A DNA stretch of 64,000 nt, taken from the IMG/VR virus record IMGVR_UViG_3300029957_000007, positions 1 to 64,000 of that record, one strand, 5' to 3'. Each line of letters begins with the position of its first letter. The first letter of the stretch is position 1. This document shows positions 1 to 64,000 of the stretch, piece after piece. This DNA comes from a virus. Under the pieces are notes generated by a model, which was not told the origin of the DNA, did not search any database, and was given only the letters and a program-made list of their open reading frames with translations. The position numbers and the translations under genes are program-made.

Positions 1-142
1 TATTAGCATCGACATCGATGCCAAGAACAAGACGGAAGCTAAGAAGAAATTGGCTGCCTTCAATAAGTTCTTGAAAGCTCAAGCATTTGAGGGTTCTCGC
101 ATTGAGACCTTCTCTCCTCAAGTCTTCGAAGAGGAGAACTGA
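1..142 (+). CDS. Partial CDS, C-terminal end of an unknown protein
   Basis: An open frame runs from the window edge to a TGA at 140-142, giving the last 46 residues. They are Lys-rich and then acidic, ending VFEEEN. The TGA overlaps the ATG of the next gene (TGATG), the coupling used throughout this genome, which supports it being real. The start and function lie outside the window. Confidence 0.7.
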   Translation, partial: ISIDIDAKNKTEAKKKLAAFNKFLKAQAFEGSRIETFSPQVFEEEN

Positions 143-978
143 TGAGACCACTTTGCATCTATCACAGCAGCTGCACTGATGGTTTCGGAAGCGCGTTGAT
201 CGTCCACAATCACTTCAAAGGTGATGTGGACATTTGGCGTGGTCGGTACCAAAGTGAGAAGCTGCCAAGCACCAAGGATCGCGATGTCTACATCGTCGAC
301 TTCTCGTACAAGCCGAGCGACATGTACAAGTTGCAGATGATGTCGAAGAAGATCATCTGGCTGGATCACCACGTCAGTGCCATCGAAGCGATGAATGACT
401 TCCAATGGCGAGGTCAGGATGTGAATGGCTCTAGTCTCGATCCGATGAAGAGCGGTGTTGGACTGACGTGGAATCACTTCTACCCTGAAGATCCGATGCC
501 AGCTCTTTACGAGAACATCCAGGATTGGGACACTTGGCAGTTCAAACTGCACAATACTCGCAAAGTGCATTATGCTCTGCACTCTCATGAGCAAGACTTT
601 ACGATCTGGAATAAGTTCTTGGACGATGAAGGCTATCGTCAGCTCGTTGTTGATGGCGTTGCTCTTGAGCGCAATCACAATCTTAAAGTCGTTGCATTGG
701 TGAGACAAGCCTTCATGATGAGCATCGCTGGCTATCAAGTGCCAGTGGTGAATGCTTCTCCCGATATGGCTTCTGATGTTGGGAACGAGCTGAGCAAAGG
801 TCAGCCTTTCGCCGGGATCTGGTTCGAAACGGAGAAGGGCATGAGCTTCAGCCTCCGCTCTCAAGAGAATGGTCAAGATGTTTCCAAGATCGCTGCCATG
901 TTCGGTGGTGGTGGTCACAAACGCTCTGCTGGATTCCAGATCTTAAAAGGCAGAGCTCCTATCGAGGTGAGGAAATGA
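142..978 (+). CDS. DHH-family phosphoesterase
   Basis: 278 aa. DHH phosphoesterases are Mn-dependent hydrolases acting on short oligonucleotides, cyclic dinucleotides or single-stranded DNA (NrnA, GdpP and RecJ relatives). The metal-binding motifs are visible in order: SSCTDGFGSA with Asp13, VDFSY with Asp53, and LDHHVSA with Asp75-His-His. The C-terminal DHHA1 substrate motif GGGGHKRSAGF is at about residues 255-265. The length suits a compact two-domain NrnA-like enzyme, not RecJ. It may recycle oligonucleotides from degraded DNA or RNA, or destroy a defence dinucleotide signal. The family call is firm; the substrate is not known. Confidence 0.85.
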   Translation: MRPLCIYHSSCTDGFGSALIVHNHFKGDVDIWRGRYQSEKLPSTKDRDVYIVDFSYKPSDMYKLQMMSKKIIWLDHHVSAIEAMNDFQWRGQDVNGSSLDPMKSGVGLTWNHFYPEDPMPALYENIQDWDTWQFKLHNTRKVHYALHSHEQDFTIWNKFLDDEGYRQLVVDGVALERNHNLKVVALVRQAFMMSIAGYQVPVVNASPDMASDVGNELSKGQPFAGIWFETEKGMSFSLRSQENGQDVSKIAAMFGGGGHKRSAGFQILKGRAPIEVRK

Positions 979-1370
979 ACAACGCATTACCTGAAGGACC
1001 TGGTACCATCATCACTCACGAAGTAGAGTTAACAAAGCTTCATTACGAAAGGCTTGTTGGAATGTATGCCATTCGAGCCACTGTATTCTTGAATCAGTCG
1101 GTCGAAGCCAATAAGAAATTGAAAGAGTCAGAAGACGTCAAGATGAAGGCGTTGATCGCTTTGAATGCTGAACAGCTCTATTCTAGCAGAATGGCATCGG
1201 CAGTTGAAGAACTGCTTAAAGACATCCATCACAAACTTGAGCATAACGGAATTCCGAATGAGGAATGGCTCAAAGATCTCTATTACAGATTTGGCAGTAA
1301 GATCAATATGGTCAACACACTCAAGCCGAATCGCAAGGACTTTACAGAAGAGGTACAACTAGCAAACTGA
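975..1370 (+). CDS. Hypothetical protein, helical
   Basis: 131 aa, not recognised. The ATG overlaps the stop of the DHH gene (ATGA) and has the Shine-Dalgarno sequence GAGGTGAGGA. The protein is mostly predicted helix with alternating charged residues and no cysteine motif, signal peptide or membrane segment. Confidence 0.65.
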   Translation: MNNALPEGPGTIITHEVELTKLHYERLVGMYAIRATVFLNQSVEANKKLKESEDVKMKALIALNAEQLYSSRMASAVEELLKDIHHKLEHNGIPNEEWLKDLYYRFGSKINMVNTLKPNRKDFTEEVQLAN

Positions 1371-1396
1371 ACACTACTCACTCACTAGAGGATCGC

Positions 1397-1657
1397 ATGG
1401 TAATGACGTTGAGGGGCAATGCGAAAGGAGTCGGCTTGAGCCGTGGCGCTTCATTTGTGAGCGACTGGCTAGACATGCGTGATCCAGAGAACAAGAAACA
1501 CTTCGGTCATGGTGAAGTCAAACGAATCACGTCACCAAAGGATTTGAAGAAGGAAGAAAAGCGCATCCAAGAGATGGAAGCTGCTCTTAGAGAAGAGCGA
1601 CTCAAACTCGAGGGTAAAAATGCAGATCTTCGTTCCGTTCGCAAATCCAAAGTTTAA
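1397..1657 (+). CDS. Small hypothetical protein with basic coiled-coil C-terminus
   Basis: 86 aa, not recognised. AGAGG precedes the ATG. The N-terminal half is glycine-containing (RGNAKGVGLSRGASF); the C-terminal half is a Lys/Glu coiled coil ending in a basic patch. It overlaps the next gene by 38 bases in another frame. Confidence 0.6.
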   Translation: MVMTLRGNAKGVGLSRGASFVSDWLDMRDPENKKHFGHGEVKRITSPKDLKKEEKRIQEMEAALREERLKLEGKNADLRSVRKSKV

Positions 1658-2159
1658 TGCTCTCTGTCTTGACGACAAGCGAGTTGTCAAGATGTGCACT
1701 GAAACAGCGCAGATCCTGTCGACCGTCATGTACTTAAACGAGATGAGCAATCTCAAGGCTCCATATAAGCCAACACACATTTTTCATCCATGTGTCAAAT
1801 GGGCCGCTGCATCAGTTGAGAATTATGCATGGCTCTGCGACTACTTCGTTGCACTTCACAATGTGTACACAGAACGATATCACAAGATCCATGCTTGTGC
1901 ACAACATGCAAAAGTCTTTTACGACTACTGCATGTTCATGAGAAGTAGGAACCATCCGGTTCCTTTGACACCGTTCGCTAATGTGACAAAGGACTTTAAA
2001 CACATCGAAGATGTACATGAAGCCTACCGTCGTCAGTTAGTTAGAAAGTGGAGAAATGATAAGCGAACTCCACGGTGGAGAAAGCATTCGCTTCGAACTA
2101 AACTAGCGACTGGTGATCGTATCAAATCGTTCACGGCTTGGCTCGAGGTATTCAAATGA
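1620..2159 (+). CDS. Conserved phage protein, DKRxVKM/HPC type
   Basis: 179 aa. It resembles a family seen in many phages with a start like 'IFV..N....LxDKRVVKMxxExAQxLS', then 'YxPTHxxHPCxxWAxxSxxNYxWL' and a late 'AYRxxLxxKWxxDKRxPxW'. All three blocks are visible here (residues about 14-32, 48-73 and 140-155). The family has no function I can state with confidence. The conserved His, Cys, Trp and Asp/Lys residues suggest an enzyme or nucleic-acid-binding role (inference). The start has GAGGG four bases upstream of the ATG. Confidence 0.7.
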   Translation: MQIFVPFANPKFNALCLDDKRVVKMCTETAQILSTVMYLNEMSNLKAPYKPTHIFHPCVKWAAASVENYAWLCDYFVALHNVYTERYHKIHACAQHAKVFYDYCMFMRSRNHPVPLTPFANVTKDFKHIEDVHEAYRRQLVRKWRNDKRTPRWRKHSLRTKLATGDRIKSFTAWLEVFK

Positions 2160-2650
2160 GTGAAGACAAAGAAGAGCTGTGGATGATCCCAGTCATGGTG
2201 ATCATTAAGAAGAAGGATGCCATCAATGCTTTTGAAGCCTTTCAAGATGGCTTCATCGAGCCAATGGTTGAGGTGTTAGAAGGCAATGATGATCTGCTGT
2301 TCATGTTCAATCACGGTGACATGGTCAAGCATGTTCACGACGACAGTGGTTGCATCAAAACGCCTATCAGCAAAGAAGATACGACACTCATTGAGAAGCT
2401 CACGCTGCCTCTTGAGGTACTGCAGAAGATCGATGCAGTGCGCAATAGATTCAATGAAGTGAAAGGCAAAATCGTTGCTCAGAAGATCCTTCACAAAGAC
2501 GATTGTGTGAGATGTGAAGGGAAAGGAAAGGTGAAAGAAGGAATGCCTCCAATCGTTGAGATCAGAAAGTGCCCAGACTGTGATGGGACTGGAAAGAAAA
2601 AACTCACTCATGGAGAAGCTGATGGCTCCCAGAAAGATCAAAGCAGCTGA
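2156..2650 (+). CDS. DnaJ-type zinc-ribbon protein
   Basis: 164 aa. The ATG at 2156 overlaps the previous stop (ATGA). The C-terminal third contains two DnaJ-like zinc motifs, CVRCEGKGKV and CPDCDGTGKK, a CxxCxGxG pair that would bind one zinc. No J domain is present, so it is not a DnaJ. The N-terminal 110 residues are not recognised. It may be a small zinc adaptor or nucleic-acid-binding protein (inference). Confidence 0.65.
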   Translation: MSEDKEELWMIPVMVIIKKKDAINAFEAFQDGFIEPMVEVLEGNDDLLFMFNHGDMVKHVHDDSGCIKTPISKEDTTLIEKLTLPLEVLQKIDAVRNRFNEVKGKIVAQKILHKDDCVRCEGKGKVKEGMPPIVEIRKCPDCDGTGKKKLTHGEADGSQKDQSS

Positions 2651-3023
2651 GCAGATAGACAACGCATTGGTGAGGCTTCGAGTTGCAAAGCTCGATGCGA
2701 TGAAATTCCCACAGACTCCGCCAATGGCAGATGAACGCATGAAGCAGATGCAAGAGGAAAGTGAGAAGAACAATCGGCTCATAAGTTGGATGGCTGCTCA
2801 CGATCTTCACATCACAATGAAGACACACGTCATTCGCATGAGAAAAGAGGATGGTGGTCTCTTCGTTGGCTACTCATCTGTTGTTGATGAGTTAGCCGAT
2901 AAGACGATCATCGGCATTGGTCTTTCACCAATGAGATCATTGATAGCCCTCTGCGAGATCTTGAACCAAAAGATCGTAGTCACTGCCTACTTCAATGGCA
3001 AATCTGCTCGAGTCAAGTTCTGA
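2622..3023 (+). CDS. Hypothetical protein
   Basis: 133 aa, not recognised. I chose the ATG at 2622 (MAPRKIKAA) because GGAGAAGCTG lies directly before it; longer in-frame starts sit deeper inside the preceding gene. The middle is helical and Met-rich, and the C-terminal half looks like a mixed alpha/beta domain ending KSARVKF. Confidence 0.55.
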   Translation: MAPRKIKAAEQIDNALVRLRVAKLDAMKFPQTPPMADERMKQMQEESEKNNRLISWMAAHDLHITMKTHVIRMRKEDGGLFVGYSSVVDELADKTIIGIGLSPMRSLIALCEILNQKIVVTAYFNGKSARVKF

Positions 3024-3382
3024 TGCTCACCAAAGTGCCGAAGTGCAATCGCATAGCAGAGTGCATGGAAAACAAGCGATGCGTTTGGCAAGGAAATCCG
3101 GCGAACAAGGATCTCAAATGCGCTTTCTTTGAGAACAAACTGAAGAAAATGCAGGAAGAGCAGTTGAGACAGAAACACAATCCGGAGTTCAAGACTCTCA
3201 CTCGAGTCACTGAACGCATTACAAAGCTCACTGAAGAAAAGAATAAGCAAGTGAACGCGCTCAATTCGAAAGTCGAGAAGGTGAAGATCGAGTACAACAC
3301 CAAGATCGAACGGCTGAAGGGACAGCAAGAGAAGTTGAAGCTGTCCATCTATGGAAGTGAGAAACAAGGAGGAACACTGTGA
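3023..3382 (+). CDS. Cys-rich N-terminus plus coiled-coil protein
   Basis: 119 aa, not recognised. TGATG coupling to the upstream gene. The first 40 residues carry four cysteines (C8, C14, C20 and C33) in a short fold that could bind metal; the rest is a Lys/Glu heptad-like coiled coil. Confidence 0.6.
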   Translation: MLTKVPKCNRIAECMENKRCVWQGNPANKDLKCAFFENKLKKMQEEQLRQKHNPEFKTLTRVTERITKLTEEKNKQVNALNSKVEKVKIEYNTKIERLKGQQEKLKLSIYGSEKQGGTL

Positions 3383-3690
3383 GCACACCGCAAGCTCCCA
3401 GACACGACATCGTTGTTGGTCAAGTCCTTGAGTCAGACACAAAGGGCAAGCCAATTGCGTTGTTCAAGGGACAGAAGAAGGATTCGTTCGCTAAGGCATA
3501 TAAGCGAGACGAAGTTTGGGTGTTAGTCTCGGATGAGACATACACTGGTGGTGGACTGATCATCTTCATCAATGATAAAGAGGATGTTGGAATAGTCAAG
3601 AAAGCAATTGACGCCATCACTCACAAACGACCAACGCGTTTGAAGATCCAGAAGACGCTTCCTCACGTTGCTTTTGGAGAAGTGCTCTGA
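3379..3690 (+). CDS. Hypothetical protein (GTG start)
   Basis: 103 aa, not recognised. GTG start with GGAGG upstream inside the end of the previous gene. It looks like a compact alpha/beta protein (FKGQKKDSFAKAYKRDEVWV, then a Gly-rich turn TYTGGG). No catalytic motif stands out. Confidence 0.6.
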   Translation: MSTPQAPRHDIVVGQVLESDTKGKPIALFKGQKKDSFAKAYKRDEVWVLVSDETYTGGGLIIFINDKEDVGIVKKAIDAITHKRPTRLKIQKTLPHVAFGEVL

Positions 3691-3711
3691 ACTCACTCAT
3701 GGAGGGCATGA

Positions 3712-4095
3712 ATGTTTCGACTGCCTGAATCAGAAAGGAAAAAGCTCGAAGGATTGAGAACAGTGCTCGACCCATTGCTCAAAGTCAAGTTCCTGATGAA
3801 AGACTCATCCTTCATCTACAACTTGTACTTGAGCGTTGCAACAGGAAAGTACGGCTATGAAGCAGTAGACTTTGAGAAGGTGGTCAACGATCCTCTCGCT
3901 TATCCTTCACCAAGCGAAAAAGATCGCATCATCAAGCTCATCACACAACGAGGCAAAGCAGAAGCGAATGACCTTCTCAATTTGCTGTTCAAAGTCGAGA
4001 AAGGCAAATGGGTTGCAAACGGATGGGAGATCGATAAGAATTATCTCAGCATCAAGAAGAGGATGTGGTTCAAGTTCCATAACACTAAAGCTTAG
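3712..4095 (+). CDS. Hypothetical protein
   Basis: 127 aa, not recognised. GGAGGG sits five bases before the ATG. It is basic and mostly helical with a Trp-rich C-terminal segment (KGKWVANGWEIDKN). Confidence 0.6.
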   Translation: MFRLPESERKKLEGLRTVLDPLLKVKFLMKDSSFIYNLYLSVATGKYGYEAVDFEKVVNDPLAYPSPSEKDRIIKLITQRGKAEANDLLNLLFKVEKGKWVANGWEIDKNYLSIKKRMWFKFHNTKA

Positions 4096-4103
4096 GAGGA
4101 GGC

Positions 4104-4961
4104 GTGGCTAAGTTCCCTGGTAAAACAAAGGACAAGCCAATAGTCCTCCAGATCTTCTTCTTCAAAGCATACTTCAAATCCAAGAAGAACCCAGACAAAT
4201 TGAAAAACAGGGTCTTCAAGGTGTACGCAACGAAGTTTGCTAGAGCTAAGTTGAGAGTGGAGAACTACTGCGAACGAGAAAAGATCAAGGTCATCAACGT
4301 GGCTGGCATTGAACCACGTCAAGCGCAAGATCGTGAGTGGATTGAGTTGGGACTTCCGAAAGACAAGAAAATCCGACTCGACAAACTCGAACTCAAGCGA
4401 CTCATTAAACTCAAGCATAACACTTTTGGATTCATTTGGATCGCTGATCCATTATTGCCAGTGACGAAGAGGTTGGTTGGTAATCCAGTCGCCTTCTTTG
4501 TACCGCAGGGCAAGGATCATGTGATGGTGAAGACGATCAAGTTTGAGCCTCAGTATTTTGATCTCAAAATTGACGTCAAAGAAAAGTTGAACATCGGTGC
4601 TCAACAAGAACGCAAGTCGAAGATCAATACCATTCGACAGCACTTGGCGATCCTTGAGCTCAACTGTGAACGAGCTACCGATGTGGATCTCGACGTGATC
4701 AATGACGTCATCTGTGATCAAGTGAAGTTCACAGCTAAGCAAAATAAGAAGTACTCAACTGAAGTCGCTAAACGGATCGTTGAAGACTTCCATCGTCTTC
4801 GCAAGATCAAGCAACAAGGGAATGTGAAGTACTCAGTTCCCTACGCTCTTCGTAAAGCCTTCAGAAAAGACATCGACAACACGATCCAAGATCTTGAAGT
4901 TGCCTGTGAACTACTGAGGAAGGAAGGCTACAAGATCATGGATCCACAATCCATCTTCTGA
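4104..4961 (+). CDS. Hypothetical protein (GTG start)
   Basis: 285 aa, not recognised. TAGGAGGAG lies just before the GTG. It is a soluble, strongly basic protein: an N-terminal alpha/beta region, a central hydrophobic strand (FGFIWIADPLLPVTKR) and a C-terminal helical region of about 130 residues. The charge fits nucleic-acid contact, but no known motif is visible. Confidence 0.65.
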   Translation: MAKFPGKTKDKPIVLQIFFFKAYFKSKKNPDKLKNRVFKVYATKFARAKLRVENYCEREKIKVINVAGIEPRQAQDREWIELGLPKDKKIRLDKLELKRLIKLKHNTFGFIWIADPLLPVTKRLVGNPVAFFVPQGKDHVMVKTIKFEPQYFDLKIDVKEKLNIGAQQERKSKINTIRQHLAILELNCERATDVDLDVINDVICDQVKFTAKQNKKYSTEVAKRIVEDFHRLRKIKQQGNVKYSVPYALRKAFRKDIDNTIQDLEVACELLRKEGYKIMDPQSIF

Positions 4962-4968
4962 GGCGCTG

Positions 4969-5322
4969 ATGAAAGGTGGAAAAAGAAAAAATAGCAACTC
5001 AGCGCAGAAGTCATGGAAGAAAAACTTCCACATCATTCCGTGTTGCAACTGTCAGAACCCAACAAAGGCTTCTGCAGAAGCGGATAAGATCTTGTGTGGA
5101 GACTGCGTTGTAAATGATCCTTTGAATGGCTTTGCGAGATACTACAACAAACCGTTCAAAACATTCAAGATGGCCTCCAGGTATTTGGAAGCCACGACAG
5201 AAGTGGAATATCAACCTTCCAAGAAGGTTGTCCCTAAAGCCAAATCGAGTGGTCCTGCACCGCTGAATAAGATGCAGCTGTGGTACAGAGCCCACAAGAA
5301 TCTGAGTGGAGATAGGTTATGA
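4969..5322 (+). CDS. Small zinc-ribbon protein
   Basis: 117 aa. A CCNCQNPTK ... LCGDC pair near residues 24-46 forms a probable Cys4 zinc ribbon after a very basic N-terminus. It is one of about fifteen small CxxC proteins in this window. Function unknown. Confidence 0.6.
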   Translation: MKGGKRKNSNSAQKSWKKNFHIIPCCNCQNPTKASAEADKILCGDCVVNDPLNGFARYYNKPFKTFKMASRYLEATTEVEYQPSKKVVPKAKSSGPAPLNKMQLWYRAHKNLSGDRL

Positions 5323-5648
5323 ACGAGAAAAAAAGCTTTGAACAGCAAGTCGAGGACGCTGTCAAGTCGTCAGCATTGAAAAGCCATTTGGCTGAGGTGA
5401 TCCAAAAGGTTGTGAAGGAACAAGCTCGTGAGACGATCGAAGACATGATCAAGTCCCGAGTGAAGAAGGAATTCGAATTGATCATCGCCAGTGATCAATT
5501 CAAGAAGGCATTCAACAAGCATGTTGAAGAGGAAATGTGGGAGTACATTCGCAATGCAGAGATCATGGAACTGATCCCGAAAAAGACGTGGGATAAGATG
5601 TTGAACCACATGATCAAGTCGGTGCTGAACCCCCGAGTTGTTCAGTAG
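5319..5648 (+). CDS. Hypothetical helical protein
   Basis: 109 aa, not recognised. ATGA coupling with the preceding stop. Almost entirely charged amphipathic helix (about residues 1-90), suggesting a coiled-coil oligomer. Confidence 0.6.
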   Translation: MNEKKSFEQQVEDAVKSSALKSHLAEVIQKVVKEQARETIEDMIKSRVKKEFELIIASDQFKKAFNKHVEEEMWEYIRNAEIMELIPKKTWDKMLNHMIKSVLNPRVVQ

Positions 5649-5649
5649 C

Positions 5650-5991
5650 GTGTGGGTGCTTTCTGCCTATCTTCATTGGATGAAAGAAAAGAAAGTCGGC
5701 TTCACTCTCCAATGGGATCATCAGCAACAGTACTTCAGCGGGATGGTCGAAGGGATTGACTTTCCAAAGATCAACAGCGAGAATCCGTACGAGATCATGA
5801 TGCTCACCTTTCGTACTCTCAAAGGGCGAGTACTTCATATCAAACGTGAGTTTGGTACTGAAGCAATTCGCATTCCAGATCTTTTTGAGGCCTCAGATGC
5901 CGACCATCTCAGAACAAGCGCTAAGAGAATTAACAGCAGCAAGGTTGCTGACGATACTCAAGGAGATCCAAACAAAGCGACCGTTCACTGA
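5650..5991 (+). CDS. Hypothetical protein, start uncertain
   Basis: 113 aa from a GTG at 5650; a TTG at 5638 or an ATG at 5680 are alternatives, and none has a clear Shine-Dalgarno sequence. The core (VGFTLQWDHQQQYFSGMVEG) looks like a beta-rich small domain. The next gene begins within its 3' end in another frame. Confidence 0.45.
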   Translation: MWVLSAYLHWMKEKKVGFTLQWDHQQQYFSGMVEGIDFPKINSENPYEIMMLTFRTLKGRVLHIKREFGTEAIRIPDLFEASDADHLRTSAKRINSSKVADDTQGDPNKATVH

Positions 5992-6127
5992 GATCCAAGT
6001 TCGAACGGTTCAGAATGTGAACATTGGAAAGTTCGATGGTGAAGAAGTGATCGATGTAAAGACAGAGAAAGGACGATTGACCATCACAACTCCTGTATTC
6101 GTGGAGAAGGAGAAAGCCAATGGCTAA
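5897..6127 (+). CDS. Small hypothetical protein
   Basis: 76 aa. Start chosen at 5897 because GAGG lies seven bases upstream. It has one helix and then a beta-rich tail (GKFDGEEVIDVKTEKGRLTI). Not recognised. It overlaps the previous gene by about 95 bases. Confidence 0.5.
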   Translation: MPTISEQALRELTAARLLTILKEIQTKRPFTEIQVRTVQNVNIGKFDGEEVIDVKTEKGRLTITTPVFVEKEKANG

Positions 6128-6461
6128 AGACAAAGTGGTGGATACGAAAGGTGATCGCAAACCGATCGAATACAAGTTGCTTCACGAGTTCGAAACGCTT
6201 TCAGACGGTGAGAACAGGAAACGGATGGTGACAATCGGACAATGGGGTTCCAATCCTCCGAAGGTTGACATCCGAGTCTGGAAGCGAGATCGTGAAAGTG
6301 GAGCTTGGTCGCCTGGTAAGGGCGTCTCATTGTCCTATGAGGAATGGACAATGATGATGAGCAACAACATGATGGAGAAGGTCGAAGAGAAGATCGCAGA
6401 AGAAGAGCAAGCCTTCGAAAAGAAGCAGAAGAAGGGTGACAAAGATAAGAAAGCGAAATAG
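6120..6461 (+). CDS. PC4-like single-stranded DNA-binding protein
   Basis: 113 aa. Residues about 36-80 match the PC4/p15 fold: a strand 'VDIRVWKRD', a short turn, then 'W.PGKGVSLSYEEW', close to the family pattern 'I.IR.y....G...PGKKGISLt.eeW'. PC4 proteins form dimers that bind ssDNA and melted promoters and act in transcription or repair; phage and bacterial (YdbC-type) versions are known. The C-terminus is a charged Lys/Glu tail. It lies two bases upstream of the phage sigma factor gene, so a role in phage transcription is plausible (inference). Confidence 0.6.
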   Translation: MAKDKVVDTKGDRKPIEYKLLHEFETLSDGENRKRMVTIGQWGSNPPKVDIRVWKRDRESGAWSPGKGVSLSYEEWTMMMSNNMMEKVEEKIAEEEQAFEKKQKKGDKDKKAK

Positions 6462-6463
6462 CT

Positions 6464-7069
6464 ATGTTCTCAAAATACCACGGACCAAATAGGATCGGAC
6501 CGAACCTCGTCAGAAGAGCAAGGCGCAGTGATGATGCATTCGAAGATCTGTTGAAGATCGCAGATCGACTCATCATTGCCTTTGCTCTCCGCAGTGGAGT
6601 TCGTGGTGAGAGCATCGATGATCTATTGCAAGATGGACGCATCGTTGCTTGGAACTGCGTTCAGAACTTCGATCCAAAGGCTGGAGCAAAGTTCACAACA
6701 TTCTTGGGTACGTCACTCAAGAACAGGTTCAATCAACATCACTACAGTCAATACACCTACAAACGAAAAGTTCGATCGTCTAGCGTGTCACTGGACGATA
6801 TGAGGGAAGACAAGCCACAGATGATCAATGGCATTAGTGATCATAAGAGCGATGATCAATTCAATCTTAAGAACACTGAGATCTTCCTCTCAGAGTTGAT
6901 GGACATCCTTCCAGAAGAAGGAAGGAAGGTCTGCCAACTGATGATGAAAGGCCTGACACAAGAGCAGATCGCAAAGAAGATGCATCTCACGAAAGCAAAG
7001 GTCAGATCCATCTTTGACCGTAAAGTTCGTGATCGCATCATCGATGCACAACAGAACAATTTCCTTTGA
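6464..7069 (+). CDS. Phage RNA polymerase sigma factor
   Basis: 201 aa. Region 2 is visible at about residues 25-90: DDLLQDGRIVAW, then FDPKAGAKFTTFLGTSLKN, matching the sigma-70 pattern 'DL.QEG...l..a...FDp..g..FstY....i.n'. Region 4 is at about 140-192, with the helix-turn-helix LTQEQIAKKMHLTKAKVRS after LPEEGRKVCQLM. Regions 1 and 3 are essentially absent, as in small sigma factors. It probably redirects host RNA polymerase to phage promoters, as T4 gp55 does (inference). Confidence 0.8.
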   Translation: MFSKYHGPNRIGPNLVRRARRSDDAFEDLLKIADRLIIAFALRSGVRGESIDDLLQDGRIVAWNCVQNFDPKAGAKFTTFLGTSLKNRFNQHHYSQYTYKRKVRSSSVSLDDMREDKPQMINGISDHKSDDQFNLKNTEIFLSELMDILPEEGRKVCQLMMKGLTQEQIAKKMHLTKAKVRSIFDRKVRDRIIDAQQNNFL

Positions 7070-7234
7070 AGTGCAGCATTGGATCAGGCTTTCCGGATAC
7101 TATATCTTCGAGTTTGATTCACTCACTTCACAGGTCTACTGACGGAGGTGGACTATCGGTTTATGACGGCGAGCAGAAACGAGGCTGATCTACGTCAACT
7201 TTCACTTTTCAATCATCACACAGAAGGAGCCACC
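7070..7234 (+). promoter_or_regulatory. Leader region with candidate promoter
   Basis: This 165-base gap holds no convincing gene. At 7093-7108 the sequence CCGGATACTATATCTT shares CCGGATA followed by an AT-rich box with 28925-28941, the other long leader that precedes a new gene block. No clear -35 is visible, which would suit a phage sigma factor. Treat as a hypothesis. Confidence 0.3.
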
Positions 7235-8200
7235 ATGGCCAAGGATAAGAAGAAGGACGAGGAACTGGAAGAGGACGAGAAGGACATCAAGAAGAAGGGC
7301 AAGAAGAAGGAAGATGAAGAGGACGAGGACGACGAGAAGCCGAAGAAGAAGGGCAAGGCAAAGGACGACGACGAAGATGAGGACGAAGACGAGGAGGAAG
7401 ACGAGAAGCCTTCCAAGAAGAAGTCCAAGTCTGACGACGAAGACGAAGATGATGATGACGATGACGACGAGAAGCCTTCAAAGAAGAAGTCCAAGTCCGA
7501 TGACGAAGACGAGGATGAAGACGAGGATGAGGATGACGACGACGATGAGGACGACAAGAAGTCCAAGTCGAAGAAGAAGTCCAAGTCTGACGACGAAGAC
7601 GAAGATGAAGACGAGGATGACGACGACGAGGAAGATGAAAAGCCTTCCAAGAAGAAGAAGTCCAAGTCCGATGAGGACGATGAAGACGACGACGAGGATG
7701 AGGACGAAAAGCCCAAGTCCAAGAAGAAGTCGAAGAAGTCCGATGACGAAGACGAAGATGAGGAAGACGAGAAGCCTTCCAAGAAGAAGTCCAAGAAGTC
7801 CTCTGATGACGATGAGGATGACGAGGATGAGGACGAGGAGAAGTCCTCCAAGTCCAAAAAGAAGTCCAAGTCCAAAGATGACGAAGAGGACGAGGACGAC
7901 GAGGAAGACACCCCCAAAGGAAAGAAGGAGAAAACCATGGCTAAGAAAGAGAAGGACGTGAAGAAGAGCAAGAAGGAGAAAGAGGAGAAGAAGGAGAAGA
8001 AGAGCAAGCGAGGCAGCGGTGGTGAGCGACTGGTGAAGCATTGGTCGGGAGTCGCTGAGCGGCTGGCCAAGCGCTTGGCCAAGAACGCCAAGAAGCTGAC
8101 CAGCGAGCTGAAGAAGGTGAAGGACGACAAGGAGTCCAGCAAGGCGCTGAGCTCTTTGGGAGAGTCCTTCGAGAAGGCTGCCAAGGTCTTGGCGGACTAA
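7235..8200 (+). CDS. Acidic/basic repeat nucleoid protein with H1-like C-terminal domain
   Basis: 321 aa from the ATG with AAGGAG upstream; a longer in-frame GTG start is less likely. Residues about 1-250 are almost only Asp, Glu, Lys, Ser and Pro, in imperfect repeats of acidic runs and KPSKKKSK-type basic runs. The last 60 residues form a helical, Lys-rich domain (VAERLAKRLAKNAKKL ... KVKDDKESSKAL) that is clearly paralogous to the minus-strand protein at 56716-56988. The layout resembles a histone-H1-like or DNA-condensing protein with a polyampholyte tail. It may organise phage DNA during replication or packaging (inference). It is transcribed as a separate unit, ending in the strong terminator at 8218. 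Confidence 0.75.
   Translation: MAKDKKKDEELEEDEKDIKKKGKKKEDEEDEDDEKPKKKGKAKDDDEDEDEDEEEDEKPSKKKSKSDDEDEDDDDDDDEKPSKKKSKSDDEDEDEDEDEDDDDDEDDKKSKSKKKSKSDDEDEDEDEDDDDEEDEKPSKKKKSKSDEDDEDDDEDEDEKPKSKKKSKKSDDEDEDEEDEKPSKKKSKKSSDDDEDDEDEDEEKSSKSKKKSKSKDDEEDEDDEEDTPKGKKEKTMAKKEKDVKKSKKEKEEKKEKKSKRGSGGERLVKHWSGVAERLAKRLAKNAKKLTSELKKVKDDKESSKALSSLGESFEKAAKVLAD
7310..7915 (+). repeat. Low-complexity GAC/GAG/AAG codon repeats
   Basis: The coding strand consists of imperfect repeats of GA-rich codons, with units such as GACGAAGACGAGGATGA and AAGCCTTCCAAGAAGAAGTC repeated many times. Very similar units occur at 18711-19160 in the ssDNA-binding protein gene. Confidence 0.8.
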
Positions 8201-8217
8201 GCAACGAGTAAGACTTG

Positions 8218-8249
8218 AGGAGAGGCGCCGAGAGGCGCCTCTCCTTTTA
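8218..8249 (+). terminator. Rho-independent terminator
   Basis: A perfect 12-bp GC-rich stem (AGGAGAGGCGCC at 8218-8229 with GGCGCCTCTCCT at 8234-8245), a GAGA loop and a short T run. It ends the nucleoid-protein transcription unit and is the strongest terminator in the window. Confidence 0.9.
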
Positions 8250-8306
8250 TGGTCGAGCGCAGGTGAAACTCCGAGCGTCGACCTACACCTTTCAGAAAGG
8301 ATTCAC

Positions 8307-9047
8307 ATGTTCTTCTACGAAGCCTTCAGCACTTTCGATGGAGCCTATCGATCTGTGTTGAGAGACATCCTAACGAAGGCAAAGTACAGTCCTTCGTCTA
8401 GAGGCCGAAAGTTCTTTGAGATCCCACAGTACACATTCGTACTGGAGAATCCAATGAACAACGAAGTCTCAGCGACACCGCGAGGCTTCAAGAGAGAATT
8501 CGCTCAGAAGTTCTTTGAGTGGATCTGGAATGGTGAGTCAGACATCACCAAGCTCTTTGGTGTGAATGACAACGCCAAGAAGTTCAGCGACGAAGATATG
8601 AAGGGACGCAACACAGCATATGGACCTCGCTTTGTCGAACAGAGAGAGCGAATCATTGCTGAGCTGAAGAGAGATCCAGACACCAGACGAGCTGTGATCA
8701 ATATCCTCTATCCAATAGACTCAGAAATGCTGGAAGACTCGTTCAATGGGCTCACAAAGGTCGAGTACCCATGCACGATCGCACTGCAGTTCATGATCAG
8801 AGACAAGCAACTCAATCTTCATGTTCTGATGCGTTCGAACAACGCAGTCACAACGCTCTGCTATGATGTGTACAACTTCACACACATCCAAATGGCAGTA
8901 CTGCAGAGACTTCAGAACGAAGGAATGGAGATCGATCTCGGACATTACTATCACTCCGCAGTTTCGATGCACATCTTCGAAGATGAGATGAGCTTAGCGA
9001 AGAAGATCTTGAACTGGTACGTTCAAAGACAAGGCATCAAAATCTGA
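8307..9047 (+). CDS. Thymidylate-synthase-fold enzyme, probable dCMP hydroxymethylase-like
   Basis: 246 aa. Thymidylate synthase family landmarks are present: phosphate-binding DPDTRRAV (Arg127-Arg128), catalytic YPC with Cys156, QF.IRD.QLNLHVLMRS (Arg176-Ser177), and the late SMHIF (the TS H-x-Y motif with Phe in place of Tyr). Where thymidylate synthases have Asn that reads uracil (PFNxxSY), this protein has Asp187 (CYDVYNF). An Asp at this position is the known signature of cytosine-reading members such as T4 dCMP hydroxymethylase (gp42). The likely reaction is therefore hydroxymethylation of dCMP with methylene-tetrahydrofolate, giving hm-dCMP for modified phage DNA. The protein is shorter than ThyA. 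It opens a cluster with a U32 protein, deaminase, glycosyltransferase and kinase. dUMP activity cannot be excluded. Confidence 0.7.
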   Translation: MFFYEAFSTFDGAYRSVLRDILTKAKYSPSSRGRKFFEIPQYTFVLENPMNNEVSATPRGFKREFAQKFFEWIWNGESDITKLFGVNDNAKKFSDEDMKGRNTAYGPRFVEQRERIIAELKRDPDTRRAVINILYPIDSEMLEDSFNGLTKVEYPCTIALQFMIRDKQLNLHVLMRSNNAVTTLCYDVYNFTHIQMAVLQRLQNEGMEIDLGHYYHSAVSMHIFEDEMSLAKKILNWYVQRQGIKI

Positions 9048-9056
9048 GGAGGAAGC

Positions 9057-10127
9057 GTGCTCAAACTAATGGTTGGCAGCAACTACGACCCAGCGTTGCC
9101 TGAGGCTTTCAGAGCTCTCAACGAGAAGTATGCTGGTAATGGCATACAGATCCATGAGATCTATGGTTCAGTGCAAAGCGTTAAGGTGTTTGGTTCAGCG
9201 CGTCCTGACTTCCGTGTTCCTAAAACGGATGTTGAGACGTTCGGCAAGACGGTGAAGCAATTTGTTGATGCAGGAATCTTGGTGAACTACACCGAGAATA
9301 TTCCGATCGTCAAGAAGAGCGACATCGACAAGGTGTTGATCAAAGAGAAACTCGACATGCTGAAGAGCTTTGGCGTTGGGCGATTAACGATCAGCCATCC
9401 TCTTGCGATGGAGTTGGTTCAAGAGCTGTGCGACATTCCGATCGAGATCAGCACCATCTATCGAGCGAATACAGCGTACCAGCTGCGTGAGTTAAAGCGA
9501 CGGGCACCCAACATTAACAAGATGTGCTTGGATGTTGCTCAGAACCGGAACTTCAAACTCATCTTCAAGCTTCTCGAGGAAGCAAAGAAGCTCGGTATCG
9601 ACATCGAACTTCTGGCCAATGAGCTTTGCATTGCTGACTGCGCTGATCGAGTGCAGTGCTACAACGATCATGCTCAAGTGGCTGATGAGAAAGAAGCAGC
9701 TCAACAGAAGAGTTATCCGATGGGACGGTGCACTTATCTTCGCAATGCGATGAGTCCAGTTGAATGGACTCGTGCTCGCTTCATCTTGCCTCAGACGATG
9801 AAGTTCTACGAGTCAGTCACTGGCATCGATCATTTCAAGATCACTGGTCGTACTCACCCAACCAAGTACATCCTTTGGATCGTTGAGGAGTACTTGAAGC
9901 AAGACTTCCACGGTAATCTGCTTGGTCTTTGGGCTGATGTGAAGAACATTCAGCGCATTGCAAGAGGAGCAGAGGACTTCTTAGAACCTAACTTCTACAT
10001 TGACTCAGAACCATATGGCAGCGAGTTCATTCGCAGATATTTGAATGACCCGATGCTCATCGACTTGGATCTTGATCATGAGTATGACATACTCAACAAG
10101 ATCTTGGAGACGTCCCTACAGAAGTAG
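9057..10127 (+). CDS. U32-family Fe-S protein (UbiU/UbiV/RlhA/TrhP-like)
   Basis: 356 aa, GTG start with GAGGAGG upstream, nine bases after the TS-fold gene. Two U32 landmarks are visible: the Cys-containing block ELLANELCIADCADRVQC (residues about 184-201) and the motif GIDHFKITGRTHPTKY (residues 256-270), which matches the family's 'G.DslKIEGR.k...Y'. Cys191, Cys195, Cys201 and Cys225 could bind a 4Fe-4S cluster. Characterised U32 members are not simply peptidases: RlhA and TrhP add hydroxyls to cytosine-2501 of 23S rRNA and uridine-34 of tRNA, and UbiU-UbiV hydroxylate ubiquinone precursors. Next to a dCMP hydroxymethylase candidate, a role in base modification is attractive (inference). 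Confidence 0.6.
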   Translation: MLKLMVGSNYDPALPEAFRALNEKYAGNGIQIHEIYGSVQSVKVFGSARPDFRVPKTDVETFGKTVKQFVDAGILVNYTENIPIVKKSDIDKVLIKEKLDMLKSFGVGRLTISHPLAMELVQELCDIPIEISTIYRANTAYQLRELKRRAPNINKMCLDVAQNRNFKLIFKLLEEAKKLGIDIELLANELCIADCADRVQCYNDHAQVADEKEAAQQKSYPMGRCTYLRNAMSPVEWTRARFILPQTMKFYESVTGIDHFKITGRTHPTKYILWIVEEYLKQDFHGNLLGLWADVKNIQRIARGAEDFLEPNFYIDSEPYGSEFIRRYLNDPMLIDLDLDHEYDILNKILETSLQK

Positions 10128-10151
10128 GGCACACACTGACGGAGGTATGTA

Positions 10152-10490
10152 ATGAGCAAGAAAACCAAGAATGGCTTCAAGAAGCTTGAGAGCGGTGATC
10201 TGTCGTTCCGCTTCGAGCACTTTGAAGGTGGAGTGATCAAAGGTGGAGATGAGGTCAATGGTGACACGTTCACAGCTAGGATCTCGATGAGTGGAGCTGG
10301 TGAGGCTCCCGGTGTTTACAAGTCGGAGAAGAAAGCAAAGCAGCACATCATCGACTTCGTGAAGAAGCAGTTGAAGAGGACCTTGAAGGAATTCGAGAAG
10401 CGGTTGAAGGAAACCAAAGCTGATTTGAAGAGCGATGAGAAGGAAGTCGAGTTCCAGCAGAAGCTCCTCAAGAAACTGAAGAAGGTGTAG
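10152..10490 (+). CDS. Hypothetical protein with coiled-coil C-terminus
   Basis: 112 aa, not recognised. GGAGGT precedes the ATG. Residues 1-60 look like a small beta-rich domain (GDLSFRFEHFEGGVIKGG); residues 61-112 are a highly basic coiled coil. It sits within the nucleotide-modification cluster. Confidence 0.6.
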   Translation: MSKKTKNGFKKLESGDLSFRFEHFEGGVIKGGDEVNGDTFTARISMSGAGEAPGVYKSEKKAKQHIIDFVKKQLKRTLKEFEKRLKETKADLKSDEKEVEFQQKLLKKLKKV

Positions 10491-10494
10491 AGAC

Positions 10495-10956
10495 ATGAAG
10501 GACAAGAATGCTCTTTGGACTGATCTGCTGCTTCGCTTTGCAGCACAATCAGAATGCAAGTCGAGGCAGATCGGAGCAATCATCCTTGTAGAAAACCGTC
10601 TGGTCTCACAAGGGTGGAACAGTCCGCCACCTCATGTGAGCACAGACGACTGTTTGCGGTGTCAGTGTAAAGACAAGCCGCATGAGTCAGGAAAGAACCT
10701 TGACAATGCGATCTGCATTCATGCAGAACAAAACGCTATCATGAATGCTGTATACAACGGCATAGCATTGAACGGCGCTGAGATGTGGTGCACCAATAAG
10801 CCTTGCGATATCTGTGCTGCAATGATCTGCCGGTCTGGGATCAAGACAGTCATATACCTCAATGACTACCCATCTCAATACGCAGACATGTTCTTTGCTA
10901 AGTCGAACATCCGGGCGTTCTCAATCGAACAATACTCCAAATGGAGCAGTCAATGA
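10495..10956 (+). CDS. dCMP deaminase-like zinc enzyme
   Basis: 153 aa. Cytidine/deoxycytidylate deaminase motifs: HAEQNAI (His76, catalytic Glu78) and PCDICAAMI (Cys104, Cys107), the zinc ligands of the family. Extra cysteines in DDCLRCQCKDKPHESG (Cys53, Cys56, Cys58) resemble the structural-zinc insert of phage dCMP deaminases. The usual reaction is dCMP to dUMP, feeding dTMP synthesis. In a phage with modified cytosine it would also lower the pool of normal dCTP (inference). It overlaps the glycosyltransferase gene by four bases. Confidence 0.8.
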   Translation: MKDKNALWTDLLLRFAAQSECKSRQIGAIILVENRLVSQGWNSPPPHVSTDDCLRCQCKDKPHESGKNLDNAICIHAEQNAIMNAVYNGIALNGAEMWCTNKPCDICAAMICRSGIKTVIYLNDYPSQYADMFFAKSNIRAFSIEQYSKWSSQ

Positions 10957-12248
10957 AGATCCTTTACGCAGTGCAAGTGTCCAACACAACGAAGATGCCA
11001 GACGGTTCTATGAAATGGTTGCTTCGCAATGATGCATGTGTCAACATCATGCGTGGCATCTTGATCGCTGTGTTGAAGAAGAAGCCTCAATGGCAGTTCG
11101 TCGTGAAGTTGCCAAGGTTGAAGGACATCGCAGACATGAAGTCGTATGCTGAGCTCTTCCCTGAAGAGATTCGCGACAACATCATGATCTATGAGGACGA
11201 CATCCCGATCTCACCTGTGACCAGTCGCTTCCACTTCGACTTCTTGCGTAGAAGGAAAGAGTTCCTCATCAATCCATTCCTTCATGGCATTGATGTCATG
11301 ATCAATGATGAGAACACTCACACAATGAGCTGGAAGGTCGTGTTCCACGATCTCGGCTTGAGCATTCCGATGATCAGTACCAATTACTTCTTCGACAATC
11401 CTATTGGGAAGAAGACACCGAAAGGTGTTTGGTACTTCGATCGTCAAGTGGAGAGCTTCATTCACTCTGAGATCACAGCTTTCCAATGTGAAGCTACGAA
11501 AGATGAGACGATCAGAGTCCTTGATCAGCATCTCACAAGAAAAGGCGATTACACAATGCATTGGAAGCCTTCGATCTGGGGCATTGGATGCAGCGCCACT
11601 GAAGTGCTTGACAAGAGGATCCAAGCTTTTGAATTTCATTCTCTTAGCTTGAGACCAATCATCTATTTTGGCAATCGAATCACAGAGACCGCTGGTCGAT
11701 ATACCAACTGGGATGATTTTGCTTATGGCATTGGAAAGTTGCTAGCGATCAAAGATCACACTCAATTCTCTGCTTACATGCTTGATCCAACTCGTAAAGT
11801 GACACGAGAACAACAAAACGTCATTGATGACGGTTCAGATCATCGGATCACTTTGCTTCATCTCAACAGAGAGCAGTATCTTGGTTTCATTCGCGGTCAG
11901 CACATCAGCTGCAACCTCTTCGTCAATGAGGTACATGGTGGCGTGACTCACGCAGAAGCCATGTTGGCTGGCAACTTGATCATCTGCCCTCGAGTCAACA
12001 ACTACAAGATCAAGATCGAGAAATATGCGAAGAACTATCCGCTCTTCGTGAAGCACAAAGGCTTCAAGATAGATACCACTGACCTTGCGAAGAAGATGCA
12101 TTTGGCTCTCACCATGCCGAAGGCTGAGCAATTGAAGTGGAGGAAAATGCTTGTCAAAGCTGCAATGGAGAACGAGACGTATGAGTCAGCGGCTCCACGC
12201 ATCATCGCTGATATCACAACTGCCAGCAAGATGGAGCTGATGCCATGA
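10953..12248 (+). CDS. GT-B-type glycosyltransferase, possible DNA glycosyltransferase
   Basis: 431 aa. I chose the ATG at 10953 (ATGA overlap, GGAG upstream); it starts MKILYAVQ, a typical first Rossmann strand. The C-terminal half holds the donor-sugar signature NEVHGGVTHAEAMLAGN (residues 325-341), equivalent to the GT4/GT-B 'E..GxxxxEAMAxGxPVI' block, with a following strand LIICP. This supports a nucleotide-sugar-dependent glycosyltransferase. Its place between the deaminase and dNMP kinase genes, downstream of a dCMP hydroxymethylase-like gene, suggests it glycosylates hydroxymethylated bases as T4 glucosyltransferases do (inference). A cell-surface target is possible. Confidence 0.65.
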   Translation: MKILYAVQVSNTTKMPDGSMKWLLRNDACVNIMRGILIAVLKKKPQWQFVVKLPRLKDIADMKSYAELFPEEIRDNIMIYEDDIPISPVTSRFHFDFLRRRKEFLINPFLHGIDVMINDENTHTMSWKVVFHDLGLSIPMISTNYFFDNPIGKKTPKGVWYFDRQVESFIHSEITAFQCEATKDETIRVLDQHLTRKGDYTMHWKPSIWGIGCSATEVLDKRIQAFEFHSLSLRPIIYFGNRITETAGRYTNWDDFAYGIGKLLAIKDHTQFSAYMLDPTRKVTREQQNVIDDGSDHRITLLHLNREQYLGFIRGQHISCNLFVNEVHGGVTHAEAMLAGNLIICPRVNNYKIKIEKYAKNYPLFVKHKGFKIDTTDLAKKMHLALTMPKAEQLKWRKMLVKAAMENETYESAAPRIIADITTASKMELMP

Positions 12249-12424
12249 GCTTCACAGTGACGACGATCAAAGGAACTGACATCGTCAAAGCTGATATGGT
12301 GGATGTGAAAGATGGTATTCTTGAGTTTCAAAAAGAGACCAAGAGTAGCAGTCTTCGTTTTGGAAATTACAAAGTAGTTGCATCGTACAATATGAAGCAC
12401 GTCATCAAATGGGTGGAGAGATGA
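12245..12424 (+). CDS. Small hypothetical protein
   Basis: 59 aa, ATG overlapping the glycosyltransferase stop (ATGA) and ending with an overlap into the next start. It looks like a short beta-rich protein (MSFTVTTIKGTDIVKADMVD). The coupling at both ends supports it as real. Function unknown. Confidence 0.55.
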   Translation: MSFTVTTIKGTDIVKADMVDVKDGILEFQKETKSSSLRFGNYKVVASYNMKHVIKWVER

Positions 12425-12696
12425 TAAACTCAATTCGTATTTCACTTCACAATCTTTTAGTTCGATTGGCGATGTGGATTCATCCAAGTAAACAGACGGC
12501 GCAAGAAATGATATTGGATCTTCGAAGAGAGCGATTGATCTTTGGTGAATCGTTTTATACGATCGTAAAGATCGATCCATACAAAGTGTTCATCAAAGCT
12601 TCAATCAACAATGACAAGGTACCTACTACTGCTGAGATCGCCGATATCTTTAGTGGCGCTGGGACACGACACATTTATGAGAGGGTAGAACAATGA
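12421..12696 (+). CDS. Small hypothetical protein
   Basis: 91 aa, not recognised. Start chosen at the ATG at 12421, preceded by GGAGAG and overlapping the previous TGA. It is helical at the N-terminus with a weakly hydrophobic stretch (LLVRLAMWI), then a mixed domain. ATGA overlap with the kinase gene. Confidence 0.55.
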   Translation: MINSIRISLHNLLVRLAMWIHPSKQTAQEMILDLRRERLIFGESFYTIVKIDPYKVFIKASINNDKVPTTAEIADIFSGAGTRHIYERVEQ

Positions 12697-13265
12697 AGAT
12701 CATATTTGAAGGTGCAGACAAAACAGGCAAGACGACATTGGCCAATCTTCTCTCGAAGAAACTTGGCATGAAGATGTTCTATCCTCCGAGAGCAACTGAC
12801 AACGTGAGCTTCCCGGAAGGTGGAAAGATAGAGCACTACTTCTTAGGCATCAACAAAACAATGCTTGAGATGTTCAAGATGTTCGACAACTTCATCTGCG
12901 ATCGTTTCTTCATATCGGACGCAGTGTACTCTAAGATCTACGGAAGAACACAGAACATCAGCACGCCAATGATCACAAGCATCGAAGGCGATGTCTTAGT
13001 CGTTGTCACAACGTGCTCTTCTGCAACGAGAATGGAACGATTGATCGCAGAAAGTCCAGACGACACTGGACCAGAGTTTGATGAACATCTTCATGGTGTG
13101 ATGTTCACCGAGTACGTGAAGTTCTATGCTCCAAAGTTTCCAGCCAACTTCAGGTTCTTGATCGTTGACACTGGTCGTCACAATGAGAAGCAATGCATTG
13201 AGATGATAGAGGCAAAGATCAAGTTCATAAGGGCAATGCGCCTTAACAAGAAAAAGAAGTCGTGA
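12693..13265 (+). CDS. P-loop deoxynucleoside monophosphate kinase (thymidylate kinase-like)
   Basis: 190 aa. Walker A GADKTGKTT (residues 7-15) and the DRFF motif (residues about 70-73) match the thymidylate kinase and deoxynucleoside kinase superfamily; a basic lid region follows (SSATRMERLIAE). The enzyme would phosphorylate a dNMP with ATP. Phage versions are often tuned to modified nucleotides (T4 gp1 phosphorylates hm-dCMP), which fits the cluster here (inference). The exact substrate cannot be read from sequence. Confidence 0.75.
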   Translation: MKIIFEGADKTGKTTLANLLSKKLGMKMFYPPRATDNVSFPEGGKIEHYFLGINKTMLEMFKMFDNFICDRFFISDAVYSKIYGRTQNISTPMITSIEGDVLVVVTTCSSATRMERLIAESPDDTGPEFDEHLHGVMFTEYVKFYAPKFPANFRFLIVDTGRHNEKQCIEMIEAKIKFIRAMRLNKKKKS

Positions 13266-13825
13266 ACTTAAAGCTGATCAACGCAAAAGTCGAACTGTGT
13301 AATAAATGTAAGCTGTCACCAAACAGAGGTCTTGGTTATGGTGATGGAAAATCAAAGATCATGTTCATCGCTCAAAACGCTGGATGGCAACCGAAGTCTC
13401 GCACAGCAGACATCATCCCATTCGGTTTAGATGATGGTGGCAACAACAGTGGTAGAACACTCGTCAAGTTGTTCAAAGATGTAGAGATGAATGCACCATA
13501 CTACATCACCAACGTGATGAAGTGCCCGACACCAGACAATAGGCCTCCTACAGATGATGAGATCTTTCGATGCATAGACTTTCTTCGCTTAGAACTAGAG
13601 AGTCAGAAGCCGAAGTTGATCTTCGTCATGGGCAACGTGGCTAAGCACTCCTACAACTTCTACATGAAGCGGTTGTTGAAGAAATTGTTGGATGATGGTC
13701 ACTGCTGGTTTGTGCATTACATGTGGCATCCACGAGCAGTGATGAGGAATCCAAAGCTTTACGCACAATGGAAAACTGAGTTCGATGCGTTCTGGACTCA
13801 GTACAAACATCTGGTGAAACAATGA
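13262..13825 (+). CDS. Family 4-like uracil-DNA glycosylase with Fe-S cluster
   Basis: 187 aa, GTG start overlapping the kinase stop. Four cysteines at the family-4 spacing, Cys13, Cys16 (CNKC), Cys88 (MKC) and Cys104 (FRC), would bind 4Fe-4S. Other family features are IMFIAQNAG (degenerate motif A), GGNNSGRTL, TNVMKCPTPDNRPPT, IFVMGNVAKHS and the active-site-loop-like MWHPRAV. Such enzymes remove uracil from DNA. Motif A lacks the usual GExPG form, so substrate preference may differ. It directly precedes, and overlaps, the replicative polymerase gene. Confidence 0.8.
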   Translation: MNLKLINAKVELCNKCKLSPNRGLGYGDGKSKIMFIAQNAGWQPKSRTADIIPFGLDDGGNNSGRTLVKLFKDVEMNAPYYITNVMKCPTPDNRPPTDDEIFRCIDFLRLELESQKPKLIFVMGNVAKHSYNFYMKRLLKKLLDDGHCWFVHYMWHPRAVMRNPKLYAQWKTEFDAFWTQYKHLVKQ

Positions 13826-16800
13826 GCTTTGTCAACTTGCATATACACAGCGAGAACTCCTTACTCGATGGAGTTGGAACGATCAAAGAGATCGTGAAGA
13901 AAGCCAAAGAGCAAGGTTCACCTGCCATTGCTGTTACTGATCACGGTAATGTCAATGGTGCTGTGCAGCTCTATCAAGAATGCAAGGAAAACGGCATCAA
14001 ACCGATCTTTGGATCAGAGTTCTATTTCGGTTATGATGCTGAGAAGAAAGAGAAGAATACCGGCAACATGCACCTCATCGTGCTGGCTAAGAACAAGCAA
14101 GGCTTTGAGAATCTTCTGCGTCTCAACGGATGGGCCCACAAACACGGGTTCTATCGCAAGCCTCGCATAGACTTCGCTCATTTGAAAGAGTTGAAGGAAG
14201 GATTGATCGTTCTCTCTGGTTGTACTTCTGGTGTCATCGCCAAGAAGCTGATTGCCAAAGATTACGATGGAGCTTTAGAATGGGCAGAGAAATTCAAGAA
14301 GGTCTTTGGTGAAGACTACTATCTTGAGATGCAAGTGCACGACTACAAAGAACAAAGGGTCGTGAACAAAGGCATCATCAAACTCAGCGCAGAGTTGAAG
14401 ATCAAAACAGTCATCACCAATGATGCTCACTATGTCAACGAGGATGATGGTCTCCTCCAAGATGTGATGGCACTCATCAAGCAGAAGAAGACGTGGAAGG
14501 ATCGAAAGGAGGCTCTGGAAAGAATCAAACGTGGTGAGCCATCCAAAATGCCTTGGGAGCTTGGCTGCAAGCAACTGTGGATGAAGAGCGAAGACGAGAT
14601 GTTAGCGAGTTGGAAGGAATGGCATAAGGACTACATGGATCGTAAGATCTTTGAACGTTCTGTCGCTGAGACTGCGAAACTCTCGGAGAAGATAGACAAT
14701 GTCGCTATCGATTCATCTTACAAGTTTCCAAACATCGACTCTAAAAAGAGCGTTGAGGATACCTTTCAAGAAATGCTTGATGAAGGCTTTAAGAAACGAG
14801 GCTTCAAAGATTCAAGCAAAGATGAGAAAGCAAGAATCAAGTATGAACAGAAGATCCTTCAGGATTTAGGACTCCTGCCATACTTCGTGATCTTGGCCGA
14901 TGCAATCAAAGAAGCAAGGAAGCGTGGGATCATGGTTGGCATTGGTCGTGGTTCAGCCGCTGGTTCTCTCATCTGCTACTGCCTCGGCATCACAGGTGTC
15001 AATCCTCTGATCCACGGTCTGATGTTCGAAAGGTTCATCAGTCCAGCCAGAAAAGACATGCCTGATATTGACGTGGACTTCGAATCTGAACGCAAAGGCG
15101 AGATCGAAGAATACCTCATCAGCAAGTATGGTGAGGATAAGGTTGGACACGTTGCAACATATGGCATGATGCAGTTGAAGTCCTCCATCAAAGACGTTTC
15201 ACGTGTGATGGGTGGAGATCCAAAAGCTACCAACGATTTCACGGCTGTCTTCCCGAAAGACATTGACAAAGAAGTGAAGACGAAGTATCCGAAGCTTTCT
15301 GATTTTAAGGAAGCCTTCGCTGAGCACGTCGACAAGTTCTTGTCAGCACACGAGAAACATGAGAAGATCCTCAAAACAGCTTGGAAGCTCAAGGGTAGGA
15401 TTCGGCACATCAGTCAACATCCAGCTGGGATCGTCATCACTCCTAAGCCATTGGATCACTTGGTTGCGGTACAGCGACACGGTGGTAAGCTGTTGATTGG
15501 CTGGACAGAAGGTCAGAGGAAGGAACTGACTCCTTTCGGCTTTGTGAAGTATGACGTGTTGGGCATCAAAACGCTCGACATCTTGAAGAGAGCTTTGCAG
15601 CTTATCAAGAAGCGTCATGATAAAGACATCGACATTGAGACCATTCCGCTGACAGACAAGAAAGTCTACAAGAAAATGAGCAAGGGACTTTCACTCGGTT
15701 CCTTCCAGTTTGAAACTGACATCATGGCGATGATGCTCAGAGAACTTAAACCGGATTGCTTCGATGATCTTGCAGCTCTCAATGCTCTCGATCGACCTGG
15801 TCCGTTGCGAATGAAGATGGACAAGGTCTTCTATGATCTCAAGCATGGTGTTGAGAACAAGAATACGAAGAAGATGGTGAAACAGATCATGCGTAAGATG
15901 TTCCCTGAAACATACGGCGTTGTGCTGTATCAGGAACAAGTGATGATGGCTGCAATGCAGCTGTCAGGATTCTCAGTCATTGAAGCTGATGATATGAGAA
16001 GGACGATCACGAAGAATGTCGGTAAGTTCGACAAGCCAGAAGTCAAGAAACTGCTTGATGAAGTGAAGCATAAGTTCATCAGTCGTGCAACAAAGAAGAT
16101 CGGCGAGTCAGATGCTAAGTTCGTTTGGGAGATCATCTTCAAGTTCACTGAGTACGGCTTCAACAAGGCTCACTCAGTTTGCTATGCGATGATTGGCTAT
16201 CAATGCATGTATTTGAAAGTCAACTACCCAATCGAGTTCTACACAGCGATCCTTCAATGGTCCAGTGGCACTGACACTGAGGTCTACATTGAAGACGCTT
16301 TGAAGAACGGCATCAAGATCTTGCCAGTGGATATCAACAAGTCGAAGCTTCGCTTCAAGCCAGAAGGCGATGGCATCAGATATCCATTGGGTCACATCCG
16401 TGATGTGAAGAAAGCAGCCGTGAGGATCGTTGAAGAGAAATACAAAAGCTTCGACGACTTCCTCAAGAAGATAACAGGAAAGCGAGTCAACAAGAAGTCG
16501 ATCATGTCACTCATCAAGGCTGGTGCATTTGACTCGATGGATCCAAAGATCAAGCGTGACAAGCTTGCCTATCTCTACACTAAGATGAAAGCCAAACCAA
16601 AAGAGAGAGAGGCTATTGAACGAGAGAGGTGGGATGTTTCAAAGCTCCTGAAGATGGAGAAAGAAGCTTATGGCTTTGAATTCTCTGTCCATCTGTTCGA
16701 TGATATGCTCGTCAAGCTTGGAAAAGATCACGGCCTAGAACATTTAGAAAAGGTTTTCGAGAATGACGCCGGTTACCAAGCTCACGTTGGTGGTATCATT

Positions 16801-17037
16801 CGTTCAGTGAGAGAACATCGAGCCAGAAATGGTGTGATGGCCTTCGTTGACTTTCAATTCGGAAAGAAGAAGGCTTCACTTACGATCTTTGGTGATCGAT
16901 GGCAGACGTACAAACACTTCGTCAAGCCAGGTGCATTGTTCTATGGAGATCTCACAGTTTCAGAATATCGTGAGAAGAAGAACTTCGTGCTTTCTGGGCG
17001 TGGTGGAGCAGATAACTACATGAAAGTTGTAGATTGA
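13822..17037 (+). CDS. dnaE: DNA polymerase III alpha subunit (C-family polymerase)
   Basis: 1071 aa, close to bacterial DnaE length. The N-terminal PHP domain keeps its metal ligands: HIHSEN (His7, His9), TDHGN (Asp40-His41), GSEFYF (Glu66), LSGCTSG and TNDAHYV, suggesting an active Mn/Zn exonuclease; E. coli DnaE has lost several of these. The polymerase core has GIGRGSAAGSL (residues 373-383), PDIDVDFE (catalytic Asp415 and Asp417) and KYDVLGIKTLD (third Asp, 578). DRPGPLRM and YGFNKAHSVCYAMI follow, then a C-terminal OB-like region (VGGIIRSVREHRARNGVMAF). This is the phage replicative polymerase. Phages more often carry A- or B-family enzymes. Confidence 0.95.
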   Translation: MSFVNLHIHSENSLLDGVGTIKEIVKKAKEQGSPAIAVTDHGNVNGAVQLYQECKENGIKPIFGSEFYFGYDAEKKEKNTGNMHLIVLAKNKQGFENLLRLNGWAHKHGFYRKPRIDFAHLKELKEGLIVLSGCTSGVIAKKLIAKDYDGALEWAEKFKKVFGEDYYLEMQVHDYKEQRVVNKGIIKLSAELKIKTVITNDAHYVNEDDGLLQDVMALIKQKKTWKDRKEALERIKRGEPSKMPWELGCKQLWMKSEDEMLASWKEWHKDYMDRKIFERSVAETAKLSEKIDNVAIDSSYKFPNIDSKKSVEDTFQEMLDEGFKKRGFKDSSKDEKARIKYEQKILQDLGLLPYFVILADAIKEARKRGIMVGIGRGSAAGSLICYCLGITGVNPLIHGLMFERFISPARKDMPDIDVDFESERKGEIEEYLISKYGEDKVGHVATYGMMQLKSSIKDVSRVMGGDPKATNDFTAVFPKDIDKEVKTKYPKLSDFKEAFAEHVDKFLSAHEKHEKILKTAWKLKGRIRHISQHPAGIVITPKPLDHLVAVQRHGGKLLIGWTEGQRKELTPFGFVKYDVLGIKTLDILKRALQLIKKRHDKDIDIETIPLTDKKVYKKMSKGLSLGSFQFETDIMAMMLRELKPDCFDDLAALNALDRPGPLRMKMDKVFYDLKHGVENKNTKKMVKQIMRKMFPETYGVVLYQEQVMMAAMQLSGFSVIEADDMRRTITKNVGKFDKPEVKKLLDEVKHKFISRATKKIGESDAKFVWEIIFKFTEYGFNKAHSVCYAMIGYQCMYLKVNYPIEFYTAILQWSSGTDTEVYIEDALKNGIKILPVDINKSKLRFKPEGDGIRYPLGHIRDVKKAAVRIVEEKYKSFDDFLKKITGKRVNKKSIMSLIKAGAFDSMDPKIKRDKLAYLYTKMKAKPKEREAIERERWDVSKLLKMEKEAYGFEFSVHLFDDMLVKLGKDHGLEHLEKVFENDAGYQAHVGGIIRSVREHRARNGVMAFVDFQFGKKKASLTIFGDRWQTYKHFVKPGALFYGDLTVSEYREKKNFVLSGRGGADNYMKVVD

Positions 17038-17058
17038 GATCTAACTCATGGAGGTGGA

Positions 17059-17538
17059 ATGCTAAAGCCAGTGTTCGATATGACCGTGATCAAAAAGCTC
17101 TTGAGAGTCGTGGTGTTCAACATGCCTTTCAAGAACAAGTTCGTTCACGTGATCGTTGGTGACGCTGAGTCTGGTTTTACACCGGACACAAGTGACATCA
17201 CAAACGCTCTTCACGAGATGGCGACAAAGGATCAGAAGAACTTCGGTGACACAGTCTTCCTCACTACAAACGCTGGTATCAAGTTCAGACCAATGAGGAT
17301 CGAGAGCTTGAAGAAGAAGATCACCTTCGTGATCGTTGGTGATGAGAACACAAAGTATGACGATGTGGAGTTCAAGAAGATCGAGTTAGAAGTGAAAGCC
17401 GCTTTTGAATCTGCGAAGCTCAGCACGACAAGGGTCGTTGTGTTGAGGTATCCAGTGCAGATGGTAAGCGGTGACGATGTCGAGGAGGCTCCACATGTCG
17501 AAGTTCGGAAACCAGGAGTTGATACAAAAGCTTCGTGA
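17059..17538 (+). CDS. Hypothetical protein
   Basis: 159 aa, not recognised. GGAGGTG precedes the ATG. It seems to contain two similar halves, each with a strand-turn block ending HVIVGD or FVIVGDE (residues about 30-37 and 88-96), hinting at an internal duplication. Located between dnaE and the UvsY-like gene, so perhaps a replication accessory factor (inference). Confidence 0.6.
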   Translation: MLKPVFDMTVIKKLLRVVVFNMPFKNKFVHVIVGDAESGFTPDTSDITNALHEMATKDQKNFGDTVFLTTNAGIKFRPMRIESLKKKITFVIVGDENTKYDDVEFKKIELEVKAAFESAKLSTTRVVVLRYPVQMVSGDDVEEAPHVEVRKPGVDTKAS

Positions 17539-18055
17539 CAAGATAGGCGGTGAGGAGTTCAGCATCAGCATCAATGCATTGCAGTACAAAGGCAATGTGC
17601 TTGAGATGCTGATCTCCTACGATCCAGACGACTACGATTCTCTTCAACGTGAGTTCCTCCTTCAACCAACGCGTTTTGCAAAGTTTGGTATCTTCTTAGC
17701 TAAAGCAAAAGACATGCTGAGTGATACTGAACGGCAATTCAAGAAGTGGAAGCGAAGCAAGCGACGCGTAGCTATTGAACGGTTGCATCGTCGATTCAAA
17801 GAGGATGGCATCAAACGTGGTATCACAAACGACGACATTGATGCCTACATCGAGGAGAAGTTCGCTGATGAACATGAAGAATTCGAGAGAAAGCTTCAGC
17901 GTTGGAGGAAGAATGTCGACATTCTGGAGGTAATCAAAGACTCGTTCAAGCAGAAGAAGGACATGCTAGTTAGCGCTGGTATGCTCTTCAATAAGGCCAT
18001 CGACCTCGGCTTCATTGAGGTCAAGAAGCGCAAACTCATCAATCATTCAAACTAA
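17495..18055 (+). CDS. UvsY-like recombination mediator (tentative)
   Basis: 186 aa from the ATG at 17495, preceded by GAGGAGG. The protein is helical and charged, with the C-terminal pattern NVDILEVIKDSFKQKKDML ... LFNKAIDLGF, reminiscent of the T4 UvsY C-terminus ('DKDVLKV..... LL......AL....IK'). UvsY loads the recombinase onto gp32-coated ssDNA. Here the next genes are a gp32-like protein and RecA, exactly its partners. Similarity is judged by eye and position; it may be another accessory protein. Confidence 0.45.
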   Translation: MSKFGNQELIQKLRDKIGGEEFSISINALQYKGNVLEMLISYDPDDYDSLQREFLLQPTRFAKFGIFLAKAKDMLSDTERQFKKWKRSKRRVAIERLHRRFKEDGIKRGITNDDIDAYIEEKFADEHEEFERKLQRWRKNVDILEVIKDSFKQKKDMLVSAGMLFNKAIDLGFIEVKKRKLINHSN

Positions 18056-18064
18056 GAGGTAACC

Positions 18065-19165
18065 GTGGGTAACAAGTGGCAAGACGCAATCGCAAACAGC
18101 GGTGGTGACGATATCCGCCGTTTGAAGGTCAACGCTCCAGCCAAGGGTGAGAAAACGAAGCTCAGGATTCGCATCATCGACAACAACTTCGAAGATGCGT
18201 GGGTTCACTTCTTCCCTGGCTTCAAAGAGAACGGTGAGAAGGGAGTTCGCTTTGCCGTGTGTCATGGCAAGGGCAAGTGCCCTATCTGCGCCAAGTTCGA
18301 GGAGAGCGGAGACGAGGACTTCAAGGCGAAGCGTCAGTTCTACATGAACGTGATCGATCGCAAGGCTGAGAAGCCTCAGGTCATGGTCTACCAATGCGGT
18401 TTCGGTACGTTCAAAGACATCGCTGCTCTCACTGATGAGGATTCCGGTCTCACGGATCCCAGCGAGTTCGATGTGATCATCACTCGTGTCGGTAGCAAGA
18501 AGACCGACACACGCTACACGATCAAGCCGTTCATGAAGGATGGCGTGGTCGTGAAGAAGAAGTTGCCTTCCGACCTGCGTGAACTGATCGCTGCCAAGAC
18601 GGAGGACGGTGGTCCTTATGATCTCTCCAAGTTCGTCGAGAAGGTTTCGATCGACGACATCGAAGAGATGCTGACTGGCAACTTCTCGTCCAAGGCCAAG
18701 GGCAAGAAGAAGGACGATGACGAGGATGACGAAGACGAGAAGCCGAAGAAGAAAGGAAAGAAGTACGCCGCTGATGACGATGAGGACGAGGACGACAAGC
18801 CGAAAAAGAAGAAGAAGTCGTCTGATGACGATGAGGATGATGAGGACGAGGACGAGAAGCCGAAAAAGAAGTCCAAGAAAGACGAAGATGAGGATGACGA
18901 TGAGGACGAGGACGAGAAGCCCAAGAAAAAGGGCAAGAAGAAAGATGATGAGGACGAGGACGAAGATGAGAAGCCTCGGAAAAAGTCGAAGAAGAAGGAT
19001 GATGACGACGAAGACGAGGATGAGGACGAAGATGAGAAGCCCAAGAAAAAGGGCAAGTCCAAGTCTGACGATGACGACGAGGACGAAGATGAAGACGAGG
19101 ATGAGAAGCCTCGCAAGAAGTCGAAGTCCAAGAAGGACGACGACGATGATGAGGATGAAGACTGA
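18065..19165 (+). CDS. gp32-like single-stranded DNA-binding protein with extreme acidic/basic tail
   Basis: 366 aa, GTG start with AGAGGT upstream. The core (residues 1-215) resembles T4-type ssDNA-binding proteins: a zinc element CHGKGKCPICAKF (Cys66, His67, Cys72, Cys75), KRQFYMNVIDR, and beta strands with aromatic residues. The C-terminal 150 residues are alternating Asp/Glu runs and KPKKKGKK-type blocks. Known phage SSBs end in a short acidic tail that recruits partners; this tail is far longer and mixed in charge, and resembles the tail of the protein at 7235-8200. It would coat ssDNA at forks and recombination sites. Confidence 0.75.
   Translation: MGNKWQDAIANSGGDDIRRLKVNAPAKGEKTKLRIRIIDNNFEDAWVHFFPGFKENGEKGVRFAVCHGKGKCPICAKFEESGDEDFKAKRQFYMNVIDRKAEKPQVMVYQCGFGTFKDIAALTDEDSGLTDPSEFDVIITRVGSKKTDTRYTIKPFMKDGVVVKKKLPSDLRELIAAKTEDGGPYDLSKFVEKVSIDDIEEMLTGNFSSKAKGKKKDDDEDDEDEKPKKKGKKYAADDDEDEDDKPKKKKKSSDDDEDDEDEDEKPKKKSKKDEDEDDDEDEDEKPKKKGKKKDDEDEDEDEKPRKKSKKKDDDDEDEDEDEDEKPKKKGKSKSDDDDEDEDEDEDEKPRKKSKSKKDDDDDEDED
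18711..19160 (+). repeat. GA-rich codon repeats in SSB tail
   Basis: Imperfect repeats of GACGAGGACGAGAAGCC and AAGAAAAAGGGCAAGAAG-type units encode the polyampholyte tail. Similar units occur at 7310-7915, so slippage or recombination between the two loci is possible. Confidence 0.75.
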
Positions 19166-19400
19166 TCTTGTTCGGCTGAGGTACCCCCACTTCAGCTGAA
19201 CGAGTGCAATGATGAGTCGAAAGACAGGTTGGACAAGCAGAGTTGAGTTGTCGGGACGATGTTGCCATCCGCTCAACTTCTCCTTCTGTCGTGGAAAGGT
19301 CAGGTCAGAGAGAAACTGATCCCGGGAATCGACTACTGGTTACGTGCCATCCTACACAATGGGCCACGCAGATCATCATTGTTTTCTTTTCGGAGCTACA
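19166..19400 (+). promoter_or_regulatory. Structured intergenic region
   Basis: A 235-base gap without a convincing gene. It holds a 13-bp RNA hairpin (19170-19182 with 19189-19201, two G-U pairs, loop ACCCCC) and a 7-bp stem AGTTGAG/CTCAACT (19241-19247 with 19272-19278). The first hairpin has no T run, so it may protect or process the SSB transcript and not terminate it. A promoter for the next gene may lie here but I cannot point to it. Confidence 0.4.
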
Positions 19401-19769
19401 ATGCAGGCTGGATTCAATGAATTCGGAAAGCTCTATATCAAGTTCGCTATGAACTTCGCGATCCCGTTAGCAAAGGGAAGCCAAGACTTCATCTCACCAA
19501 CAGTTGGTGGAATGAAGAACATGGCTGAAAAGTTCATTGGCAAAAAGTTCGTGTTGCATGGTGGTGGACCAGAGATCGGAACGTGCACTGATGTTGAGAA
19601 CCCTGTGTTCGGTCACTACATCTTTGTGGTGACTGTCGACGACAGGTACAAAGACATCGTGCTCAAGATCCTGCAGCTCAATCATCCATCCATCAGTTCA
19701 AAGCTACACGATGCTAAAGGTGAACTGACCTTAGAGCAAAAAGAAGTCTCAGTTACAAAGCCCACCTAG
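19401..19769 (+). CDS. Hypothetical protein
   Basis: 122 aa, not recognised. Start at 19401 has GGAG six bases upstream. It looks like a compact alpha/beta domain with FVLHGGGPEIGTC and YIFVVTVDDRYKDI. It lies between SSB and RecA genes, so a recombination or replication accessory role is possible. Confidence 0.6.
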   Translation: MQAGFNEFGKLYIKFAMNFAIPLAKGSQDFISPTVGGMKNMAEKFIGKKFVLHGGGPEIGTCTDVENPVFGHYIFVVTVDDRYKDIVLKILQLNHPSISSKLHDAKGELTLEQKEVSVTKPT

Positions 19770-19867
19770 GGCAGTACCGTTTATCCTTACGTATCTGCAA
19801 GGATCGACGAGCCTAGGCCAACCTGTGTGGTTCCGGAAATGCCGTAGGGATCAACTTGAGGCACTAA

Positions 19868-20920
19868 ATGCCCATCGAAAAGACGTCCAAAGAGAAGAAG
19901 CACGCAGAGAAGGTAGATAAGGACTTCGACAAGATCATAGCTGATTTGAACAAGGACTACGGTCAAGGCTCTGTGATGCGATTGAGAGCAGATAAGATCG
20001 CTGAACAGAAAGCTGGTCGTATCGTCATACCAACTGCTTCACTTGAACTTGATCGAGCGACTGGCGTTGGTGGTCTCATGACTGGAACGGTCGTTGAGAT
20101 CTACGGCGGAGAGTCCAGTGGTAAGACCACAACGGTTTTACAAACACTGGCCAATGCACAACGCATTGCAAAGAAGAGAGAACTGGCTTGTGCTTTCATC
20201 GATGCTGAGCAGTCATATGACTTCGAATATGCTGACGCACTTGGTGTCGTTCAAGAAGACTTGTTCTTCTCTCAGCCAGACAACGGTGAACAAGCAATCA
20301 ATATTGCTAGGACGATGATCCGCAGTGGAAAGTTTTTGTTCATTGCCATCGACTCCGTTGCTATGCTGGTGCCAAAGGCTGAACTAGAAAACCCGATGGA
20401 CAAGGAAACAATGGGTGGTCTAGCTCGGTTGATGGGCAAGACAGTGCGTAAGCTAAGACGCATGGCTCGCAAGTACAATGTTTGCTTGGTGTTCATCAAT
20501 CAAACACGCACCAAGTTCAACGTCATGTTTGGAGATCCCGAAGACACGCCTGGTGGTAAGGCACTTCGCTTCGCCGCCGACATGCGCATTCAATTGAAGA
20601 TGATGGGTGCCATCAAGAAGGGCGATGACAAGATCGCGAACAAGACTCAAGCATACTTGAAGAAAAACAAGTGCGCTAAGCCTCACCGCAAAGCATTGTT
20701 TAACATTCACTATGGCAAAGGTGTTGATAAGGTTCTAGACCTTTGGAACTGCCTCGACTCAACTGGCATGGGTGAATGGATCAAGAAGAAGAACAAAGCG
20801 AAAAAGTTTTATGTTGGCGACTATGCCTTCAACGACTACGATGAATTCAAAGATCGCATGGAGATGGATCCAAAGGTCAAGAAGATCTTCATCAAGATGC
20901 TACGTACATCTTGGCAATAG
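19868..20920 (+). CDS. recA: RecA recombinase
   Basis: 350 aa, a full-length bacterial-type RecA, not a T4 UvsX. Features: MAW-like GQGSVMRLR (32-40), Walker A GGESSGKTT (80-88), FIDAEQSYD (where RecA has the catalytic Glu, here FIDAEQ), Walker B FLFIAIDSVAML, loop L1 region MGGLARLMGKTVRKL, and VCLVFINQTR with loop L2 TPGGKALRF. It forms filaments on ssDNA and drives strand exchange, probably with the gp32-like and UvsY-like proteins upstream and 46/47 downstream. The 98-base leader 19770-19867 is not coding and has a 6-bp ATCCTT/AAGGAT hairpin. Confidence 0.93.
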   Translation: MPIEKTSKEKKHAEKVDKDFDKIIADLNKDYGQGSVMRLRADKIAEQKAGRIVIPTASLELDRATGVGGLMTGTVVEIYGGESSGKTTTVLQTLANAQRIAKKRELACAFIDAEQSYDFEYADALGVVQEDLFFSQPDNGEQAINIARTMIRSGKFLFIAIDSVAMLVPKAELENPMDKETMGGLARLMGKTVRKLRRMARKYNVCLVFINQTRTKFNVMFGDPEDTPGGKALRFAADMRIQLKMMGAIKKGDDKIANKTQAYLKKNKCAKPHRKALFNIHYGKGVDKVLDLWNCLDSTGMGEWIKKKNKAKKFYVGDYAFNDYDEFKDRMEMDPKVKKIFIKMLRTSWQ

Positions 20921-20933
20921 GAGAAAGATAACA

Positions 20934-21293
20934 ATGCCCATCGATGATGCATTGATCGCTGACACGGTTCAAAGCTTAAGAGTGCATGGGCTTCATTGTG
21001 TCAAGCCTGATTCGAGACTTGCTTGCTACGTCTCTTGCAAGGTAAGAACACCTCTTGGCTTTGTGTTCCTCAACAGCATAGCACTTGTTCAAGGCGACAA
21101 CGGCTTCTACATCTCGTTCCCTTCGAGAGAGAAGAACAGCGTTGAACAAAAGAAGAAGGATTTTTTCTTCATTGAGTCAGGCTTCAAAGAGATCCTGACC
21201 AAGCTCGCTGTGCAGGCATACAAGGACTATGTTGCCACCATCACAAGTGCAGCATCAGCTCATAACGCAAGACTTGAGCATCAACCACAGTAA
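20934..21293 (+). CDS. SpoVG-like nucleic-acid-binding protein
   Basis: 119 aa from the ATG at 20934. Residues about 25-95 follow the SpoVG pattern: strands LACYVSCKVRTPLGFVFLN, then SIALVQGDNGFYISFPSRE and DFFFIESGFKEILTKLAVQAY. SpoVG is a small DNA/RNA-binding regulator; homologues occur in phages. The match is by pattern only. It follows recA by 13 bases and probably shares its transcript. Confidence 0.5.
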   Translation: MPIDDALIADTVQSLRVHGLHCVKPDSRLACYVSCKVRTPLGFVFLNSIALVQGDNGFYISFPSREKNSVEQKKKDFFFIESGFKEILTKLAVQAYKDYVATITSAASAHNARLEHQPQ

Positions 21294-21604
21294 TGCCACG
21301 CTCACCACTCAAACAAGGTGGTGACGAGAACTATGTGATGGAGCAGATGTTGTTGATCTCACAGACAACATCTGCTCCCACATTTTTCGACGTTGCACAG
21401 AAGCTCAATGAGTCAGTAAGACGTAAGGCACTCAACGGTTTAATAAAGAAAGGCTTGGTTGGAAGGATAAATGGAATGGATGAACACGTTGTCTTTGGCA
21501 AAACGCCAGTGACAACAACATTCGAACAATTCTACATCACTGAATATGGCTACAAAATCATAGGAGAAACGCCATGGATCAAAAACAAGATACTCAAGCA
21601 GTAG
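21293..21604 (+). CDS. Hypothetical protein, possible winged helix
   Basis: 103 aa, TAATG overlap with the preceding stop. The segment TFFDVAQKLNESVRRKALNG followed by LIKKGLVGRI and a beta hairpin reads like a winged helix-turn-helix (helix, helix, wing). It may be a small DNA-binding regulator (inference). Confidence 0.5.
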   Translation: MPRSPLKQGGDENYVMEQMLLISQTTSAPTFFDVAQKLNESVRRKALNGLIKKGLVGRINGMDEHVVFGKTPVTTTFEQFYITEYGYKIIGETPWIKNKILKQ

Positions 21605-21981
21605 AGCCGATCGATGCTCCTGCAGAGGCTCAGAAACAAGAGGAACAGAAAGGCATGACGTTGGAGCAATCAACAGCCATCGCTGAGATGATCAAAAGCG
21701 TGATGACTGCTGTGTCCATGCACTTCTTCAATGTCACAAAGGACGAGTTGGTCTTAGCTCGGCAGACGATGGTCGATCGTCGCAGCAAAGCTGAGGCACT
21801 TGGTCCAATGTTCAATCCGCATTCTTGGCAAAGCAAAGTCGAGTTCTTCGATCAAGGGATCAAGAAGCTCGATGCTTTGATCATGCTCTACGAGGCTGAA
21901 GAAGCCTACCAGAAAATGCAGCAGACGAAGATCAAAGAAGAACAAGGGGCTGCTGTGATGCGCTCCATTCTTGGGATCTGA
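21574..21981 (+). CDS. Hypothetical helical protein
   Basis: 135 aa, not recognised. GGAG precedes the ATG, which lies 30 bases inside the previous gene. N-terminal 30 residues are Gln/Glu/Ala-rich and probably disordered; the rest is helical. Confidence 0.55.
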   Translation: MDQKQDTQAVEPIDAPAEAQKQEEQKGMTLEQSTAIAEMIKSVMTAVSMHFFNVTKDELVLARQTMVDRRSKAEALGPMFNPHSWQSKVEFFDQGIKKLDALIMLYEAEEAYQKMQQTKIKEEQGAAVMRSILGI

Positions 21982-21982
21982 C

Positions 21983-22225
21983 ATGTATTATGATAGCTAC
22001 GTCTATCCAAATGGTGACGTAAAAGGATTCACTCAATCACAAATAACCGGTCTCCCGCTTCGCAATGCAAACAGACATCCATCAAATATAACGGATGCTC
22101 TTCTACTGCTGTGTTACACAGATTGGTTTGGCGAAAAATACGCTGGAGAAAAGAATAATCTGTTGTCTTATATCACTACAAAAAATTTTTATAAGAGAAC
22201 AACTGGAAGCTATGAATTTCAATAG
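21983..22225 (+). CDS. Small hypothetical protein, AT-rich
   Basis: 80 aa, Tyr- and Asn-rich (MYYDSYVYPNGDVKGF), not recognised. Codons here are visibly more AT-rich than in the neighbouring replication genes, as in the next two genes, suggesting a recent insertion. The Shine-Dalgarno sequence is weak. Confidence 0.5.
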   Translation: MYYDSYVYPNGDVKGFTQSQITGLPLRNANRHPSNITDALLLLCYTDWFGEKYAGEKNNLLSYITTKNFYKRTTGSYEFQ

Positions 22226-22233
22226 GAGTTCTA

Positions 22234-22431
22234 ATGGCTAGAAGTCTTCGCTTGAATTTGATGATTGCTGCTGGTCTCTTTGGTGATTTAGCCAGAGAAC
22301 AAGAAGAACAACGATTGAAGCTTCAGGAATTTTATCCAAAGGCAGATAAAGACCAGCGTGATGATGAGAATAGAGCTGAAGCAATGAAACACTTGGCAAA
22401 GGGTCACCAGCGAAAATCTAAGAGGCGATGA
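22234..22431 (+). CDS. Small hypothetical protein
   Basis: 65 aa, AGGAG before the ATG. A short hydrophobic N-terminus (LNLMIAAGLFGDLA) is followed by a charged helix and a basic end, KSKRR. It is too weak for a confident membrane call. Confidence 0.5.
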   Translation: MARSLRLNLMIAAGLFGDLAREQEEQRLKLQEFYPKADKDQRDDENRAEAMKHLAKGHQRKSKRR

Positions 22432-22751
22432 TGCGAAACTTGACTCGTGAAGAATTTTTAAAAATGCCAGAAGGTACATTGTTCTGGACATATCATCAAC
22501 TTAGTTTTTCTGAACTGGGAATCAAAGGTAAAACATATACAATGGAAAAAAGCCCTAGAGGACCATTTGAAGATTTTTATTATGTTCCATTAATACCACA
22601 CATGTATAGTGATGGTGAACATCCGGAATTCATTGGTGAATGTGAGATGCAATTTCATGGGTGGACAGATGAAGATACTCTGTTCACTGTCTTTGATTAC
22701 AAAGACTTCAATCACTTCATCGAGCTGCTATCACGTGGAGTCAGTATATGA
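22428..22751 (+). CDS. Small hypothetical protein, AT-rich
   Basis: 107 aa with two ATGs in tandem (22428, 22431), the first overlapping the previous stop. Aromatic-rich and acidic (FWTYHQLSF, EDFYYVPLIPHMY). Not recognised. AT-rich like its two neighbours. Confidence 0.5.
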   Translation: MMRNLTREEFLKMPEGTLFWTYHQLSFSELGIKGKTYTMEKSPRGPFEDFYYVPLIPHMYSDGEHPEFIGECEMQFHGWTDEDTLFTVFDYKDFNHFIELLSRGVSI

Positions 22752-23869
22752 TCTCAGCAGTTGCGACTGGCGACATTCACATTGGCAAGCACAAATATGG
22801 CGTCACCAATCCTAAAAGCGGATTGGACACCTCTGTTGAAAGCGTGTTGAGATGCTTTGACCATTTGGTCTACTACTGCATTCAACACAAAGTGACGTTG
22901 GTCACCATCAACGGCGACTTGAGCAAAGGCAAGACACTGAGCGAAGAAGAGCGAGCTGAGTTCTATCGCCGTGTGAAGAAGCTTAATGACAATGGAATCA
23001 CGGTGGTCATCCTCAAAGGGAACCACGATGGCTCATTTGCCAAGCAGAACTCATTCAATATCCGGAGCTTGAAGGTGTTGAATCTCAAAAACACGCATGT
23101 TGTTGATGAGCCAACACTGATAAAGAAGGACAACTACTACATCATTGCGATGCCGTACATAGAATCGGTTGATGACTGGGTCGAGCAGTACAAAGCAATT
23201 CGCAAGAAAGTTTGGGGCACAAAGAAGAAGATCATTGTCTGTCTCCACGGGAATGTTGAAGGCATCAAGCATCACTACTCAGAATTGTTGGAGTCTGACG
23301 AGCCAAAAGACATTCCACTGTCAATCTTTAAAAACGATGACGGAGTGATCGCTGTCTGTTGTGCTCATCAGCATGAGCATCAAGTTATCCTTGAAAAGCC
23401 TTTCGTGTTTTACTCTGGCTCTTTGGATCGAGTGTCGTTCGCTGAACGAGACCAACCAAAGGGCTTTGTGCATTTCAAGTACTCAGATTCTAAACTCACC
23501 AAGAAGTTCGTTGAAGTCGATGCCAAACGCTTCATTCAGATCGAAGTGAAAGGCAAGGCGATTCCAAAATTGGACTACAAAAACGCCATTGTCAAAGTGG
23601 TCGTTGAATCCAATGGTGAGAAGGTCGATGTGTTTGACGTCGACTATGTTGAGTCGAAACTTCGTGAACTCGGTGCTCAATTCGTCACTGTCTCACGTCG
23701 AACACTTGAGATGGATGGAAAGAAAGTCTTCAACACGATCAAGAGCGCTGGGCTGTCGTTCAAGAAACGAGTTAGCGCTTGGACAGAGCGATTCATTGAA
23801 CCGCGCAGTAGAGACAATGTGAAACGCTTGGGCATTGAGCTCATTGAAGAGGCTCAAGAGGAGAGGTGA
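22748..23869 (+). CDS. SbcD/Mre11-type nuclease subunit (T4 gp47-like)
   Basis: 373 aa. Calcineurin-like metallophosphoesterase motifs in order: GDIHIGK (Asp9, His11), INGDLS (Asp57), KGNHDG (Asn92, His93, Asp94), LHGN and CCAHQHEH (late His ligands), then YSGSLDR. The C-terminal part is the capping domain. It pairs with the Rad50-like protein encoded downstream to process double-strand ends for recombination-dependent replication. ATGA coupling with the upstream gene. Confidence 0.9.
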   Translation: MISAVATGDIHIGKHKYGVTNPKSGLDTSVESVLRCFDHLVYYCIQHKVTLVTINGDLSKGKTLSEEERAEFYRRVKKLNDNGITVVILKGNHDGSFAKQNSFNIRSLKVLNLKNTHVVDEPTLIKKDNYYIIAMPYIESVDDWVEQYKAIRKKVWGTKKKIIVCLHGNVEGIKHHYSELLESDEPKDIPLSIFKNDDGVIAVCCAHQHEHQVILEKPFVFYSGSLDRVSFAERDQPKGFVHFKYSDSKLTKKFVEVDAKRFIQIEVKGKAIPKLDYKNAIVKVVVESNGEKVDVFDVDYVESKLRELGAQFVTVSRRTLEMDGKKVFNTIKSAGLSFKKRVSAWTERFIEPRSRDNVKRLGIELIEEAQEER

Positions 23870-24252
23870 TGCCATACAACAAAACAGACAAGTCTGAATG
23901 GCCTTGCACTTGTGGCAAGGTGTACAAATCTTCCCTTGCCAAAGAGATCTGCGCAGCCAGAAAACATGTCGAGTTGGTTGTATATGTTCCTCCGGTTGAG
24001 ATCGTAGTTGTCAAGAAAAAAGAGAAGGTTCAAAAGAGTATTAAACTGTACGAAAGGACGAGTAACGAAATAGAGAAGATCCTATGCGTTGATTGTGGCA
24101 GGGAATTGTTCAGGACTGGGAGAAAAGGACCACCTCCATCGAGATGTGAAAGCTGTAAGAAAGGTCATGTCAAGCTCCAGCTACTACATCGCAGAAATCA
24201 AGTGGCCTTAGAAAAATTCTCAAACCAAGAGAAACCAGATGGAACTGCTTAG
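23869..24252 (+). CDS. Zinc-binding protein between gp47 and gp46 homologues
   Basis: 127 aa. Two zinc elements: CTCG near residue 12 and CVDCGREL ... CESC near residues 73-96. It lies between the two subunits of the Mre11-Rad50-like complex, overlapping both genes (TGATG upstream, 14 bases downstream). The position suggests an accessory or regulator of that nuclease (inference). T4 also has small genes between 47 and 46, but this one is not recognised. Confidence 0.6.
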   Translation: MPYNKTDKSEWPCTCGKVYKSSLAKEICAARKHVELVVYVPPVEIVVVKKKEKVQKSIKLYERTSNEIEKILCVDCGRELFRTGRKGPPPSRCESCKKGHVKLQLLHRRNQVALEKFSNQEKPDGTA

Positions 24253-26296
24253 CGCTGTCTATCATAACTATGGCCCACACTCGCATTCAGTGATAGACTT
24301 CACTGAATTCCGTGTTGCTGCTATTCTCGGTAGGAAGAAAAAAGACTACCGCAGATCGAACGGCACCGGCAAGAGCCATATCTTTGATGGTATCAGCTGG
24401 TGCTTCTTTGAGACTCCGCGTGATGAAGAAGAAAAGAACAACGATCTTCTGAAATGGGGAGAGAACAAAGGGTTCGTGAAGATCAAGTTCTTAGAACGTG
24501 GTGAGAAGTACTTGGTCAAACGAACTCTCGTTCGTCGTGGTGAGCGCATTCATAGCGCTCTCTTCTTGAAGCATTGGAAGAATGGCGAATGGCAGAACAT
24601 CAGTGAGACAGGCATTGGTGGCAAAGCTGCAACTCAAAAGAAGATAGAAGACATCATCAAAGCAAACGAAGAAATATTCCTTCACACATGCTACATCAGA
24701 CAAGACGAGATCAGTGCGCTGATGAAGATGCGTCAAGGTGAGAGGCGTGAGGTATTCAGTAGACCTGAAGGCTTGCTGATGTACCAAAAGGCTTTGAAAC
24801 TCGGTAGAAAGCGGATGACCAATGTGAAGACTGAGTTGCAAGTCGCTATCTCAAGGGTGAAAGATCTCAAACTTGAGTTCAAAGAACTGTTTGGTGACTC
24901 AGCCAACATCAAAGATCTGCAGGAAGAACTGCGCTCCAAGCAAGATCGCCGTGATGAGATCAAAGACACCATCACGACTTTGGAGAAAGAAAAAGAGAAG
25001 AACGCACAAAGTGAGAATGCGAAGGAGAAGATGAAGATCCTTCGCAAATCGATCGATGATGCGAAAGCCGCAGTCAGAGCGATTGAAGATCCTAACGCCG
25101 ACATCCTTGAAGGTGGGAAGCGAGCAGAAGAACGCATCGCTGAGATCGATAAAAAGCTGAGGAAGCTTGACAGCGACAAGCTACACGCAGACAAAGTTCA
25201 GCTCACAAGTGCTTTGGATAAGGCGACTGACTCCATCGCCAATTTCAAGCAGTTGATGAGCAAAAGCCAAGGGCGTTTAGACAAGGTCAAGCGTGTTTGC
25301 GACTCATGCGGAAATGAATTGACGGAGGATCAGTTCTTCGAGAAGAAGCGTCAGTTGAAAGCTGATGTACGTTCTTACGACAAACAACTCGAAGATCTAT
25401 ACCAAGACAAAGCGAAGCTGGACGAAGAACTTGAAGGTGTCAACACTGGCCTAGCTCAGGTGAAGACGCTAGACAAAGAGAAGACGAAGTTCAAAGATCA
25501 GCTTGCCAGCTACAATGCGATTTGGAACAAACTCGATCAAGCACGTATCAATCATCGAAAGGTTCGTGATGACAACGAGCCTAAGATCAGAGATCTGGAA
25601 AAGAAGGTTGTCAACACTGATGGCGTTGATGAGCAGATTGCTGATCAAAAGGAACGCTATGATCGCATCACACAGAAAATTGGAACGCTGACAGAGCGAA
25701 TTGCAAATGCGAAAGAAAACGACACGGCGAAGCAGGACAAGCTGAAAGATCTACGCAAAGCCATTCGCTCAAAGCTCAAGATCAAGCGATCATATGTCGA
25801 ACTTGCTAAAGTGCTGGAGATGCTGAAGCTACTTCCGAATGAGATCGTGAAAGAAGCGGTTCCAGAGATTCAGCAGTACAGCAACGAGATCTTGGCTCGC
25901 TTCGATCAGAGTGACATCACACTCGAGATCTTGACAGAAGACGAGAAGGGCAATGAGATCTTCGACTTCCGTGTGACAGTGGATGGAGAGAAGACCGGGT
26001 TCAAATCGATCAGTGGTGGTGAGAAGATGAGAGTGAGTTTCGCATTCCGCATTGGCAATGCTATTCGACTCTCTCATGCTCGTGGATGTCAATTCGATTT
26101 CCTACTCATCGATGAAGTGAATGCACTCGATGACGCTGGAATTGAAGAGTTCACTGACATGATCGACAAATTGAGCACAATGTTCAAGCACATCATCGTG
26201 GTCTCGCATGAAGAGAACATCAAGCAATACTTCACCAACCACTTGGTAGTAACCAAGAAAGGTCGAGATGCCGACGTCCAACTCATCAAAGGCTAA
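24239..26296 (+). CDS. SbcC/Rad50-type ATPase (T4 gp46-like)
   Basis: 685 aa. P-loop RRSNGTGKSHIFDGI (residues 38-52), in which the first Walker A glycine is replaced by Arg, a variant I associate with phage SbcC-like proteins. Long coiled coils flank a zinc hook CDSC (Cys354, Cys357). The C-terminal lobe has the ABC signature SGGEKMRVSFAF (from residue 592) and Walker B FDFLLIDEVNAL. It hydrolyses ATP to open DNA ends for the gp47-like nuclease. It is shorter than E. coli SbcC and similar to T4 gp46. Confidence 0.92.
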   Translation: MELLSAVYHNYGPHSHSVIDFTEFRVAAILGRKKKDYRRSNGTGKSHIFDGISWCFFETPRDEEEKNNDLLKWGENKGFVKIKFLERGEKYLVKRTLVRRGERIHSALFLKHWKNGEWQNISETGIGGKAATQKKIEDIIKANEEIFLHTCYIRQDEISALMKMRQGERREVFSRPEGLLMYQKALKLGRKRMTNVKTELQVAISRVKDLKLEFKELFGDSANIKDLQEELRSKQDRRDEIKDTITTLEKEKEKNAQSENAKEKMKILRKSIDDAKAAVRAIEDPNADILEGGKRAEERIAEIDKKLRKLDSDKLHADKVQLTSALDKATDSIANFKQLMSKSQGRLDKVKRVCDSCGNELTEDQFFEKKRQLKADVRSYDKQLEDLYQDKAKLDEELEGVNTGLAQVKTLDKEKTKFKDQLASYNAIWNKLDQARINHRKVRDDNEPKIRDLEKKVVNTDGVDEQIADQKERYDRITQKIGTLTERIANAKENDTAKQDKLKDLRKAIRSKLKIKRSYVELAKVLEMLKLLPNEIVKEAVPEIQQYSNEILARFDQSDITLEILTEDEKGNEIFDFRVTVDGEKTGFKSISGGEKMRVSFAFRIGNAIRLSHARGCQFDFLLIDEVNALDDAGIEEFTDMIDKLSTMFKHIIVVSHEENIKQYFTNHLVVTKKGRDADVQLIKG

Positions 26297-26414
26297 GTGT
26301 CCATACTGTGACAAGGGTAAAGTGAAGGTGAAGACAAAAGGCATCAAACCATTCACTGAGCCATGTCTCATTTGCCTTGGACCAGAGCCAAAAACCAAAG
26401 AGAAGAAGCGATGA
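26268..26414 (+). CDS. 48-residue zinc-ribbon microprotein
   Basis: A short ORF that starts inside the end of the Rad50-like gene and ends with ATGA overlap. CPYC (11-14) and CLIC (33-36) make a minimal zinc ribbon in a Lys-rich chain. The tight coupling at the 3' end and the cysteine pattern support it as real. Confidence 0.55.
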   Translation: MPTSNSSKAKCPYCDKGKVKVKTKGIKPFTEPCLICLGPEPKTKEKKR

Positions 26415-26605
26415 AGGTCACAACAGTCAAACACCTTTGCGATCGATGCAATGCAGAAATGGGTGAAAACTACTACAGCCAAGTTTCAAGACGCATTGGC
26501 TATTGGTGCATTGGTTGGATGGTGACAAAGGATATATGTCGAAAATGCAGAGACGAATTCGACGACTGGTGGAGAGCCAAAACGCCACCCAAGGCACCAA
26601 CCTGA
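26411..26605 (+). CDS. 64-residue zinc-binding protein
   Basis: Start chosen at 26411 (ATGA overlap); longer in-frame starts would run through the previous microprotein gene. CDRC at residues 10-13 and ICRKC around 42-46 form a likely Cys4 site, with an aromatic middle (RRIGYWCIGW). It resembles the preceding microprotein in layout, perhaps an old duplication. Confidence 0.6.
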   Translation: MKVTTVKHLCDRCNAEMGENYYSQVSRRIGYWCIGWMVTKDICRKCRDEFDDWWRAKTPPKAPT

Positions 26606-26619
26606 TTATCCTAACGGAT

Positions 26620-26685
26620 ATGCCAGGAACCATCAAGCACGACCCACCTGTGTGGAACTGGGAACGACGTAGAGGTGTGATTTGA
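26620..26685 (+). CDS. Possible 21-residue ORF
   Basis: ATG to TGA encoding 21 residues (contains DPPVWNWERRRG), overlapping the TTG start of the next gene. It fills an otherwise empty 76-base gap, but its length gives little support. Confidence 0.2.
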   Translation: MPGTIKHDPPVWNWERRRGVI

Positions 26686-26885
26686 ATGACCTGACGCAGT
26701 TTGAATTCGCATTTGAACAGCTTTGCCAACAGCACGGACAACACAAAGTCGTTTTGGTCTGTGAAGATCAAGCTACCAAGTACAAAGCATTGGTCACCAC
26801 ACCGCAATGCGGAAGCCAATGGTTGATCGATGCTGCAACAGAGGTGATCAGCAAAGCGGATGAGCGCAGAAAGAGAGGCTTATGA
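26682..26885 (+). CDS. Small hypothetical protein (TTG start)
   Basis: 67 aa. The only usable start in frame is TTG at 26682, with AGAGGTG directly upstream. It forms an alpha/beta chain (KVVLVCEDQATKYKALVT) with a basic end. Not recognised. Confidence 0.5.
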   Translation: MNDLTQFEFAFEQLCQQHGQHKVVLVCEDQATKYKALVTTPQCGSQWLIDAATEVISKADERRKRGL

Positions 26886-27024
26886 TGGTAAACCAGCAAC
26901 GCCGCCGCACGACGCTCAGCGCTTAGATCCGTCCCAGACGCCTGTTAACAGTTAAGGTTTCTGATAAACAGAAGCATAGTAGAAGCAATAAGGCGAGCGA
27001 CACACAATTACACTGGAGATGAAT
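26886..27024 (+). promoter_or_regulatory. Intergenic region with palindrome
   Basis: 139 bases without a supported gene. A perfect 10-base palindrome CTGTTAACAG lies at 26942-26951, followed by a partial copy ending AAACAG near 26971. This may be a regulator-binding site; no promoter boxes are clear. Confidence 0.25.
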
Positions 27025-27393
27025 ATGACGACTGGAACGATTTGCACTGAGATCGCAAAGACCAGCGGCTTCAGCCTCATCACCGTGGCTGAAGCGAAAC
27101 TGGAATCGGACACAACAAAGTTCTGGTGCGAGTTTTGTGCCAAACAGTTCGACTTCATAAAAGACGGTATGGAACAGGTTGTTGTGGAGCCGTTGATCGA
27201 TGAGCACTATCACAATCGCCATCCATCCTCCGCTATGCGATGCAAAAGGTGCAAGGCCAGGAATCGGCAAAAGACATTCAATGGTCGTAAGTTGATCGAT
27301 CCAGAGAAATACGGTCAGATGGATGAGACAGATTTAAAAGTCAACGTGATGCCCAAGAGAAAGGTGGTTGGACTCCATGGCTGGCATGACTGA
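27025..27393 (+). CDS. Zinc-binding hypothetical protein
   Basis: 122 aa. Start at 27025 is preferred because GGAG lies seven bases upstream, too close to the ATG at 27019. CEFC near residue 35 and CKRC near residue 75, with HYHNRH between, suggest a zinc finger. Function unknown. Confidence 0.6.
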   Translation: MTTGTICTEIAKTSGFSLITVAEAKLESDTTKFWCEFCAKQFDFIKDGMEQVVVEPLIDEHYHNRHPSSAMRCKRCKARNRQKTFNGRKLIDPEKYGQMDETDLKVNVMPKRKVVGLHGWHD

Positions 27394-27622
27394 GAAGATG
27401 AAGCAAGTGCAGATCAATCTGCGAATGGCAGACACGCATCACATTGATGTCGATGGTGTGAACTACCTCGCAACGATGTATCAGATCCAGCGACTGTGCA
27501 GCGGTATCACAGTAGAGCTTTGCAAGTCTTCAATCGCCAAACAAGAAGAGATGGTGAACGGTGAAGCATTCAAACGCATATGTTTCGACACTGGCACTGG
27601 CAAGTTCCATGTTGCCAAATAA
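27377..27622 (+). CDS. Small hypothetical protein
   Basis: 81 aa, starting 17 bases inside the previous gene with GGTGG upstream. Pattern MKQVQINLRMADTHHIDV then GVNYLATMYQIQRL looks like a short alpha/beta domain. Not recognised. Confidence 0.55.
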   Translation: MAGMTEKMKQVQINLRMADTHHIDVDGVNYLATMYQIQRLCSGITVELCKSSIAKQEEMVNGEAFKRICFDTGTGKFHVAK

Positions 27623-27654
27623 CTTCGGTCCTCACTGTTTCTTCTCGGTGTTCA

Positions 27655-28212
27655 ATGTCTAAAGGCGCTGGCAAGCAATTCGAGTTTGAGATCAAGAACT
27701 TCCTTAAGTCGGCTGAAGACCAGCGCCTTCTGACTTTTGGTAAGAACGAAGCGCTTGGTGGACGCTTCAAACGCATCCCACAACTCCACCCGGACTTCTA
27801 TGTTTTTATTCATGAGACTGGTCAATTCTTTTACCTAGAAGCGAAGTCCACGCAAAACAAGAATTCCTTCCCATTCAAGAATATCAAGAAGCACCAGATC
27901 AGAGACCTACGTCGAACTGACAAGTCACCAAATGGCCACGGGTGGTTCATCATCAACTTCAGAAGTTCATGGCGAGTTCCACGTCGTGATAGGGTGAATG
28001 ACACGTTCATCATTCCGGTCAAGCGGTTTGTTGAGTACCGTGAAACGACTGGACGAAGTTCGATGACGAAGAATTATTGCGAACAGTTCGGCATCAAGAT
28101 CAAAATGGCGAAGATCAAGAAGTACAATGCCAAAACAGACAAGTGGTACACAGTCGATGGATGGGACCTTTCACCTCTGATGGAGAGCAAATGGACGACC
28201 AAAAAGAAGTAG
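27655..28212 (+). CDS. RecU-like Holliday junction resolvase
   Basis: 185 aa from the ATG at 27655. The nuclease core matches RecU: GKQFEFEIKNFL (7-18), HPDFYVF with Asp47, FFYLEAKSTQNKNSFPFKNI (Glu62 and Lys64 catalytic, then the RecU-typical N.NSFP...N..HQI..L). RecU cuts four-way junctions symmetrically; in a phage it would resolve recombination intermediates before packaging, in the role of T4 endonuclease VII. It is about as long as RecU. Confidence 0.8.
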   Translation: MSKGAGKQFEFEIKNFLKSAEDQRLLTFGKNEALGGRFKRIPQLHPDFYVFIHETGQFFYLEAKSTQNKNSFPFKNIKKHQIRDLRRTDKSPNGHGWFIINFRSSWRVPRRDRVNDTFIIPVKRFVEYRETTGRSSMTKNYCEQFGIKIKMAKIKKYNAKTDKWYTVDGWDLSPLMESKWTTKKK

Positions 28213-28601
28213 CAGTGGAAGAAACGAAAAAGCAGGAATTGGAGATCGATCCTGCAGTGAAGGCCGTGAAGGAAATGACGGATTCTCGCTATTTGAAGGA
28301 TCCATTCAAGGATCGTGTGTGCCCATTGATCAATGGGGCGTGTCTAAAGGAAGGTTGCATGGCCTACACTTCGTCAGTCGTTGAGTGGGACGATACGAAG
28401 TTGGAAGATGCTGAAGGTGACGTTGATGGCGTGATGGTCACCAAAGCAACTGAGACGATCACTGGCGTGAGATACAAAGGTACAGTGCATCAATGCACGG
28501 CTGGGATCTTCGATCGTAAGGTCACTGACGTTGAGATCATCAAGGAAGAATCACATGAGATCACAGCTCCTTCTTCTATCATACTCACATCTCAAGGATA
28601 G
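28191..28601 (+). CDS. Cys-rich hypothetical protein
   Basis: 136 aa, start at 28191 with GGAG five bases upstream, overlapping RecU by 22 bases. CPLINGACLKEGC (about residues 44-56) and a later C in HQCTAG suggest a metal site, perhaps Fe-S or zinc. Not recognised. Confidence 0.6.
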   Translation: MDDQKEVAVEETKKQELEIDPAVKAVKEMTDSRYLKDPFKDRVCPLINGACLKEGCMAYTSSVVEWDDTKLEDAEGDVDGVMVTKATETITGVRYKGTVHQCTAGIFDRKVTDVEIIKEESHEITAPSSIILTSQG

Positions 28602-28604
28602 ACC

Positions 28605-28805
28605 ATGGGTGAGATCAGTGACTTCCTTCACAATGAGAAAGTCGCTAAGCTAGAGCCTAAGCTCAAGACGTTATGTGAGCGCATTGGCAGAGTGGATCAC
28701 ATGCATCATCAAAGACTGGTGACCATCAATGCCAAATTTAAGGCTGGCGAGCACTTGACCGACAAGGACGTAGATTTCATAACAAGGTTGTACGACACCA
28801 TTTGA
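28605..28805 (+). CDS. Small hypothetical protein
   Basis: 66 aa, helical, with HMHHQRL in the middle. It closes the replication and recombination block; a 196-base leader follows. Confidence 0.5.
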   Translation: MGEISDFLHNEKVAKLEPKLKTLCERIGRVDHMHHQRLVTINAKFKAGEHLTDKDVDFITRLYDTI

Positions 28806-29001
28806 AAATGCGGAATCATTAAATCTTTTTTACCTTCATAGAGTAACCACCCCTGTAATGAAAATGAGCTGACTCTTGCAGACCAGGCGGGAAGTGCCTG
28901 AGCCTCCGCCTGGCGTAGGAAAAACCGGATATAATCATCTTATCAGGAACAACAAAGGCCGCACTCAAACGCTTCACTAACAAACTTCAAGGAGGTCTCT
29001 C
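28806..29001 (+). promoter_or_regulatory. Leader of the head/packaging block with candidate promoter
   Basis: No gene is seen in these 196 bases. A stem CCAGGCGG/CCGCCTGG (28883-28890 with 28906-28913) lies upstream of CCGGATATAATCATCTT (28925-28941), which contains a TATAAT box but no sigma-70 -35 at 17 bases. It resembles the box at 7093-7108 and may be a phage sigma-dependent promoter for the structural genes. GGAGG then precedes the 29002 ATG. Confidence 0.35.
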
Positions 29002-29679
29002 ATGCTGCAGCGCCATGCTGAAGCGACGCTAATGGAGTTGACTCACGGCTTGATGGACGCAAAGCCGATTCAGAGATCAGCTCAAAAGAAACGCATCATG
29101 AAGTCCGCTGCCAAGAGAGCTGGTTTCATCGAGGCAGGATCAGGGCTAATGATGAGTGTCGCCAATGAGAACCTCGGAACTAAGGATGGACAGTTCTGGG
29201 AAGTCAAAGGTGATGTTGATGGTCAGCCATATCTCGAGAGAATGAGCTACGACACTGACCTGAACGATGGTGACAAAGGTGAGGCCTTCGAGAAGAAGCA
29301 AGCCTCAGCTGCACCAGAGTCCTTCTCAACAAGTGCTGAGCTCTACGAGTGGTTCGAAGATCACGGTGGTCGTGTCAGTGGCATTGGTGAGAACCTCTAT
29401 CGAGCCGTTGATGATACTGGCAACGTGACTCAATACGAGGATCGTGATGGTGCCATGATGCGTGTTGGTGGCGACCAAGAGGAAGACATGCAACGTCGAG
29501 CCGACAGCGGTGAAGAGCCTCCGATGAAGACCCTTCCAGAGAGTGTTGAGCTCGATGTGAGCAACAAGTACAAGGAGCAAGGCAAGACTCGTGAGCTCTC
29601 ATTGTCAGAGCAAAGCGACGAGAACCTGGTCGATGAGAGCCTTGAGCGGAAAGGCTTGACTGGGCTGGAATTCGACTGA
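29002..29679 (+). CDS. Hypothetical structural-region protein
   Basis: 225 aa, acidic, first gene of the packaging block, with AAGGAGG upstream. The N-terminus has SAAKRAGF, a member of the KR-x-A motif repeated in several later proteins. The middle has SAELYEWFEDHGGRVSGIGE. Not recognised; likely a virion or assembly protein by position. Confidence 0.55.
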   Translation: MLQRHAEATLMELTHGLMDAKPIQRSAQKKRIMKSAAKRAGFIEAGSGLMMSVANENLGTKDGQFWEVKGDVDGQPYLERMSYDTDLNDGDKGEAFEKKQASAAPESFSTSAELYEWFEDHGGRVSGIGENLYRAVDDTGNVTQYEDRDGAMMRVGGDQEEDMQRRADSGEEPPMKTLPESVELDVSNKYKEQGKTRELSLSEQSDENLVDESLERKGLTGLEFD

Positions 29680-29686
29680 GGAAGTC

Positions 29687-30547
29687 ATGCCATCTTTCGA
29701 CAGAGCCAAGCAACGTCTCAAGGAAGAAGAAAACGGTCCCAAACAATTAGATCTTCAAGATGATAAACTGAAAACGGTTGAACATCAACTGAAGAATCTT
29801 TTTGCTAGTGTCAAGAACCCTGGTAAACTTCGTGATTGGACAAAGGGTGACAACGGGATCGTTGGTACCAAATATGAGAAGATGCTTCAGGATCTGATCG
29901 CAAGAGGCTATCCATTGTACACGATCATCCGTGAGATGAAACGTGTCTATGGCAACAAAGATCTGTTCAGAGCTAGGAACATCCTCGGCTACATCAAATC
30001 CCAAGTTCTTAACAAAGCCGACAACTTGAAACTCATCGCACAGATGAGCAAGCACTACAAACTTGGTAGGACGGATGCTCACGAGCTCATTGAGAAAGAG
30101 GCTCTGTCCATTCGAAAGGAATTGACGGACGAAGAAGATCAGATCAAAAAAGACATCAACGAATTGTATGTGAGAAACGAGATCATCAAGAATGAGAACA
30201 AGGATTTCTTCTCACCTACAAATGAAGGACAGATCTCACGGAACCTCGAGATCATTGATGGCCTTCGCCAAAAGCTTCGTCTAATTCAAGCTCAGAAGCA
30301 AGGCTTCCTTGTTGATGCAGAAGAAATGCGATCAGAAATGCTTGAAAGGGTTGTTGGTATCTGCATCAAAGTGATGTTGCCAAAGATCAGCAAAGAGGAT
30401 CGAGAAGGAGTGAAGATCTCATTGAGGCAGGAATTGCAGCAGTGGGTGAACACGGAAACACGACTCAACAAACTTGAGCAATTCAAGAAGGACTTATCTT
30501 TACCTGGAAAACAATCGACGAAAGTCCTTGACGCAAGGAGGAAGTAA
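29687..30547 (+). CDS. Hypothetical protein, candidate small terminase by position
   Basis: 286 aa, helical and charged, with a long coiled coil (about residues 135-215) and a C-terminal basic helix. It lies two genes upstream of TerL, the usual place of TerS. A helical N-terminal region (YEKMLQDLIARGYPLYTIIR) could be a DNA-binding domain. No sequence match is claimed. Confidence 0.45.
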   Translation: MPSFDRAKQRLKEEENGPKQLDLQDDKLKTVEHQLKNLFASVKNPGKLRDWTKGDNGIVGTKYEKMLQDLIARGYPLYTIIREMKRVYGNKDLFRARNILGYIKSQVLNKADNLKLIAQMSKHYKLGRTDAHELIEKEALSIRKELTDEEDQIKKDINELYVRNEIIKNENKDFFSPTNEGQISRNLEIIDGLRQKLRLIQAQKQGFLVDAEEMRSEMLERVVGICIKVMLPKISKEDREGVKISLRQELQQWVNTETRLNKLEQFKKDLSLPGKQSTKVLDARRK

Positions 30548-30780
30548 TGGACAACGAGAAGAAATTGCGTGACATCAAAACCGAAGTGGAAGTTGTTGAT
30601 GGATCAGTTTCCGTCAAAGGCTCCACCTTCCAGCAAGGTAAGAAGATGCAGGACGAAGGTGTTGAACCTCATGAAGTCTCCAAAAGTGTGATGACCACTT
30701 GTCGCAATGGCGCTTGTGGGATGGAGTTCATGAATGGCGTTGACCGCTGCCCGTATTGCGGGACCCGACACAAGAAATAG
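30547..30780 (+). CDS. Zinc-ribbon protein
   Basis: 77 aa, TAATG coupling. C-terminal CRNGACGMEF ... CPYCGTRHKK is a zinc ribbon (CxxxxC and CxxC). It lies directly before TerL. Function unknown. Confidence 0.6.
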   Translation: MDNEKKLRDIKTEVEVVDGSVSVKGSTFQQGKKMQDEGVEPHEVSKSVMTTCRNGACGMEFMNGVDRCPYCGTRHKK

Positions 30781-30786
30781 GAGTTG

Positions 30787-32874
30787 ATGGTGAGCAAGCC
30801 ATTCTTCGACGTCGGAGAAATGATCGACAGACAAGAGAAACAAGTTGATGACCCATACCACGGCATTTGGGTAGACATTCCACTTTCCTTTGGCAAGTTC
30901 TGCAAGAGTTCCCGTCACATGAATTTCCCTCCATTATCAGAGAAGCAGTTGGATGCTGCTTATGTACTCTGCTATGGAGTGAAGTACAAGAAGTTCATGA
31001 CATGGCCTACTGACAAGCGTCGTCGTAGGATCTCACGGATGTGGAATAAAGACTACAACAAAGTCAGCTGTGCAGTTCTTGAATGGGGCAAAGGCAGTGG
31101 TAAGGATACGCTTGCTTCGATCATCATTTGTTACTTGGTCTACACATTGCTTATGTTGAGAGACCCACAAAGCTATTTCGAGATGCCGGCTGGTGAAGCT
31201 CTTGACATTATCAATGTGGCCTACTCTTCAGATCAAGCTCAGAAAGTGTTCTTTGAGAAGTTCAAGCAAAGAATTCTTCACTGGGAATGGTTGAGAGAAC
31301 TCTACTCAATTAAGCAATCTGGTAAGGTGGTCAGCGCTGTTGATGAGCCTGATGGAAACACAGTGAACATCGGTCTCAATGGCATCACCTTCCCAAAGTA
31401 CATTCGCACTTTCTCAAGACACTCAGAACAGGAATCTTCTGAAGGTCTCAATCTCATCGCTTGGGTCGCTGATGAGATTGCTGCTTTTTCTGATAAGACG
31501 AAAAAGCAGAATGGAAAGAAAATGTACAAAATGCTCCGCACCTCTGCTCATTCTCGTTTCCCAGGTGTATGGCGAGGCATGGCTATCAGTTATCCTCGTC
31601 ATGAGAATGATTGCATTGAATGGCTCTACAATTTGGGCCAAGGTAAGCAGAGCTTTTACTGCGACAAAGCTTCGACCTTTGAAGTCAATCCTACCAAGTT
31701 TGAAAAGGACTTTGAGGAGGAGAAGGAACTCGATCCAGAAGATTTCCTTCAGAAATACTACTGCATCCCGCCAAAGACGCTGGATGCCTTCTTCAAGTTC
31801 CCAGCAAGAATTCTTGAGTGCATTGATAAGGATCTCAAATCGATCGCAATGATCGAAGAGATCCTAATTGAGCATCAGGTAGTCGATGCTGCCACAAAGC
31901 AGCCTACCGGTGAGGTCAAACACTTCGTTGGCAATCAGATCGAGCGCTTCTTGCTAAAAGGCGACGATCTAAAGGTTCCACGAGTAGCTCACTTGGATGC
32001 TGGTCTTGTGCGAGATAGAGGCGCTTTGGTCGTTGCACATGGCGTTCCAGTCATATTGAAGATGTACGATGCTGAATCAAACGAAGTGAAGGATGTGGTT
32101 GTCAACCAGGTGGTTGAGGATCTCATCGTTACTTGGCAACCAGATAAAAAGCGAGATCTCCAAGTTTCAGTGAACAACATGGAGACGATGCTGACTGATC
32201 TGATCAAGCTTGGTCTTCGCATTAGACATGTCACATATGATCAGTGGAACAGTGCTTCAGCTATTGAATCGCTTGCAAAGAGCGGTGTCAAGGCTTCTCA
32301 ACACACGATCAACACTGATGATTACAAGCTACTTCGCAATCTTGTTTATGCTGGTGGTGTTAGATTACTCAACCATCCAGTACAACGCAAAGAGCTTGAG
32401 CAGTTGCAGTTGAAGAATGGAAAGAAGGTTGATCACCCTCCAGAAGAGGACGGTGGTTCAAAGGATATCTCTGACTGTTTAGCTGGTGTAACTCGCTTGC
32501 TGAATGACCCAGAGATCAGGCATGAGATCAGTAAGAAGATGCCAAGATCAACAATTGGTTCTTCTTTGATGGGATCTAAGCCAAGACCATTTGGACCAGA
32601 AATGGTTCCAGAACTTGGTGGCTCACATCCTTTGGCTGGTCATCCAGGTGTTGGTGTCAACACACGCATCACACCAACAAGAGAGATCGAATGGGAAGGA
32701 AAGAAAGTCGTCAGAGTCCTTGAAGATAGCTATGGACAAGGCATGAGGAAACGAATGCCTAGATCTTCAACTACTTCTGGGACTGGTTCTCTCACTGGTC
32801 ACGGTGGTAATCTAGGAAACAGAGCTCCATCGCCAGTAGAACTTGCTCAACGAATTCGAAGCTTTGACTCTTAG
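30787..32874 (+). CDS. terL: Terminase large subunit
   Basis: 695 aa from the ATG at 30787 with AGGAG upstream. The ATPase domain has Walker A GKGSGKDT (101-108) and Walker B LIAWVADE (222-229). The RNase H-like nuclease has HLDAGLVRDRGAL (Asp404) and later DGGSKDISDCLAGV, which should supply the last acidic metal ligand. This motor packages DNA into the head and cuts it. The last 110 residues are Gly/Pro/Ser/Arg-rich and probably disordered, longer than usual for TerL. Confidence 0.9.
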   Translation: MVSKPFFDVGEMIDRQEKQVDDPYHGIWVDIPLSFGKFCKSSRHMNFPPLSEKQLDAAYVLCYGVKYKKFMTWPTDKRRRRISRMWNKDYNKVSCAVLEWGKGSGKDTLASIIICYLVYTLLMLRDPQSYFEMPAGEALDIINVAYSSDQAQKVFFEKFKQRILHWEWLRELYSIKQSGKVVSAVDEPDGNTVNIGLNGITFPKYIRTFSRHSEQESSEGLNLIAWVADEIAAFSDKTKKQNGKKMYKMLRTSAHSRFPGVWRGMAISYPRHENDCIEWLYNLGQGKQSFYCDKASTFEVNPTKFEKDFEEEKELDPEDFLQKYYCIPPKTLDAFFKFPARILECIDKDLKSIAMIEEILIEHQVVDAATKQPTGEVKHFVGNQIERFLLKGDDLKVPRVAHLDAGLVRDRGALVVAHGVPVILKMYDAESNEVKDVVVNQVVEDLIVTWQPDKKRDLQVSVNNMETMLTDLIKLGLRIRHVTYDQWNSASAIESLAKSGVKASQHTINTDDYKLLRNLVYAGGVRLLNHPVQRKELEQLQLKNGKKVDHPPEEDGGSKDISDCLAGVTRLLNDPEIRHEISKKMPRSTIGSSLMGSKPRPFGPEMVPELGGSHPLAGHPGVGVNTRITPTREIEWEGKKVVRVLEDSYGQGMRKRMPRSSTTSGTGSLTGHGGNLGNRAPSPVELAQRIRSFDS

Positions 32875-32883
32875 GAGAAGCCA

Positions 32884-33162
32884 ATGCCATTGGACACTGA
32901 ACCGGTATTGCAAAGTGAGAACATCACCAAAGATGAAGATCTGAACATGCACATCATCACACGGCCAACGGATCCAGAGAAGCTTGACAGTCAGCAAGCC
33001 TTGAACAATAAGGCCGCTCAATTGTCAGTTCTCGGTTTTCATACATCGTGGATCTATGATCCTGGTTTCTCTTCTGGGGTGAAAGGCTTAGTTGCCGAAA
33101 AGGTGATGGGTCCAGATCTCATGAAGCGATTGACCTTCTCTACAGAAAACAAAAAGGGGTAA
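32884..33162 (+). CDS. Small hypothetical protein
   Basis: 92 aa, acidic N-terminus, Gly/Ser loop (IYDPGFSSGVKGL). Follows TerL by nine bases with AGGAG upstream. Not recognised. Confidence 0.55.
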   Translation: MPLDTEPVLQSENITKDEDLNMHIITRPTDPEKLDSQQALNNKAAQLSVLGFHTSWIYDPGFSSGVKGLVAEKVMGPDLMKRLTFSTENKKG

Positions 33163-33165
33163 TCG

Positions 33166-33492
33166 ATGGCTGCTGCAAAGAAGATCTATGGTGCTGATGA
33201 TCGTCTTTTGTGTGTTGTGTGCAATGAAAACAACGCAACATCAGAGGACATTCCATACTGCATTCTCTGCAGCAGCAAATGCGATGGCTTGCTTTTTGCT
33301 CAAAACAAAGTCAGCAACATCGAAAATGGTGTTGCTGACTTGATTATGGGCTTCCAACAGAGAGGCTTGAACGAAATTGCTTTAGATTTCCAAAGAGCTT
33401 TAGAGTCCCTCGACATAGCAAAAAAGAAACTCGACAAGAATCCTTTACTTCGCCTCGAACAATTGAAGCGAGGAATGACTACGGAGCTTTGA
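33166..33492 (+). CDS. Zinc-binding hypothetical protein
   Basis: 108 aa. CVVC (17-20) and CILCSSKC (32-39) give a zinc finger at the N-terminus; the rest is helical. Not recognised. Confidence 0.6.
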   Translation: MAAAKKIYGADDRLLCVVCNENNATSEDIPYCILCSSKCDGLLFAQNKVSNIENGVADLIMGFQQRGLNEIALDFQRALESLDIAKKKLDKNPLLRLEQLKRGMTTEL

Positions 33493-33493
33493 C

Positions 33494-34033
33494 ATGATCT
33501 TCGCACAACGTAAGGGAGCTGACTATAAAGCTGAAGAGATCTTTCGTAAGATCAGGCTTGAAGAGAATATTGGAGCTCGAGACAAGAACGTTCGAAAGAG
33601 TGGCTTGATCTACAATGAAGATCCTTGGGGTAAGAAGAAGATCGTTACTCCAGACGACATTCGCAAACAAAAGATGAATCTGAATGGTCACCTCCTTAAA
33701 GATGGAGATTTCAGGCTTCGTTGTTCTGAATACCTAGCTGAAGTGTACGAGGAGTTTCTTCGCATGTATCAGTTAGCTTCTGAAATGGCGAAGTCAGGGA
33801 AGGTGATGAGAACAGCAACTGGTCGAGCTGTTACTGGCATCTCCTTCAACGATTGGATCTTTGAGAATAAGCTCACTTTGATGAGCAGAAAGAAAGAATT
33901 GAAGCGAGCATTTCAACACGGGAAGATCAGCAAAGAGATGTATGACTTCCATGAAGAGATCCGTAGAAAGAGCATTGAATACTGCGATAAATACATTTCT
34001 GCTGGCAAAGCCACGCAGATAACGATGGTTTGA
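33494..34033 (+). CDS. Hypothetical helical protein
   Basis: 179 aa, basic, mostly helical, with GKVMRTATGRAVTGISFNDW in the middle. By position a head or packaging accessory protein. Not recognised. Confidence 0.55.
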   Translation: MIFAQRKGADYKAEEIFRKIRLEENIGARDKNVRKSGLIYNEDPWGKKKIVTPDDIRKQKMNLNGHLLKDGDFRLRCSEYLAEVYEEFLRMYQLASEMAKSGKVMRTATGRAVTGISFNDWIFENKLTLMSRKKELKRAFQHGKISKEMYDFHEEIRRKSIEYCDKYISAGKATQITMV

Positions 34034-34043
34034 GGAGAACATC

Positions 34044-34799
34044 ATGGCATCCGCGATTCCGAGAGATAGGCTTCGTAAAGAAGCGATGAATTTCATCCCG
34101 GCAACAAGCGTTGGTAAGATCAATCGCTATGCTGGTGGTGGACATGGTGGTGGAGCCAATGTTCATGCGGAAGAGATTCCGATGATGGATGCTGCACAAT
34201 TAGCGAGGATGGAAGAAGATCAGATCCTCGAAGGCATCGAGGAATTCGCGGATGGTGATCCAAGGCATGGCTCTACGCACTTCAAAGCTTATTTCCAGAA
34301 GAGCGCTAGAGAGAATCAGATGCCTACTGACATGATGGAAGCTCTTGCTGAGGAGCAAGAACCTACACTCACACAGCAAGATCGTGGTGAAGATCAAGAG
34401 AGAGATGGATATGGTGATCTCGACACGACTCAGCAAGGTGAGAGCCCAGCGTCAGGTCATCGACCAGTTGCTGCTGGAAAGCTGAACTTCAAACAGCGAG
34501 TGTACATCGCTTCACTTGATGTCCTTGGTTCTGTGTACGAGGACAATGGGAACACTGTGACTGTGAAGACAGTTCACGGCAAGTGGATCGATGTAAGCAA
34601 GAAAGATGTTGAAGTGATCAATGCTGGTATCAACGATGGTGGAACTGGCACACCCACATTATCTCCTCGTAAAGTCAATCAAGAGGATGGCGATGGGGAA
34701 GTGCGAGATGAAGACAATGGTCAAGATTCAATGTCGGCTTTCAGTGAGCGACGCGTAGAAAGCGGGACCTATGCGGACAGGCGAAGAGCACGCCGCTAA
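34044..34799 (+). CDS. Hypothetical structural-region protein with small beta domain
   Basis: 251 aa. Gly/His-rich N-terminus (NRYAGGGHGGGANVH), an acidic linker, then a beta domain (GSVYEDNGNTVTVKTVHGKW) like the SH3/KOW-type modules in later proteins, and an Arg-rich end. GAGGAG upstream. It overlaps the next gene by 29 bases. Confidence 0.55.
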   Translation: MASAIPRDRLRKEAMNFIPATSVGKINRYAGGGHGGGANVHAEEIPMMDAAQLARMEEDQILEGIEEFADGDPRHGSTHFKAYFQKSARENQMPTDMMEALAEEQEPTLTQQDRGEDQERDGYGDLDTTQQGESPASGHRPVAAGKLNFKQRVYIASLDVLGSVYEDNGNTVTVKTVHGKWIDVSKKDVEVINAGINDGGTGTPTLSPRKVNQEDGDGEVRDEDNGQDSMSAFSERRVESGTYADRRRARR

Positions 34800-35661
34800 A
34801 CGTCGCCTAGCGTACATTGAGAATGAGTCATTAGCTCCAGACAATGATGATAGCTTTCTCTTTGAGCGCGATGTCGACAAAGTCGGACCAGAGAACATCG
34901 AGTTCGAAACACAATCGCAAGTTCCAGGCATCGACCAAGCACCCATCGAGAGAAAAGACAATCCCTTCAGGGAGCCTATTATGGGCAGTGAGAGAAACGC
35001 GTCAGAAGATGACGGTAGCTACAATGTCGGGGAGAAGCTCCTTGATGAAAAGACAGGTGAGATTTGGACTGTCAAAGAAGTGAATGGTGAGGATGAATGG
35101 CTTGATGCGACCTGTGGTGAGACAAAAGGTCAACCAAGAACACAGACATTCACCTTTGATCAGGCAGACAACATGCAGAGAACAGCATCAACAAGAGAAG
35201 CAAAGAAGGATTCGCTGGATCTTCTGAACGTGAAGAACAGAAAGGTGAAGCAACCTTTCGACACAGAAGAGAATCGTACCATGGTGGATCGCTCACCTGG
35301 TGATTCTCTTTTTGGCGATGATAAACAGACGCAAGGTCGCCACATCACGAACATGAAAGGTCCCGGTGGTCTCAAAACAGGAATGGTGAAGAAAGCTGAA
35401 TTGAACATTGGTGATGATGTACTCGTTGGTTCATCGACCTATAAGGTCGCTGAGATCAAGAGCAATGGCATCATCGCTCGTCATGCTTTCACTTCATCTG
35501 ATCATTTCTTCGACGCTCCTCAATTCAACAGAATTGCGGTGGCAGCTTTTGTACCGGGCGATGGCACGGTGCAAGAAGCCGAAGCACCGAAGTTGTTCTT
35601 TGAAGGCAGTGCTGAAGCTGGTCTATTTCCAATCGGTGGTGACGACACCATCCCAGAATGA
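34771..35661 (+). CDS. Hypothetical structural-region protein, KR-linker family
   Basis: 296 aa. N-terminal AAKRRLAYIEN and central MQRTAS resemble the KR-x-A linkers of the 59.9-64 kb proteins. Two small beta modules are visible: NVGEKLLDEKTGEIWTVKEV and NIGDDVLVGSSTYKVAEI. Acidic overall. Likely a virion protein by position (inference). Confidence 0.55.
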   Translation: MRTGEEHAAKRRLAYIENESLAPDNDDSFLFERDVDKVGPENIEFETQSQVPGIDQAPIERKDNPFREPIMGSERNASEDDGSYNVGEKLLDEKTGEIWTVKEVNGEDEWLDATCGETKGQPRTQTFTFDQADNMQRTASTREAKKDSLDLLNVKNRKVKQPFDTEENRTMVDRSPGDSLFGDDKQTQGRHITNMKGPGGLKTGMVKKAELNIGDDVLVGSSTYKVAEIKSNGIIARHAFTSSDHFFDAPQFNRIAVAAFVPGDGTVQEAEAPKLFFEGSAEAGLFPIGGDDTIPE

Positions 35662-35670
35662 GGTGTCGTC

Positions 35671-36183
35671 ATGTCGAAAGAAGAAGATCTGATCGCTGAA
35701 GCATTTTCTGGAGACATGGAATTCGTAGGACACAGCGAACCAAGACTTGTGCAATCTGAAAACGAAAAGCGAGTACGACTGATGACGGGGAAGAGCGAGC
35801 TAATTGATCTGGCCGCTCAGATGATTCAGACAAAAATGGCATCTCTTGCTGATGTCGTTTATGTCTATCAATATGTTCTGACGAGGATCTCGTCAAAGCA
35901 TGTTGCAGACAACGGAGCTATCCTTGACGGTGCTGTAGACTTCAGTATGACGCTTGGATCTTTCCGTTCACGGAGAAAGATGAGCATTTCGGTTTCTTTC
36001 CCTGTGATAGACGGTAAGCTAAGAGATACGAACCAGTTTTCGACATCAACTGGCGCCGCCCATCTCTTGACGAAAGAGGCAGTCAAGAAGTTTTTGGGCG
36101 TTAAAGAGTCAGACACTCAGATCATGAAAGCACGTGAAGGCTTCATGAGAACCATGCAGTGGTCTGCTAACTTTAACAACTGA
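35671..36183 (+). CDS. Hypothetical protein
   Basis: 170 aa, not recognised. A helical N-terminal half is followed by a beta-rich region (GAVDFSMTLGSFRSRRKMSI). GAGGTG precedes the ATG. Located just upstream of the repeat-containing structural protein. Confidence 0.55.
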   Translation: MSKEEDLIAEAFSGDMEFVGHSEPRLVQSENEKRVRLMTGKSELIDLAAQMIQTKMASLADVVYVYQYVLTRISSKHVADNGAILDGAVDFSMTLGSFRSRRKMSISVSFPVIDGKLRDTNQFSTSTGAAHLLTKEAVKKFLGVKESDTQIMKAREGFMRTMQWSANFNN

Positions 36184-36212
36184 GCCTCTCATCCTCGTAC
36201 TTTGGTGAGATC

Positions 36213-37073
36213 ATGTCGTATCCTCCGTACAGCGGCACTACCAGCAAGCAGTTCAATGATGCGCCAATCAAGGCTTCCAACAACGGTGCCAACCAGTTGG
36301 CTTACCAGAAGTCGTTGATCTACTCAACGCCTGGTCTCGTCACCAATGTGACTGGCGTTGTGTTGAATTTCACTGGTCTGACGCTTGCTCAGATTCCACA
36401 ACCAGGTGCAAACGCTCTGGTGTACACCGCTTCAGGCACATTGCTGTCATGGAATGGTGGAGCTGGTGTGAACGTCGGTGCTGGTGGCACATTCGTGTTG
36501 ACCGGCCAAGATGGTCGTGTGATCAATGCCGTGGTCACAGCTGGTTCGCTGCCATCAGGCAACCAGACTGATTCGATCGTGGTGAGCAGCCCGATCAACA
36601 TCGACGACAAGCGTGTGGTTTACGCTGAGGCTGGTTTCAACCGCATCATGCAGTCAGCGCCTTGGGTGGATGTGAACAACACCCATGCTGGAACCTTCGA
36701 TACGGTGATGTCGAATGTCAACACCAACAAGATCACAAAGCAGCCTTCGAACATCACTGGCGTCGTGTTGAGCAATGATGGCATCGCTCTTGGCAGTCAG
36801 CTGGTTGTGGGTTCACACAGCCTCGCTTACACTGCTTCTGGAACGCTGCTCGCTGTTGATGGTGGCACTGGCGTGAATGTTGGCGCTGGTGGCACCTTCA
36901 CTCTCACGGCTCCGAATGGTTCCACTGTCAAGGCGATCGTCACTGCCGCCAACCTTCCAGTTGGCAATCAGTCAGACAGCGCTTTGACTGTCACTGCCTT
37001 CCCAACTCAAGCCCTGGTCAAGACAGACACGAGCTTGCGCAACAGCTTGGCCGCTGTTTACAACGCCCTTTAA
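36213..37073 (+). CDS. Duplicated-domain beta-rich structural protein
   Basis: 286 aa, very poor in charged residues and rich in Gly, Asn, Thr, Val and Ser. Two copies of an about 80-residue unit (residues 46-124 and 180-258) share YTASGTLL, GVNVGAGGTF, LT, VTA..LP.GNQ.DS. The composition and the preference for C-ending codons (AAC, ACC) differ from the neighbours and suggest high expression. It could be a capsid decoration, tail or fibre protein; the fold is probably all-beta. I cannot assign which. Confidence 0.65.
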   Translation: MSYPPYSGTTSKQFNDAPIKASNNGANQLAYQKSLIYSTPGLVTNVTGVVLNFTGLTLAQIPQPGANALVYTASGTLLSWNGGAGVNVGAGGTFVLTGQDGRVINAVVTAGSLPSGNQTDSIVVSSPINIDDKRVVYAEAGFNRIMQSAPWVDVNNTHAGTFDTVMSNVNTNKITKQPSNITGVVLSNDGIALGSQLVVGSHSLAYTASGTLLAVDGGTGVNVGAGGTFTLTAPNGSTVKAIVTAANLPVGNQSDSALTVTAFPTQALVKTDTSLRNSLAAVYNAL

Positions 37074-37082
37074 GGATCACAC

Positions 37083-38282
37083 ATGCCAAGGATCGAACAA
37101 CCACGCTCACCGATCACTGGTGAGATCCTTACAGCTGATTCGCTCGAGATCGCTGCTCAAGAACACGGCATCGATCTCGCGTCTACATCAGTTGGGCGGA
37201 TGTTTGACATGGGTGTTGAGAAGCTTGCCGCCAAAAAGCGGCAAGCTTCTCTCACTCGTAAGCCGAAGCGCATTGCTGCCATCAAGAAACAAGCAGCTGA
37301 AGGTGATCCTATTCAGATCGAGTTCGAAGGCAAGATCTACACGGCGACTCCTGAACATGAAGGTGGTTACTACATCTTCAATGATGGATCTGGCCGTGAT
37401 GGTCTGTGCTTTGCTTATGACGACATCAGTCACGGAGTCGTTCAGATCTACGATTCTGGTGACGAAGTCGATCTGGCGAAGGTTATCAAAGAAGGTGCGC
37501 TCAAGCAGAAGGCTGACAATGGCTGGACGAAGACATACAACGATCCTGAAGTCGGTGACAGAGTCACTTTCGATCTCCATGGTGAGATGAAGGAAGGTAT
37601 CTGCACAGAGCCTTGGGATGAGTCTTCTGACTATTGCCGTGTGAAGACGAGCGATGGACAAGAGGAGATCGTCAACGTCAGTCAAGTGAAAGACGTCTTC
37701 GTCAAGACTGCTGGTTTGATGAGCGGCAATTTCAGCGAAGATCATGAAGAGGAAAACAAAGAGAATGAAGAACCAAAGTACGATCGCTATGAAGATGAGA
37801 ATGGCAAAGGTGGGAAGCCTATCACCGCAGCACTTCCGAATGGAATGCGTTTCTACAATGAAAAGAAGCAGAGCTATATGACGTTGGATCATAGCGACTC
37901 TGACTCATATACTTTCGCCTTAGACAGCGGAAGTATGTTGACATATACAAAGGAACAGTTCTCTGATCGCTTAAGAGATGGTATTGTCACAAAAGCTTCA
38001 ATGAAGCGTAAGGATGGAGCTACAATCACAGCTGCTCGTAAGATCACGATCAAATACAAAGGCGAGGAGATCGAAGCAAAACAAGGCTCGAATTCTGACG
38101 AATGGAACTTCAGCTACAATGGTCAGAAGCTTGGTTTGATCTTGGGTGAGGACGAAAAGGCTGGTGGCGTTGTCGATGAACAAGGCAATGAAGCTGGAAC
38201 TGCTCGTTTGATCTCACCATCGAACACATCAGAAGCTGCAAAGAGAACAGCTTACGCTGCAAAGCGTAGAGCCAGAGCTTAA
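37083..38282 (+). CDS. Multidomain hypothetical structural protein with KR linkers
   Basis: 399 aa. Several small beta modules (for example IQIEFEGKIYTATPEHEGGYY, VGDRVTFDLHGEMKEG, ITIKYKGEEIEAKQ) are joined by basic linkers: ASLTRKPKRIAA, KASMKRKDGATITAARK and the C-terminal AAKRTAYAAKRR. An acidic Glu-rich stretch lies near residue 230. The layout matches the proteins at 59908-64000. Probably virion-associated (inference). Confidence 0.55.
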   Translation: MPRIEQPRSPITGEILTADSLEIAAQEHGIDLASTSVGRMFDMGVEKLAAKKRQASLTRKPKRIAAIKKQAAEGDPIQIEFEGKIYTATPEHEGGYYIFNDGSGRDGLCFAYDDISHGVVQIYDSGDEVDLAKVIKEGALKQKADNGWTKTYNDPEVGDRVTFDLHGEMKEGICTEPWDESSDYCRVKTSDGQEEIVNVSQVKDVFVKTAGLMSGNFSEDHEEENKENEEPKYDRYEDENGKGGKPITAALPNGMRFYNEKKQSYMTLDHSDSDSYTFALDSGSMLTYTKEQFSDRLRDGIVTKASMKRKDGATITAARKITIKYKGEEIEAKQGSNSDEWNFSYNGQKLGLILGEDEKAGGVVDEQGNEAGTARLISPSNTSEAAKRTAYAAKRRARA

Positions 38283-38302
38283 AAGAAGCTGGTGGCTCAC
38301 AG

Positions 38303-38328
38303 CCTACCAGTGAGAAATCGCTGGTAGG
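38303..38328 (+). other. Hairpin before the portal gene
   Basis: CCTACCAG at 38303-38310 pairs with CTGGTAGG at 38321-38328 around a 10-base loop in the 74-base gap. No T run follows, so it is more likely an mRNA stability or processing element than a terminator. Confidence 0.4.
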
Positions 38329-38356
38329 ATGATTGCCATCAACCATGGAGTAATCA

Positions 38357-40057
38357 ATGCCTCGCATCCCTTCAGATGATAAGCGAATTATCATGGCATC
38401 GAAAGGATTGGAAGGCGAGATGCGTCAAGCTCAGTCAGTGAGGCGAGTGCCAGGTTCAGCTGGTATTCATCACGGTCTTGGGAGACGCAAAGCTAATTTC
38501 GCCGACGTTACCCTTTCAGCGCCTGAAGTTCGCAACCCTCTCCTCAACATCGTCAACTTCTATCTTCCGCAGAATTACAAGGTCCTCAATCAATGGGTGC
38601 GTTACTACGACACCTTCAATGAGCTCATTGGTAACTGCGTTGATGCTCACGCTGAATACCCAATCTCTCAATTTCATTTCGATGGCATTGATGATGAGGT
38701 GATCTTAAGAGCGTATGACGAACTCGCTGAGGAGCTTGATCTTTTCAATGTGATCTTGGCTATGTCTCGTGAATATGAGCTCATCGGTGAGACGTTCCCA
38801 TTTGCTCATTGGGACAAGAACCTGAATCGTTGGGACAAGATCACGATCTTGAACCCGGATTATGTGGTCATCAATCAAGCCTATCTCGCTTACAAGAACG
38901 AGATTAAGGTTGAGCTAGAGCCAGATGAAGACACTAAACGTTTGGTGCACTCAACCGATCCACGAGATCTTGAGCTTAGAAGTGGTTTGGATCCAATGAT
39001 CATTCGTGCTGTGGAGGAAGGGACTAACATCCCAATAGATTCCTTCTCAGTAGCTCAGATCGCAAGAAAGTCTTCACCATACGAACCAAGAGGCAAGACG
39101 CCAATCTTGAGAGCGTTGAAGACATTGCTCTATGATGACAAACTGATCGAGCTGCAGCAATCAATCGCTGACAACATGATCACACCTCGTCAGATCTGGA
39201 AACTTGGCGATCCACAGAACGACTACATGCCAGGCGACGAGGAGATCGAGGACTTCAGAGCACTGTTGGATCGACTGCATGGTGATCCAAATGCTCAGAT
39301 CGTTACGCACTACGGTACTCAGTTAGAGCTGATCGGTTATAATGGTAAGATCCAACCGATCATTCAAGAGCGCCAGTACAATGAAGAGCGCATCTTGATG
39401 GCGATGTACACTAACAAGTCGGTACTGAAGGGCGAAGGCCCAGGTTTCTCGTCAGGTCCTCAGGTTGCTTTCCAATACCTGCAAGGACGCTATATGTCGA
39501 AGCGCCACAAGATCGTGGCTTACCTTCGAGACAAGATCTTCATTCCATTCGCTATTGCAAATGGCTTCTGGAAGAAGACTGATAAGGGTCGCGAGCTCAT
39601 TCTGCCTGAATTTGTTTGGGATCAGAAACTCGATCTTGTGGAAGACACAGCGAAGAAGCAGTATGTTATGCAGCTTCGTGATCGTCTACAAGTTTCGGCT
39701 CGCACTCTGTACGAAACGCTTGGGATGGATGCCAAGCAGGAGATCAAACGTCTCGGGGAGGAACGTGGCACTCCGATCGATCCTGTCGAGATTGAAAAGT
39801 ACAAGAAGCAAGGTGCGATGGACAGCGCTACTCAACTTGAGAAGAAACTTCCCGGCGTTGACAAGGATCCATCGGTTCAACAAGAGATCGTGAAACAAAC
39901 GCTAACACCAAGCAAAGAGCCAAGTGGTAGCGCTCCAAAAGCTCCTTCTGATGAGAGCAAGATCAAGGCGCCAAACACGCCAGGTCAGAAAGAAGGAGCT
40001 AAAGCAAATTTTCTGAAGGTGAGTCGGGCTTCGCTTTTCGCTTCGGAAGAAGTCTAA
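38357..40057 (+). CDS. Portal protein
   Basis: 566 aa. It has the character of a phage portal: a long alpha/beta clip-stem-wing chain with YYDTFNELIGNCVDAHAEYP, LLYDDKLIELQQSIADNMIT, DPNAQIVTHYGTQLELIGYNG and QVAFQYLQGRYMSKRHKIV. Pro/Lys-rich C-terminus. It lies eight genes after TerL and directly before a MuF-type gene, the classic order. It forms the dodecameric DNA gate of the head. A slippery heptamer near its 3' end (40006-40012) may fuse it to the next ORF in some copies. Confidence 0.8.
   Translation: MPRIPSDDKRIIMASKGLEGEMRQAQSVRRVPGSAGIHHGLGRRKANFADVTLSAPEVRNPLLNIVNFYLPQNYKVLNQWVRYYDTFNELIGNCVDAHAEYPISQFHFDGIDDEVILRAYDELAEELDLFNVILAMSREYELIGETFPFAHWDKNLNRWDKITILNPDYVVINQAYLAYKNEIKVELEPDEDTKRLVHSTDPRDLELRSGLDPMIIRAVEEGTNIPIDSFSVAQIARKSSPYEPRGKTPILRALKTLLYDDKLIELQQSIADNMITPRQIWKLGDPQNDYMPGDEEIEDFRALLDRLHGDPNAQIVTHYGTQLELIGYNGKIQPIIQERQYNEERILMAMYTNKSVLKGEGPGFSSGPQVAFQYLQGRYMSKRHKIVAYLRDKIFIPFAIANGFWKKTDKGRELILPEFVWDQKLDLVEDTAKKQYVMQLRDRLQVSARTLYETLGMDAKQEIKRLGEERGTPIDPVEIEKYKKQGAMDSATQLEKKLPGVDKDPSVQQEIVKQTLTPSKEPSGSAPKAPSDESKIKAPNTPGQKEGAKANFLKVSRASLFASEEV
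40006..40012 (+). promoter_or_regulatory. Candidate -1 frameshift slippery site
   Basis: The heptamer A AAT TTT sits in the correct register of the portal frame (codons GCA AAT TTT) and matches the X XXY YYZ rule. The -1 frame opens right after a stop at 40000-40002 and runs without interruption into the MuF ORF, which lacks a good start codon. A weak GC-containing hairpin can be drawn just downstream (CTTCG with CGGAAG). Confidence 0.45.
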
Positions 40058-40110
40058 CAGTCGACAGCCACGGTGAAGCGATTTATCGCTCAGCAGCGTG
40101 GTATGATCGA

Positions 40111-41478
40111 TTGAAGCAGACTAAGATCGATGAGAAAAGCAAGGGTCTGATTCAAGACCTTGAGGAAGCCTTACTCACCAAACTCGAGAAGAATGGTAAT
40201 CCATTCGTCAAAGGGCTCGTTGATCAAGATACGATCACAGTCAATGATTTGACGAATGGAGTTCTTCAATCGTGTGAGGATAACTCAGTTGGCGTGAAGG
40301 AAGTGCTAGATGACTACCTTCAAAAGATCCGACTGAGAGCTAAAGAGCACGCTTTGAAGATGATTGGCAAGCCTAAAATCGCTGGTATTGTTCGTACTGC
40401 TGCCAGCAGTTTTGAGGACTCAGTCAATCAAGCTTTCGAAGCAATTGATGGTATCCCTGCAGAGATCGTTGAGAAGATCAAGGCCGAATGGCTTGAGTCA
40501 GGCGGCGAGAACAACATGATCCCTCAATTGATCAAGAAAGAATTGTCAGAGTTCAAAGATGAAGGCTTCAGCAAGAAGGAACTGCGTGAAGCGCTCTATG
40601 AACTCTGGGAAAAGCAGAAAACCGTCTACAAACGAATTGTGCGAACGACAACGATCAACGCATATGCTAAGTCACAGCTCGAAGAATGGGATGCACAAGG
40701 CATTGCTGAAGTGGAACGGCATTGTATTGATGATCACAGAACTTGTCAGATCTGTAGGATGCTGTGTGCACCTGGCCGTAATCGGTATACCATCAAAGAG
40801 TTGCTTGGCTTTGATGATCCGATTACTTATGCCTCACATCCTCAATGCAGAGACTTCTACACTCCAGTTGTTGATTGGCAATCACTCGACGAGTACTTCA
40901 CTGAGCCATTGGTTGATGTAGACGTCGACGATGCTGAGATCTCGAATCTTCCAACTTCACTGCAAGAGCAAGTTGAAGAGCTAAGCAAACGTGTTGATCT
41001 TGAAGGTGTGATTGAATTCGTGCCTGACATTGTCGACACAGTTGAATGGCAGGAAGATAGATTCAATGAGCATCGTGATGCTGGGTATGGACAACGTGAA
41101 GCATTGCAAATGGTTGAGATGGAGAAGGAAGATCTTCGCGGGACACTCATCACATATGAGAATCCTGAGAAGATGCTGATCTCTGGACAAGCCGTTGATG
41201 CTTCATCGTTTGCCTACAGCATGGTGGTCTCACAAGCTTCACAAGCTTGGAGAGATGCAGACAAAGGTGAGTGGCGCACTATGTACGAAGAACATCTCGC
41301 ACATGATCTTCCATTCATCACGTTCGATGCTGAACAGAACGCTGAAGCGTACTTTGTAGAATGCTTCATTGCATTCGTCACCAACCCATATAGGTTGCTA
41401 ACCATAGACGAAGAAGCCTACACAACCATGACGGAAGTGACTGGCAAGGACTTCTTCGAGTTAGGAGCTGTACGGTAA
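40111..41478 (+). CDS. MuF-type head morphogenesis protein
   Basis: 455 aa if the TTG at 40111 is used, but the frame is open back to 40003 with coding-like sequence (SLTVDSHGEAIYRSAAWYDR), and no ATG or GTG with a ribosome site exists. Residues about 170-255 match phage Mu gpF proteins: YKRIVRTTTINAYAKSQLEEW, DDHRTCQICRMLC and ASHPQCRDFYTP (paired Cys and His). MuF proteins sit in the head near the portal and are often injected. The C-terminal 170 residues form an extra domain ending EAYFVECFIAFVTNPYRLL, like the 'E.FAE.F..Y.tnP..L' of peptidase-like MuF tails, but no HExxH is seen. Confidence 0.7.
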   Translation: MKQTKIDEKSKGLIQDLEEALLTKLEKNGNPFVKGLVDQDTITVNDLTNGVLQSCEDNSVGVKEVLDDYLQKIRLRAKEHALKMIGKPKIAGIVRTAASSFEDSVNQAFEAIDGIPAEIVEKIKAEWLESGGENNMIPQLIKKELSEFKDEGFSKKELREALYELWEKQKTVYKRIVRTTTINAYAKSQLEEWDAQGIAEVERHCIDDHRTCQICRMLCAPGRNRYTIKELLGFDDPITYASHPQCRDFYTPVVDWQSLDEYFTEPLVDVDVDDAEISNLPTSLQEQVEELSKRVDLEGVIEFVPDIVDTVEWQEDRFNEHRDAGYGQREALQMVEMEKEDLRGTLITYENPEKMLISGQAVDASSFAYSMVVSQASQAWRDADKGEWRTMYEEHLAHDLPFITFDAEQNAEAYFVECFIAFVTNPYRLLTIDEEAYTTMTEVTGKDFFELGAVR

Positions 41479-41771
41479 TGGACATCGACTCAGAGGCAAG
41501 GGCCTTTGCTGCCAGGAAGGATCGCCGAAAGGTATTCCTTCCTGGCAGAAGGCAAGACATCGATCTCGAAACTGTGAGAGAAACACTCATCAAGCTTCGA
41601 GAAGTAAAGGATGGGATGTGGAAAGAGAAAGTGATCACATCCGATCCGAAACATGCTGCAATGATCGTTGAGGCTATTAACGAGGTAAACCTCAAGATCG
41701 CTGACTATGAAAACCAACTCAAGGTGCTCAATGCTAGACCTCGAACAGGTGAACGACAAACTGGTCGCTAA
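41478..41771 (+). CDS. Small hypothetical protein
   Basis: 97 aa, TAATG coupling. Basic N-terminus, helical (KVFLPGRRQDIDLETVRETL). Not recognised. Confidence 0.55.
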   Translation: MDIDSEARAFAARKDRRKVFLPGRRQDIDLETVRETLIKLREVKDGMWKEKVITSDPKHAAMIVEAINEVNLKIADYENQLKVLNARPRTGERQTGR

Positions 41772-42150
41772 GGTGGCCAATCATCGTGCGCTCATTCTTC
41801 GTCTCAGTAAGATGAAGAATGAAGATGTGTACGACAAACGATCTCGCTGCAGACTTTGCGGTAAGACAGTGAAGTCACGCAAGCTAGAAGATCATGCACA
41901 TCCATGCCTTTACGTACTTGCTCATCACGTTCCGAAGACCAATCGGGACCTCAAAGCAATGACCTGGCGTAAGATACACGTCAGGCTGAGCAGATTGAAG
42001 CCTGAACCGTCCTGGGTGGAAAGAATAGTGCTCCAGGGACTGGTTTGGATGGACAAAATTGATCATTACCGCACAGTTGATGCGATGGTCAAATGGTTAG
42101 AGCTTCATGGCTTCATCGTTTACGGAGTGCGAAAAAATGCGCGTTCCTAA
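41731..42150 (+). CDS. Zinc-finger hypothetical protein
   Basis: 139 aa from the ATG at 41731 (AAGGTG upstream). CRLCGKTVKSRKLEDHAHPC (residues 40-59) is a C2HC/C2H2-like finger. The rest is basic and helical with a Trp-rich C-terminus. Possibly DNA- or RNA-binding (inference). Confidence 0.6.
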   Translation: MLDLEQVNDKLVAKVANHRALILRLSKMKNEDVYDKRSRCRLCGKTVKSRKLEDHAHPCLYVLAHHVPKTNRDLKAMTWRKIHVRLSRLKPEPSWVERIVLQGLVWMDKIDHYRTVDAMVKWLELHGFIVYGVRKNARS

Positions 42151-42376
42151 AGCTGATCTCAAGATCACGCAACAAGCGATTGAAGACGAGCTGTGGAAGA
42201 CTCTCCACAAATACGTAGGCAAGCCTAACAGCGAAGCAACGCAGCGGAAGATCATTAAGCTCACAGCAAAGATGATCGCCAATGGCATTCGTTTCAGAAT
42301 CGGTGTAAGCAACTCCGATACGAACCCTGGCAAGATCACTCTTGCTATTGAAGCCTACTTCAAAGGATCTTTCTGA
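42137..42376 (+). CDS. Small hypothetical protein
   Basis: 79 aa from the ATG at 42137 with GGAG upstream. Ends PGKITLAIEAYFKGSF, a beta strand pair. Not recognised. Confidence 0.5.
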   Translation: MRVPKADLKITQQAIEDELWKTLHKYVGKPNSEATQRKIIKLTAKMIANGIRFRIGVSNSDTNPGKITLAIEAYFKGSF

Positions 42377-42585
42377 TGGCAAAGCGAGAAAGTCTGCATG
42401 ATGCAGTCGCTGAGTTTAGAGAGAAACATAAACCGGTGCGTACAACGACGTGGGAGCTTCAGTTCAACTTCAGAAACTTGTGGATTGGTATCTATTGGGA
42501 GACGCATCCCAAACCTTACCGCAAGGACTTGTTCATCTGCTTCTTCCTCTTTGCGATTCACATCGTAACGAAGGAAGGGATCTGA
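42376..42585 (+). CDS. Small hypothetical protein, possibly membrane-associated
   Basis: 69 aa, TGATG coupling. Residues about 53-64 are hydrophobic (LFICFFLFAIHIV) after an aromatic amphipathic stretch. The segment is short for a full membrane span. Confidence 0.5.
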   Translation: MAKRESLHDAVAEFREKHKPVRTTTWELQFNFRNLWIGIYWETHPKPYRKDLFICFFLFAIHIVTKEGI

Positions 42586-42599
42586 CTAAGAGGATTGGC

Positions 42600-43019
42600 A
42601 TGACTGACAAAGCGCAGTTCAAACGCTACGACCCAGATGCGAGTGCGAAAGAGGTGCTGTACGTCAATCCGTACCTTGAAGCTCAATTCGCCAAGCTCAA
42701 AACTGATGATGAGAAACGAGCATTGTTGGAGAAGCTGAAGGACGAGTGCAATGCACAGGTCTTTCGTTTCTTCAGTCGTTTCTACACATTGCAACACTAC
42801 GAAGAAACAGGCACAACATTTCGCCCAGAGACGATGCACACTGAGATGCTCATTGGTGAACCGATCATGGCTGCACCTATCTTAGTCGATCGCATCCTCT
42901 CACTCAAAGGCGACAAAACAAAGCTGAACACCAGAAATGGACGATTAGACTTCGGTGAGCGTGTGAACGACTACGGTTACCTGGAGTTCTACATCTTTTG
43001 GCATGGATTCTGGTCATGA
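42600..43019 (+). CDS. Hypothetical protein
   Basis: 139 aa, start at 42600 (AGAGG upstream). Helical middle, aromatic C-terminus (YGYLEFYIFWHGFWS). Not recognised. Confidence 0.55.
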   Translation: MTDKAQFKRYDPDASAKEVLYVNPYLEAQFAKLKTDDEKRALLEKLKDECNAQVFRFFSRFYTLQHYEETGTTFRPETMHTEMLIGEPIMAAPILVDRILSLKGDKTKLNTRNGRLDFGERVNDYGYLEFYIFWHGFWS

Positions 43020-43210
43020 TCATAGACCAGATCGTAATCGACGACAAGATGCACAACTACACGCAAACAAGCGGTGGTAGCATTGTGCTCCTCGGTACTC
43101 ACAGCGAGGAAGAAGCTGCGATGGTGAAACAGAAGATCAGAACACAGATCAGTACAAAGAAACGCAGGCCAATCGTCACTACAGAGTTTTTTTACGGTCG
43201 AGTTTGGTAG
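43016..43210 (+). CDS. Small hypothetical protein, probably frameshifted at a T7 run
   Basis: 64 aa as read. It ends soon after a run of seven T at 43187-43193. A +1 shift there continues the reading frame to a TGA at 43281-43283 with protein-like sequence (VEFGRRSGKSNDLRDALAYA, then FGIPEEML), and that TGA overlaps the next ATG exactly as is usual in this genome. The intact protein would be about 88 aa. Whether this is a mutation, a sequencing error or programmed slippage cannot be told. Confidence 0.5.
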   Translation: MIIDQIVIDDKMHNYTQTSGGSIVLLGTHSEEEAAMVKQKIRTQISTKKRRPIVTTEFFYGRVW

Positions 43211-43282
43211 GCGATCAGGTAAGAGCAATGACTTACGAGATGCTCTTGCATATGCGTTTGGAATACCAGAGGAGATGCTTTG

Positions 43283-43786
43283 ATGTACAAGCCTGATTGG
43301 GGCTCTCCATTTCGTGATCAGAACAGCGAAGAATATGAGGCTAAGCCGGAATTCGTTCCTCGCCTCTTCACCTTCGACTGGATCATACACCTGAAGAACA
43401 TGCTTTTTGGCTATACGATCAATGCAACACTGAAAACTATCCTCTACAAGAGGAGACAGATGAGCAAGGAAGACGAGCTGAGAGAAAAAGAACGGCTTCT
43501 CGCTGCCGCTTTAAGCACGCAATCAGGCATCAAAAAGATAGGTGATGTGATTCACAAGCATATGGTTGGCGATTGGAAGAAGCTTGAGAGTCCAATACCC
43601 TGTCCTGACTGCAAATCGTTGAACACTGAGCATCGACTCGGACTCATGCAACACTGGTCTGGAGCTGCACATAGATGCCTCGACTGCGGACACTTCCATG
43701 TTGGATTACAGCCGATAAACAGAGGCTTCCTCATCGTAGAGAAGCTGGAAGATCAGAATGTGAAGGTGGACTATGAATACCCATAG
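43283..43786 (+). CDS. Zinc-ribbon hypothetical protein
   Basis: 167 aa from the ATG at 43283. A C-terminal zinc ribbon is formed by CPDC and CLDCGH (about residues 108-138). The N-terminal half is helical with WIIHLKNMLFGY. Not recognised. Confidence 0.6.
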   Translation: MYKPDWGSPFRDQNSEEYEAKPEFVPRLFTFDWIIHLKNMLFGYTINATLKTILYKRRQMSKEDELREKERLLAAALSTQSGIKKIGDVIHKHMVGDWKKLESPIPCPDCKSLNTEHRLGLMQHWSGAAHRCLDCGHFHVGLQPINRGFLIVEKLEDQNVKVDYEYP

Positions 43787-43943
43787 GCATGACCTCCTCA
43801 CACGTGATGGTGAACAGATCTTATCGCACCAATCAGAACCTGCAAACATTATCATCACAGCTCTACCTGGAAAGAGCATGATAGCAAATGTGTACGCCGT
43901 GCCTCACAAAGTAGAGTGGCTACATCTGAGCTTAAGCATATGA
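43773..43943 (+). CDS. Possible 56-residue ORF
   Basis: ATG with AAGGTGG just upstream, starting 14 bases inside the preceding gene and ending on an ATGA overlap. Contains ILSHQSEPANIIITALPGKS. Coupling at both ends makes it plausible; not recognised. Confidence 0.4.
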   Translation: MNTHRHDLLTRDGEQILSHQSEPANIIITALPGKSMIANVYAVPHKVEWLHLSLSI

Positions 43944-44104
43944 GAGCCTTCAACACCAAAGAAGAAGCACTACGCACAAGAGACGGACAGGTAATAGAGA
44001 GGATAGATTATAAGAACAGAGAGATATGGGTGCAGGTAGGGTTCAATGCATTCGGTATATTCGGTAAGAGAGTAGTAGTGCGGACAGATACGTTGTTGCG
44101 CTAG
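43940..44104 (+). CDS. Small hypothetical protein
   Basis: 54 aa from the ATG at 43940 (ATGA overlap); a GTG at 43916 would add eight residues. A small beta-rich chain (VIERIDYKNREIWVQVGFNA). Not recognised. Confidence 0.45.
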   Translation: MRAFNTKEEALRTRDGQVIERIDYKNREIWVQVGFNAFGIFGKRVVVRTDTLLR

Positions 44105-44189
44105 TCGCTCGTTTGCCTTAATTAGCGCTGTAAACGTGTGGAATGTGTGTGTGCAATCAAGACAAGACGATCACTGTAGGCAGGCGTAG

Positions 44190-44225
44190 GCGTTAGGACT
44201 GGGCATTCTAACGTTTTGTTGTTTT
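44190..44225 (+). terminator. Candidate weak rho-independent terminator
   Basis: CGTTAG (44191-44196) pairs with CTAACG (44208-44213) around an 11-base loop, followed by TTTTGTTGTTTT. The stem is short, so efficiency may be low. It lies in the 168-base gap 44105-44272, which otherwise shows no gene. Confidence 0.4.
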
Positions 44226-44272
44226 ACAAGCACTGTACATGGGAAGACCAAGACAACTGGAGCTATACTGAC

Positions 44273-44635
44273 ATGACGGACAAACAACTGAAATTGCAGG
44301 ATGTGAAGGCTCTCGTCTTCCAATGGTTAGACGGTATGAAGTATCGTCGAGCTGATTGGAAGGACTACGTCACATTCGAAGACGAAGTGAAGGGGTTCTT
44401 TAAGATCACACTGTGGACAAACGAGTTCAAGTACACGATCACAGTGTCGGCCGAAAAGAACTACATCGCTTGTTACGCTCAACATCGAAAGATCAGGCCA
44501 GGCGATACGACTCCGAAAGCAAATGATCTACACAGCGGTAAAGTCGAAAAAGCAACATTCGATCAGATCATGCTGGACATCGTCTCTTACGAGCTGGTGA
44601 GCATCTTCAAAAAGCCTAAAGCCGAAGAGGTGTAG
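44273..44635 (+). CDS. Hypothetical protein
   Basis: 120 aa from the ATG at 44273; GGAG is ten bases upstream. A TTG at 44216 is an alternative. Alpha/beta pattern with FKITLWTNEFKYTITVSAEK. Not recognised. Confidence 0.5.
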   Translation: MTDKQLKLQDVKALVFQWLDGMKYRRADWKDYVTFEDEVKGFFKITLWTNEFKYTITVSAEKNYIACYAQHRKIRPGDTTPKANDLHSGKVEKATFDQIMLDIVSYELVSIFKKPKAEEV

Positions 44636-44637
44636 CG

Positions 44638-45087
44638 ATGAGCGACGAGACGAAAGGCGATTTGAACCTGCCTGAGATATTCCACGACATGGACGGATCT
44701 TCACACACAGCGGCGTTCAGTTCAAGACCAAATCTGCAAGAGGAGATCGTTGGGTTTGGTGACACATCGGTAGAAGCGGTAAAGAACTTGCTAGAGCAAT
44801 GCTCACAATCTCTTCAACAAACAGAAATTGCTGCATGCAGAGCTTGGTTGAGGATCAACGCTCCACCTGAAAAGGGTGTGATGACGATCAGCAACATGAT
44901 CAAGCAGCTTGAGTACGTGAAGAATACATACGGCGATGGAAAGGTTGTGTTGGTGTACGATCACTCAAAAGGTGGTGCACCTTCTGACACTCCTGAGAAC
45001 TGCACTCAAGACGAGAACATCTTCTTCTCGAGTGTCGGACAGCCGGACGGATCGTTTGAGTTGTGGCTTCAGAACTTTCCGTACTGA
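44638..45087 (+). CDS. Hypothetical protein
   Basis: 149 aa. Residues about 76-149 (MTISNMIKQLEYVKNTYGD, KVVLVYDHSKGGAP) look like a small phage family that predicts as an alpha/beta accessory protein; I cannot name it. N-terminal half helical. Confidence 0.55.
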   Translation: MSDETKGDLNLPEIFHDMDGSSHTAAFSSRPNLQEEIVGFGDTSVEAVKNLLEQCSQSLQQTEIAACRAWLRINAPPEKGVMTISNMIKQLEYVKNTYGDGKVVLVYDHSKGGAPSDTPENCTQDENIFFSSVGQPDGSFELWLQNFPY

Positions 45088-45088
45088 C

Positions 45089-45385
45089 ATGTCTGTACTT
45101 CTTCTTTTCATCCTCATCGGATTCATCGCTGGTTTTGTCGTTGGAGCGATACACGAAAGACGTGATGCTAGAGAGCGTAGCAGAGCGGTGTACCCACACG
45201 ACATATTTCCAGTTGGGAGCATGACGACGCTCAAACAGCTAGAAGACGACATGAAAGCAGAGCGAGAAACACACAAGCCATGCGGTTGTTTACGCAATGG
45301 TGAATGCATTCATGTAGGCAGGCCTAAGCACAAACAAGCTTCTGCTCATGAGATCTTCAAAGCACTCGGTGGCAAAGACATGTAG
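45089..45385 (+). CDS. Small membrane protein
   Basis: 98 aa from the ATG at 45089. One N-terminal membrane segment (VLLLFILIGFIAGFVVGAI, residues 3-21) followed by a charged tail containing CGCLRNGEC. Topology would put the tail in the cytoplasm or periplasm; unknown. It precedes another tiny membrane gene. Confidence 0.55.
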   Translation: MSVLLLFILIGFIAGFVVGAIHERRDARERSRAVYPHDIFPVGSMTTLKQLEDDMKAERETHKPCGCLRNGECIHVGRPKHKQASAHEIFKALGGKDM

Positions 45386-45394
45386 GAGGCGGCA

Positions 45395-45508
45395 GTGTAC
45401 AGCATTGAAGTTGTACATGCAATGAGGCTTGGTTTCGTTTTAGGCTTCATCGCTGGAGCACTGCTGATCGGATTCATCTGGTTTGTGAGATCTGACCCGG
45501 AAAACTAA
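45395..45508 (+). CDS. 37-residue membrane protein (GTG start)
   Basis: AGGAGG sits seven bases before the GTG. The chain is almost one membrane helix (LGFVLGFIAGALLIGFIWFV) ending SDPEN. With the upstream 98-aa protein it may form a small membrane pair; a lysis or superinfection role is only a guess. Confidence 0.55.
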   Translation: MYSIEVVHAMRLGFVLGFIAGALLIGFIWFVRSDPEN

Positions 45509-45534
45509 ACGCACCACTGACTAAGGAGAACGAC

Positions 45535-45972
45535 ATGAAAATCGGAGAGCTGCCAAAGACGCTGGAAGACAAGAGGAAATGGTTTGAGCATTACACACGA
45601 GTCGATGTGATCGCTCACATCCTCAACAACGAACGCTGCACCACGTTCGACGACATCACGAAAGACGAGCTGATGACGCTCTTCCTCGCCAAATGTGCAA
45701 TGGCGGCAGAGGATCAAGATCTCCTCACTAAGATGACGACCAGCAACAACGCCAATGCTAAGAACTTTGAAGCATCGCAAAGAGAAGTAAGAAACATGCA
45801 CCAAAGAATTGCTGATGCTCAAGATCTTTGCAAGTCGCAAGCAGTATTGCAAAGTGAGAACATGTTCCTGCGTGGCTTGGTGGAGAAGCTGACAGACAGA
45901 GAATTTAGCTTCGAGGACAGCGGCCTCAAGTTCAAGCTTGGTAGCAACGACAAGAAAGTGGAGCCGTCGTGA
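45535..45972 (+). CDS. Hypothetical protein
   Basis: 145 aa, AAGGAG upstream. Helical with a coiled coil at about 75-120. Not recognised. Confidence 0.55.
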   Translation: MKIGELPKTLEDKRKWFEHYTRVDVIAHILNNERCTTFDDITKDELMTLFLAKCAMAAEDQDLLTKMTTSNNANAKNFEASQREVRNMHQRIADAQDLCKSQAVLQSENMFLRGLVEKLTDREFSFEDSGLKFKLGSNDKKVEPS

Positions 45973-46427
45973 TAAGGCTGCTGAGCGACTTGCTTTGGAC
46001 ATACCGCTTCCAACGCTTTGCGACAGAGCGCATCATTCATACGTTGGAACAGAGCCACACGTTAGAAAGCTTTGAAACTTCGAAGGAAAAGGCGGTGCGT
46101 GTTGCATCAGCACTGCAAACGCAAACAGGTTGCTATATGCTGTTGAACAAGATGTTGATGCCTTATCATTTTTACAACAGCGAACACCGCAAGATCGAGA
46201 GACGTGAGACGTACCTCGAAACGACGCTTGGTTGGTGGATCGTGTTGTACCGTATCAACAACTGGAAGCGTGATAACGAATGTGCATGGCAATGCATCTT
46301 CCTTCCAACACGCAAAGAGGAAGACCTTGACGAATCTGCACAACAAGCAGTAGAACAGATCAGAACTGCAGCGCAGATACAACGTGAAGCTGAAGCCTTT
46401 CACACACCATCGAAAGCAGGTGGATGA
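45969..46427 (+). CDS. Hypothetical protein (GTG start)
   Basis: 152 aa, GTGA overlap with the previous stop. Basic, helical, with paired Trp residues (TLGWWIVLYRINNWKRDN). Not recognised. Confidence 0.5.
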   Translation: MIRLLSDLLWTYRFQRFATERIIHTLEQSHTLESFETSKEKAVRVASALQTQTGCYMLLNKMLMPYHFYNSEHRKIERRETYLETTLGWWIVLYRINNWKRDNECAWQCIFLPTRKEEDLDESAQQAVEQIRTAAQIQREAEAFHTPSKAGG

Positions 46428-46834
46428 TGAGCATCCTTGACACATTACAACAAGAGCTCAACGAACTGCCTAAGATCGGTACTGACGAGCAATGGGCAGA
46501 ATTCGTTAGACAGAAGATAAGAAGCTGGAAACGTGAATTCGTTAGCAACAGACTGCACGATGTGTTGTCAAACGAATTCGGAAAGATCGAGAAAGAGCGA
46601 GAGCCGGTAGATGAGATGATCATCTCTCCTTTTGCAACATCGGTGTTCAGAGAATTTGACATGCTTGATCCTCACTCGATGGAAGCAATGCAAGAGGTGA
46701 GGAAGACAGGCATCCTCGGTAAGTTCTGGCAAGCACTGTTGAAGGTAGATGATAAGATGTCGAGAACTGAGATCAAGTTAGTTGGAAGAAAAGGAACGGT
46801 GAGGATTGTGAACATCGCTGAGTTCATGCAGTGA
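46424..46834 (+). CDS. Hypothetical protein
   Basis: 136 aa, GGTGG upstream, ATGATG at the start. Helical N-terminus, beta-rich C-terminus (TEIKLVGRKGTVRIVNI). Not recognised. Confidence 0.5.
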   Translation: MMSILDTLQQELNELPKIGTDEQWAEFVRQKIRSWKREFVSNRLHDVLSNEFGKIEKEREPVDEMIISPFATSVFREFDMLDPHSMEAMQEVRKTGILGKFWQALLKVDDKMSRTEIKLVGRKGTVRIVNIAEFMQ

Positions 46835-47061
46835 TGGGCACTCTGCGAGTTCAAACAAGCAAGCCGATTGATGGGACAACAAAATGGATAGGTTTACCCG
46901 TCAGTCGCAACTTCAAAGAACGCATTGGGACAGTGGTTGCAGAGTCAGGCGACACATTGACGCTGGAGATCACAGACGCAGCGGTCATCAAAGAGATGGA
47001 AGCGAATGTGAAGATCAGCATGGGGACATCGTTTGACATCACTACTTCTCAGAGGCAGTGA
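46834..47061 (+). CDS. Small hypothetical protein
   Basis: 75 aa, TGATG coupling. Beta-rich (GTVVAESGDTLTLEITDAAV), perhaps an SH3/OB-like barrel. Not recognised. Confidence 0.5.
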   Translation: MGTLRVQTSKPIDGTTKWIGLPVSRNFKERIGTVVAESGDTLTLEITDAAVIKEMEANVKISMGTSFDITTSQRQ

Positions 47062-47159
47062 TGATTTCAATTGACATCAATCATCAGCACACAGTATTGT
47101 GTTGGTTGAAGATGTTAAGCTGGAATCCACAACCATGTACGTGTAAACAACCCAAATAA
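47061..47159 (+). CDS. Possible 32-residue ORF
   Basis: TGATG coupling to the previous stop. Ends with CTCKQPK; contains HQHTVLCWLKMLSW. Short but well placed. Confidence 0.35.
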   Translation: MISIDINHQHTVLCWLKMLSWNPQPCTCKQPK

Positions 47160-47172
47160 AAGGAGGCTGACA

Positions 47173-47361
47173 ATGCGGTGCTGTGAACTTGGCTCGTGCC
47201 ACAAAGCGGCTGAGTGGAGAGAGAAGAAAACGATCTTTGCTACCAACCACAACAATGCCTACTGTTCAGCTTGCAAAGAAGTCGTGAAGAGCAATGAGGG
47301 CACGACTGATGAGGACTTTGTCGCTATCGGAATGCAATTGGTCCTCGCCAAAGCTGCATAG
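47173..47361 (+). CDS. Small Cys-rich protein
   Basis: 62 aa with AGGAGG upstream. CCELGSCHKAAEW and CSACKE give four or five metal-ligand cysteines and histidines. Likely a zinc microprotein of unknown role. Confidence 0.55.
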   Translation: MRCCELGSCHKAAEWREKKTIFATNHNNAYCSACKEVVKSNEGTTDEDFVAIGMQLVLAKAA

Positions 47362-47370
47362 GAGATATAA

Positions 47371-48573
47371 ATGAAAAAGTATACGCTAGTAATTTTGTTC
47401 ATGCTGCTCACAACTTGTTTGTATGCAGCGAGTCCTTTGAATGGTGTAAGAATTTCAGAATGTTTTATCAATAGAAACACTGGTGCTGGGTACGATCATA
47501 GCTATATTACATTGTTCAATTCTACAACGTATACTGTGAATGTGAGTGGTGGAGCCGTTGAAACTGCTTTCAGTCTTGGTTCATATGTGCATTTGGTAAC
47601 CAACTTAACTGGTTCCATTGCCGCGCATAGCTTCTACTTGATTCAATTCGGGCCAACACTTGCAGGTACGGCATTACCAACACCAGATCTGATTGAAACT
47701 GCAACTTCAACAGGCTGGTCTCACGGGAATGGTCTTAACAGGTATGTCTTGCTTCTTGATACACAGGTTGATTCAGCTTGCGCCGATCCAAACGTTGTCG
47801 ACGCTGTTGGATTTGGATTATCACCTTGTTTTCAAGGTACCGCATCTTCGTACATTGCGAACCTTGGTGCGAACTCGATGCTTCGAACAGATCTGTGTTT
47901 GACTACAAACAACAATACAACAGATTTTTCTTCAATACCGGCGAATCCAAGAAATTCTTCCAGTTCCACGTGGGATTGCTCTGTACCTTCTGCTACACCA
48001 ACATCGACATTCACACCAACACCATCATTTACAGACACGCCACAAGATACAGAAACAGACACACCGACTCCAGTCGACACCGATACAGCTAGTCCCACCG
48101 CCACGCCTACAGAAACACCATCTGTTACGTTGACAGTCACATCAACGTCGACATCAACAGCAACTGCAACACCAAGTCCTACAGCAACATTCAATCCAGC
48201 AACGCAATGTGGGAACGTGACAACGCAGTACAACGTGGTGAAGAACTACTTCTCACATAACGCTTTCAACATTACGATCTTGACACCTGGTGGGACTGCA
48301 TTCGTTCCGCCGTTCAGTGATGCAGTCGCTACGCAATTGAACTACTTCAGGAACTACGGCAACAAGTACTTCATCGTCGACATGAGGAACCACTCATGCT
48401 TCTCCGATGCTGCACTGCTGACTTTCAAGAATGCAGCGAGAGGAAGTCAAACGTTCGTTGCAATCGATTCAACAACCGACGCAGTGTGCTTGAAGCACAT
48501 GAAAGTGTTGAACAGTGGAGTTTGGCAATTCTGTTCAACACCAGACGCATGCAACCATCTGATCATACACTGA
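47371..48573 (+). CDS. Secreted Thr/Pro-rich protein with lamin-tail-like domain
   Basis: 400 aa. A Sec signal peptide (MKKYTLVILFMLLTTCLYA) has a cut expected after about residue 19. Residues about 22-95 read like a lamin-tail (LTD) beta-sandwich: VRISECFINR, HSYITLFNST, VNVSGGAVE and SIAAHSFYLIQFG. Then comes a 70-residue Thr/Pro/Ser linker (about 205-275) and a C-terminal domain of about 125 residues with several cysteines (CGNV, HSCFSD, AVCLKH, QFCSTPDAC). Export and a mucin-like linker are rare in phages. It may act on the host surface or neighbouring cells. Confidence 0.7.
   Translation: MKKYTLVILFMLLTTCLYAASPLNGVRISECFINRNTGAGYDHSYITLFNSTTYTVNVSGGAVETAFSLGSYVHLVTNLTGSIAAHSFYLIQFGPTLAGTALPTPDLIETATSTGWSHGNGLNRYVLLLDTQVDSACADPNVVDAVGFGLSPCFQGTASSYIANLGANSMLRTDLCLTTNNNTTDFSSIPANPRNSSSSTWDCSVPSATPTSTFTPTPSFTDTPQDTETDTPTPVDTDTASPTATPTETPSVTLTVTSTSTSTATATPSPTATFNPATQCGNVTTQYNVVKNYFSHNAFNITILTPGGTAFVPPFSDAVATQLNYFRNYGNKYFIVDMRNHSCFSDAALLTFKNAARGSQTFVAIDSTTDAVCLKHMKVLNSGVWQFCSTPDACNHLIIH
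47986..48195 (+). repeat. ACA/CCA-rich repeats coding for TP linker
   Basis: Imperfect ACACCAACA/CAACATCGAC-type repeats encode the Thr/Pro/Ser linker. The same kind of repeat is found in the other secreted protein gene at 59180-59440. Confidence 0.65.
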
Positions 48574-48584
48574 CGAGGAACCAC

Positions 48585-49238
48585 ATGCAGTATCCTGGCA
48601 AACTGACAAAGAAAAAGGCAGAAGAGCTTCGCATAGAAGAAGAGATCAAGCTGCGAGTGAAACAGCAATGGCACTGGAACATGGTGGTCGCCGTTCTTGT
48701 CGCCGTGTTGTTCATCGGCTTGATCATGCTGAAGAGCAATCAAGTCGATGCATATAAACAGGAAGTCAAAGAGCTCAAGCAAGAGGTCGCTGATGCTGAT
48801 GTTCAAAAGCAAGCGGCCGTTGATGCACTCACTGCAAATGAGCTCGCTACGCAAAAGCGAATTGCTCATCACCGCAAGCACAAGCATGTTGCAGTGAAAG
48901 CGAAGTACAAGTTGGAAGACGCACACTTCGACTACATCACTTCTGTCGATCTGAAGCCGATCACCACCACATCGATCACAACACCTGTCGACATGTTCTT
49001 AGTCGTGAGAGTTGAGGAGAACAACGCAGCGGCATGGCCAGTGAAGATCGTGCAGAAAAGTGACAACGTGATGTCGATCAGATGCAAGGTGACGAACGTC
49101 GCTGATGTGCCATCTCGTAAGATCGACAACAAGATGGCGACTGTAGGATTCAGAGCTCAGCCAATCAGAACTGCGAAACAAGGTGAAGCTGCATACAACA
49201 TCATCATCGATGGTACTTACGAACCGGCGGTGCAGTGA
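48585..49238 (+). CDS. Single-span membrane protein with coiled coil
   Basis: 217 aa from the ATG at 48585 (GAGGA upstream). Lys/Glu-rich N-terminus, membrane helix (MVVAVLVAVLFIGLIML, about residues 30-46), coiled coil (about 55-95), then a beta-rich domain. Type II topology would put the C-terminal domain outside the cytoplasm. It might be a spanin-like or envelope-linked protein; not recognised. Confidence 0.6.
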   Translation: MQYPGKLTKKKAEELRIEEEIKLRVKQQWHWNMVVAVLVAVLFIGLIMLKSNQVDAYKQEVKELKQEVADADVQKQAAVDALTANELATQKRIAHHRKHKHVAVKAKYKLEDAHFDYITSVDLKPITTTSITTPVDMFLVVRVEENNAAAWPVKIVQKSDNVMSIRCKVTNVADVPSRKIDNKMATVGFRAQPIRTAKQGEAAYNIIIDGTYEPAVQ

Positions 49239-49987
49239 TGAGCATGAACATTGCACAAGACGTTCGCATCGGCGATCAAGTTGATCTACAACTCAACAAT
49301 GCAACGCTGATGAGCGGCATTGTTCACGACATGGATCCTGACAATATGTCGCTGCTTCTTGGTAGCAAGAAGATCTTGTTCCAAGACATCGTTGGATGGA
49401 CGGTCACATCTCACGTAATGCGTGATGTCTATCAAACGCAGCACCAGGACGATGTGCGCTTTGCTCATAACACAGAACAGCGAATGCTTCGCACAATTGG
49501 CGCATATCTTGCGAATAACGGCTTCACTGTCGAGCAGCTACCCGATGGTTTACCGCATTGGTCTCGTAGTGAGATCATGGAATATGCGTTGATCACGAGC
49601 GTAAGCAAGCATTTCATCGCTGAAGAATTCGCTGATCTATTCGTCAAGAACATGTTGCGACATGGCAAGAGCACAAAAGGCAAGTTCATCACTTTCCGTA
49701 AACGAGTTGGTGTACTGCCAGTGCCACGTGGTTTGAATAAAGAACTCGAACTCATCGCTTACGTGTTGTTCTATAGAGATGAATATCGAGCCGATCACTT
49801 CGAAGTCGGACAAGAAGTTCGAGTGAAGGTTCCGCAATCTATTCAAGTCGGAGATAGATGCTACCTTGAGATCAAGCAAGGTGAGGTGGTAACCATCATG
49901 CAGAAGTTGAACAACGATCAGTACTTCATCAGAACACAAGGCAATCAGAAATGGTCACTGCTTGCCTCACATCTCGAGAGGATATAA
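49238..49987 (+). CDS. Hypothetical protein with small beta barrels at both ends
   Basis: 249 aa, TGATG coupling. N-terminal VRIGDQVDLQLNNATLMSG and C-terminal FEVGQEVRVKVPQSIQVGD look like SH3/KOW-type barrels around a helical middle. Not recognised. Confidence 0.55.
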   Translation: MSMNIAQDVRIGDQVDLQLNNATLMSGIVHDMDPDNMSLLLGSKKILFQDIVGWTVTSHVMRDVYQTQHQDDVRFAHNTEQRMLRTIGAYLANNGFTVEQLPDGLPHWSRSEIMEYALITSVSKHFIAEEFADLFVKNMLRHGKSTKGKFITFRKRVGVLPVPRGLNKELELIAYVLFYRDEYRADHFEVGQEVRVKVPQSIQVGDRCYLEIKQGEVVTIMQKLNNDQYFIRTQGNQKWSLLASHLERI

Positions 49988-49990
49988 GCG

Positions 49991-50311
49991 ATGGAACAGC
50001 CATTCACAGCAGAGCATTTCGTCGATGCAGACAAGAATCCCGCTGGTGGCTTGAGTGAAGCCACAGGCATTCGGATCCAATGGCAACACGGTCCGCTGAA
50101 GGTTGGTGGAGTACAACGCGATCCAAACGGTGCTTTTGTTGAGACTGTTCTGCACATCGCAAAGAACAGGCTGGATTTCTATCAAGGCAGCAAGTTCAAT
50201 TGCGCCGACAACCAAGAGGCGATCGATCACATCCTCAAAGCCATTGAAGCGCTGAATAGACGGACAAAGAACAGAACTGAACGCGGTGTTGAAGGCACTC
50301 ACAAGGTTTAG
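49991..50311 (+). CDS. Acb2/Tad1-type anti-defence nucleotide sponge (probable)
   Basis: 106 aa. Key blocks: ATGIRIQWQHGPL (24-36), NGAFVETVLHIAKNRL (46-61), FYQGSKFNCADNQEAIDHI and the C-terminal ALNRRT ... RGVEGTHKV. From memory these match the Acb2/Tad1 hairpin family (T4 Vs.4 relatives), whose oligomers trap cyclic di- and trinucleotides or gcADPR and so block CBASS or Thoeris. If correct, it protects the phage from host abortive defences. Family call from pattern only; it could be a related protein of other function. Confidence 0.65.
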   Translation: MEQPFTAEHFVDADKNPAGGLSEATGIRIQWQHGPLKVGGVQRDPNGAFVETVLHIAKNRLDFYQGSKFNCADNQEAIDHILKAIEALNRRTKNRTERGVEGTHKV

Positions 50312-50323
50312 AGGTACAACAAC

Positions 50324-50692
50324 ATGATCGATCTCATTGCAATCCTCAAGAACGACGAAGGTGACGTGACACGGCATGGTTGCATCGCTTTAGACCATAA
50401 CGGGTCTGTAGCCATCTTTTCAGACACCAACATGGTGGATGCAATGAGCGCAATGTTCCGTGACACCAAATCGCTGTTTCGTACAAGCAACCGCGATCGA
50501 CATCTTGTTCGTGAAGAGATCTTAACCAACGAACGAGGTGCTTGGCTCTCGGAAATGCGTCGTCAGCTGCCTTCACCTTACTACGGTGGTCCGATCACAA
50601 GCTCTATGTATTCACTCGATCAGATCGAAGGTGAGTATGTAGGCATTGACGGTGAAGACAAAAGCAAGTACACCTACAAGAGGTTCACATGA
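50324..50692 (+). CDS. Hypothetical protein
   Basis: 122 aa, not recognised. N-terminal beta pattern (CIALDHNGSVAIFSD), helical middle. Next to the putative anti-defence gene, so possibly also an accessory host-takeover factor. Confidence 0.5.
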   Translation: MIDLIAILKNDEGDVTRHGCIALDHNGSVAIFSDTNMVDAMSAMFRDTKSLFRTSNRDRHLVREEILTNERGAWLSEMRRQLPSPYYGGPITSSMYSLDQIEGEYVGIDGEDKSKYTYKRFT

Positions 50693-50901
50693 GTGAGGCG
50701 ACAATGGAGCGTGTGATCGTTGTTCGAAGAGCTGAGTTCCACGAAAAGGTCGGTGGAAGATACTACAGCTACTCGACAAACACACGCATCGATGCAAAGA
50801 TCGCTGAGATGTTAAGGGAGTTCATCGCGACAGGGAAGAACAGTGAGCACTTCCTGTTGGTCGATGAACAAGGACTAGAGGTGAAGGACAATGATCGTTA
50901 A
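50689..50901 (+). CDS. Small hypothetical protein
   Basis: 70 aa, ATGA overlap. Basic alpha/beta chain with GGRYYSYSTNTRID. Not recognised. Confidence 0.5.
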   Translation: MSEATMERVIVVRRAEFHEKVGGRYYSYSTNTRIDAKIAEMLREFIATGKNSEHFLLVDEQGLEVKDNDR

Positions 50902-51163
50902 AATCGGAGACAAGAAGTTCGACTCAGAAAAAGAGCCCATCATGATCGAGCTGAGTTTGGAAGAGCGAGATCTGATCGCCAACATGGATCAGGCAGCTAC
51001 CAAGTATTGCAGCTATCCACTTGGCATGGAAGCGAACGATGTTGCCAAGTTCATGGAGATCGAGCTTGGTGAGGAGTTGGAAGAAAAGACGGAGGATCCG
51101 GATGGGAAAGCCGACGATCAAGCAGCAGATGGAACAGCACAAGGAGACGTGCCCAAAGTGTGA
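50891..51163 (+). CDS. Small hypothetical protein with acidic tail
   Basis: 90 aa, GAGGTG upstream. The last 30 residues are Asp/Glu/Gly/Ala-rich and disordered. Not recognised. Confidence 0.5.
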   Translation: MIVKIGDKKFDSEKEPIMIELSLEERDLIANMDQAATKYCSYPLGMEANDVAKFMEIELGEELEEKTEDPDGKADDQAADGTAQGDVPKV

Positions 51164-51296
51164 TCGTGAAATGCAGAGGGTAGAAAACACGTACAAATGC
51201 TTGAGCTGTGGCTTCATGAAACACAAACGAGGTACATCGCAAGATCATGGAGTCGATGGTCGACTCTACGACAAACAACGAGGCCTGTACCTTTAG
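51102..51296 (+). CDS. Zinc-ribbon microprotein
   Basis: 64 aa from the ATG at 51102 (GGAGG upstream), overlapping the previous gene by 62 bases. CPKCDREM ... CLSCGF forms a Cys4 ribbon (residues about 17-37). Confidence 0.6.
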   Translation: MGKPTIKQQMEQHKETCPKCDREMQRVENTYKCLSCGFMKHKRGTSQDHGVDGRLYDKQRGLYL

Positions 51297-51325
51297 GTAC
51301 TGACTCATAAAACAAGGAGCTCGAC

Positions 51326-51799
51326 ATGAGCATCGCGTCATGGTTTTCAGGTTTGTGGAATGCGATCAAAGGCAATGCTGGCAAGGCTGAGAGCATTGCT
51401 GCTAAGATCGGAGCTGGAGCCGCAGTGGTTGGGCGTGATGCTGCTATCGTCGCTCAGAATCCTGTGACCATCGAGGTCGCCAGTGGCGCACTTACAGCGA
51501 TGGGTCACCCTGAGATGGCGAATGCGCTGAATGCAGTGCAGGCCGCAATGCAGCAGGTCAATGCTGCTCGTCAGACGATCGTCACAACGGATCTGAGCAA
51601 GCCGATGACAGCTCAAAGCGCTGCGGCTTTGGTTGGCAGCGTTGCTGATGCTACCCAAAAGGTCGCAGCTGCCACTCAGGCTGCTGCCGGTGCCGTGGCT
51701 GCTGTTCCTTCCGCCGCTCCTGCTCCGGTTCAACCTGCTGCCCAGCCTGTGGCTCCTGCCGCAGCTCCGGTGGTGGTTCTGCCGTCATCGCAAGGCTGA
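51326..51799 (+). CDS. Ala-rich hypothetical protein
   Basis: 157 aa, about one third Ala; GC-richer than neighbours. N-terminal amphipathic segment (SIASWFSGLWNAIKGNAG), a long helical Ala/Gln region and a Pro/Ala tail. AAGGAG upstream. The make-up suggests an abundant structural or membrane-associated protein. It is followed by a strong hairpin, so its mRNA may end there. Confidence 0.55.
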   Translation: MSIASWFSGLWNAIKGNAGKAESIAAKIGAGAAVVGRDAAIVAQNPVTIEVASGALTAMGHPEMANALNAVQAAMQQVNAARQTIVTTDLSKPMTAQSAAALVGSVADATQKVAAATQAAAGAVAAVPSAAPAPVQPAAQPVAPAAAPVVVLPSSQG

Positions 51800-51817
51800 A
51801 AACACGATGCAGATCTA

Positions 51818-51848
51818 CTAGCGGCGTTGTGATGTGCAACGCCGCTAG
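51818..51848 (+). terminator. Strong hairpin after the Ala-rich gene
   Basis: A perfect 12-bp stem (CTAGCGGCGTTG at 51818-51829 with CAACGCCGCTAG at 51837-51848) and a 7-base loop. No T run follows, so it may be a non-canonical terminator or an RNA-stabilising or processing hairpin. Confidence 0.55.
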
Positions 51849-51871
51849 ATCCATTCGACTTTGGAGCAGAA

Positions 51872-52261
51872 ATGCTACGAAAGAAACAAGAGGATTTGAC
51901 TGAGAAAGAAACGTACTTCGACAACGTAAAACGCTGCATACAACTGATCGATGCTCGAAAGCGTTTGGGCATGCCAGTTGGTGGGACACTACAATCGCTG
52001 GAACGGCTACTCAAGATCAATGTGAATTGCGAGGATGTTCACACAGACGACTACATCTGCGCTGTGATGATCGATGGTTTCTTAGCAGAGGCTGTGAAAC
52101 CAACAGAGGATCCTGAGCTCAGCGATGAGATGCGTCCTGCGACGTACCTTAGCACGAAGGAGCACATCACGTTCTATTCTGAACGGATGCTTCCTGCCAA
52201 CAGCATTGTGATCTTCACTGATCAACGCGTTCTTTACGCTAAGTGGAAGCACCAGCGATGA
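51872..52261 (+). CDS. Hypothetical protein
   Basis: 129 aa, GGAG upstream. Helical, with Asp-rich middle (VNCEDVHTDDYICAVM) and C-terminal strands. Not recognised. Confidence 0.55.
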   Translation: MLRKKQEDLTEKETYFDNVKRCIQLIDARKRLGMPVGGTLQSLERLLKINVNCEDVHTDDYICAVMIDGFLAEAVKPTEDPELSDEMRPATYLSTKEHITFYSERMLPANSIVIFTDQRVLYAKWKHQR

Positions 52262-52578
52262 ATGTGATCTCCGTCACCTTCAACTGCGATGTCGACATAT
52301 CATTGCTTCGACAGTTTAAGGAGATCGTGAAGTTCGCAAAGAAAGTAGGCAAGCACTGCTTTGTTGTGAACCTCACAACGCATTTCATTCCTGAGAACTT
52401 CATCACATATGTGAAACAAGAAAACAGGTACTTGAAAGACTACAAAGGCGGCATCAAACTCGTGTCGCAACATGGTAGCATCAGACGACAAATGCGCTAC
52501 CACGACCCAGTCATTTCAGTGCAGGTGTTCGATCACGAACAACAAGCACTTGACCAATTTGCTCTTGAGGCTAGGTAA
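52258..52578 (+). CDS. Hypothetical protein
   Basis: 106 aa, ATGA overlap. Alpha/beta pattern starting VISVTFNCDVDISLLRQF. Not recognised. Confidence 0.5.
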   Translation: MNVISVTFNCDVDISLLRQFKEIVKFAKKVGKHCFVVNLTTHFIPENFITYVKQENRYLKDYKGGIKLVSQHGSIRRQMRYHDPVISVQVFDHEQQALDQFALEAR

Positions 52579-53057
52579 TGGCCGGACCTAAGGAACTACA
52601 AGACAGAATGAAGATGATTAAGAACAACGAGCTTCGCACCAAGTTGAATGGCGAAGCTAGAGACAAGATGAATGCGTTGTTTGCAACCATGAACAAGCTC
52701 GACTACGCTGCTTACAAATTGCTACTTGGTCTAGCATTTGTAGACGACGACGTCAAGCAAATGGTGAGAGAGCTTTCGAATCTGAATGAGGACTCGAAAG
52801 AGTGGAGTGACAAGTACTTCCACATCCACTGGTGGGTCAAAGGCGTGATCGATGCTCGACGTGGTGAGATCAACAAAGCTACGAGAGAGAACAATACACG
52901 AGAGCTTGCCACATTCACAACTACGATCTTGGACGACGCTTGTGTGAGCCTCATGATCTCAACACATGTGAACGTCTTGAAGATCTACATCGCTACAGAG
53001 GATGCCATCAAAGCTGCGGAGGCTGTGAGCCATGAAACTGACCAGCCTGCTCAGTAG
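52578..53057 (+). CDS. Hypothetical helical protein
   Basis: 159 aa, TAATG coupling. All-helical, charged. Not recognised. The next gene starts 26 bases inside it. Confidence 0.55.
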   Translation: MAGPKELQDRMKMIKNNELRTKLNGEARDKMNALFATMNKLDYAAYKLLLGLAFVDDDVKQMVRELSNLNEDSKEWSDKYFHIHWWVKGVIDARRGEINKATRENNTRELATFTTTILDDACVSLMISTHVNVLKIYIATEDAIKAAEAVSHETDQPAQ

Positions 53058-53535
53058 CCAAAGCATTGTCGACAAGCTTCGTGCTGAAGAACTTGAACGC
53101 GTTGAGTCCATTCGACGTAAAGCTGAAAAGGACTCACGTGTAAAGCACTGGTACGACAAGCTGTTGCTTCGATGGTACATCACACTGGTCAAACTGTTGT
53201 GGTGGACACAGAAGGCACTTCAACGTGCAGTCAATCACCGCAACAAGTACAGCGAGACATGGATCACACACGAGTCAACACGCATCTTCGCTGAGATGCT
53301 GCAAGGCGATCAGTTAGACGTGCTGAAGGAGCTCAACATCCTTCGAGCATGGAAGATCGACGACTCGAAGCTGATGATCACATTCGGCAAGATCGAAAGA
53401 GATGAAGAGAAATACGTATTCCCTGACGAGGGCATGTTCATTGTCGTTGAAGCTGTGAACGACCATGACGCTACATTCCTGAAAATTGGAATGGACACGT
53501 GGGAGAAGGAAAATGATTCAGCAAGAAGAAATTAA
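53032..53535 (+). CDS. Hypothetical protein with aromatic segment
   Basis: 167 aa. Residues about 45-60 (LLRWYITLVKLLWWTQ) are amphipathic and may touch membrane. C-terminal half alpha/beta. GGAGG upstream. Not recognised. Confidence 0.5.
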   Translation: MKLTSLLSSQSIVDKLRAEELERVESIRRKAEKDSRVKHWYDKLLLRWYITLVKLLWWTQKALQRAVNHRNKYSETWITHESTRIFAEMLQGDQLDVLKELNILRAWKIDDSKLMITFGKIERDEEKYVFPDEGMFIVVEAVNDHDATFLKIGMDTWEKENDSARRN

Positions 53536-53797
53536 GCAAGATGTGCTGAATGCTTTACAGCTTCTGAAACCTGAGAGAGAAGAGCAGTTTGATACGACTT
53601 GGGAGATCTTCACCAAGAAGTATTCGCTTCACTCAGTTGAAGCAAGTGGGAACGGGATTGGTCAACACGTTCTTGCTGATCTGCTGCGACCAATTGCACA
53701 GGGTCATCACGAAAGGCACATTCACATTTTCTACAAGCATTTGGTGACAGTGAATGGCGGCATCGTTGAAGTGGACTTCTTGTTCAAGTGGTTCTAA
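53513..53797 (+). CDS. Small hypothetical protein
   Basis: 94 aa from the ATG at 53513 (GGAGAAGG upstream). Ends in a beta hairpin, VTVNGGIVEVDFLFKWF. It precedes the structured RNA candidate. Confidence 0.5.
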   Translation: MIQQEEIKQDVLNALQLLKPEREEQFDTTWEIFTKKYSLHSVEASGNGIGQHVLADLLRPIAQGHHERHIHIFYKHLVTVNGGIVEVDFLFKWF

Positions 53798-53800
53798 AGA

Positions 53801-53966
53801 CTTGCGGTTGCAGTTGGTGCAAGAGCCAAAGGGCCCAGGACTTGAGCATCGGCCCCCTCGTTCCTTTGCTCAAGTATGACCACCCTAATGCGAATGGGAA
53901 ATCGCATCGTAGGCTGAGCGAGTTTGGAGTCATGCCTCCAATGTAGCAATCCTACACAACCGCAAG
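53801..53966 (+). ncRNA. Candidate structured RNA (about 166 nt)
   Basis: This gap has no gene but a consistent set of helices. P1 CTTGCGGTTG/CAACCGCAAG (53801-53810 with 53957-53966) closes the element. Inside are P2 TTGG/CCAA (53814-53829), P3 ACTTGAGCA/TGCTCAAGT (53840-53848 with 53867-53875), P4 ATGCGA/TCGCAT (53888-53907), P5 TTGGAG/CTCCAA (53924-53941) and P6 TGTAG/CTACA (53942-53956), the last stacked directly on P1. GGGCC at 53831-53835 can also pair with GGCCC at 53851-53855 in the P3 loop, a pseudoknot. It ends 21 bases before the next ATG, so it may be a cis-regulatory leader or a free phage RNA. No known family recognised. Confidence 0.55.
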
Positions 53967-53987
53967 GTTTCTTTGACGGAGAGATCC

Positions 53988-54467
53988 ATGCTGAAGAAAG
54001 TTGACACGCTACTCAAGCAGTGCAAGGGTAAGACGACTGTGCATAAGTTTGAGAATCTACTCACGAAACTCGATGGTCTATGCAGAATGGACTTCGACTT
54101 CTTGATGAGAGGCAACCTCATTCCTTACCGAGTCACATTCGCAAATGGTGTGAGTAAAGAGGAGTGGGATGCGACACCAGATAAAAGTAAGGTAGTGACG
54201 ATCGAACATCAGGATCCTGACCAACTCGGCAAGTTGTTCTTCGCAGCAGTGATGGACACACGTCGTCCTCATGATACCACACTGACATTCGTTGATTACT
54301 ACTCGAAAACGATTTCAGTGCGAGTTAAGGGCGATGACTATCACAATCCGATTTTTGTGGCAGAAGGAAGGATCCTCTGGAATGGGGCTCTCGAAGATCA
54401 TCTTCGTGAACAAGAACACGAGGCGATCAAGGAGAAAAACAAAGAGAAGTGGAGAAAGTCACTATGA
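53988..54467 (+). CDS. Hypothetical protein downstream of structured RNA
   Basis: 159 aa from the ATG at 53988 (GGAGAGA upstream). Basic N-terminal helix region, then an alpha/beta middle (IPYRVTFANGVSKEEWDATP, TTLTFVDYYSKTISVRVKG) and a charged C-terminal helix. Not recognised. Its expression may depend on the RNA element just upstream (inference). Confidence 0.55.
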   Translation: MLKKVDTLLKQCKGKTTVHKFENLLTKLDGLCRMDFDFLMRGNLIPYRVTFANGVSKEEWDATPDKSKVVTIEHQDPDQLGKLFFAAVMDTRRPHDTTLTFVDYYSKTISVRVKGDDYHNPIFVAEGRILWNGALEDHLREQEHEAIKEKNKEKWRKSL

Positions 54468-54772
54468 GCGACGCCAACAACGTGGTGGAGGGAAAGGCTG
54501 CGGACCACGATGAGCATGTGAAGTTCTTCTCCAAGTTCATCTTTCGCAGATTGAAGCAAGCAAATCAACCGCAGATCTTGACAATAGATCAAGCGAAGCA
54601 GGTTGAAAAGGATGAAGTGTTAGTTCGCAAGTTCCTTAACAGACTCGTGGAATATGATGTGGTCCATCGAGCCGGATGGTTGGGGAACATCGAAGCCTAT
54701 GCAATAAAGGAAGAAGCTTACAAAGGTGAGCTCACACTTGACGAGATCAAAAAGATCCTAAGCATCATCTGA
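54464..54772 (+). CDS. Hypothetical protein, possible winged helix
   Basis: 102 aa, ATGA overlap. Residues about 20-85 (FSKFIFRRLKQANQPQILTI ... VRKFLNRLVEYDVVHRAG) resemble a small helix-turn-helix with wing. Not confirmed. Confidence 0.5.
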   Translation: MSDANNVVEGKAADHDEHVKFFSKFIFRRLKQANQPQILTIDQAKQVEKDEVLVRKFLNRLVEYDVVHRAGWLGNIEAYAIKEEAYKGELTLDEIKKILSII

Positions 54773-54783
54773 CAGAGGTCGAC

Positions 54784-55152
54784 ATGCAATTGCCTGAAGT
54801 AGCGCCTCCATCTGCTCTACAAACAGAGAAACTAGAGGTTGGCTTCAAATTCATTCGCTGTTTTGCCGAAGTACTCAAGCACCAGAAAGTTCCTTATCGT
54901 CCTGTGAACGAACTGACAGACGAGTTCGTGAAGATCGAAATAGCAAATGTGACTCGCGACAACGCTGAGATGCAAGCTGGTCGTGCAGCAGCGTTTGTCA
55001 TGAACAAGAAAGAAGGCGCTCAAAACGTCTTTGAGTTCAGTCGCATGGCTGTTGCTACAGAGGAAAGCCGCGACCATCAGTTCACACTCAACTTCTATGG
55101 TAGATGGAAGGTTGAAGAACTGAAGGAGATCGGTGATGAAGTTCAAAACTAA
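54784..55152 (+). CDS. Hypothetical protein
   Basis: 122 aa, AGAGG upstream. Alpha/beta pattern, not recognised. Confidence 0.55.
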   Translation: MQLPEVAPPSALQTEKLEVGFKFIRCFAEVLKHQKVPYRPVNELTDEFVKIEIANVTRDNAEMQAGRAAAFVMNKKEGAQNVFEFSRMAVATEESRDHQFTLNFYGRWKVEELKEIGDEVQN

Positions 55153-55369
55153 GGAAGACATTCACTTTGGCGACATTCGAATCCCAAAAGACACGACACT
55201 GGTCCTTGTGGAAAAGAAAAACAAGGTTGGTTACCACACACCACCCAATATCGTGTATGGGCAACGCCCAGAAAGATACAGCTTTGAGATGTTCTATTGC
55301 ATCTTAGAGGGAACAGGTATCCCAATTCAATTCGGTTTTAGAGAGCATCAGATAGAGGTGATGTCGTGA
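55136..55369 (+). CDS. Small hypothetical protein
   Basis: 77 aa from the ATG at 55136 (GGAG upstream). Beta-rich (HFGDIRIPKDTTLVLVEKKN), perhaps an SH3-like barrel. Not recognised. Confidence 0.5.
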   Translation: MKFKTKEDIHFGDIRIPKDTTLVLVEKKNKVGYHTPPNIVYGQRPERYSFEMFYCILEGTGIPIQFGFREHQIEVMS

Positions 55370-55839
55370 CGGAGCCTCGAAAACTTACAGAGAAGTTCAT
55401 GGATGAACATGACTTTCTCATGCTTGTACCAGAGTTCCTTGTTCGTGGCACTGGCAAAGATCCAGACACACTCATCATGGAATTGGCGAACAAGGACCTT
55501 CACTCATTTGAGATCTTCGCAAATGCGGACGACATCAAGTGGGGTTTGAAGAGAGGCGACATCAAGTACTACAAGCCTTACATTCTGCCGATTCAAGAGA
55601 ATCCTCTACGCTATGAAGCATTGAAGCGTTATGTAGAGGAAACAGTTACCCAAGCGAGTGCAAGTAAGAAGATGGATTTCAATGCTGATAACTTTTCATT
55701 CCAGTTCGATGAGCCAACCATTTCAGATGTTCAAATGGTTGGAATACCGAACATCAAGTACTTCCGAATCGTGAGGCTCTTGAAAGAGGGAGAGCCCATG
55801 AAGCAAGAAGTACCTGATCCTTCATTTTTCTGCAAGTAA
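55366..55839 (+). CDS. Hypothetical protein (GTG start)
   Basis: 157 aa, GTGA overlap. Alpha/beta with DFLMLVPEFLVRGTGKDPDT and C-terminal ISDVQMVGIPNIKYFRIV. Not recognised. Confidence 0.5.
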   Translation: MTEPRKLTEKFMDEHDFLMLVPEFLVRGTGKDPDTLIMELANKDLHSFEIFANADDIKWGLKRGDIKYYKPYILPIQENPLRYEALKRYVEETVTQASASKKMDFNADNFSFQFDEPTISDVQMVGIPNIKYFRIVRLLKEGEPMKQEVPDPSFFCK

Positions 55840-55853
55840 CTATCGCAGAAGAA

Positions 55854-55935
55854 CAACGTTGACTTGGGCGAAGAGAAGCCGCTGAAGGTGTCCGTAGGAG
55901 ATGCATGAGAGAATCACTCATGCAGATCAACGTTG
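55854..55935 (+). ncRNA. Possible small structured leader RNA
   Basis: In the 123-base gap before 55963, CAACGTTGA (55854-55862) can pair with TCAACGTTG (55927-55935), and TGCATGAG/CTCATGCA (55902-55909 with 55917-55924) forms an adjacent 8-bp hairpin. The layout, a closing stem just before a ribosome site, echoes the larger element at 53801. Both copies of the outer stem are palindromic, so chance or protein binding is possible. Confidence 0.3.
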
Positions 55936-55962
55936 AAATTGAAAAGAGAGGAGGTGAGACGA

Positions 55963-56187
55963 ATGGTTAAGATTGGTGATCACGTAGTGTACATCGATCC
56001 TACTCGAATCGAGCGACAAGCATTGGTGACTGCAGTGTTCAGTCAAGACTGCATCAACATCATGTTTGCATCTGCTGATGAGAACAAGCAGGATTCGTAC
56101 GGACGGCAACTTGAACGTGCAACATCGCTGCCACGTGAAGGCGCTTGGAACAATGGCGCTGGTAATTGCTGGAGAGAAGTGCAGTAA
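55963..56187 (+). CDS. Small hypothetical protein, SH3-like
   Basis: 74 aa from the ATG at 55963 with GGAGGTGAG upstream. KIGDHVVYIDPTRIERQALV suggests a KOW/SH3-type barrel. It precedes the tRNA-Pro gene. Confidence 0.5.
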   Translation: MVKIGDHVVYIDPTRIERQALVTAVFSQDCINIMFASADENKQDSYGRQLERATSLPREGAWNNGAGNCWREVQ

Positions 56188-56249
56188 CGACTCAACGCCG
56201 GTCTTGGAACCGATGAGGAACCTACAATGGACCGGTAATCAATGGGCAT

Positions 56250-56324
56250 CGGGATGTAGCGGAGTGGTACCGCACCTGCTTTGGGAGCAGGGGATCGTGA
56301 GTTCGAACCTCACCATCCCGACCA
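56250..56324 (+). tRNA. tRNA-Pro (anticodon TGG)
   Basis: A complete cloverleaf: acceptor CGGGATG/CATCCCG, anticodon stem CCTGC/GCAGG with loop TTTGGGA (anticodon TGG), T arm GTGAG-TTCGAAC-CTCAC, and an encoded 3' CCA after the discriminator A. It reads CCN proline codons, mainly CCA. It probably supports late translation or replaces a host tRNA damaged in defence. Confidence 0.92.
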
Positions 56325-56340
56325 ATCGACGGAGAAAGCT

Positions 56341-56655
56341 ATGCAGTGTCCTATCTGCACGAAAGAGATGAAGCACATCGAGACACAGAAACTGGTCGAA
56401 CGAACACGTGAGATCTTTGGACGTGAATCGGAGTCGAGAGAAGAGAAACATTTCTGCACTGACTGCGGTGTAGGTGTTACCGCTCTACTGACCATATCAC
56501 GGCCATTGCTGAATGCTGCTCGAACCCCACAGGTGGTTCCTCAGGACGGCCACCGGTCGAAGACGATTGATCCATTACCACATCAAGAGACACACGCCGT
56601 AGGCCAAAGGCGGCTTGGTCAACCAAAGGATCCTACTGATCCAATGCGGACGTAA
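56341..56655 (+). CDS. Zinc-binding hypothetical protein
   Basis: 104 aa from the ATG at 56341 (GGAG upstream). CPIC (3-6) and CTDCG (40-44) form a zinc site with a charged linker between. The C-terminal half is Pro/Gln/Arg-rich and probably disordered. It lies directly after tRNA-Pro, and a terminator hairpin follows. Confidence 0.55.
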   Translation: MQCPICTKEMKHIETQKLVERTREIFGRESESREEKHFCTDCGVGVTALLTISRPLLNAARTPQVVPQDGHRSKTIDPLPHQETHAVGQRRLGQPKDPTDPMRT

Positions 56656-56659
56656 AAAG

Positions 56660-56689
56660 AAACTGCTCTCCCTTTCGGGAGAGCAGTTT
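56660..56689 (-). terminator. Bidirectional terminator between convergent genes
   Basis: A perfect 13-bp stem (AAACTGCTCTCCC at 56660-56672 with GGGAGAGCAGTTT at 56677-56689), loop TTTC. Read on the minus strand it is followed by a TTTCTTTTTA tract, a good terminator for the minus-strand gene; on the plus strand a shorter T run ends the zinc-protein transcript. Confidence 0.85.
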
Positions 56690-56715
56690 AACAGGGAGGA
56701 AGTCGTTGTGGTGGG

Positions 56716-56988
56716 CTAGATCTTCACGGCCTTCGCAGCCTGCTCGAAGGAGGCCTTGATGGCGTTGAGCGCCTTCACAGCGTCCTTGTCGTCCTTGACC
56801 TTGGCGATCTCCTTGTCGATCTTCGCAGCGTTCTTCGCCAGCCGCTTGCTCAGCCGATCGCTGATGCCGTTGAACCAGGCAACTCGGCCCTGACCGAAGG
56901 ACTTGCGCTCCTTCTTCGGAGCCTTGACCTTCTTCTCGGCCTTGGAAGCGGTGGCCTTCTTAGCGGTCTTCTTGTCGGCGTTCTTCAT
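56716..56988 (-). CDS. Histone H1-like nucleoid protein (only minus-strand gene)
   Basis: 90 aa; start chosen at 56988 because GAGG lies seven bases upstream, though a start at 57015 would add nine residues. N-terminal 40 residues are Lys/Ala-rich (MKNADKKTAKKATASKAEKK), like bacterial H1-type proteins. The C-terminal 50 residues (ISDRLSKRLAKNAAKI ... KVKDDKDAVKAL) closely match the C-terminal domain of the 7235-8200 protein. It has its own candidate promoter and terminator. Likely condenses or coats DNA, perhaps early or in the head (inference). GC-rich codons suggest high expression. Confidence 0.75.
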   Translation of the reverse strand: MKNADKKTAKKATASKAEKKVKAPKKERKSFGQGRVAWFNGISDRLSKRLAKNAAKIDKEIAKVKDDKDAVKALNAIKASFEQAAKAVKI

Positions 56989-57069
56989 GGTGAACCTCGT
57001 GAATGAGTGAGCCATTGTGGCTCTGAGCGAACTGGCTGATCCAGTAGGCTCACTGCCAGTTTACTACAA

Positions 57070-57104
57070 TGCGGTAAACGTGTATACAGAAAAGTGCGGT
57101 AAAC
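57070..57104 (-). promoter_or_regulatory. Direct repeat around the minus-strand promoter
   Basis: TGCGGTAAAC occurs at 57070-57079 and again at 57095-57104, 25 bases apart, on each side of the predicted -10 box of the minus-strand promoter. This spacing would suit a regulator bound on the same face over two helical turns plus a few bases. Confidence 0.35.
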
Positions 57105-57109
57105 CTCAA
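57081..57109 (-). promoter_or_regulatory. Candidate sigma-70-type promoter for the H1-like gene
   Basis: On the minus strand TTGAGG (-35, 57104-57109) and TATACA (-10, 57081-57086) are separated by 17 bases, upstream of the gene starting at 56988. This is the clearest host-type promoter in the window, in keeping with an independently transcribed, possibly early gene. Confidence 0.45.
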
Positions 57110-57160
57110 CAAGGAAAACGTATAGCTTGTAATGGCTTTCCAGCACAAGCAGAAATAAGT

Positions 57161-57247
57161 GGAAGGGTGGCTGAGTGGTTGAAAGCACCTGACTTGAAAT
57201 CAGGCGATCCAGCAATGGATCCGTGAGTTCGAATCTCACCTCTTCCT
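57161..57247 (+). tRNA. tRNA-Ser (anticodon TGA)
   Basis: Class II tRNA: acceptor GGAAGGG/CTCTTCC (one G-U), D arm, anticodon stem CCTGA/TCAGG with loop CTTGAAA (anticodon TGA), a long variable arm (GATCC/GGATC), and T arm GTGAG-TTCGAAT-CTCAC. No CCA is encoded, unlike tRNA-Pro. It would read UCA and related serine codons. Confidence 0.9.
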
Positions 57248-57272
57248 AAGATGCAGAAAACTGGAGGCCGAC

Positions 57273-57644
57273 ATGAGCTACATCATGGTTGAGCCCGGAC
57301 ACGTTGGATACGAGTTGATGGTGGTCAAAGCGATCTACTACTCAAACTACGGTATCTTGAGAATCGATGGCCACTTCATCAACCGCATTCGTACACCACA
57401 ACGAGTGCTTGACATGATGAAGAAGAAGCGGATCAATCGCATTGGTCTCTTCTCACATGACGTGCTGGAGCTCGGTAAACTGAACAAGATCAAGAACAAA
57501 CCAGCGACCATGAATCAGTGGTTCAAAGATGTTTCGTCGGCCGAACGTTTCTTGAGACGCTGCAACATCACTGTGCCCATTGAGCAGCGTATCATCGAGG
57601 TGAAGGATGAAGAAGCCAGAAAAGCAAGAGAGATCAAATGGTGA
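57273..57644 (+). CDS. Hypothetical protein
   Basis: 123 aa, GGAGG upstream. Basic alpha/beta chain (YGILRIDGHFINRIRTPQRV) with a charged C-terminal helix. Not recognised. Confidence 0.55.
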   Translation: MSYIMVEPGHVGYELMVVKAIYYSNYGILRIDGHFINRIRTPQRVLDMMKKKRINRIGLFSHDVLELGKLNKIKNKPATMNQWFKDVSSAERFLRRCNITVPIEQRIIEVKDEEARKAREIKW

Positions 57645-57650
57645 TGAGAC

Positions 57651-57866
57651 ATGATCACAGCCGCTGACGTGATGAACGCTGTCGATGCTGAGACGCTAAG
57701 CGCTGGCAAAGTACATGCTATCCCGTTTCAGAAGATCGTTGACCGCTGTGAAGTGATGAAAGACTCAGCCGACTTCGTGTTGCTTGGAAATATCCTCGAC
57801 GTCTTGTGCAGCACCAAAAAGCTGAAGCGGATCAATGGTAATCCGCCGATGTACATCAAGATCTAG
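57651..57866 (+). CDS. Small hypothetical protein
   Basis: 71 aa, not recognised. Helical, ending LKRINGNPPMYIKI. The ATG lies seven bases after the previous stop. Confidence 0.5.
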   Translation: MITAADVMNAVDAETLSAGKVHAIPFQKIVDRCEVMKDSADFVLLGNILDVLCSTKKLKRINGNPPMYIKI

Positions 57867-57881
57867 CGGAGGAGAACCACC

Positions 57882-58052
57882 ATGTCTCTTGAAGAAGGCA
57901 AGGAGACCTTGGATTCAACGCTTGTTCAAGCGTTCCAAGGGATCTCAAGCTTTTCAGAAGAACTGGCGAAGTTTAAAGCTCAAGCATTGAGCCTCGCCTT
58001 ACCCATTGGAGAACGACATGAGAACCAAGCTTTGCATCGCCCTGCTCTTTAG
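57882..58052 (+). CDS. Small hypothetical protein
   Basis: 56 aa with GGAGGAG upstream of the ATG. Helical (LVQAFQGISSFSEELAKFK). It overlaps the lipoprotein gene by 35 bases. Not recognised. Confidence 0.5.
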   Translation: MSLEEGKETLDSTLVQAFQGISSFSEELAKFKAQALSLALPIGERHENQALHRPAL

Positions 58053-58413
58053 CACAGCATTGATCGGATGTGCTTCTGCCATGAAAGAAGGCAAGAAGCT
58101 GCCTGGTCAGTATGTCGCTTCTGAGAGCGATCTGAAGAAGGAACTCACTGCCAAACCTGTGTTGAGTGAGTCAAACACTTTTGTTGCTCAACCGGTTTAT
58201 ACCGTGGTCAAAGGTGACTGTTTGTGGAGAGTATCGGAAAAGGTGTACGGTGACCCTTTCCTATGGCCTTCACTCGCAATGAATATCTCAAGCGCTGACT
58301 GCATAGTTGCTGGTCAGCAGTTGTTCTACCTCAAAAGCCTTGGTACTGAGACGCAGCACTTTGTGCAAGAGGCGAAAGATCGGAAGCCATACACTTCCAA
58401 ACCATGTAAATAG
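58018..58413 (+). CDS. LysM-domain lipoprotein
   Basis: 131 aa from the ATG at 58018 (GGAG upstream). The N-terminus [18 protein letters not shown] is a lipoprotein signal with lipobox LIGC (Cys18). Residues 61-106 are a LysM domain: [20 protein letters not shown], then a degenerate second half ending VAGQQLFYL. LysM binds peptidoglycan or chitin-like glycans. It would be anchored in a host membrane and grip the wall, perhaps in lysis, superinfection exclusion or host-surface change. An unusual cargo for a phage. Confidence 0.8.
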
Positions 58414-58424
58414 GAGGCACGGCA

Positions 58425-59774
58425 ATGCGCTTGCTCTTAGCACTTCTGCTCTCGCTATTCATTGGAGCTTCAGCGCATGCTGATACTCCTACTTCGACGA
58501 ACAGCCCATCACCAACGATCACACCAACTTCAACGATCACACCGTCACCTACGCCAGGTGCCATCGTTGCGTTCTATGCCGGAGACGTCGGTTGCCAGTT
58601 GTGCAACACGATTGGTTCAACGGCTTTGGTGCTGACGACATCCAACGGTGCCGTCCCACCAACAACCAGTCCCGCTGCACCAATTGGTTCTCAGAACTTG
58701 GGCACGAACTTCGCTGCATTGAACAGCTACTTCGTTGCACCAGCGGCTGTGATCACACAGAATGGCAGCATTGCGTTGTACTACTACGCTTATGCTCAAG
58801 TGCTACAGCCTTCTGTTGAAACGGTGTTGGAGGTTCGAGGCGTTTCAGTTGGCAACAACCTGACACTGGTCTACAACTACAGTCAGAAGAACATGCGGAT
58901 CTATTACAACGGCAAGCCAGGCGGTGCTGCTGTTTACATCGATTCGCCGTTGTTGAATACGTCTACTTGGAACATCGTGCAGATCAATCACAACGAGAAC
59001 GGCGTTGGGATCAGCATCAACGGAAGCCTCTACGCTACCAACTCAACAGTTTGGCAAACTGGAACTGTGAGCCAAGTGAACATCGGTGGTTCAGCTTCCT
59101 ACTTCCCGATGACGTCAACCAACATCATCGACTCAGTGTTGTTCAGCAATGAGATCAATGAGGGTTACCCACCTACCCTTGCGACTCCGACGAACACACC
59201 AACAATCACAAAGACAAGTACACCAACAGCTACGAACACGTTCACGTTCAGCCCAACAACTACACCAACACCTACGATCAGCAATACGTTCACGATCTCA
59301 CCGACGTTCTCTGCGACTTTGACGATCAGTCAAACGATCACGCCAACCAACACACCAACTGCGACACCGACGATCAGTCAGACAGCAACACCAACAGCGA
59401 CGCCTTCTTCAACGCCAACAGCTACACCAACACAGATTCCGAGCTACAGCAGCCTTTCGCTTGTGCAGGAATCTGCGATCTTGAACTTCCCAGGGACTGG
59501 GACGCAGTACAAGACGCACTTCTCACGTAACATCGTTCAAGTGATCAACGTGTACTTCAGAGATACGACGGTGGCTGGCTATCCGAACATTGGTTCGGAC
59601 TTGACAGTGGCTGGTCCAGTTGACTCGGTGGATGCATTCACCTACTCAACTCCACATCAAGTCGTGTCATGGGATACCAACAAAAACATGATCTTCAGTT
59701 CGAGCGGTGGAAGCGTGATGAACTCATCACACACGTACATCGTCACATTGCAGTACTTGACTGATAACCGCTAG
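58425..59774 (+). CDS. Secreted LamG-like protein with Thr/Pro linkers
   Basis: 449 aa. Signal peptide [19 protein letters not shown], then a short Thr/Pro/Ser stretch. Residues about 46-245 resemble a LamG/concanavalin-like jelly roll: [67 protein letters not shown] and [11 protein letters not shown] second Thr/Pro linker (about 250-340) and a C-terminal beta domain follow. Such domains bind sugars. Export and modular build parallel the 47371 protein, so the two may act together outside the cell, or be displayed on virions (inference). Confidence 0.7.
59180..59440 (+). repeat. ACA/CCA-rich repeats coding for TP linker
   Basis: Imperfect repeats of ACACCAACA and ACGATCAG units encode the Thr/Pro/Ser linker; they resemble 47986-48195. 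Confidence 0.65.
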
Positions 59775-59783
59775 GAGGCTGAC

Positions 59784-59954
59784 ATGACACTCGTTCGCTA
59801 TGGCGTCAACAAAAGCGTGAAGAAGCCTGATCTTGCGTCAGATCTTCCTAGCACTGCTAAGAAGCACGTTGCTGAGGTCAAGCAAGCTGAACTGAAAGGA
59901 GATAAGCATGGCAAAGCCGCTGAACGACCTGCTGGCGAGCTTCGCAGAGGCTGA
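59784..59954 (+). CDS. Small basic hypothetical protein
   Basis: 56 aa with AGGAGG at ideal distance before the ATG. Lys/Arg-rich (VNKSVKKPDLASDLPSTAKK). It overlaps the next gene by 47 bases. Not recognised. Confidence 0.45.
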   Translation: MTLVRYGVNKSVKKPDLASDLPSTAKKHVAEVKQAELKGDKHGKAAERPAGELRRG

Positions 59955-61680
59955 GCAAAAAGTCGCTGACATGGCTCCTTCGGTGAACATGCCTCAGAAC
60001 GATTCGCTGCAGAACACGACTGGGATTGAGGATCATGACGATCAAGATCCCAATCACAAGATCGAAGAGTTCCGCGAGGATGCGCAGGACGAACCAACCA
60101 ATCTTCGTCGTAACGACTTAGATGAAGAGATCAAGCTCCTCGAAGCAGCGATCAAGAAACTCGCCGCGTACGTCCTGCAGACGAACGACCCGGACGCATT
60201 CATGATCTATAGGACAATCAAGCGATTGCTCACAGACATGAAGCTGAAAGAAAAAGCGGCAGCTGTTGATCTCGAGCAAGGTCGCTACGATCATGAATCA
60301 CAAGAACGCTATGGCTCGAAGAAGTTTAAGCGAGTTGCTTTCTTCAAGCCTGGGACGATGATCGACTTCAAGCACAACGATGAGATCTGGACTGGAACTG
60401 TCATTGGTAATGATGGCGTCATGTTGTTGGTTGATCATCCGCCGACAGATGCCGCTGGGCCAATGAAGGTCGATCCGTACTCAGTTGTCGATCATGGTGA
60501 AGAGGATGACGAAGCAGAAGAGGTTCTTGAGTACAACAAGAGGCAGGAACTTTTGGATTGGCCTGACCGCGATCATTTGTACGTTGGGTCTCGTCACTTC
60601 AATGCTGAAGAACTGTCTGACCTCAATGGCGAAGCTCAAACAGATAAGACGAAGGCTCCACAGCCAGTTGATATGCGAGCCAACTCACAGCATACACCAA
60701 CTGATTCGAATCCAAAGGCTTCAATCGGCATGAAGCGAAAAGCTGACATCACAGACATGCAAGGACAAGACATCGATGTTCATGACGTTGTTGAGTGGGA
60801 AGGAAAACAAGTTGAAGTTGTTGATGTGATGGACAGTGGGAACATCATGATCTCATACGACGACAAGCTTGTTGGTGTGCACCCTCAAGAGACAGTGAAA
60901 GTCGGCTTCTACAAGAAGTCAGAGAAATTCGTCAAAGCTTCATTGGCCAAGCGATTGGCCTATGATATTGGCGATGGTGCTGACATCAAAGATAAGGTAG
61001 ATCAGTTCCGTAACAGCGAGAAGAACGGCTCAGTCAAGACGGCTGAAGAGACGTTCAAGCACGGTGAAGTCGTCACCGTCGATGGTGAGAAATTCAAGGT
61101 CGTTCAGCAAGATCAAAACGGCGATCTCGATCTCATGGCCATTGATGACGACACAGACGTCATTACCGTCAATCCAAGTGAAGTCATCAGATCAGCATCA
61201 AAGAGGATTGCAATGAAGCGAACTGCGAACGACAAGCTGATGAAGCATGTCGACTTTGACGACATTTCCTGCGGTGTGGAATGGCCGAAGGATACAATGC
61301 GTCAATACAGCGATGGCTTCAAACAGCACATGAAATGCGATTATGGCTACGTTCGCAATTCGCTTGGCGATGATGGCGAAGATCTTGATTGCTACATCGG
61401 CGATCCGCAAACGCAGAAAGTACATCGCATCGATCAGTTGGTTCCAGAAACTGGAGAACATGACGAGTACAAGTACATGCTTGGATTCCCAGACACCAAA
61501 GCTGCTGTCGGCATGTATCTGCAACACATGCCGCTCGAGCATTTTGGTGGGTGTGATGAACTGAGCATGGATCAATTCAGACACATCGCTCGAACTGGTG
61601 ATGAGGAACTGCAACAGTACCAAGAACCAGTGAAGGAAGGCGCTGAAGACATTTCCCACATGGAAGGCGAAGGAGCTTAG
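59908..61680 (+). CDS. Multidomain phage protein with inorganic-pyrophosphatase-like domain
   Basis: 590 aa. N-terminal acidic and helical part (1-130); small beta modules near 145-195, 290-335 and 385-425; basic linkers ASIGMKRKAD, ASLAKRLAYD and SASKRIAMKRTA. Residues about 445-570 match the phage InPase domain: GVEWPKDTMRQ, KCDYGYVRNSLGDDGEDLDC (aligned to 'HDYGYIRGT.GaDGdhVDVY'), IDQLVPETGEHDEYKYMLGF and MSMDQF-like ELSMDQFRHIA. This domain is common in Mu-like head or injected proteins and has the acidic residues of a pyrophosphatase fold. Enzyme activity is not certain. Confidence 0.65.
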   Translation: MAKPLNDLLASFAEAEQKVADMAPSVNMPQNDSLQNTTGIEDHDDQDPNHKIEEFREDAQDEPTNLRRNDLDEEIKLLEAAIKKLAAYVLQTNDPDAFMIYRTIKRLLTDMKLKEKAAAVDLEQGRYDHESQERYGSKKFKRVAFFKPGTMIDFKHNDEIWTGTVIGNDGVMLLVDHPPTDAAGPMKVDPYSVVDHGEEDDEAEEVLEYNKRQELLDWPDRDHLYVGSRHFNAEELSDLNGEAQTDKTKAPQPVDMRANSQHTPTDSNPKASIGMKRKADITDMQGQDIDVHDVVEWEGKQVEVVDVMDSGNIMISYDDKLVGVHPQETVKVGFYKKSEKFVKASLAKRLAYDIGDGADIKDKVDQFRNSEKNGSVKTAEETFKHGEVVTVDGEKFKVVQQDQNGDLDLMAIDDDTDVITVNPSEVIRSASKRIAMKRTANDKLMKHVDFDDISCGVEWPKDTMRQYSDGFKQHMKCDYGYVRNSLGDDGEDLDCYIGDPQTQKVHRIDQLVPETGEHDEYKYMLGFPDTKAAVGMYLQHMPLEHFGGCDELSMDQFRHIARTGDEELQQYQEPVKEGAEDISHMEGEGA

Positions 61681-61681
61681 C

Positions 61682-62653
61682 ATGAAGCGCATTGAAGGTG
61701 AAGGTGGTGAAGGACAGAGTTCTCAATCTGTTCCTTATTCTTCTGAACATTGGAAAGAGCTGAAGGATCGTGGTCTCACTACCTCCACACCTTCGCCTTC
61801 GATGCGTCAAACTGACTACAAGCAAGTGAATGCAGGGGATAAGTTCACCAGCTTAATTGCTGGTGAACTTACCGTTGCTTCAGTCACTGGTGAGATCACA
61901 CACGTCGCTGACAAGAAAGGTCAGACGTTCATGGTCTCTACGGCGAGATTGAAAGAGCTCAAAGCCAAGCGTAGAAGCGTGAGCTTTAATATCGGTGTGA
62001 ATCACGGTATGGTCATGATCTCATCTGAAGACGATCGTGACTCAGACCTGTGGAGATCAATGTGCGAGATATTCAAACGCAATGGCTACACACCTGACAG
62101 CGGCTATACGATGTTCCAGAAGCTTGACACGAACATTGAAGACGAAACTGCAAAGCTGATCGCTGAGTTCGAGAAGGAAGGATACAAAGTTCATCAGGAT
62201 TCTAGCGGTGGATTGAACAGCACTTTCTACATCTACTTCGATTCTGAAGATGCTGAGAGAGCCGCATCAAAAAGGAAGATCGTTGCAGTAATGAAAGAAA
62301 AGACGAAGACGCTGGTCTTCGATTTCGATGGCACTATCACATCGGAAAATACCTTCCCTGAGATCGCCGATCCTAATGAAGAGATCGTTGCGTACATGGA
62401 AGAAGCGAAACAGCTTGGGTTTGAGATCATCATCCATAGCTGCCGAACATCGTCTGAGCTGAATGATCAGAGCACTGCTGCTGAGCAACTCAAAGCGATG
62501 ACTGACTACCTTGCACTGCACGATATTCCTTATGATGAGATCTGCACATCAGACAAGCCATTGGCCGTTGCTTACATCGACGACAAAGGCTGCAATGTGC
62601 TGGATGCGCAACGTCTTCGAAGCATCATTCATACTTCAAAGAGGATTCGATGA
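61682..62653 (+). CDS. HAD-fold phosphatase domain fused to structural-type module
   Basis: 323 aa. Residues about 45-90 form a small beta module; about 98-190 an alpha/beta domain of unknown family; the linker AASKRK follows; then a HAD domain with motif I TLVFDFDGTI (Asp214, Asp216), motif II near IIHSCRTSS, and motif III with DKPLAVAYIDDKG. It could dephosphorylate a nucleotide or a 5'/3' end, as T4 Pnkp-type and other phage HAD enzymes do. Substrate unknown. It ends in SKRIR, the same linker-type motif. Confidence 0.7.
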   Translation: MKRIEGEGGEGQSSQSVPYSSEHWKELKDRGLTTSTPSPSMRQTDYKQVNAGDKFTSLIAGELTVASVTGEITHVADKKGQTFMVSTARLKELKAKRRSVSFNIGVNHGMVMISSEDDRDSDLWRSMCEIFKRNGYTPDSGYTMFQKLDTNIEDETAKLIAEFEKEGYKVHQDSSGGLNSTFYIYFDSEDAERAASKRKIVAVMKEKTKTLVFDFDGTITSENTFPEIADPNEEIVAYMEEAKQLGFEIIIHSCRTSSELNDQSTAAEQLKAMTDYLALHDIPYDEICTSDKPLAVAYIDDKGCNVLDAQRLRSIIHTSKRIR

Positions 62654-64000
62654 GCAAGATCAAGACAACGGCTGATGCCGACAACTTCGATTTGACTGAA
62701 GGGATTTTGAACGACGCTCAAGTTGCTGCTTATGGCGAGCATGCGCCGAACAAGATCGATCAGCCGAATGATTTTGCTTCGCCAGGAGAAAAAGCTCCTG
62801 ATGGTTTCACAGCCTCAAGACGAGCTGCTGTGCGAACAAATGCCCCAGAAGAATTCAACAATGAAGATGAGCTGATCGACTACTTCACTGATGTCAATCG
62901 CACTGGCGATGCGTACATGGTGAGAGCGATCATTGATGGTGCCACCACCTACGTCAAGTACCAGCGGGATGGCAACGTCATCAAGCGTCAAGCCTCAAAG
63001 CGAACTGCTGAGTCCTATCGTGTCACGGTGGAAACTGAGAGCGGCACCGAAGAGAAGATCCGTATCCTCGATGCTACTTCAGAGGATGATGCGAAAGAAA
63101 AAGCAATGAAGCAATACAACAACTTAAAAGGTGTCATTAGCGTTGAGAAGGTAGCTTTTAAACGCACTGCTTCAGGCGACTACGAAGTTGGTGACATCTA
63201 CACCGATGTCAATGGCAACAAGTATACGATCAAGTCTTCAACAGAGGAATCGTCAGTTGCAGATGAGTATGATGAAGCCTTCTTCAAGGTGGAAGTCAAC
63301 CAAGCTGTTTTTTATGATGGTCCAAAAGTTGTTGACATGGAGATGAGTGAATCAGCGTTGGACGATCTTGGCTTGGTTCGAGTCGGTTCAAAGCGCACTG
63401 CTTCACGATACAAGGACTGGAATGGCAGAGAATTTGATGTGCTCAATGGCATCGAAGATGACGACACAGTCACCGTCAAGTACGTTGATGACGGCAGTGA
63501 ATCGAATGTCGATGCAAGGTCTCTCGCCAATTCGGTCAAAAAAGGAGACGTCGTGAAAGTCGCTTCAAAGCGCAAGGCTTCAATCGATAATGACGATGAG
63601 AGACAGAAATATCTTGCCTACATCAAGCATAACTTAGTCAGCTCACCGCCAAATGAGATCAAGAATGATCTGCGCAAAGATGGCCTCTCAGAAGAAGAGA
63701 TTAGCGGTCTCTTTGAAGAACTGAGAAACACTGTGACTGGTGCCAAAGGCATTCGTGTTGGCAAGCTTAAGCGCAAGGCGTCTTTTCAAGTTGGCGATCT
63801 TGTGAAGAACAAGATCGGTGAAGAAGGAAAAGTTGTTGAAGGTGATGAAGGCGATGGAATGGTTGGTGTTGATTTTGGTGGGCCAATTGAGCTTATCGAA
63901 GTCACCGACCTACAGGCGTGGAATCCTTCAGGAACCGAGAACGACGTTGACAGCTTCACGGAGAAGGGTACTTACGGTGTCAAGAGCAAGAACGCTCCAG
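62650..64000 (+). CDS. Partial multidomain protein with five KR(T/K)A linkers
   Basis: At least 450 aa; the frame is open at the window end. ATG at 62650 overlaps the previous stop (ATGA). Five basic linkers, QASKRTAESY, AFKRTASGDY, GSKRTASRYK, ASKRKASIDN and KLKRKASFQV, are spaced about 60-80 residues apart and separate small beta or helical modules (for example YEVGDIYTDVNGNKYTIK, FQVGDLVKNKIGEEGKVV). The matching DNA repeats (TCAAAGCGCACTGCTTCA and variants) suggest growth by duplication. Likely a virion or head-maturation protein by company (inference). Confidence 0.65.
   Translation, partial: MSKIKTTADADNFDLTEGILNDAQVAAYGEHAPNKIDQPNDFASPGEKAPDGFTASRRAAVRTNAPEEFNNEDELIDYFTDVNRTGDAYMVRAIIDGATTYVKYQRDGNVIKRQASKRTAESYRVTVETESGTEEKIRILDATSEDDAKEKAMKQYNNLKGVISVEKVAFKRTASGDYEVGDIYTDVNGNKYTIKSSTEESSVADEYDEAFFKVEVNQAVFYDGPKVVDMEMSESALDDLGLVRVGSKRTASRYKDWNGREFDVLNGIEDDDTVTVKYVDDGSESNVDARSLANSVKKGDVVKVASKRKASIDNDDERQKYLAYIKHNLVSSPPNEIKNDLRKDGLSEEEISGLFEELRNTVTGAKGIRVGKLKRKASFQVGDLVKNKIGEEGKVVEGDEGDGMVGVDFGGPIELIEVTDLQAWNPSGTENDVDSFTEKGTYGVKSKNAP

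Follow-up and report, generated by a model that had tools for sequence, protein, structure and literature searches.

Phages and prophages encode elaborately folded non-coding RNAs like GOLLD and ROOL, often located close to tRNA genes; both are large and backed by covariation, and GOLLD often exceeds 800 nt (PMC12286853). The candidate RNA described here is also phage-encoded, non-coding and, by prediction, intricately folded. However, it comprises 166 nt, has no match in Rfam, and no relatives of it were found.

Smaller RNAs are also encoded by phages. The stable RNAs C and D of phage T4, with a size of about 120-140 nt, are processed from the transcript of the tRNA region, and their function is unclear. 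The candidate would likewise be a small phage RNA, but its nearest tRNA is 2.3 kb distant and its processing is putative. The packaging RNA of phage phi29 (pRNA) has about 170 nt and is branched, with its ends paired in a closing helix. In size, branching and the presence of a closing helix that pairs the ends the candidate is similar, whereas it matches no family in Rfam and the gene for the large terminase is located about 21 kb away. In the msr-msd RNA of retrons, an a1/a2 inverted repeat pairs the ends around several hairpins. The ends of the candidate are also paired by an a1/a2-like inverted repeat enclosing hairpins; however, a retron was rejected, since no reverse transcriptase (RVT_1) was found in the record, while controls were detected.

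The locus and its predicted fold

The window, the whole stretch of DNA that was analysed, corresponds to positions 1-64,000 of an IMG/VR virus record with a length of 122,758 bases. The virus is a tailed phage, for which a large terminase gene and a portal gene were recognised, and gene calls cover 93% of the record. The candidate is located in a gap between the genes at 53513-53797 and 53988-54467, and the genes adjoining the gap are all on the plus strand. The first-pass annotation had described this gap as devoid of open reading frames, which agrees with the gene calls and with codon log-odds that are negative in all six frames; reading frames of 41-52 amino acids obtained by six-frame translation were ruled out as genes by these negative scores. 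The purine content of the gap is 0.51, compared to 0.55 for the genes and 0.53 for the phage's own tRNAs. The proteins encoded next to the gap, including the product of the gene at 53988-54467, are orphans without a relative in Pfam, PHROG or IMG/VR. Seven tRNA genes are present in the record; in the window, tRNA-Pro and tRNA-Ser were detected by ARAGORN. The sequence of the candidate occurs as a single copy in the record.

All helices proposed earlier, among them the perfect 10-bp closing stem P1, were found at their positions in the predicted plus-strand fold, in which the minimum-energy structure is the same as the centroid (Table 1). It was also confirmed that the RNA ends just upstream of a ribosome site. 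The helices number six, or seven when P3 and P3b are counted separately, and 44 of the 45 pairs are of the Watson-Crick type. Judged from their adjacency, P5 and P6 may be stacked on P1. The plus-strand fold is unchanged within 271 nt of native context. The possible pseudoknot, also part of the earlier description, corresponds to a 7-bp loop-loop complement which is present on the plus strand only; 3% of shuffled loops equal or exceed this length.

Table 1. Features of the candidate RNA and its surroundings (positions in the window; MFE, minimum-energy fold)
Feature	Position	Strand	Basis or remark
Non-coding gap, 190 nt, containing the candidate RNA	53798-53987	+	Gene caller trained on the same genome; codon log-odds
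Candidate structured RNA, a five-way junction with 45 predicted core pairs	53801-53966	+	MFE = centroid, -62.8 kcal/mol
P1 closing stem, 5' arm CUUGCGGUUG, partner 53957-53966	53801-53810	+	Perfect 10-bp inverted repeat
P1 closing stem, 3' arm CAACCGCAAG	53957-53966	+	Perfect 10-bp inverted repeat
P2 hairpin, 5 bp, with the sole G-U pair	53814-53829	+	MFE fold
P3 (53830-53833/53883-53886, 4 bp) and P3b (53840-53848/53867-53875, 9 bp)	53830-53886	+	MFE fold
Possible pseudoknot, P3b loop CUCGUUC with GAGCGAG (53916-53922, internal loop of P5), 7-bp complement	53857-53863	+	
P4 hairpin, 6 bp, loop AUGGGAAA	53888-53907	+	MFE fold
P5 (53909-53913/53951-53955, 5 bp) and terminal P6 hairpin (53924-53929/53936-53941, 6 bp)	53909-53955	+	MFE fold
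Shine-Dalgarno-like GGAGAG (53978) and ATG (53988) of the gene 53988-54467	53978-53990	+	Sequence

Significance of the fold and search for relatives

For positions 53801-53966, the plus-strand energy was better than that of shuffled sequence, with a z of -3.74 relative to dinucleotide shuffles and none of 200 shuffles being as good. The ensemble diversity is 7.3, compared to a shuffle mean of 35.4, and one of 150 shuffles was as low. When the limits of the whole gap were used, which are independent of the fold, the energy z was -2.7 to -3.0 on the plus strand and -3.8 to -3.9 on the minus strand, and a diversity as low was obtained for none of 150 shuffles. With the 271-nt native context as the unit, z was -1.06, which is not below the shuffles.

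Comparisons were also made within the genome. An ensemble diversity of 7.3 or lower was identified in 6 of 4087 equal-sized windows, a comparison which is not fully fair because the boundaries of the target were chosen and those of the windows were not. The GC-corrected plus-strand energy was equalled or beaten by 235 of the 4087 (about 6%). The 10-bp stem by itself is unremarkable, since perfect inverted repeats of this length or longer that span 100-260 occur 37 times in the 122,758-base genome, nearly always within genes; P1 is the sole one of the 37 located entirely within a gap, and the candidate is the best defined among the closed multi-branch inverted-repeat segments of the genome. The first-pass annotation had considered such a fold unlikely to arise by chance. 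This holds for the whole fold, as judged from its z and its diversity, but not for its single parts, given the number of inverted repeats and of windows with equal energy. The fold is probably, but not certainly, under selection.

None of the families in Rfam 15, including riboswitches, ribozymes, tmRNA, 6S, pRNA, GOLLD and ROOL, reached its gathering score, and no meaningful family was found at permissive thresholds. The sole match up to an E-value of 10, the human lncRNA LINC00901, scored 13 bits compared to the 55 needed and is meaningless. A tRNA or tmRNA was rejected, since ARAGORN detected no tRNA-like domain at 53801-53966. These results are in line with the earlier impression that the sequence does not match a riboswitch, ribozyme or tmRNA consensus.

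BLASTn searches against phages and plasmids revealed no relative, the matches being short and due to chance where there were any. With the 20-nt P1 pattern, six matches were obtained in IMG/VR, three of which are variants of one sequence and two of another, with one single; their interiors are unrelated in sequence and fold, and they were judged to be chance matches. Scans of IMG/VR with the P6 and P3b patterns gave no match and one chance match within a gene, respectively. A mobile element with terminal inverted repeats was rejected on the basis of flanks without target duplication and the single copy in the record. The best relatives of the terminase, the portal protein and DnaE (for DnaE, among the matches listed) share about 36% protein identity, with the exception of one 38-kb contig that encodes a 100% identical terminase and, by its length, stops short of the RNA site. 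A covariance model built from the single sequence, which is a weak probe that a diverged form could escape, was run over the complete records of about 68 related viruses and genomes as well as over 1.1 Mb of loci, where it detected only the candidate itself. Overall, the searches in Rfam, in phage and plasmid sequences, and in IMG/VR and GTDB data yielded no relatives.

Interpretation of the candidate RNA

A structured non-coding RNA outside the known families is supported by these results, and a processed phage RNA, one of two roles suggested by the first-pass annotation, appears possible. The explanation favoured here, though tentatively, is a lineage-specific, structured plus-strand RNA in a polycistronic phage transcript, most likely excised or protected as a stable small RNA. 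It would be transcribed with the operon, between two genes of the polycistronic message, and this segment of the transcript would fold into a compact five-way junction, with the 10-bp closing stem joining both ends. Most likely, it would then be excised from the transcript or protected within it, and the excised product would act as a separate stable small RNA, like the RNAs from phage tRNA regions. An RNA cargo would be in character for this phage because of its seven tRNA genes and other folded non-coding stretches. The explanation is supported by the energy (z of -3.74), the diversity of 7.3 with 6 of 4087 windows as low, and the persistence of the fold in the 271-nt context, as well as by the non-coding gap, the only one of 37 repeats contained in a gap, and the loop-loop complement on the plus strand only. 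It is weakened by the lack of an identified homologue and hence of covariation, by the GC-corrected energy at about the 6th percentile, the lower energy of the minus strand, the boundaries chosen in the first-pass annotation, and the z of -1.06 for 271 nt.

The other suggested role was a leader switch. A cis-acting leader that controls the translation of the gene 53988-54467 in response to a ligand, temperature or a protein would explain that the RNA ends 11 nt upstream of the ribosome site; it would be the longest leader among the local tightly packed genes, and a weak, G-U-rich hairpin able to mask the ribosome site is present in the gap fold. However, with the RNA folded, accessibility is ordinary, the ribosome site being at the 40th percentile among 162 genes and the start codon at the 60th; deletion of the 5' arm of P1 in silico resulted in no clean on/off alternative, no Rfam riboswitch matched, and, with an orphan protein encoded downstream, no pathway hints at a ligand. 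In addition, no promoter-like site was identified on either strand of the locus in a scan that covers only sigma-70-like sites. A switch is not supported by these observations; it is unlikely, and less likely than a stable small RNA. A self-contained RNA carried by the operon fits better than a switch at the ribosome site, because the accessibility of the site is ordinary and the closed domain persists in 271 nt. To go further and regard a pseudoknotted five-way junction as a novel class of small RNA in phages, acting during infection as a discrete RNA or as part of an RNA-protein complex, would be decidedly speculative.

A serious rival is chance folding, which is quite possible: a non-coding spacer, richer in GC, might simply fold well and have been singled out from many scanned gaps with chosen boundaries. 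This would agree with the 37 inverted repeats of such size, with the 235 of 4087 plus-strand windows that fold equally well for their GC content, with the modest plus-strand z of the whole gap, with an equal or lower z in many other gaps and with the lack of identified homologues. In contrast, a very low ensemble diversity, shared by few windows, and a fold that fills the entire gap with its ends closed speak against chance, and the lower z of other gaps is at least partly due to tRNAs and single strong hairpins. It is very unlikely that the locus instead encodes a minus-strand RNA or represents an element at the DNA level, for example, a palindromic replication or packaging site. As the helices are almost all of the Watson-Crick type, both strands pair, and the energy of the minus strand is lower (-71.5, z of -5.53), mainly as a result of G-U pairs that lengthen helix ends; one minus-strand gene is located 2.7 kb off. 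However, the minus-strand fold is ill defined, with a diversity of 25 that 29 of 150 shuffles equalled, and its best loop-loop complement has 5 bp compared to 7 bp on the plus strand. The lack of a promoter-like site on either strand, the absence of a GC skew flip at the locus and the single copy in the record also argue against such an RNA or element. We favour the plus strand because of its sharply defined fold, its 7-bp loop-loop complement and the adjacent genes, which are all on this strand.

Other stretches of the record and outlook

Further folded stretches were identified in the record outside the window. At record positions 112870-113385, about 500 nt of non-coding sequence are strongly folded (z of -6.8), flanked by the next gene on one side and, on the other, by a hairpin that resembles a terminator and is accompanied by a TATAAT box. 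No match was obtained for it in Rfam or by BLASTn against phages, and it is possibly a better candidate than 53801-53966 for a large phage RNA or a long leader. The spacer between tRNA-Lys and tRNA-Gln (119376-119515) contains a long branched hairpin and a perfect hairpin, with a z of -7.5 and an ensemble diversity of 4.8, and has no meaningful Rfam match. A gap of 121 nt at 72455-72575 contains two long, near-perfect hairpins (z of -7.3), followed by a run of eight T.

Within the window, a gene on the minus strand (56716-57015) is located between tRNA-Pro and tRNA-Ser in a genome which is nearly all plus. Its product is paralogous to the C-terminal end of an acidic repeat protein (7148-8197, plus strand), with 51% identity over 61 amino acids. 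Two proteins, encoded at 7148-8200 and 18065-19165, contain long Asp/Glu-rich, Lys-spaced repeats of the DDEDEDEKPKKKSKK type.

We regard the sequence at 53801-53966 as a further candidate, as yet unproven, among the unclassified phage RNAs. If real, it would be one more member of the small group of unclassified structured RNAs described for large phages, and it would imply that such RNAs can be restricted to a single lineage, where covariation searches are blind. Two or more further non-coding stretches of the record are strongly folded, so that this phage would be suited to an RNA-first survey, given a host or close relatives.
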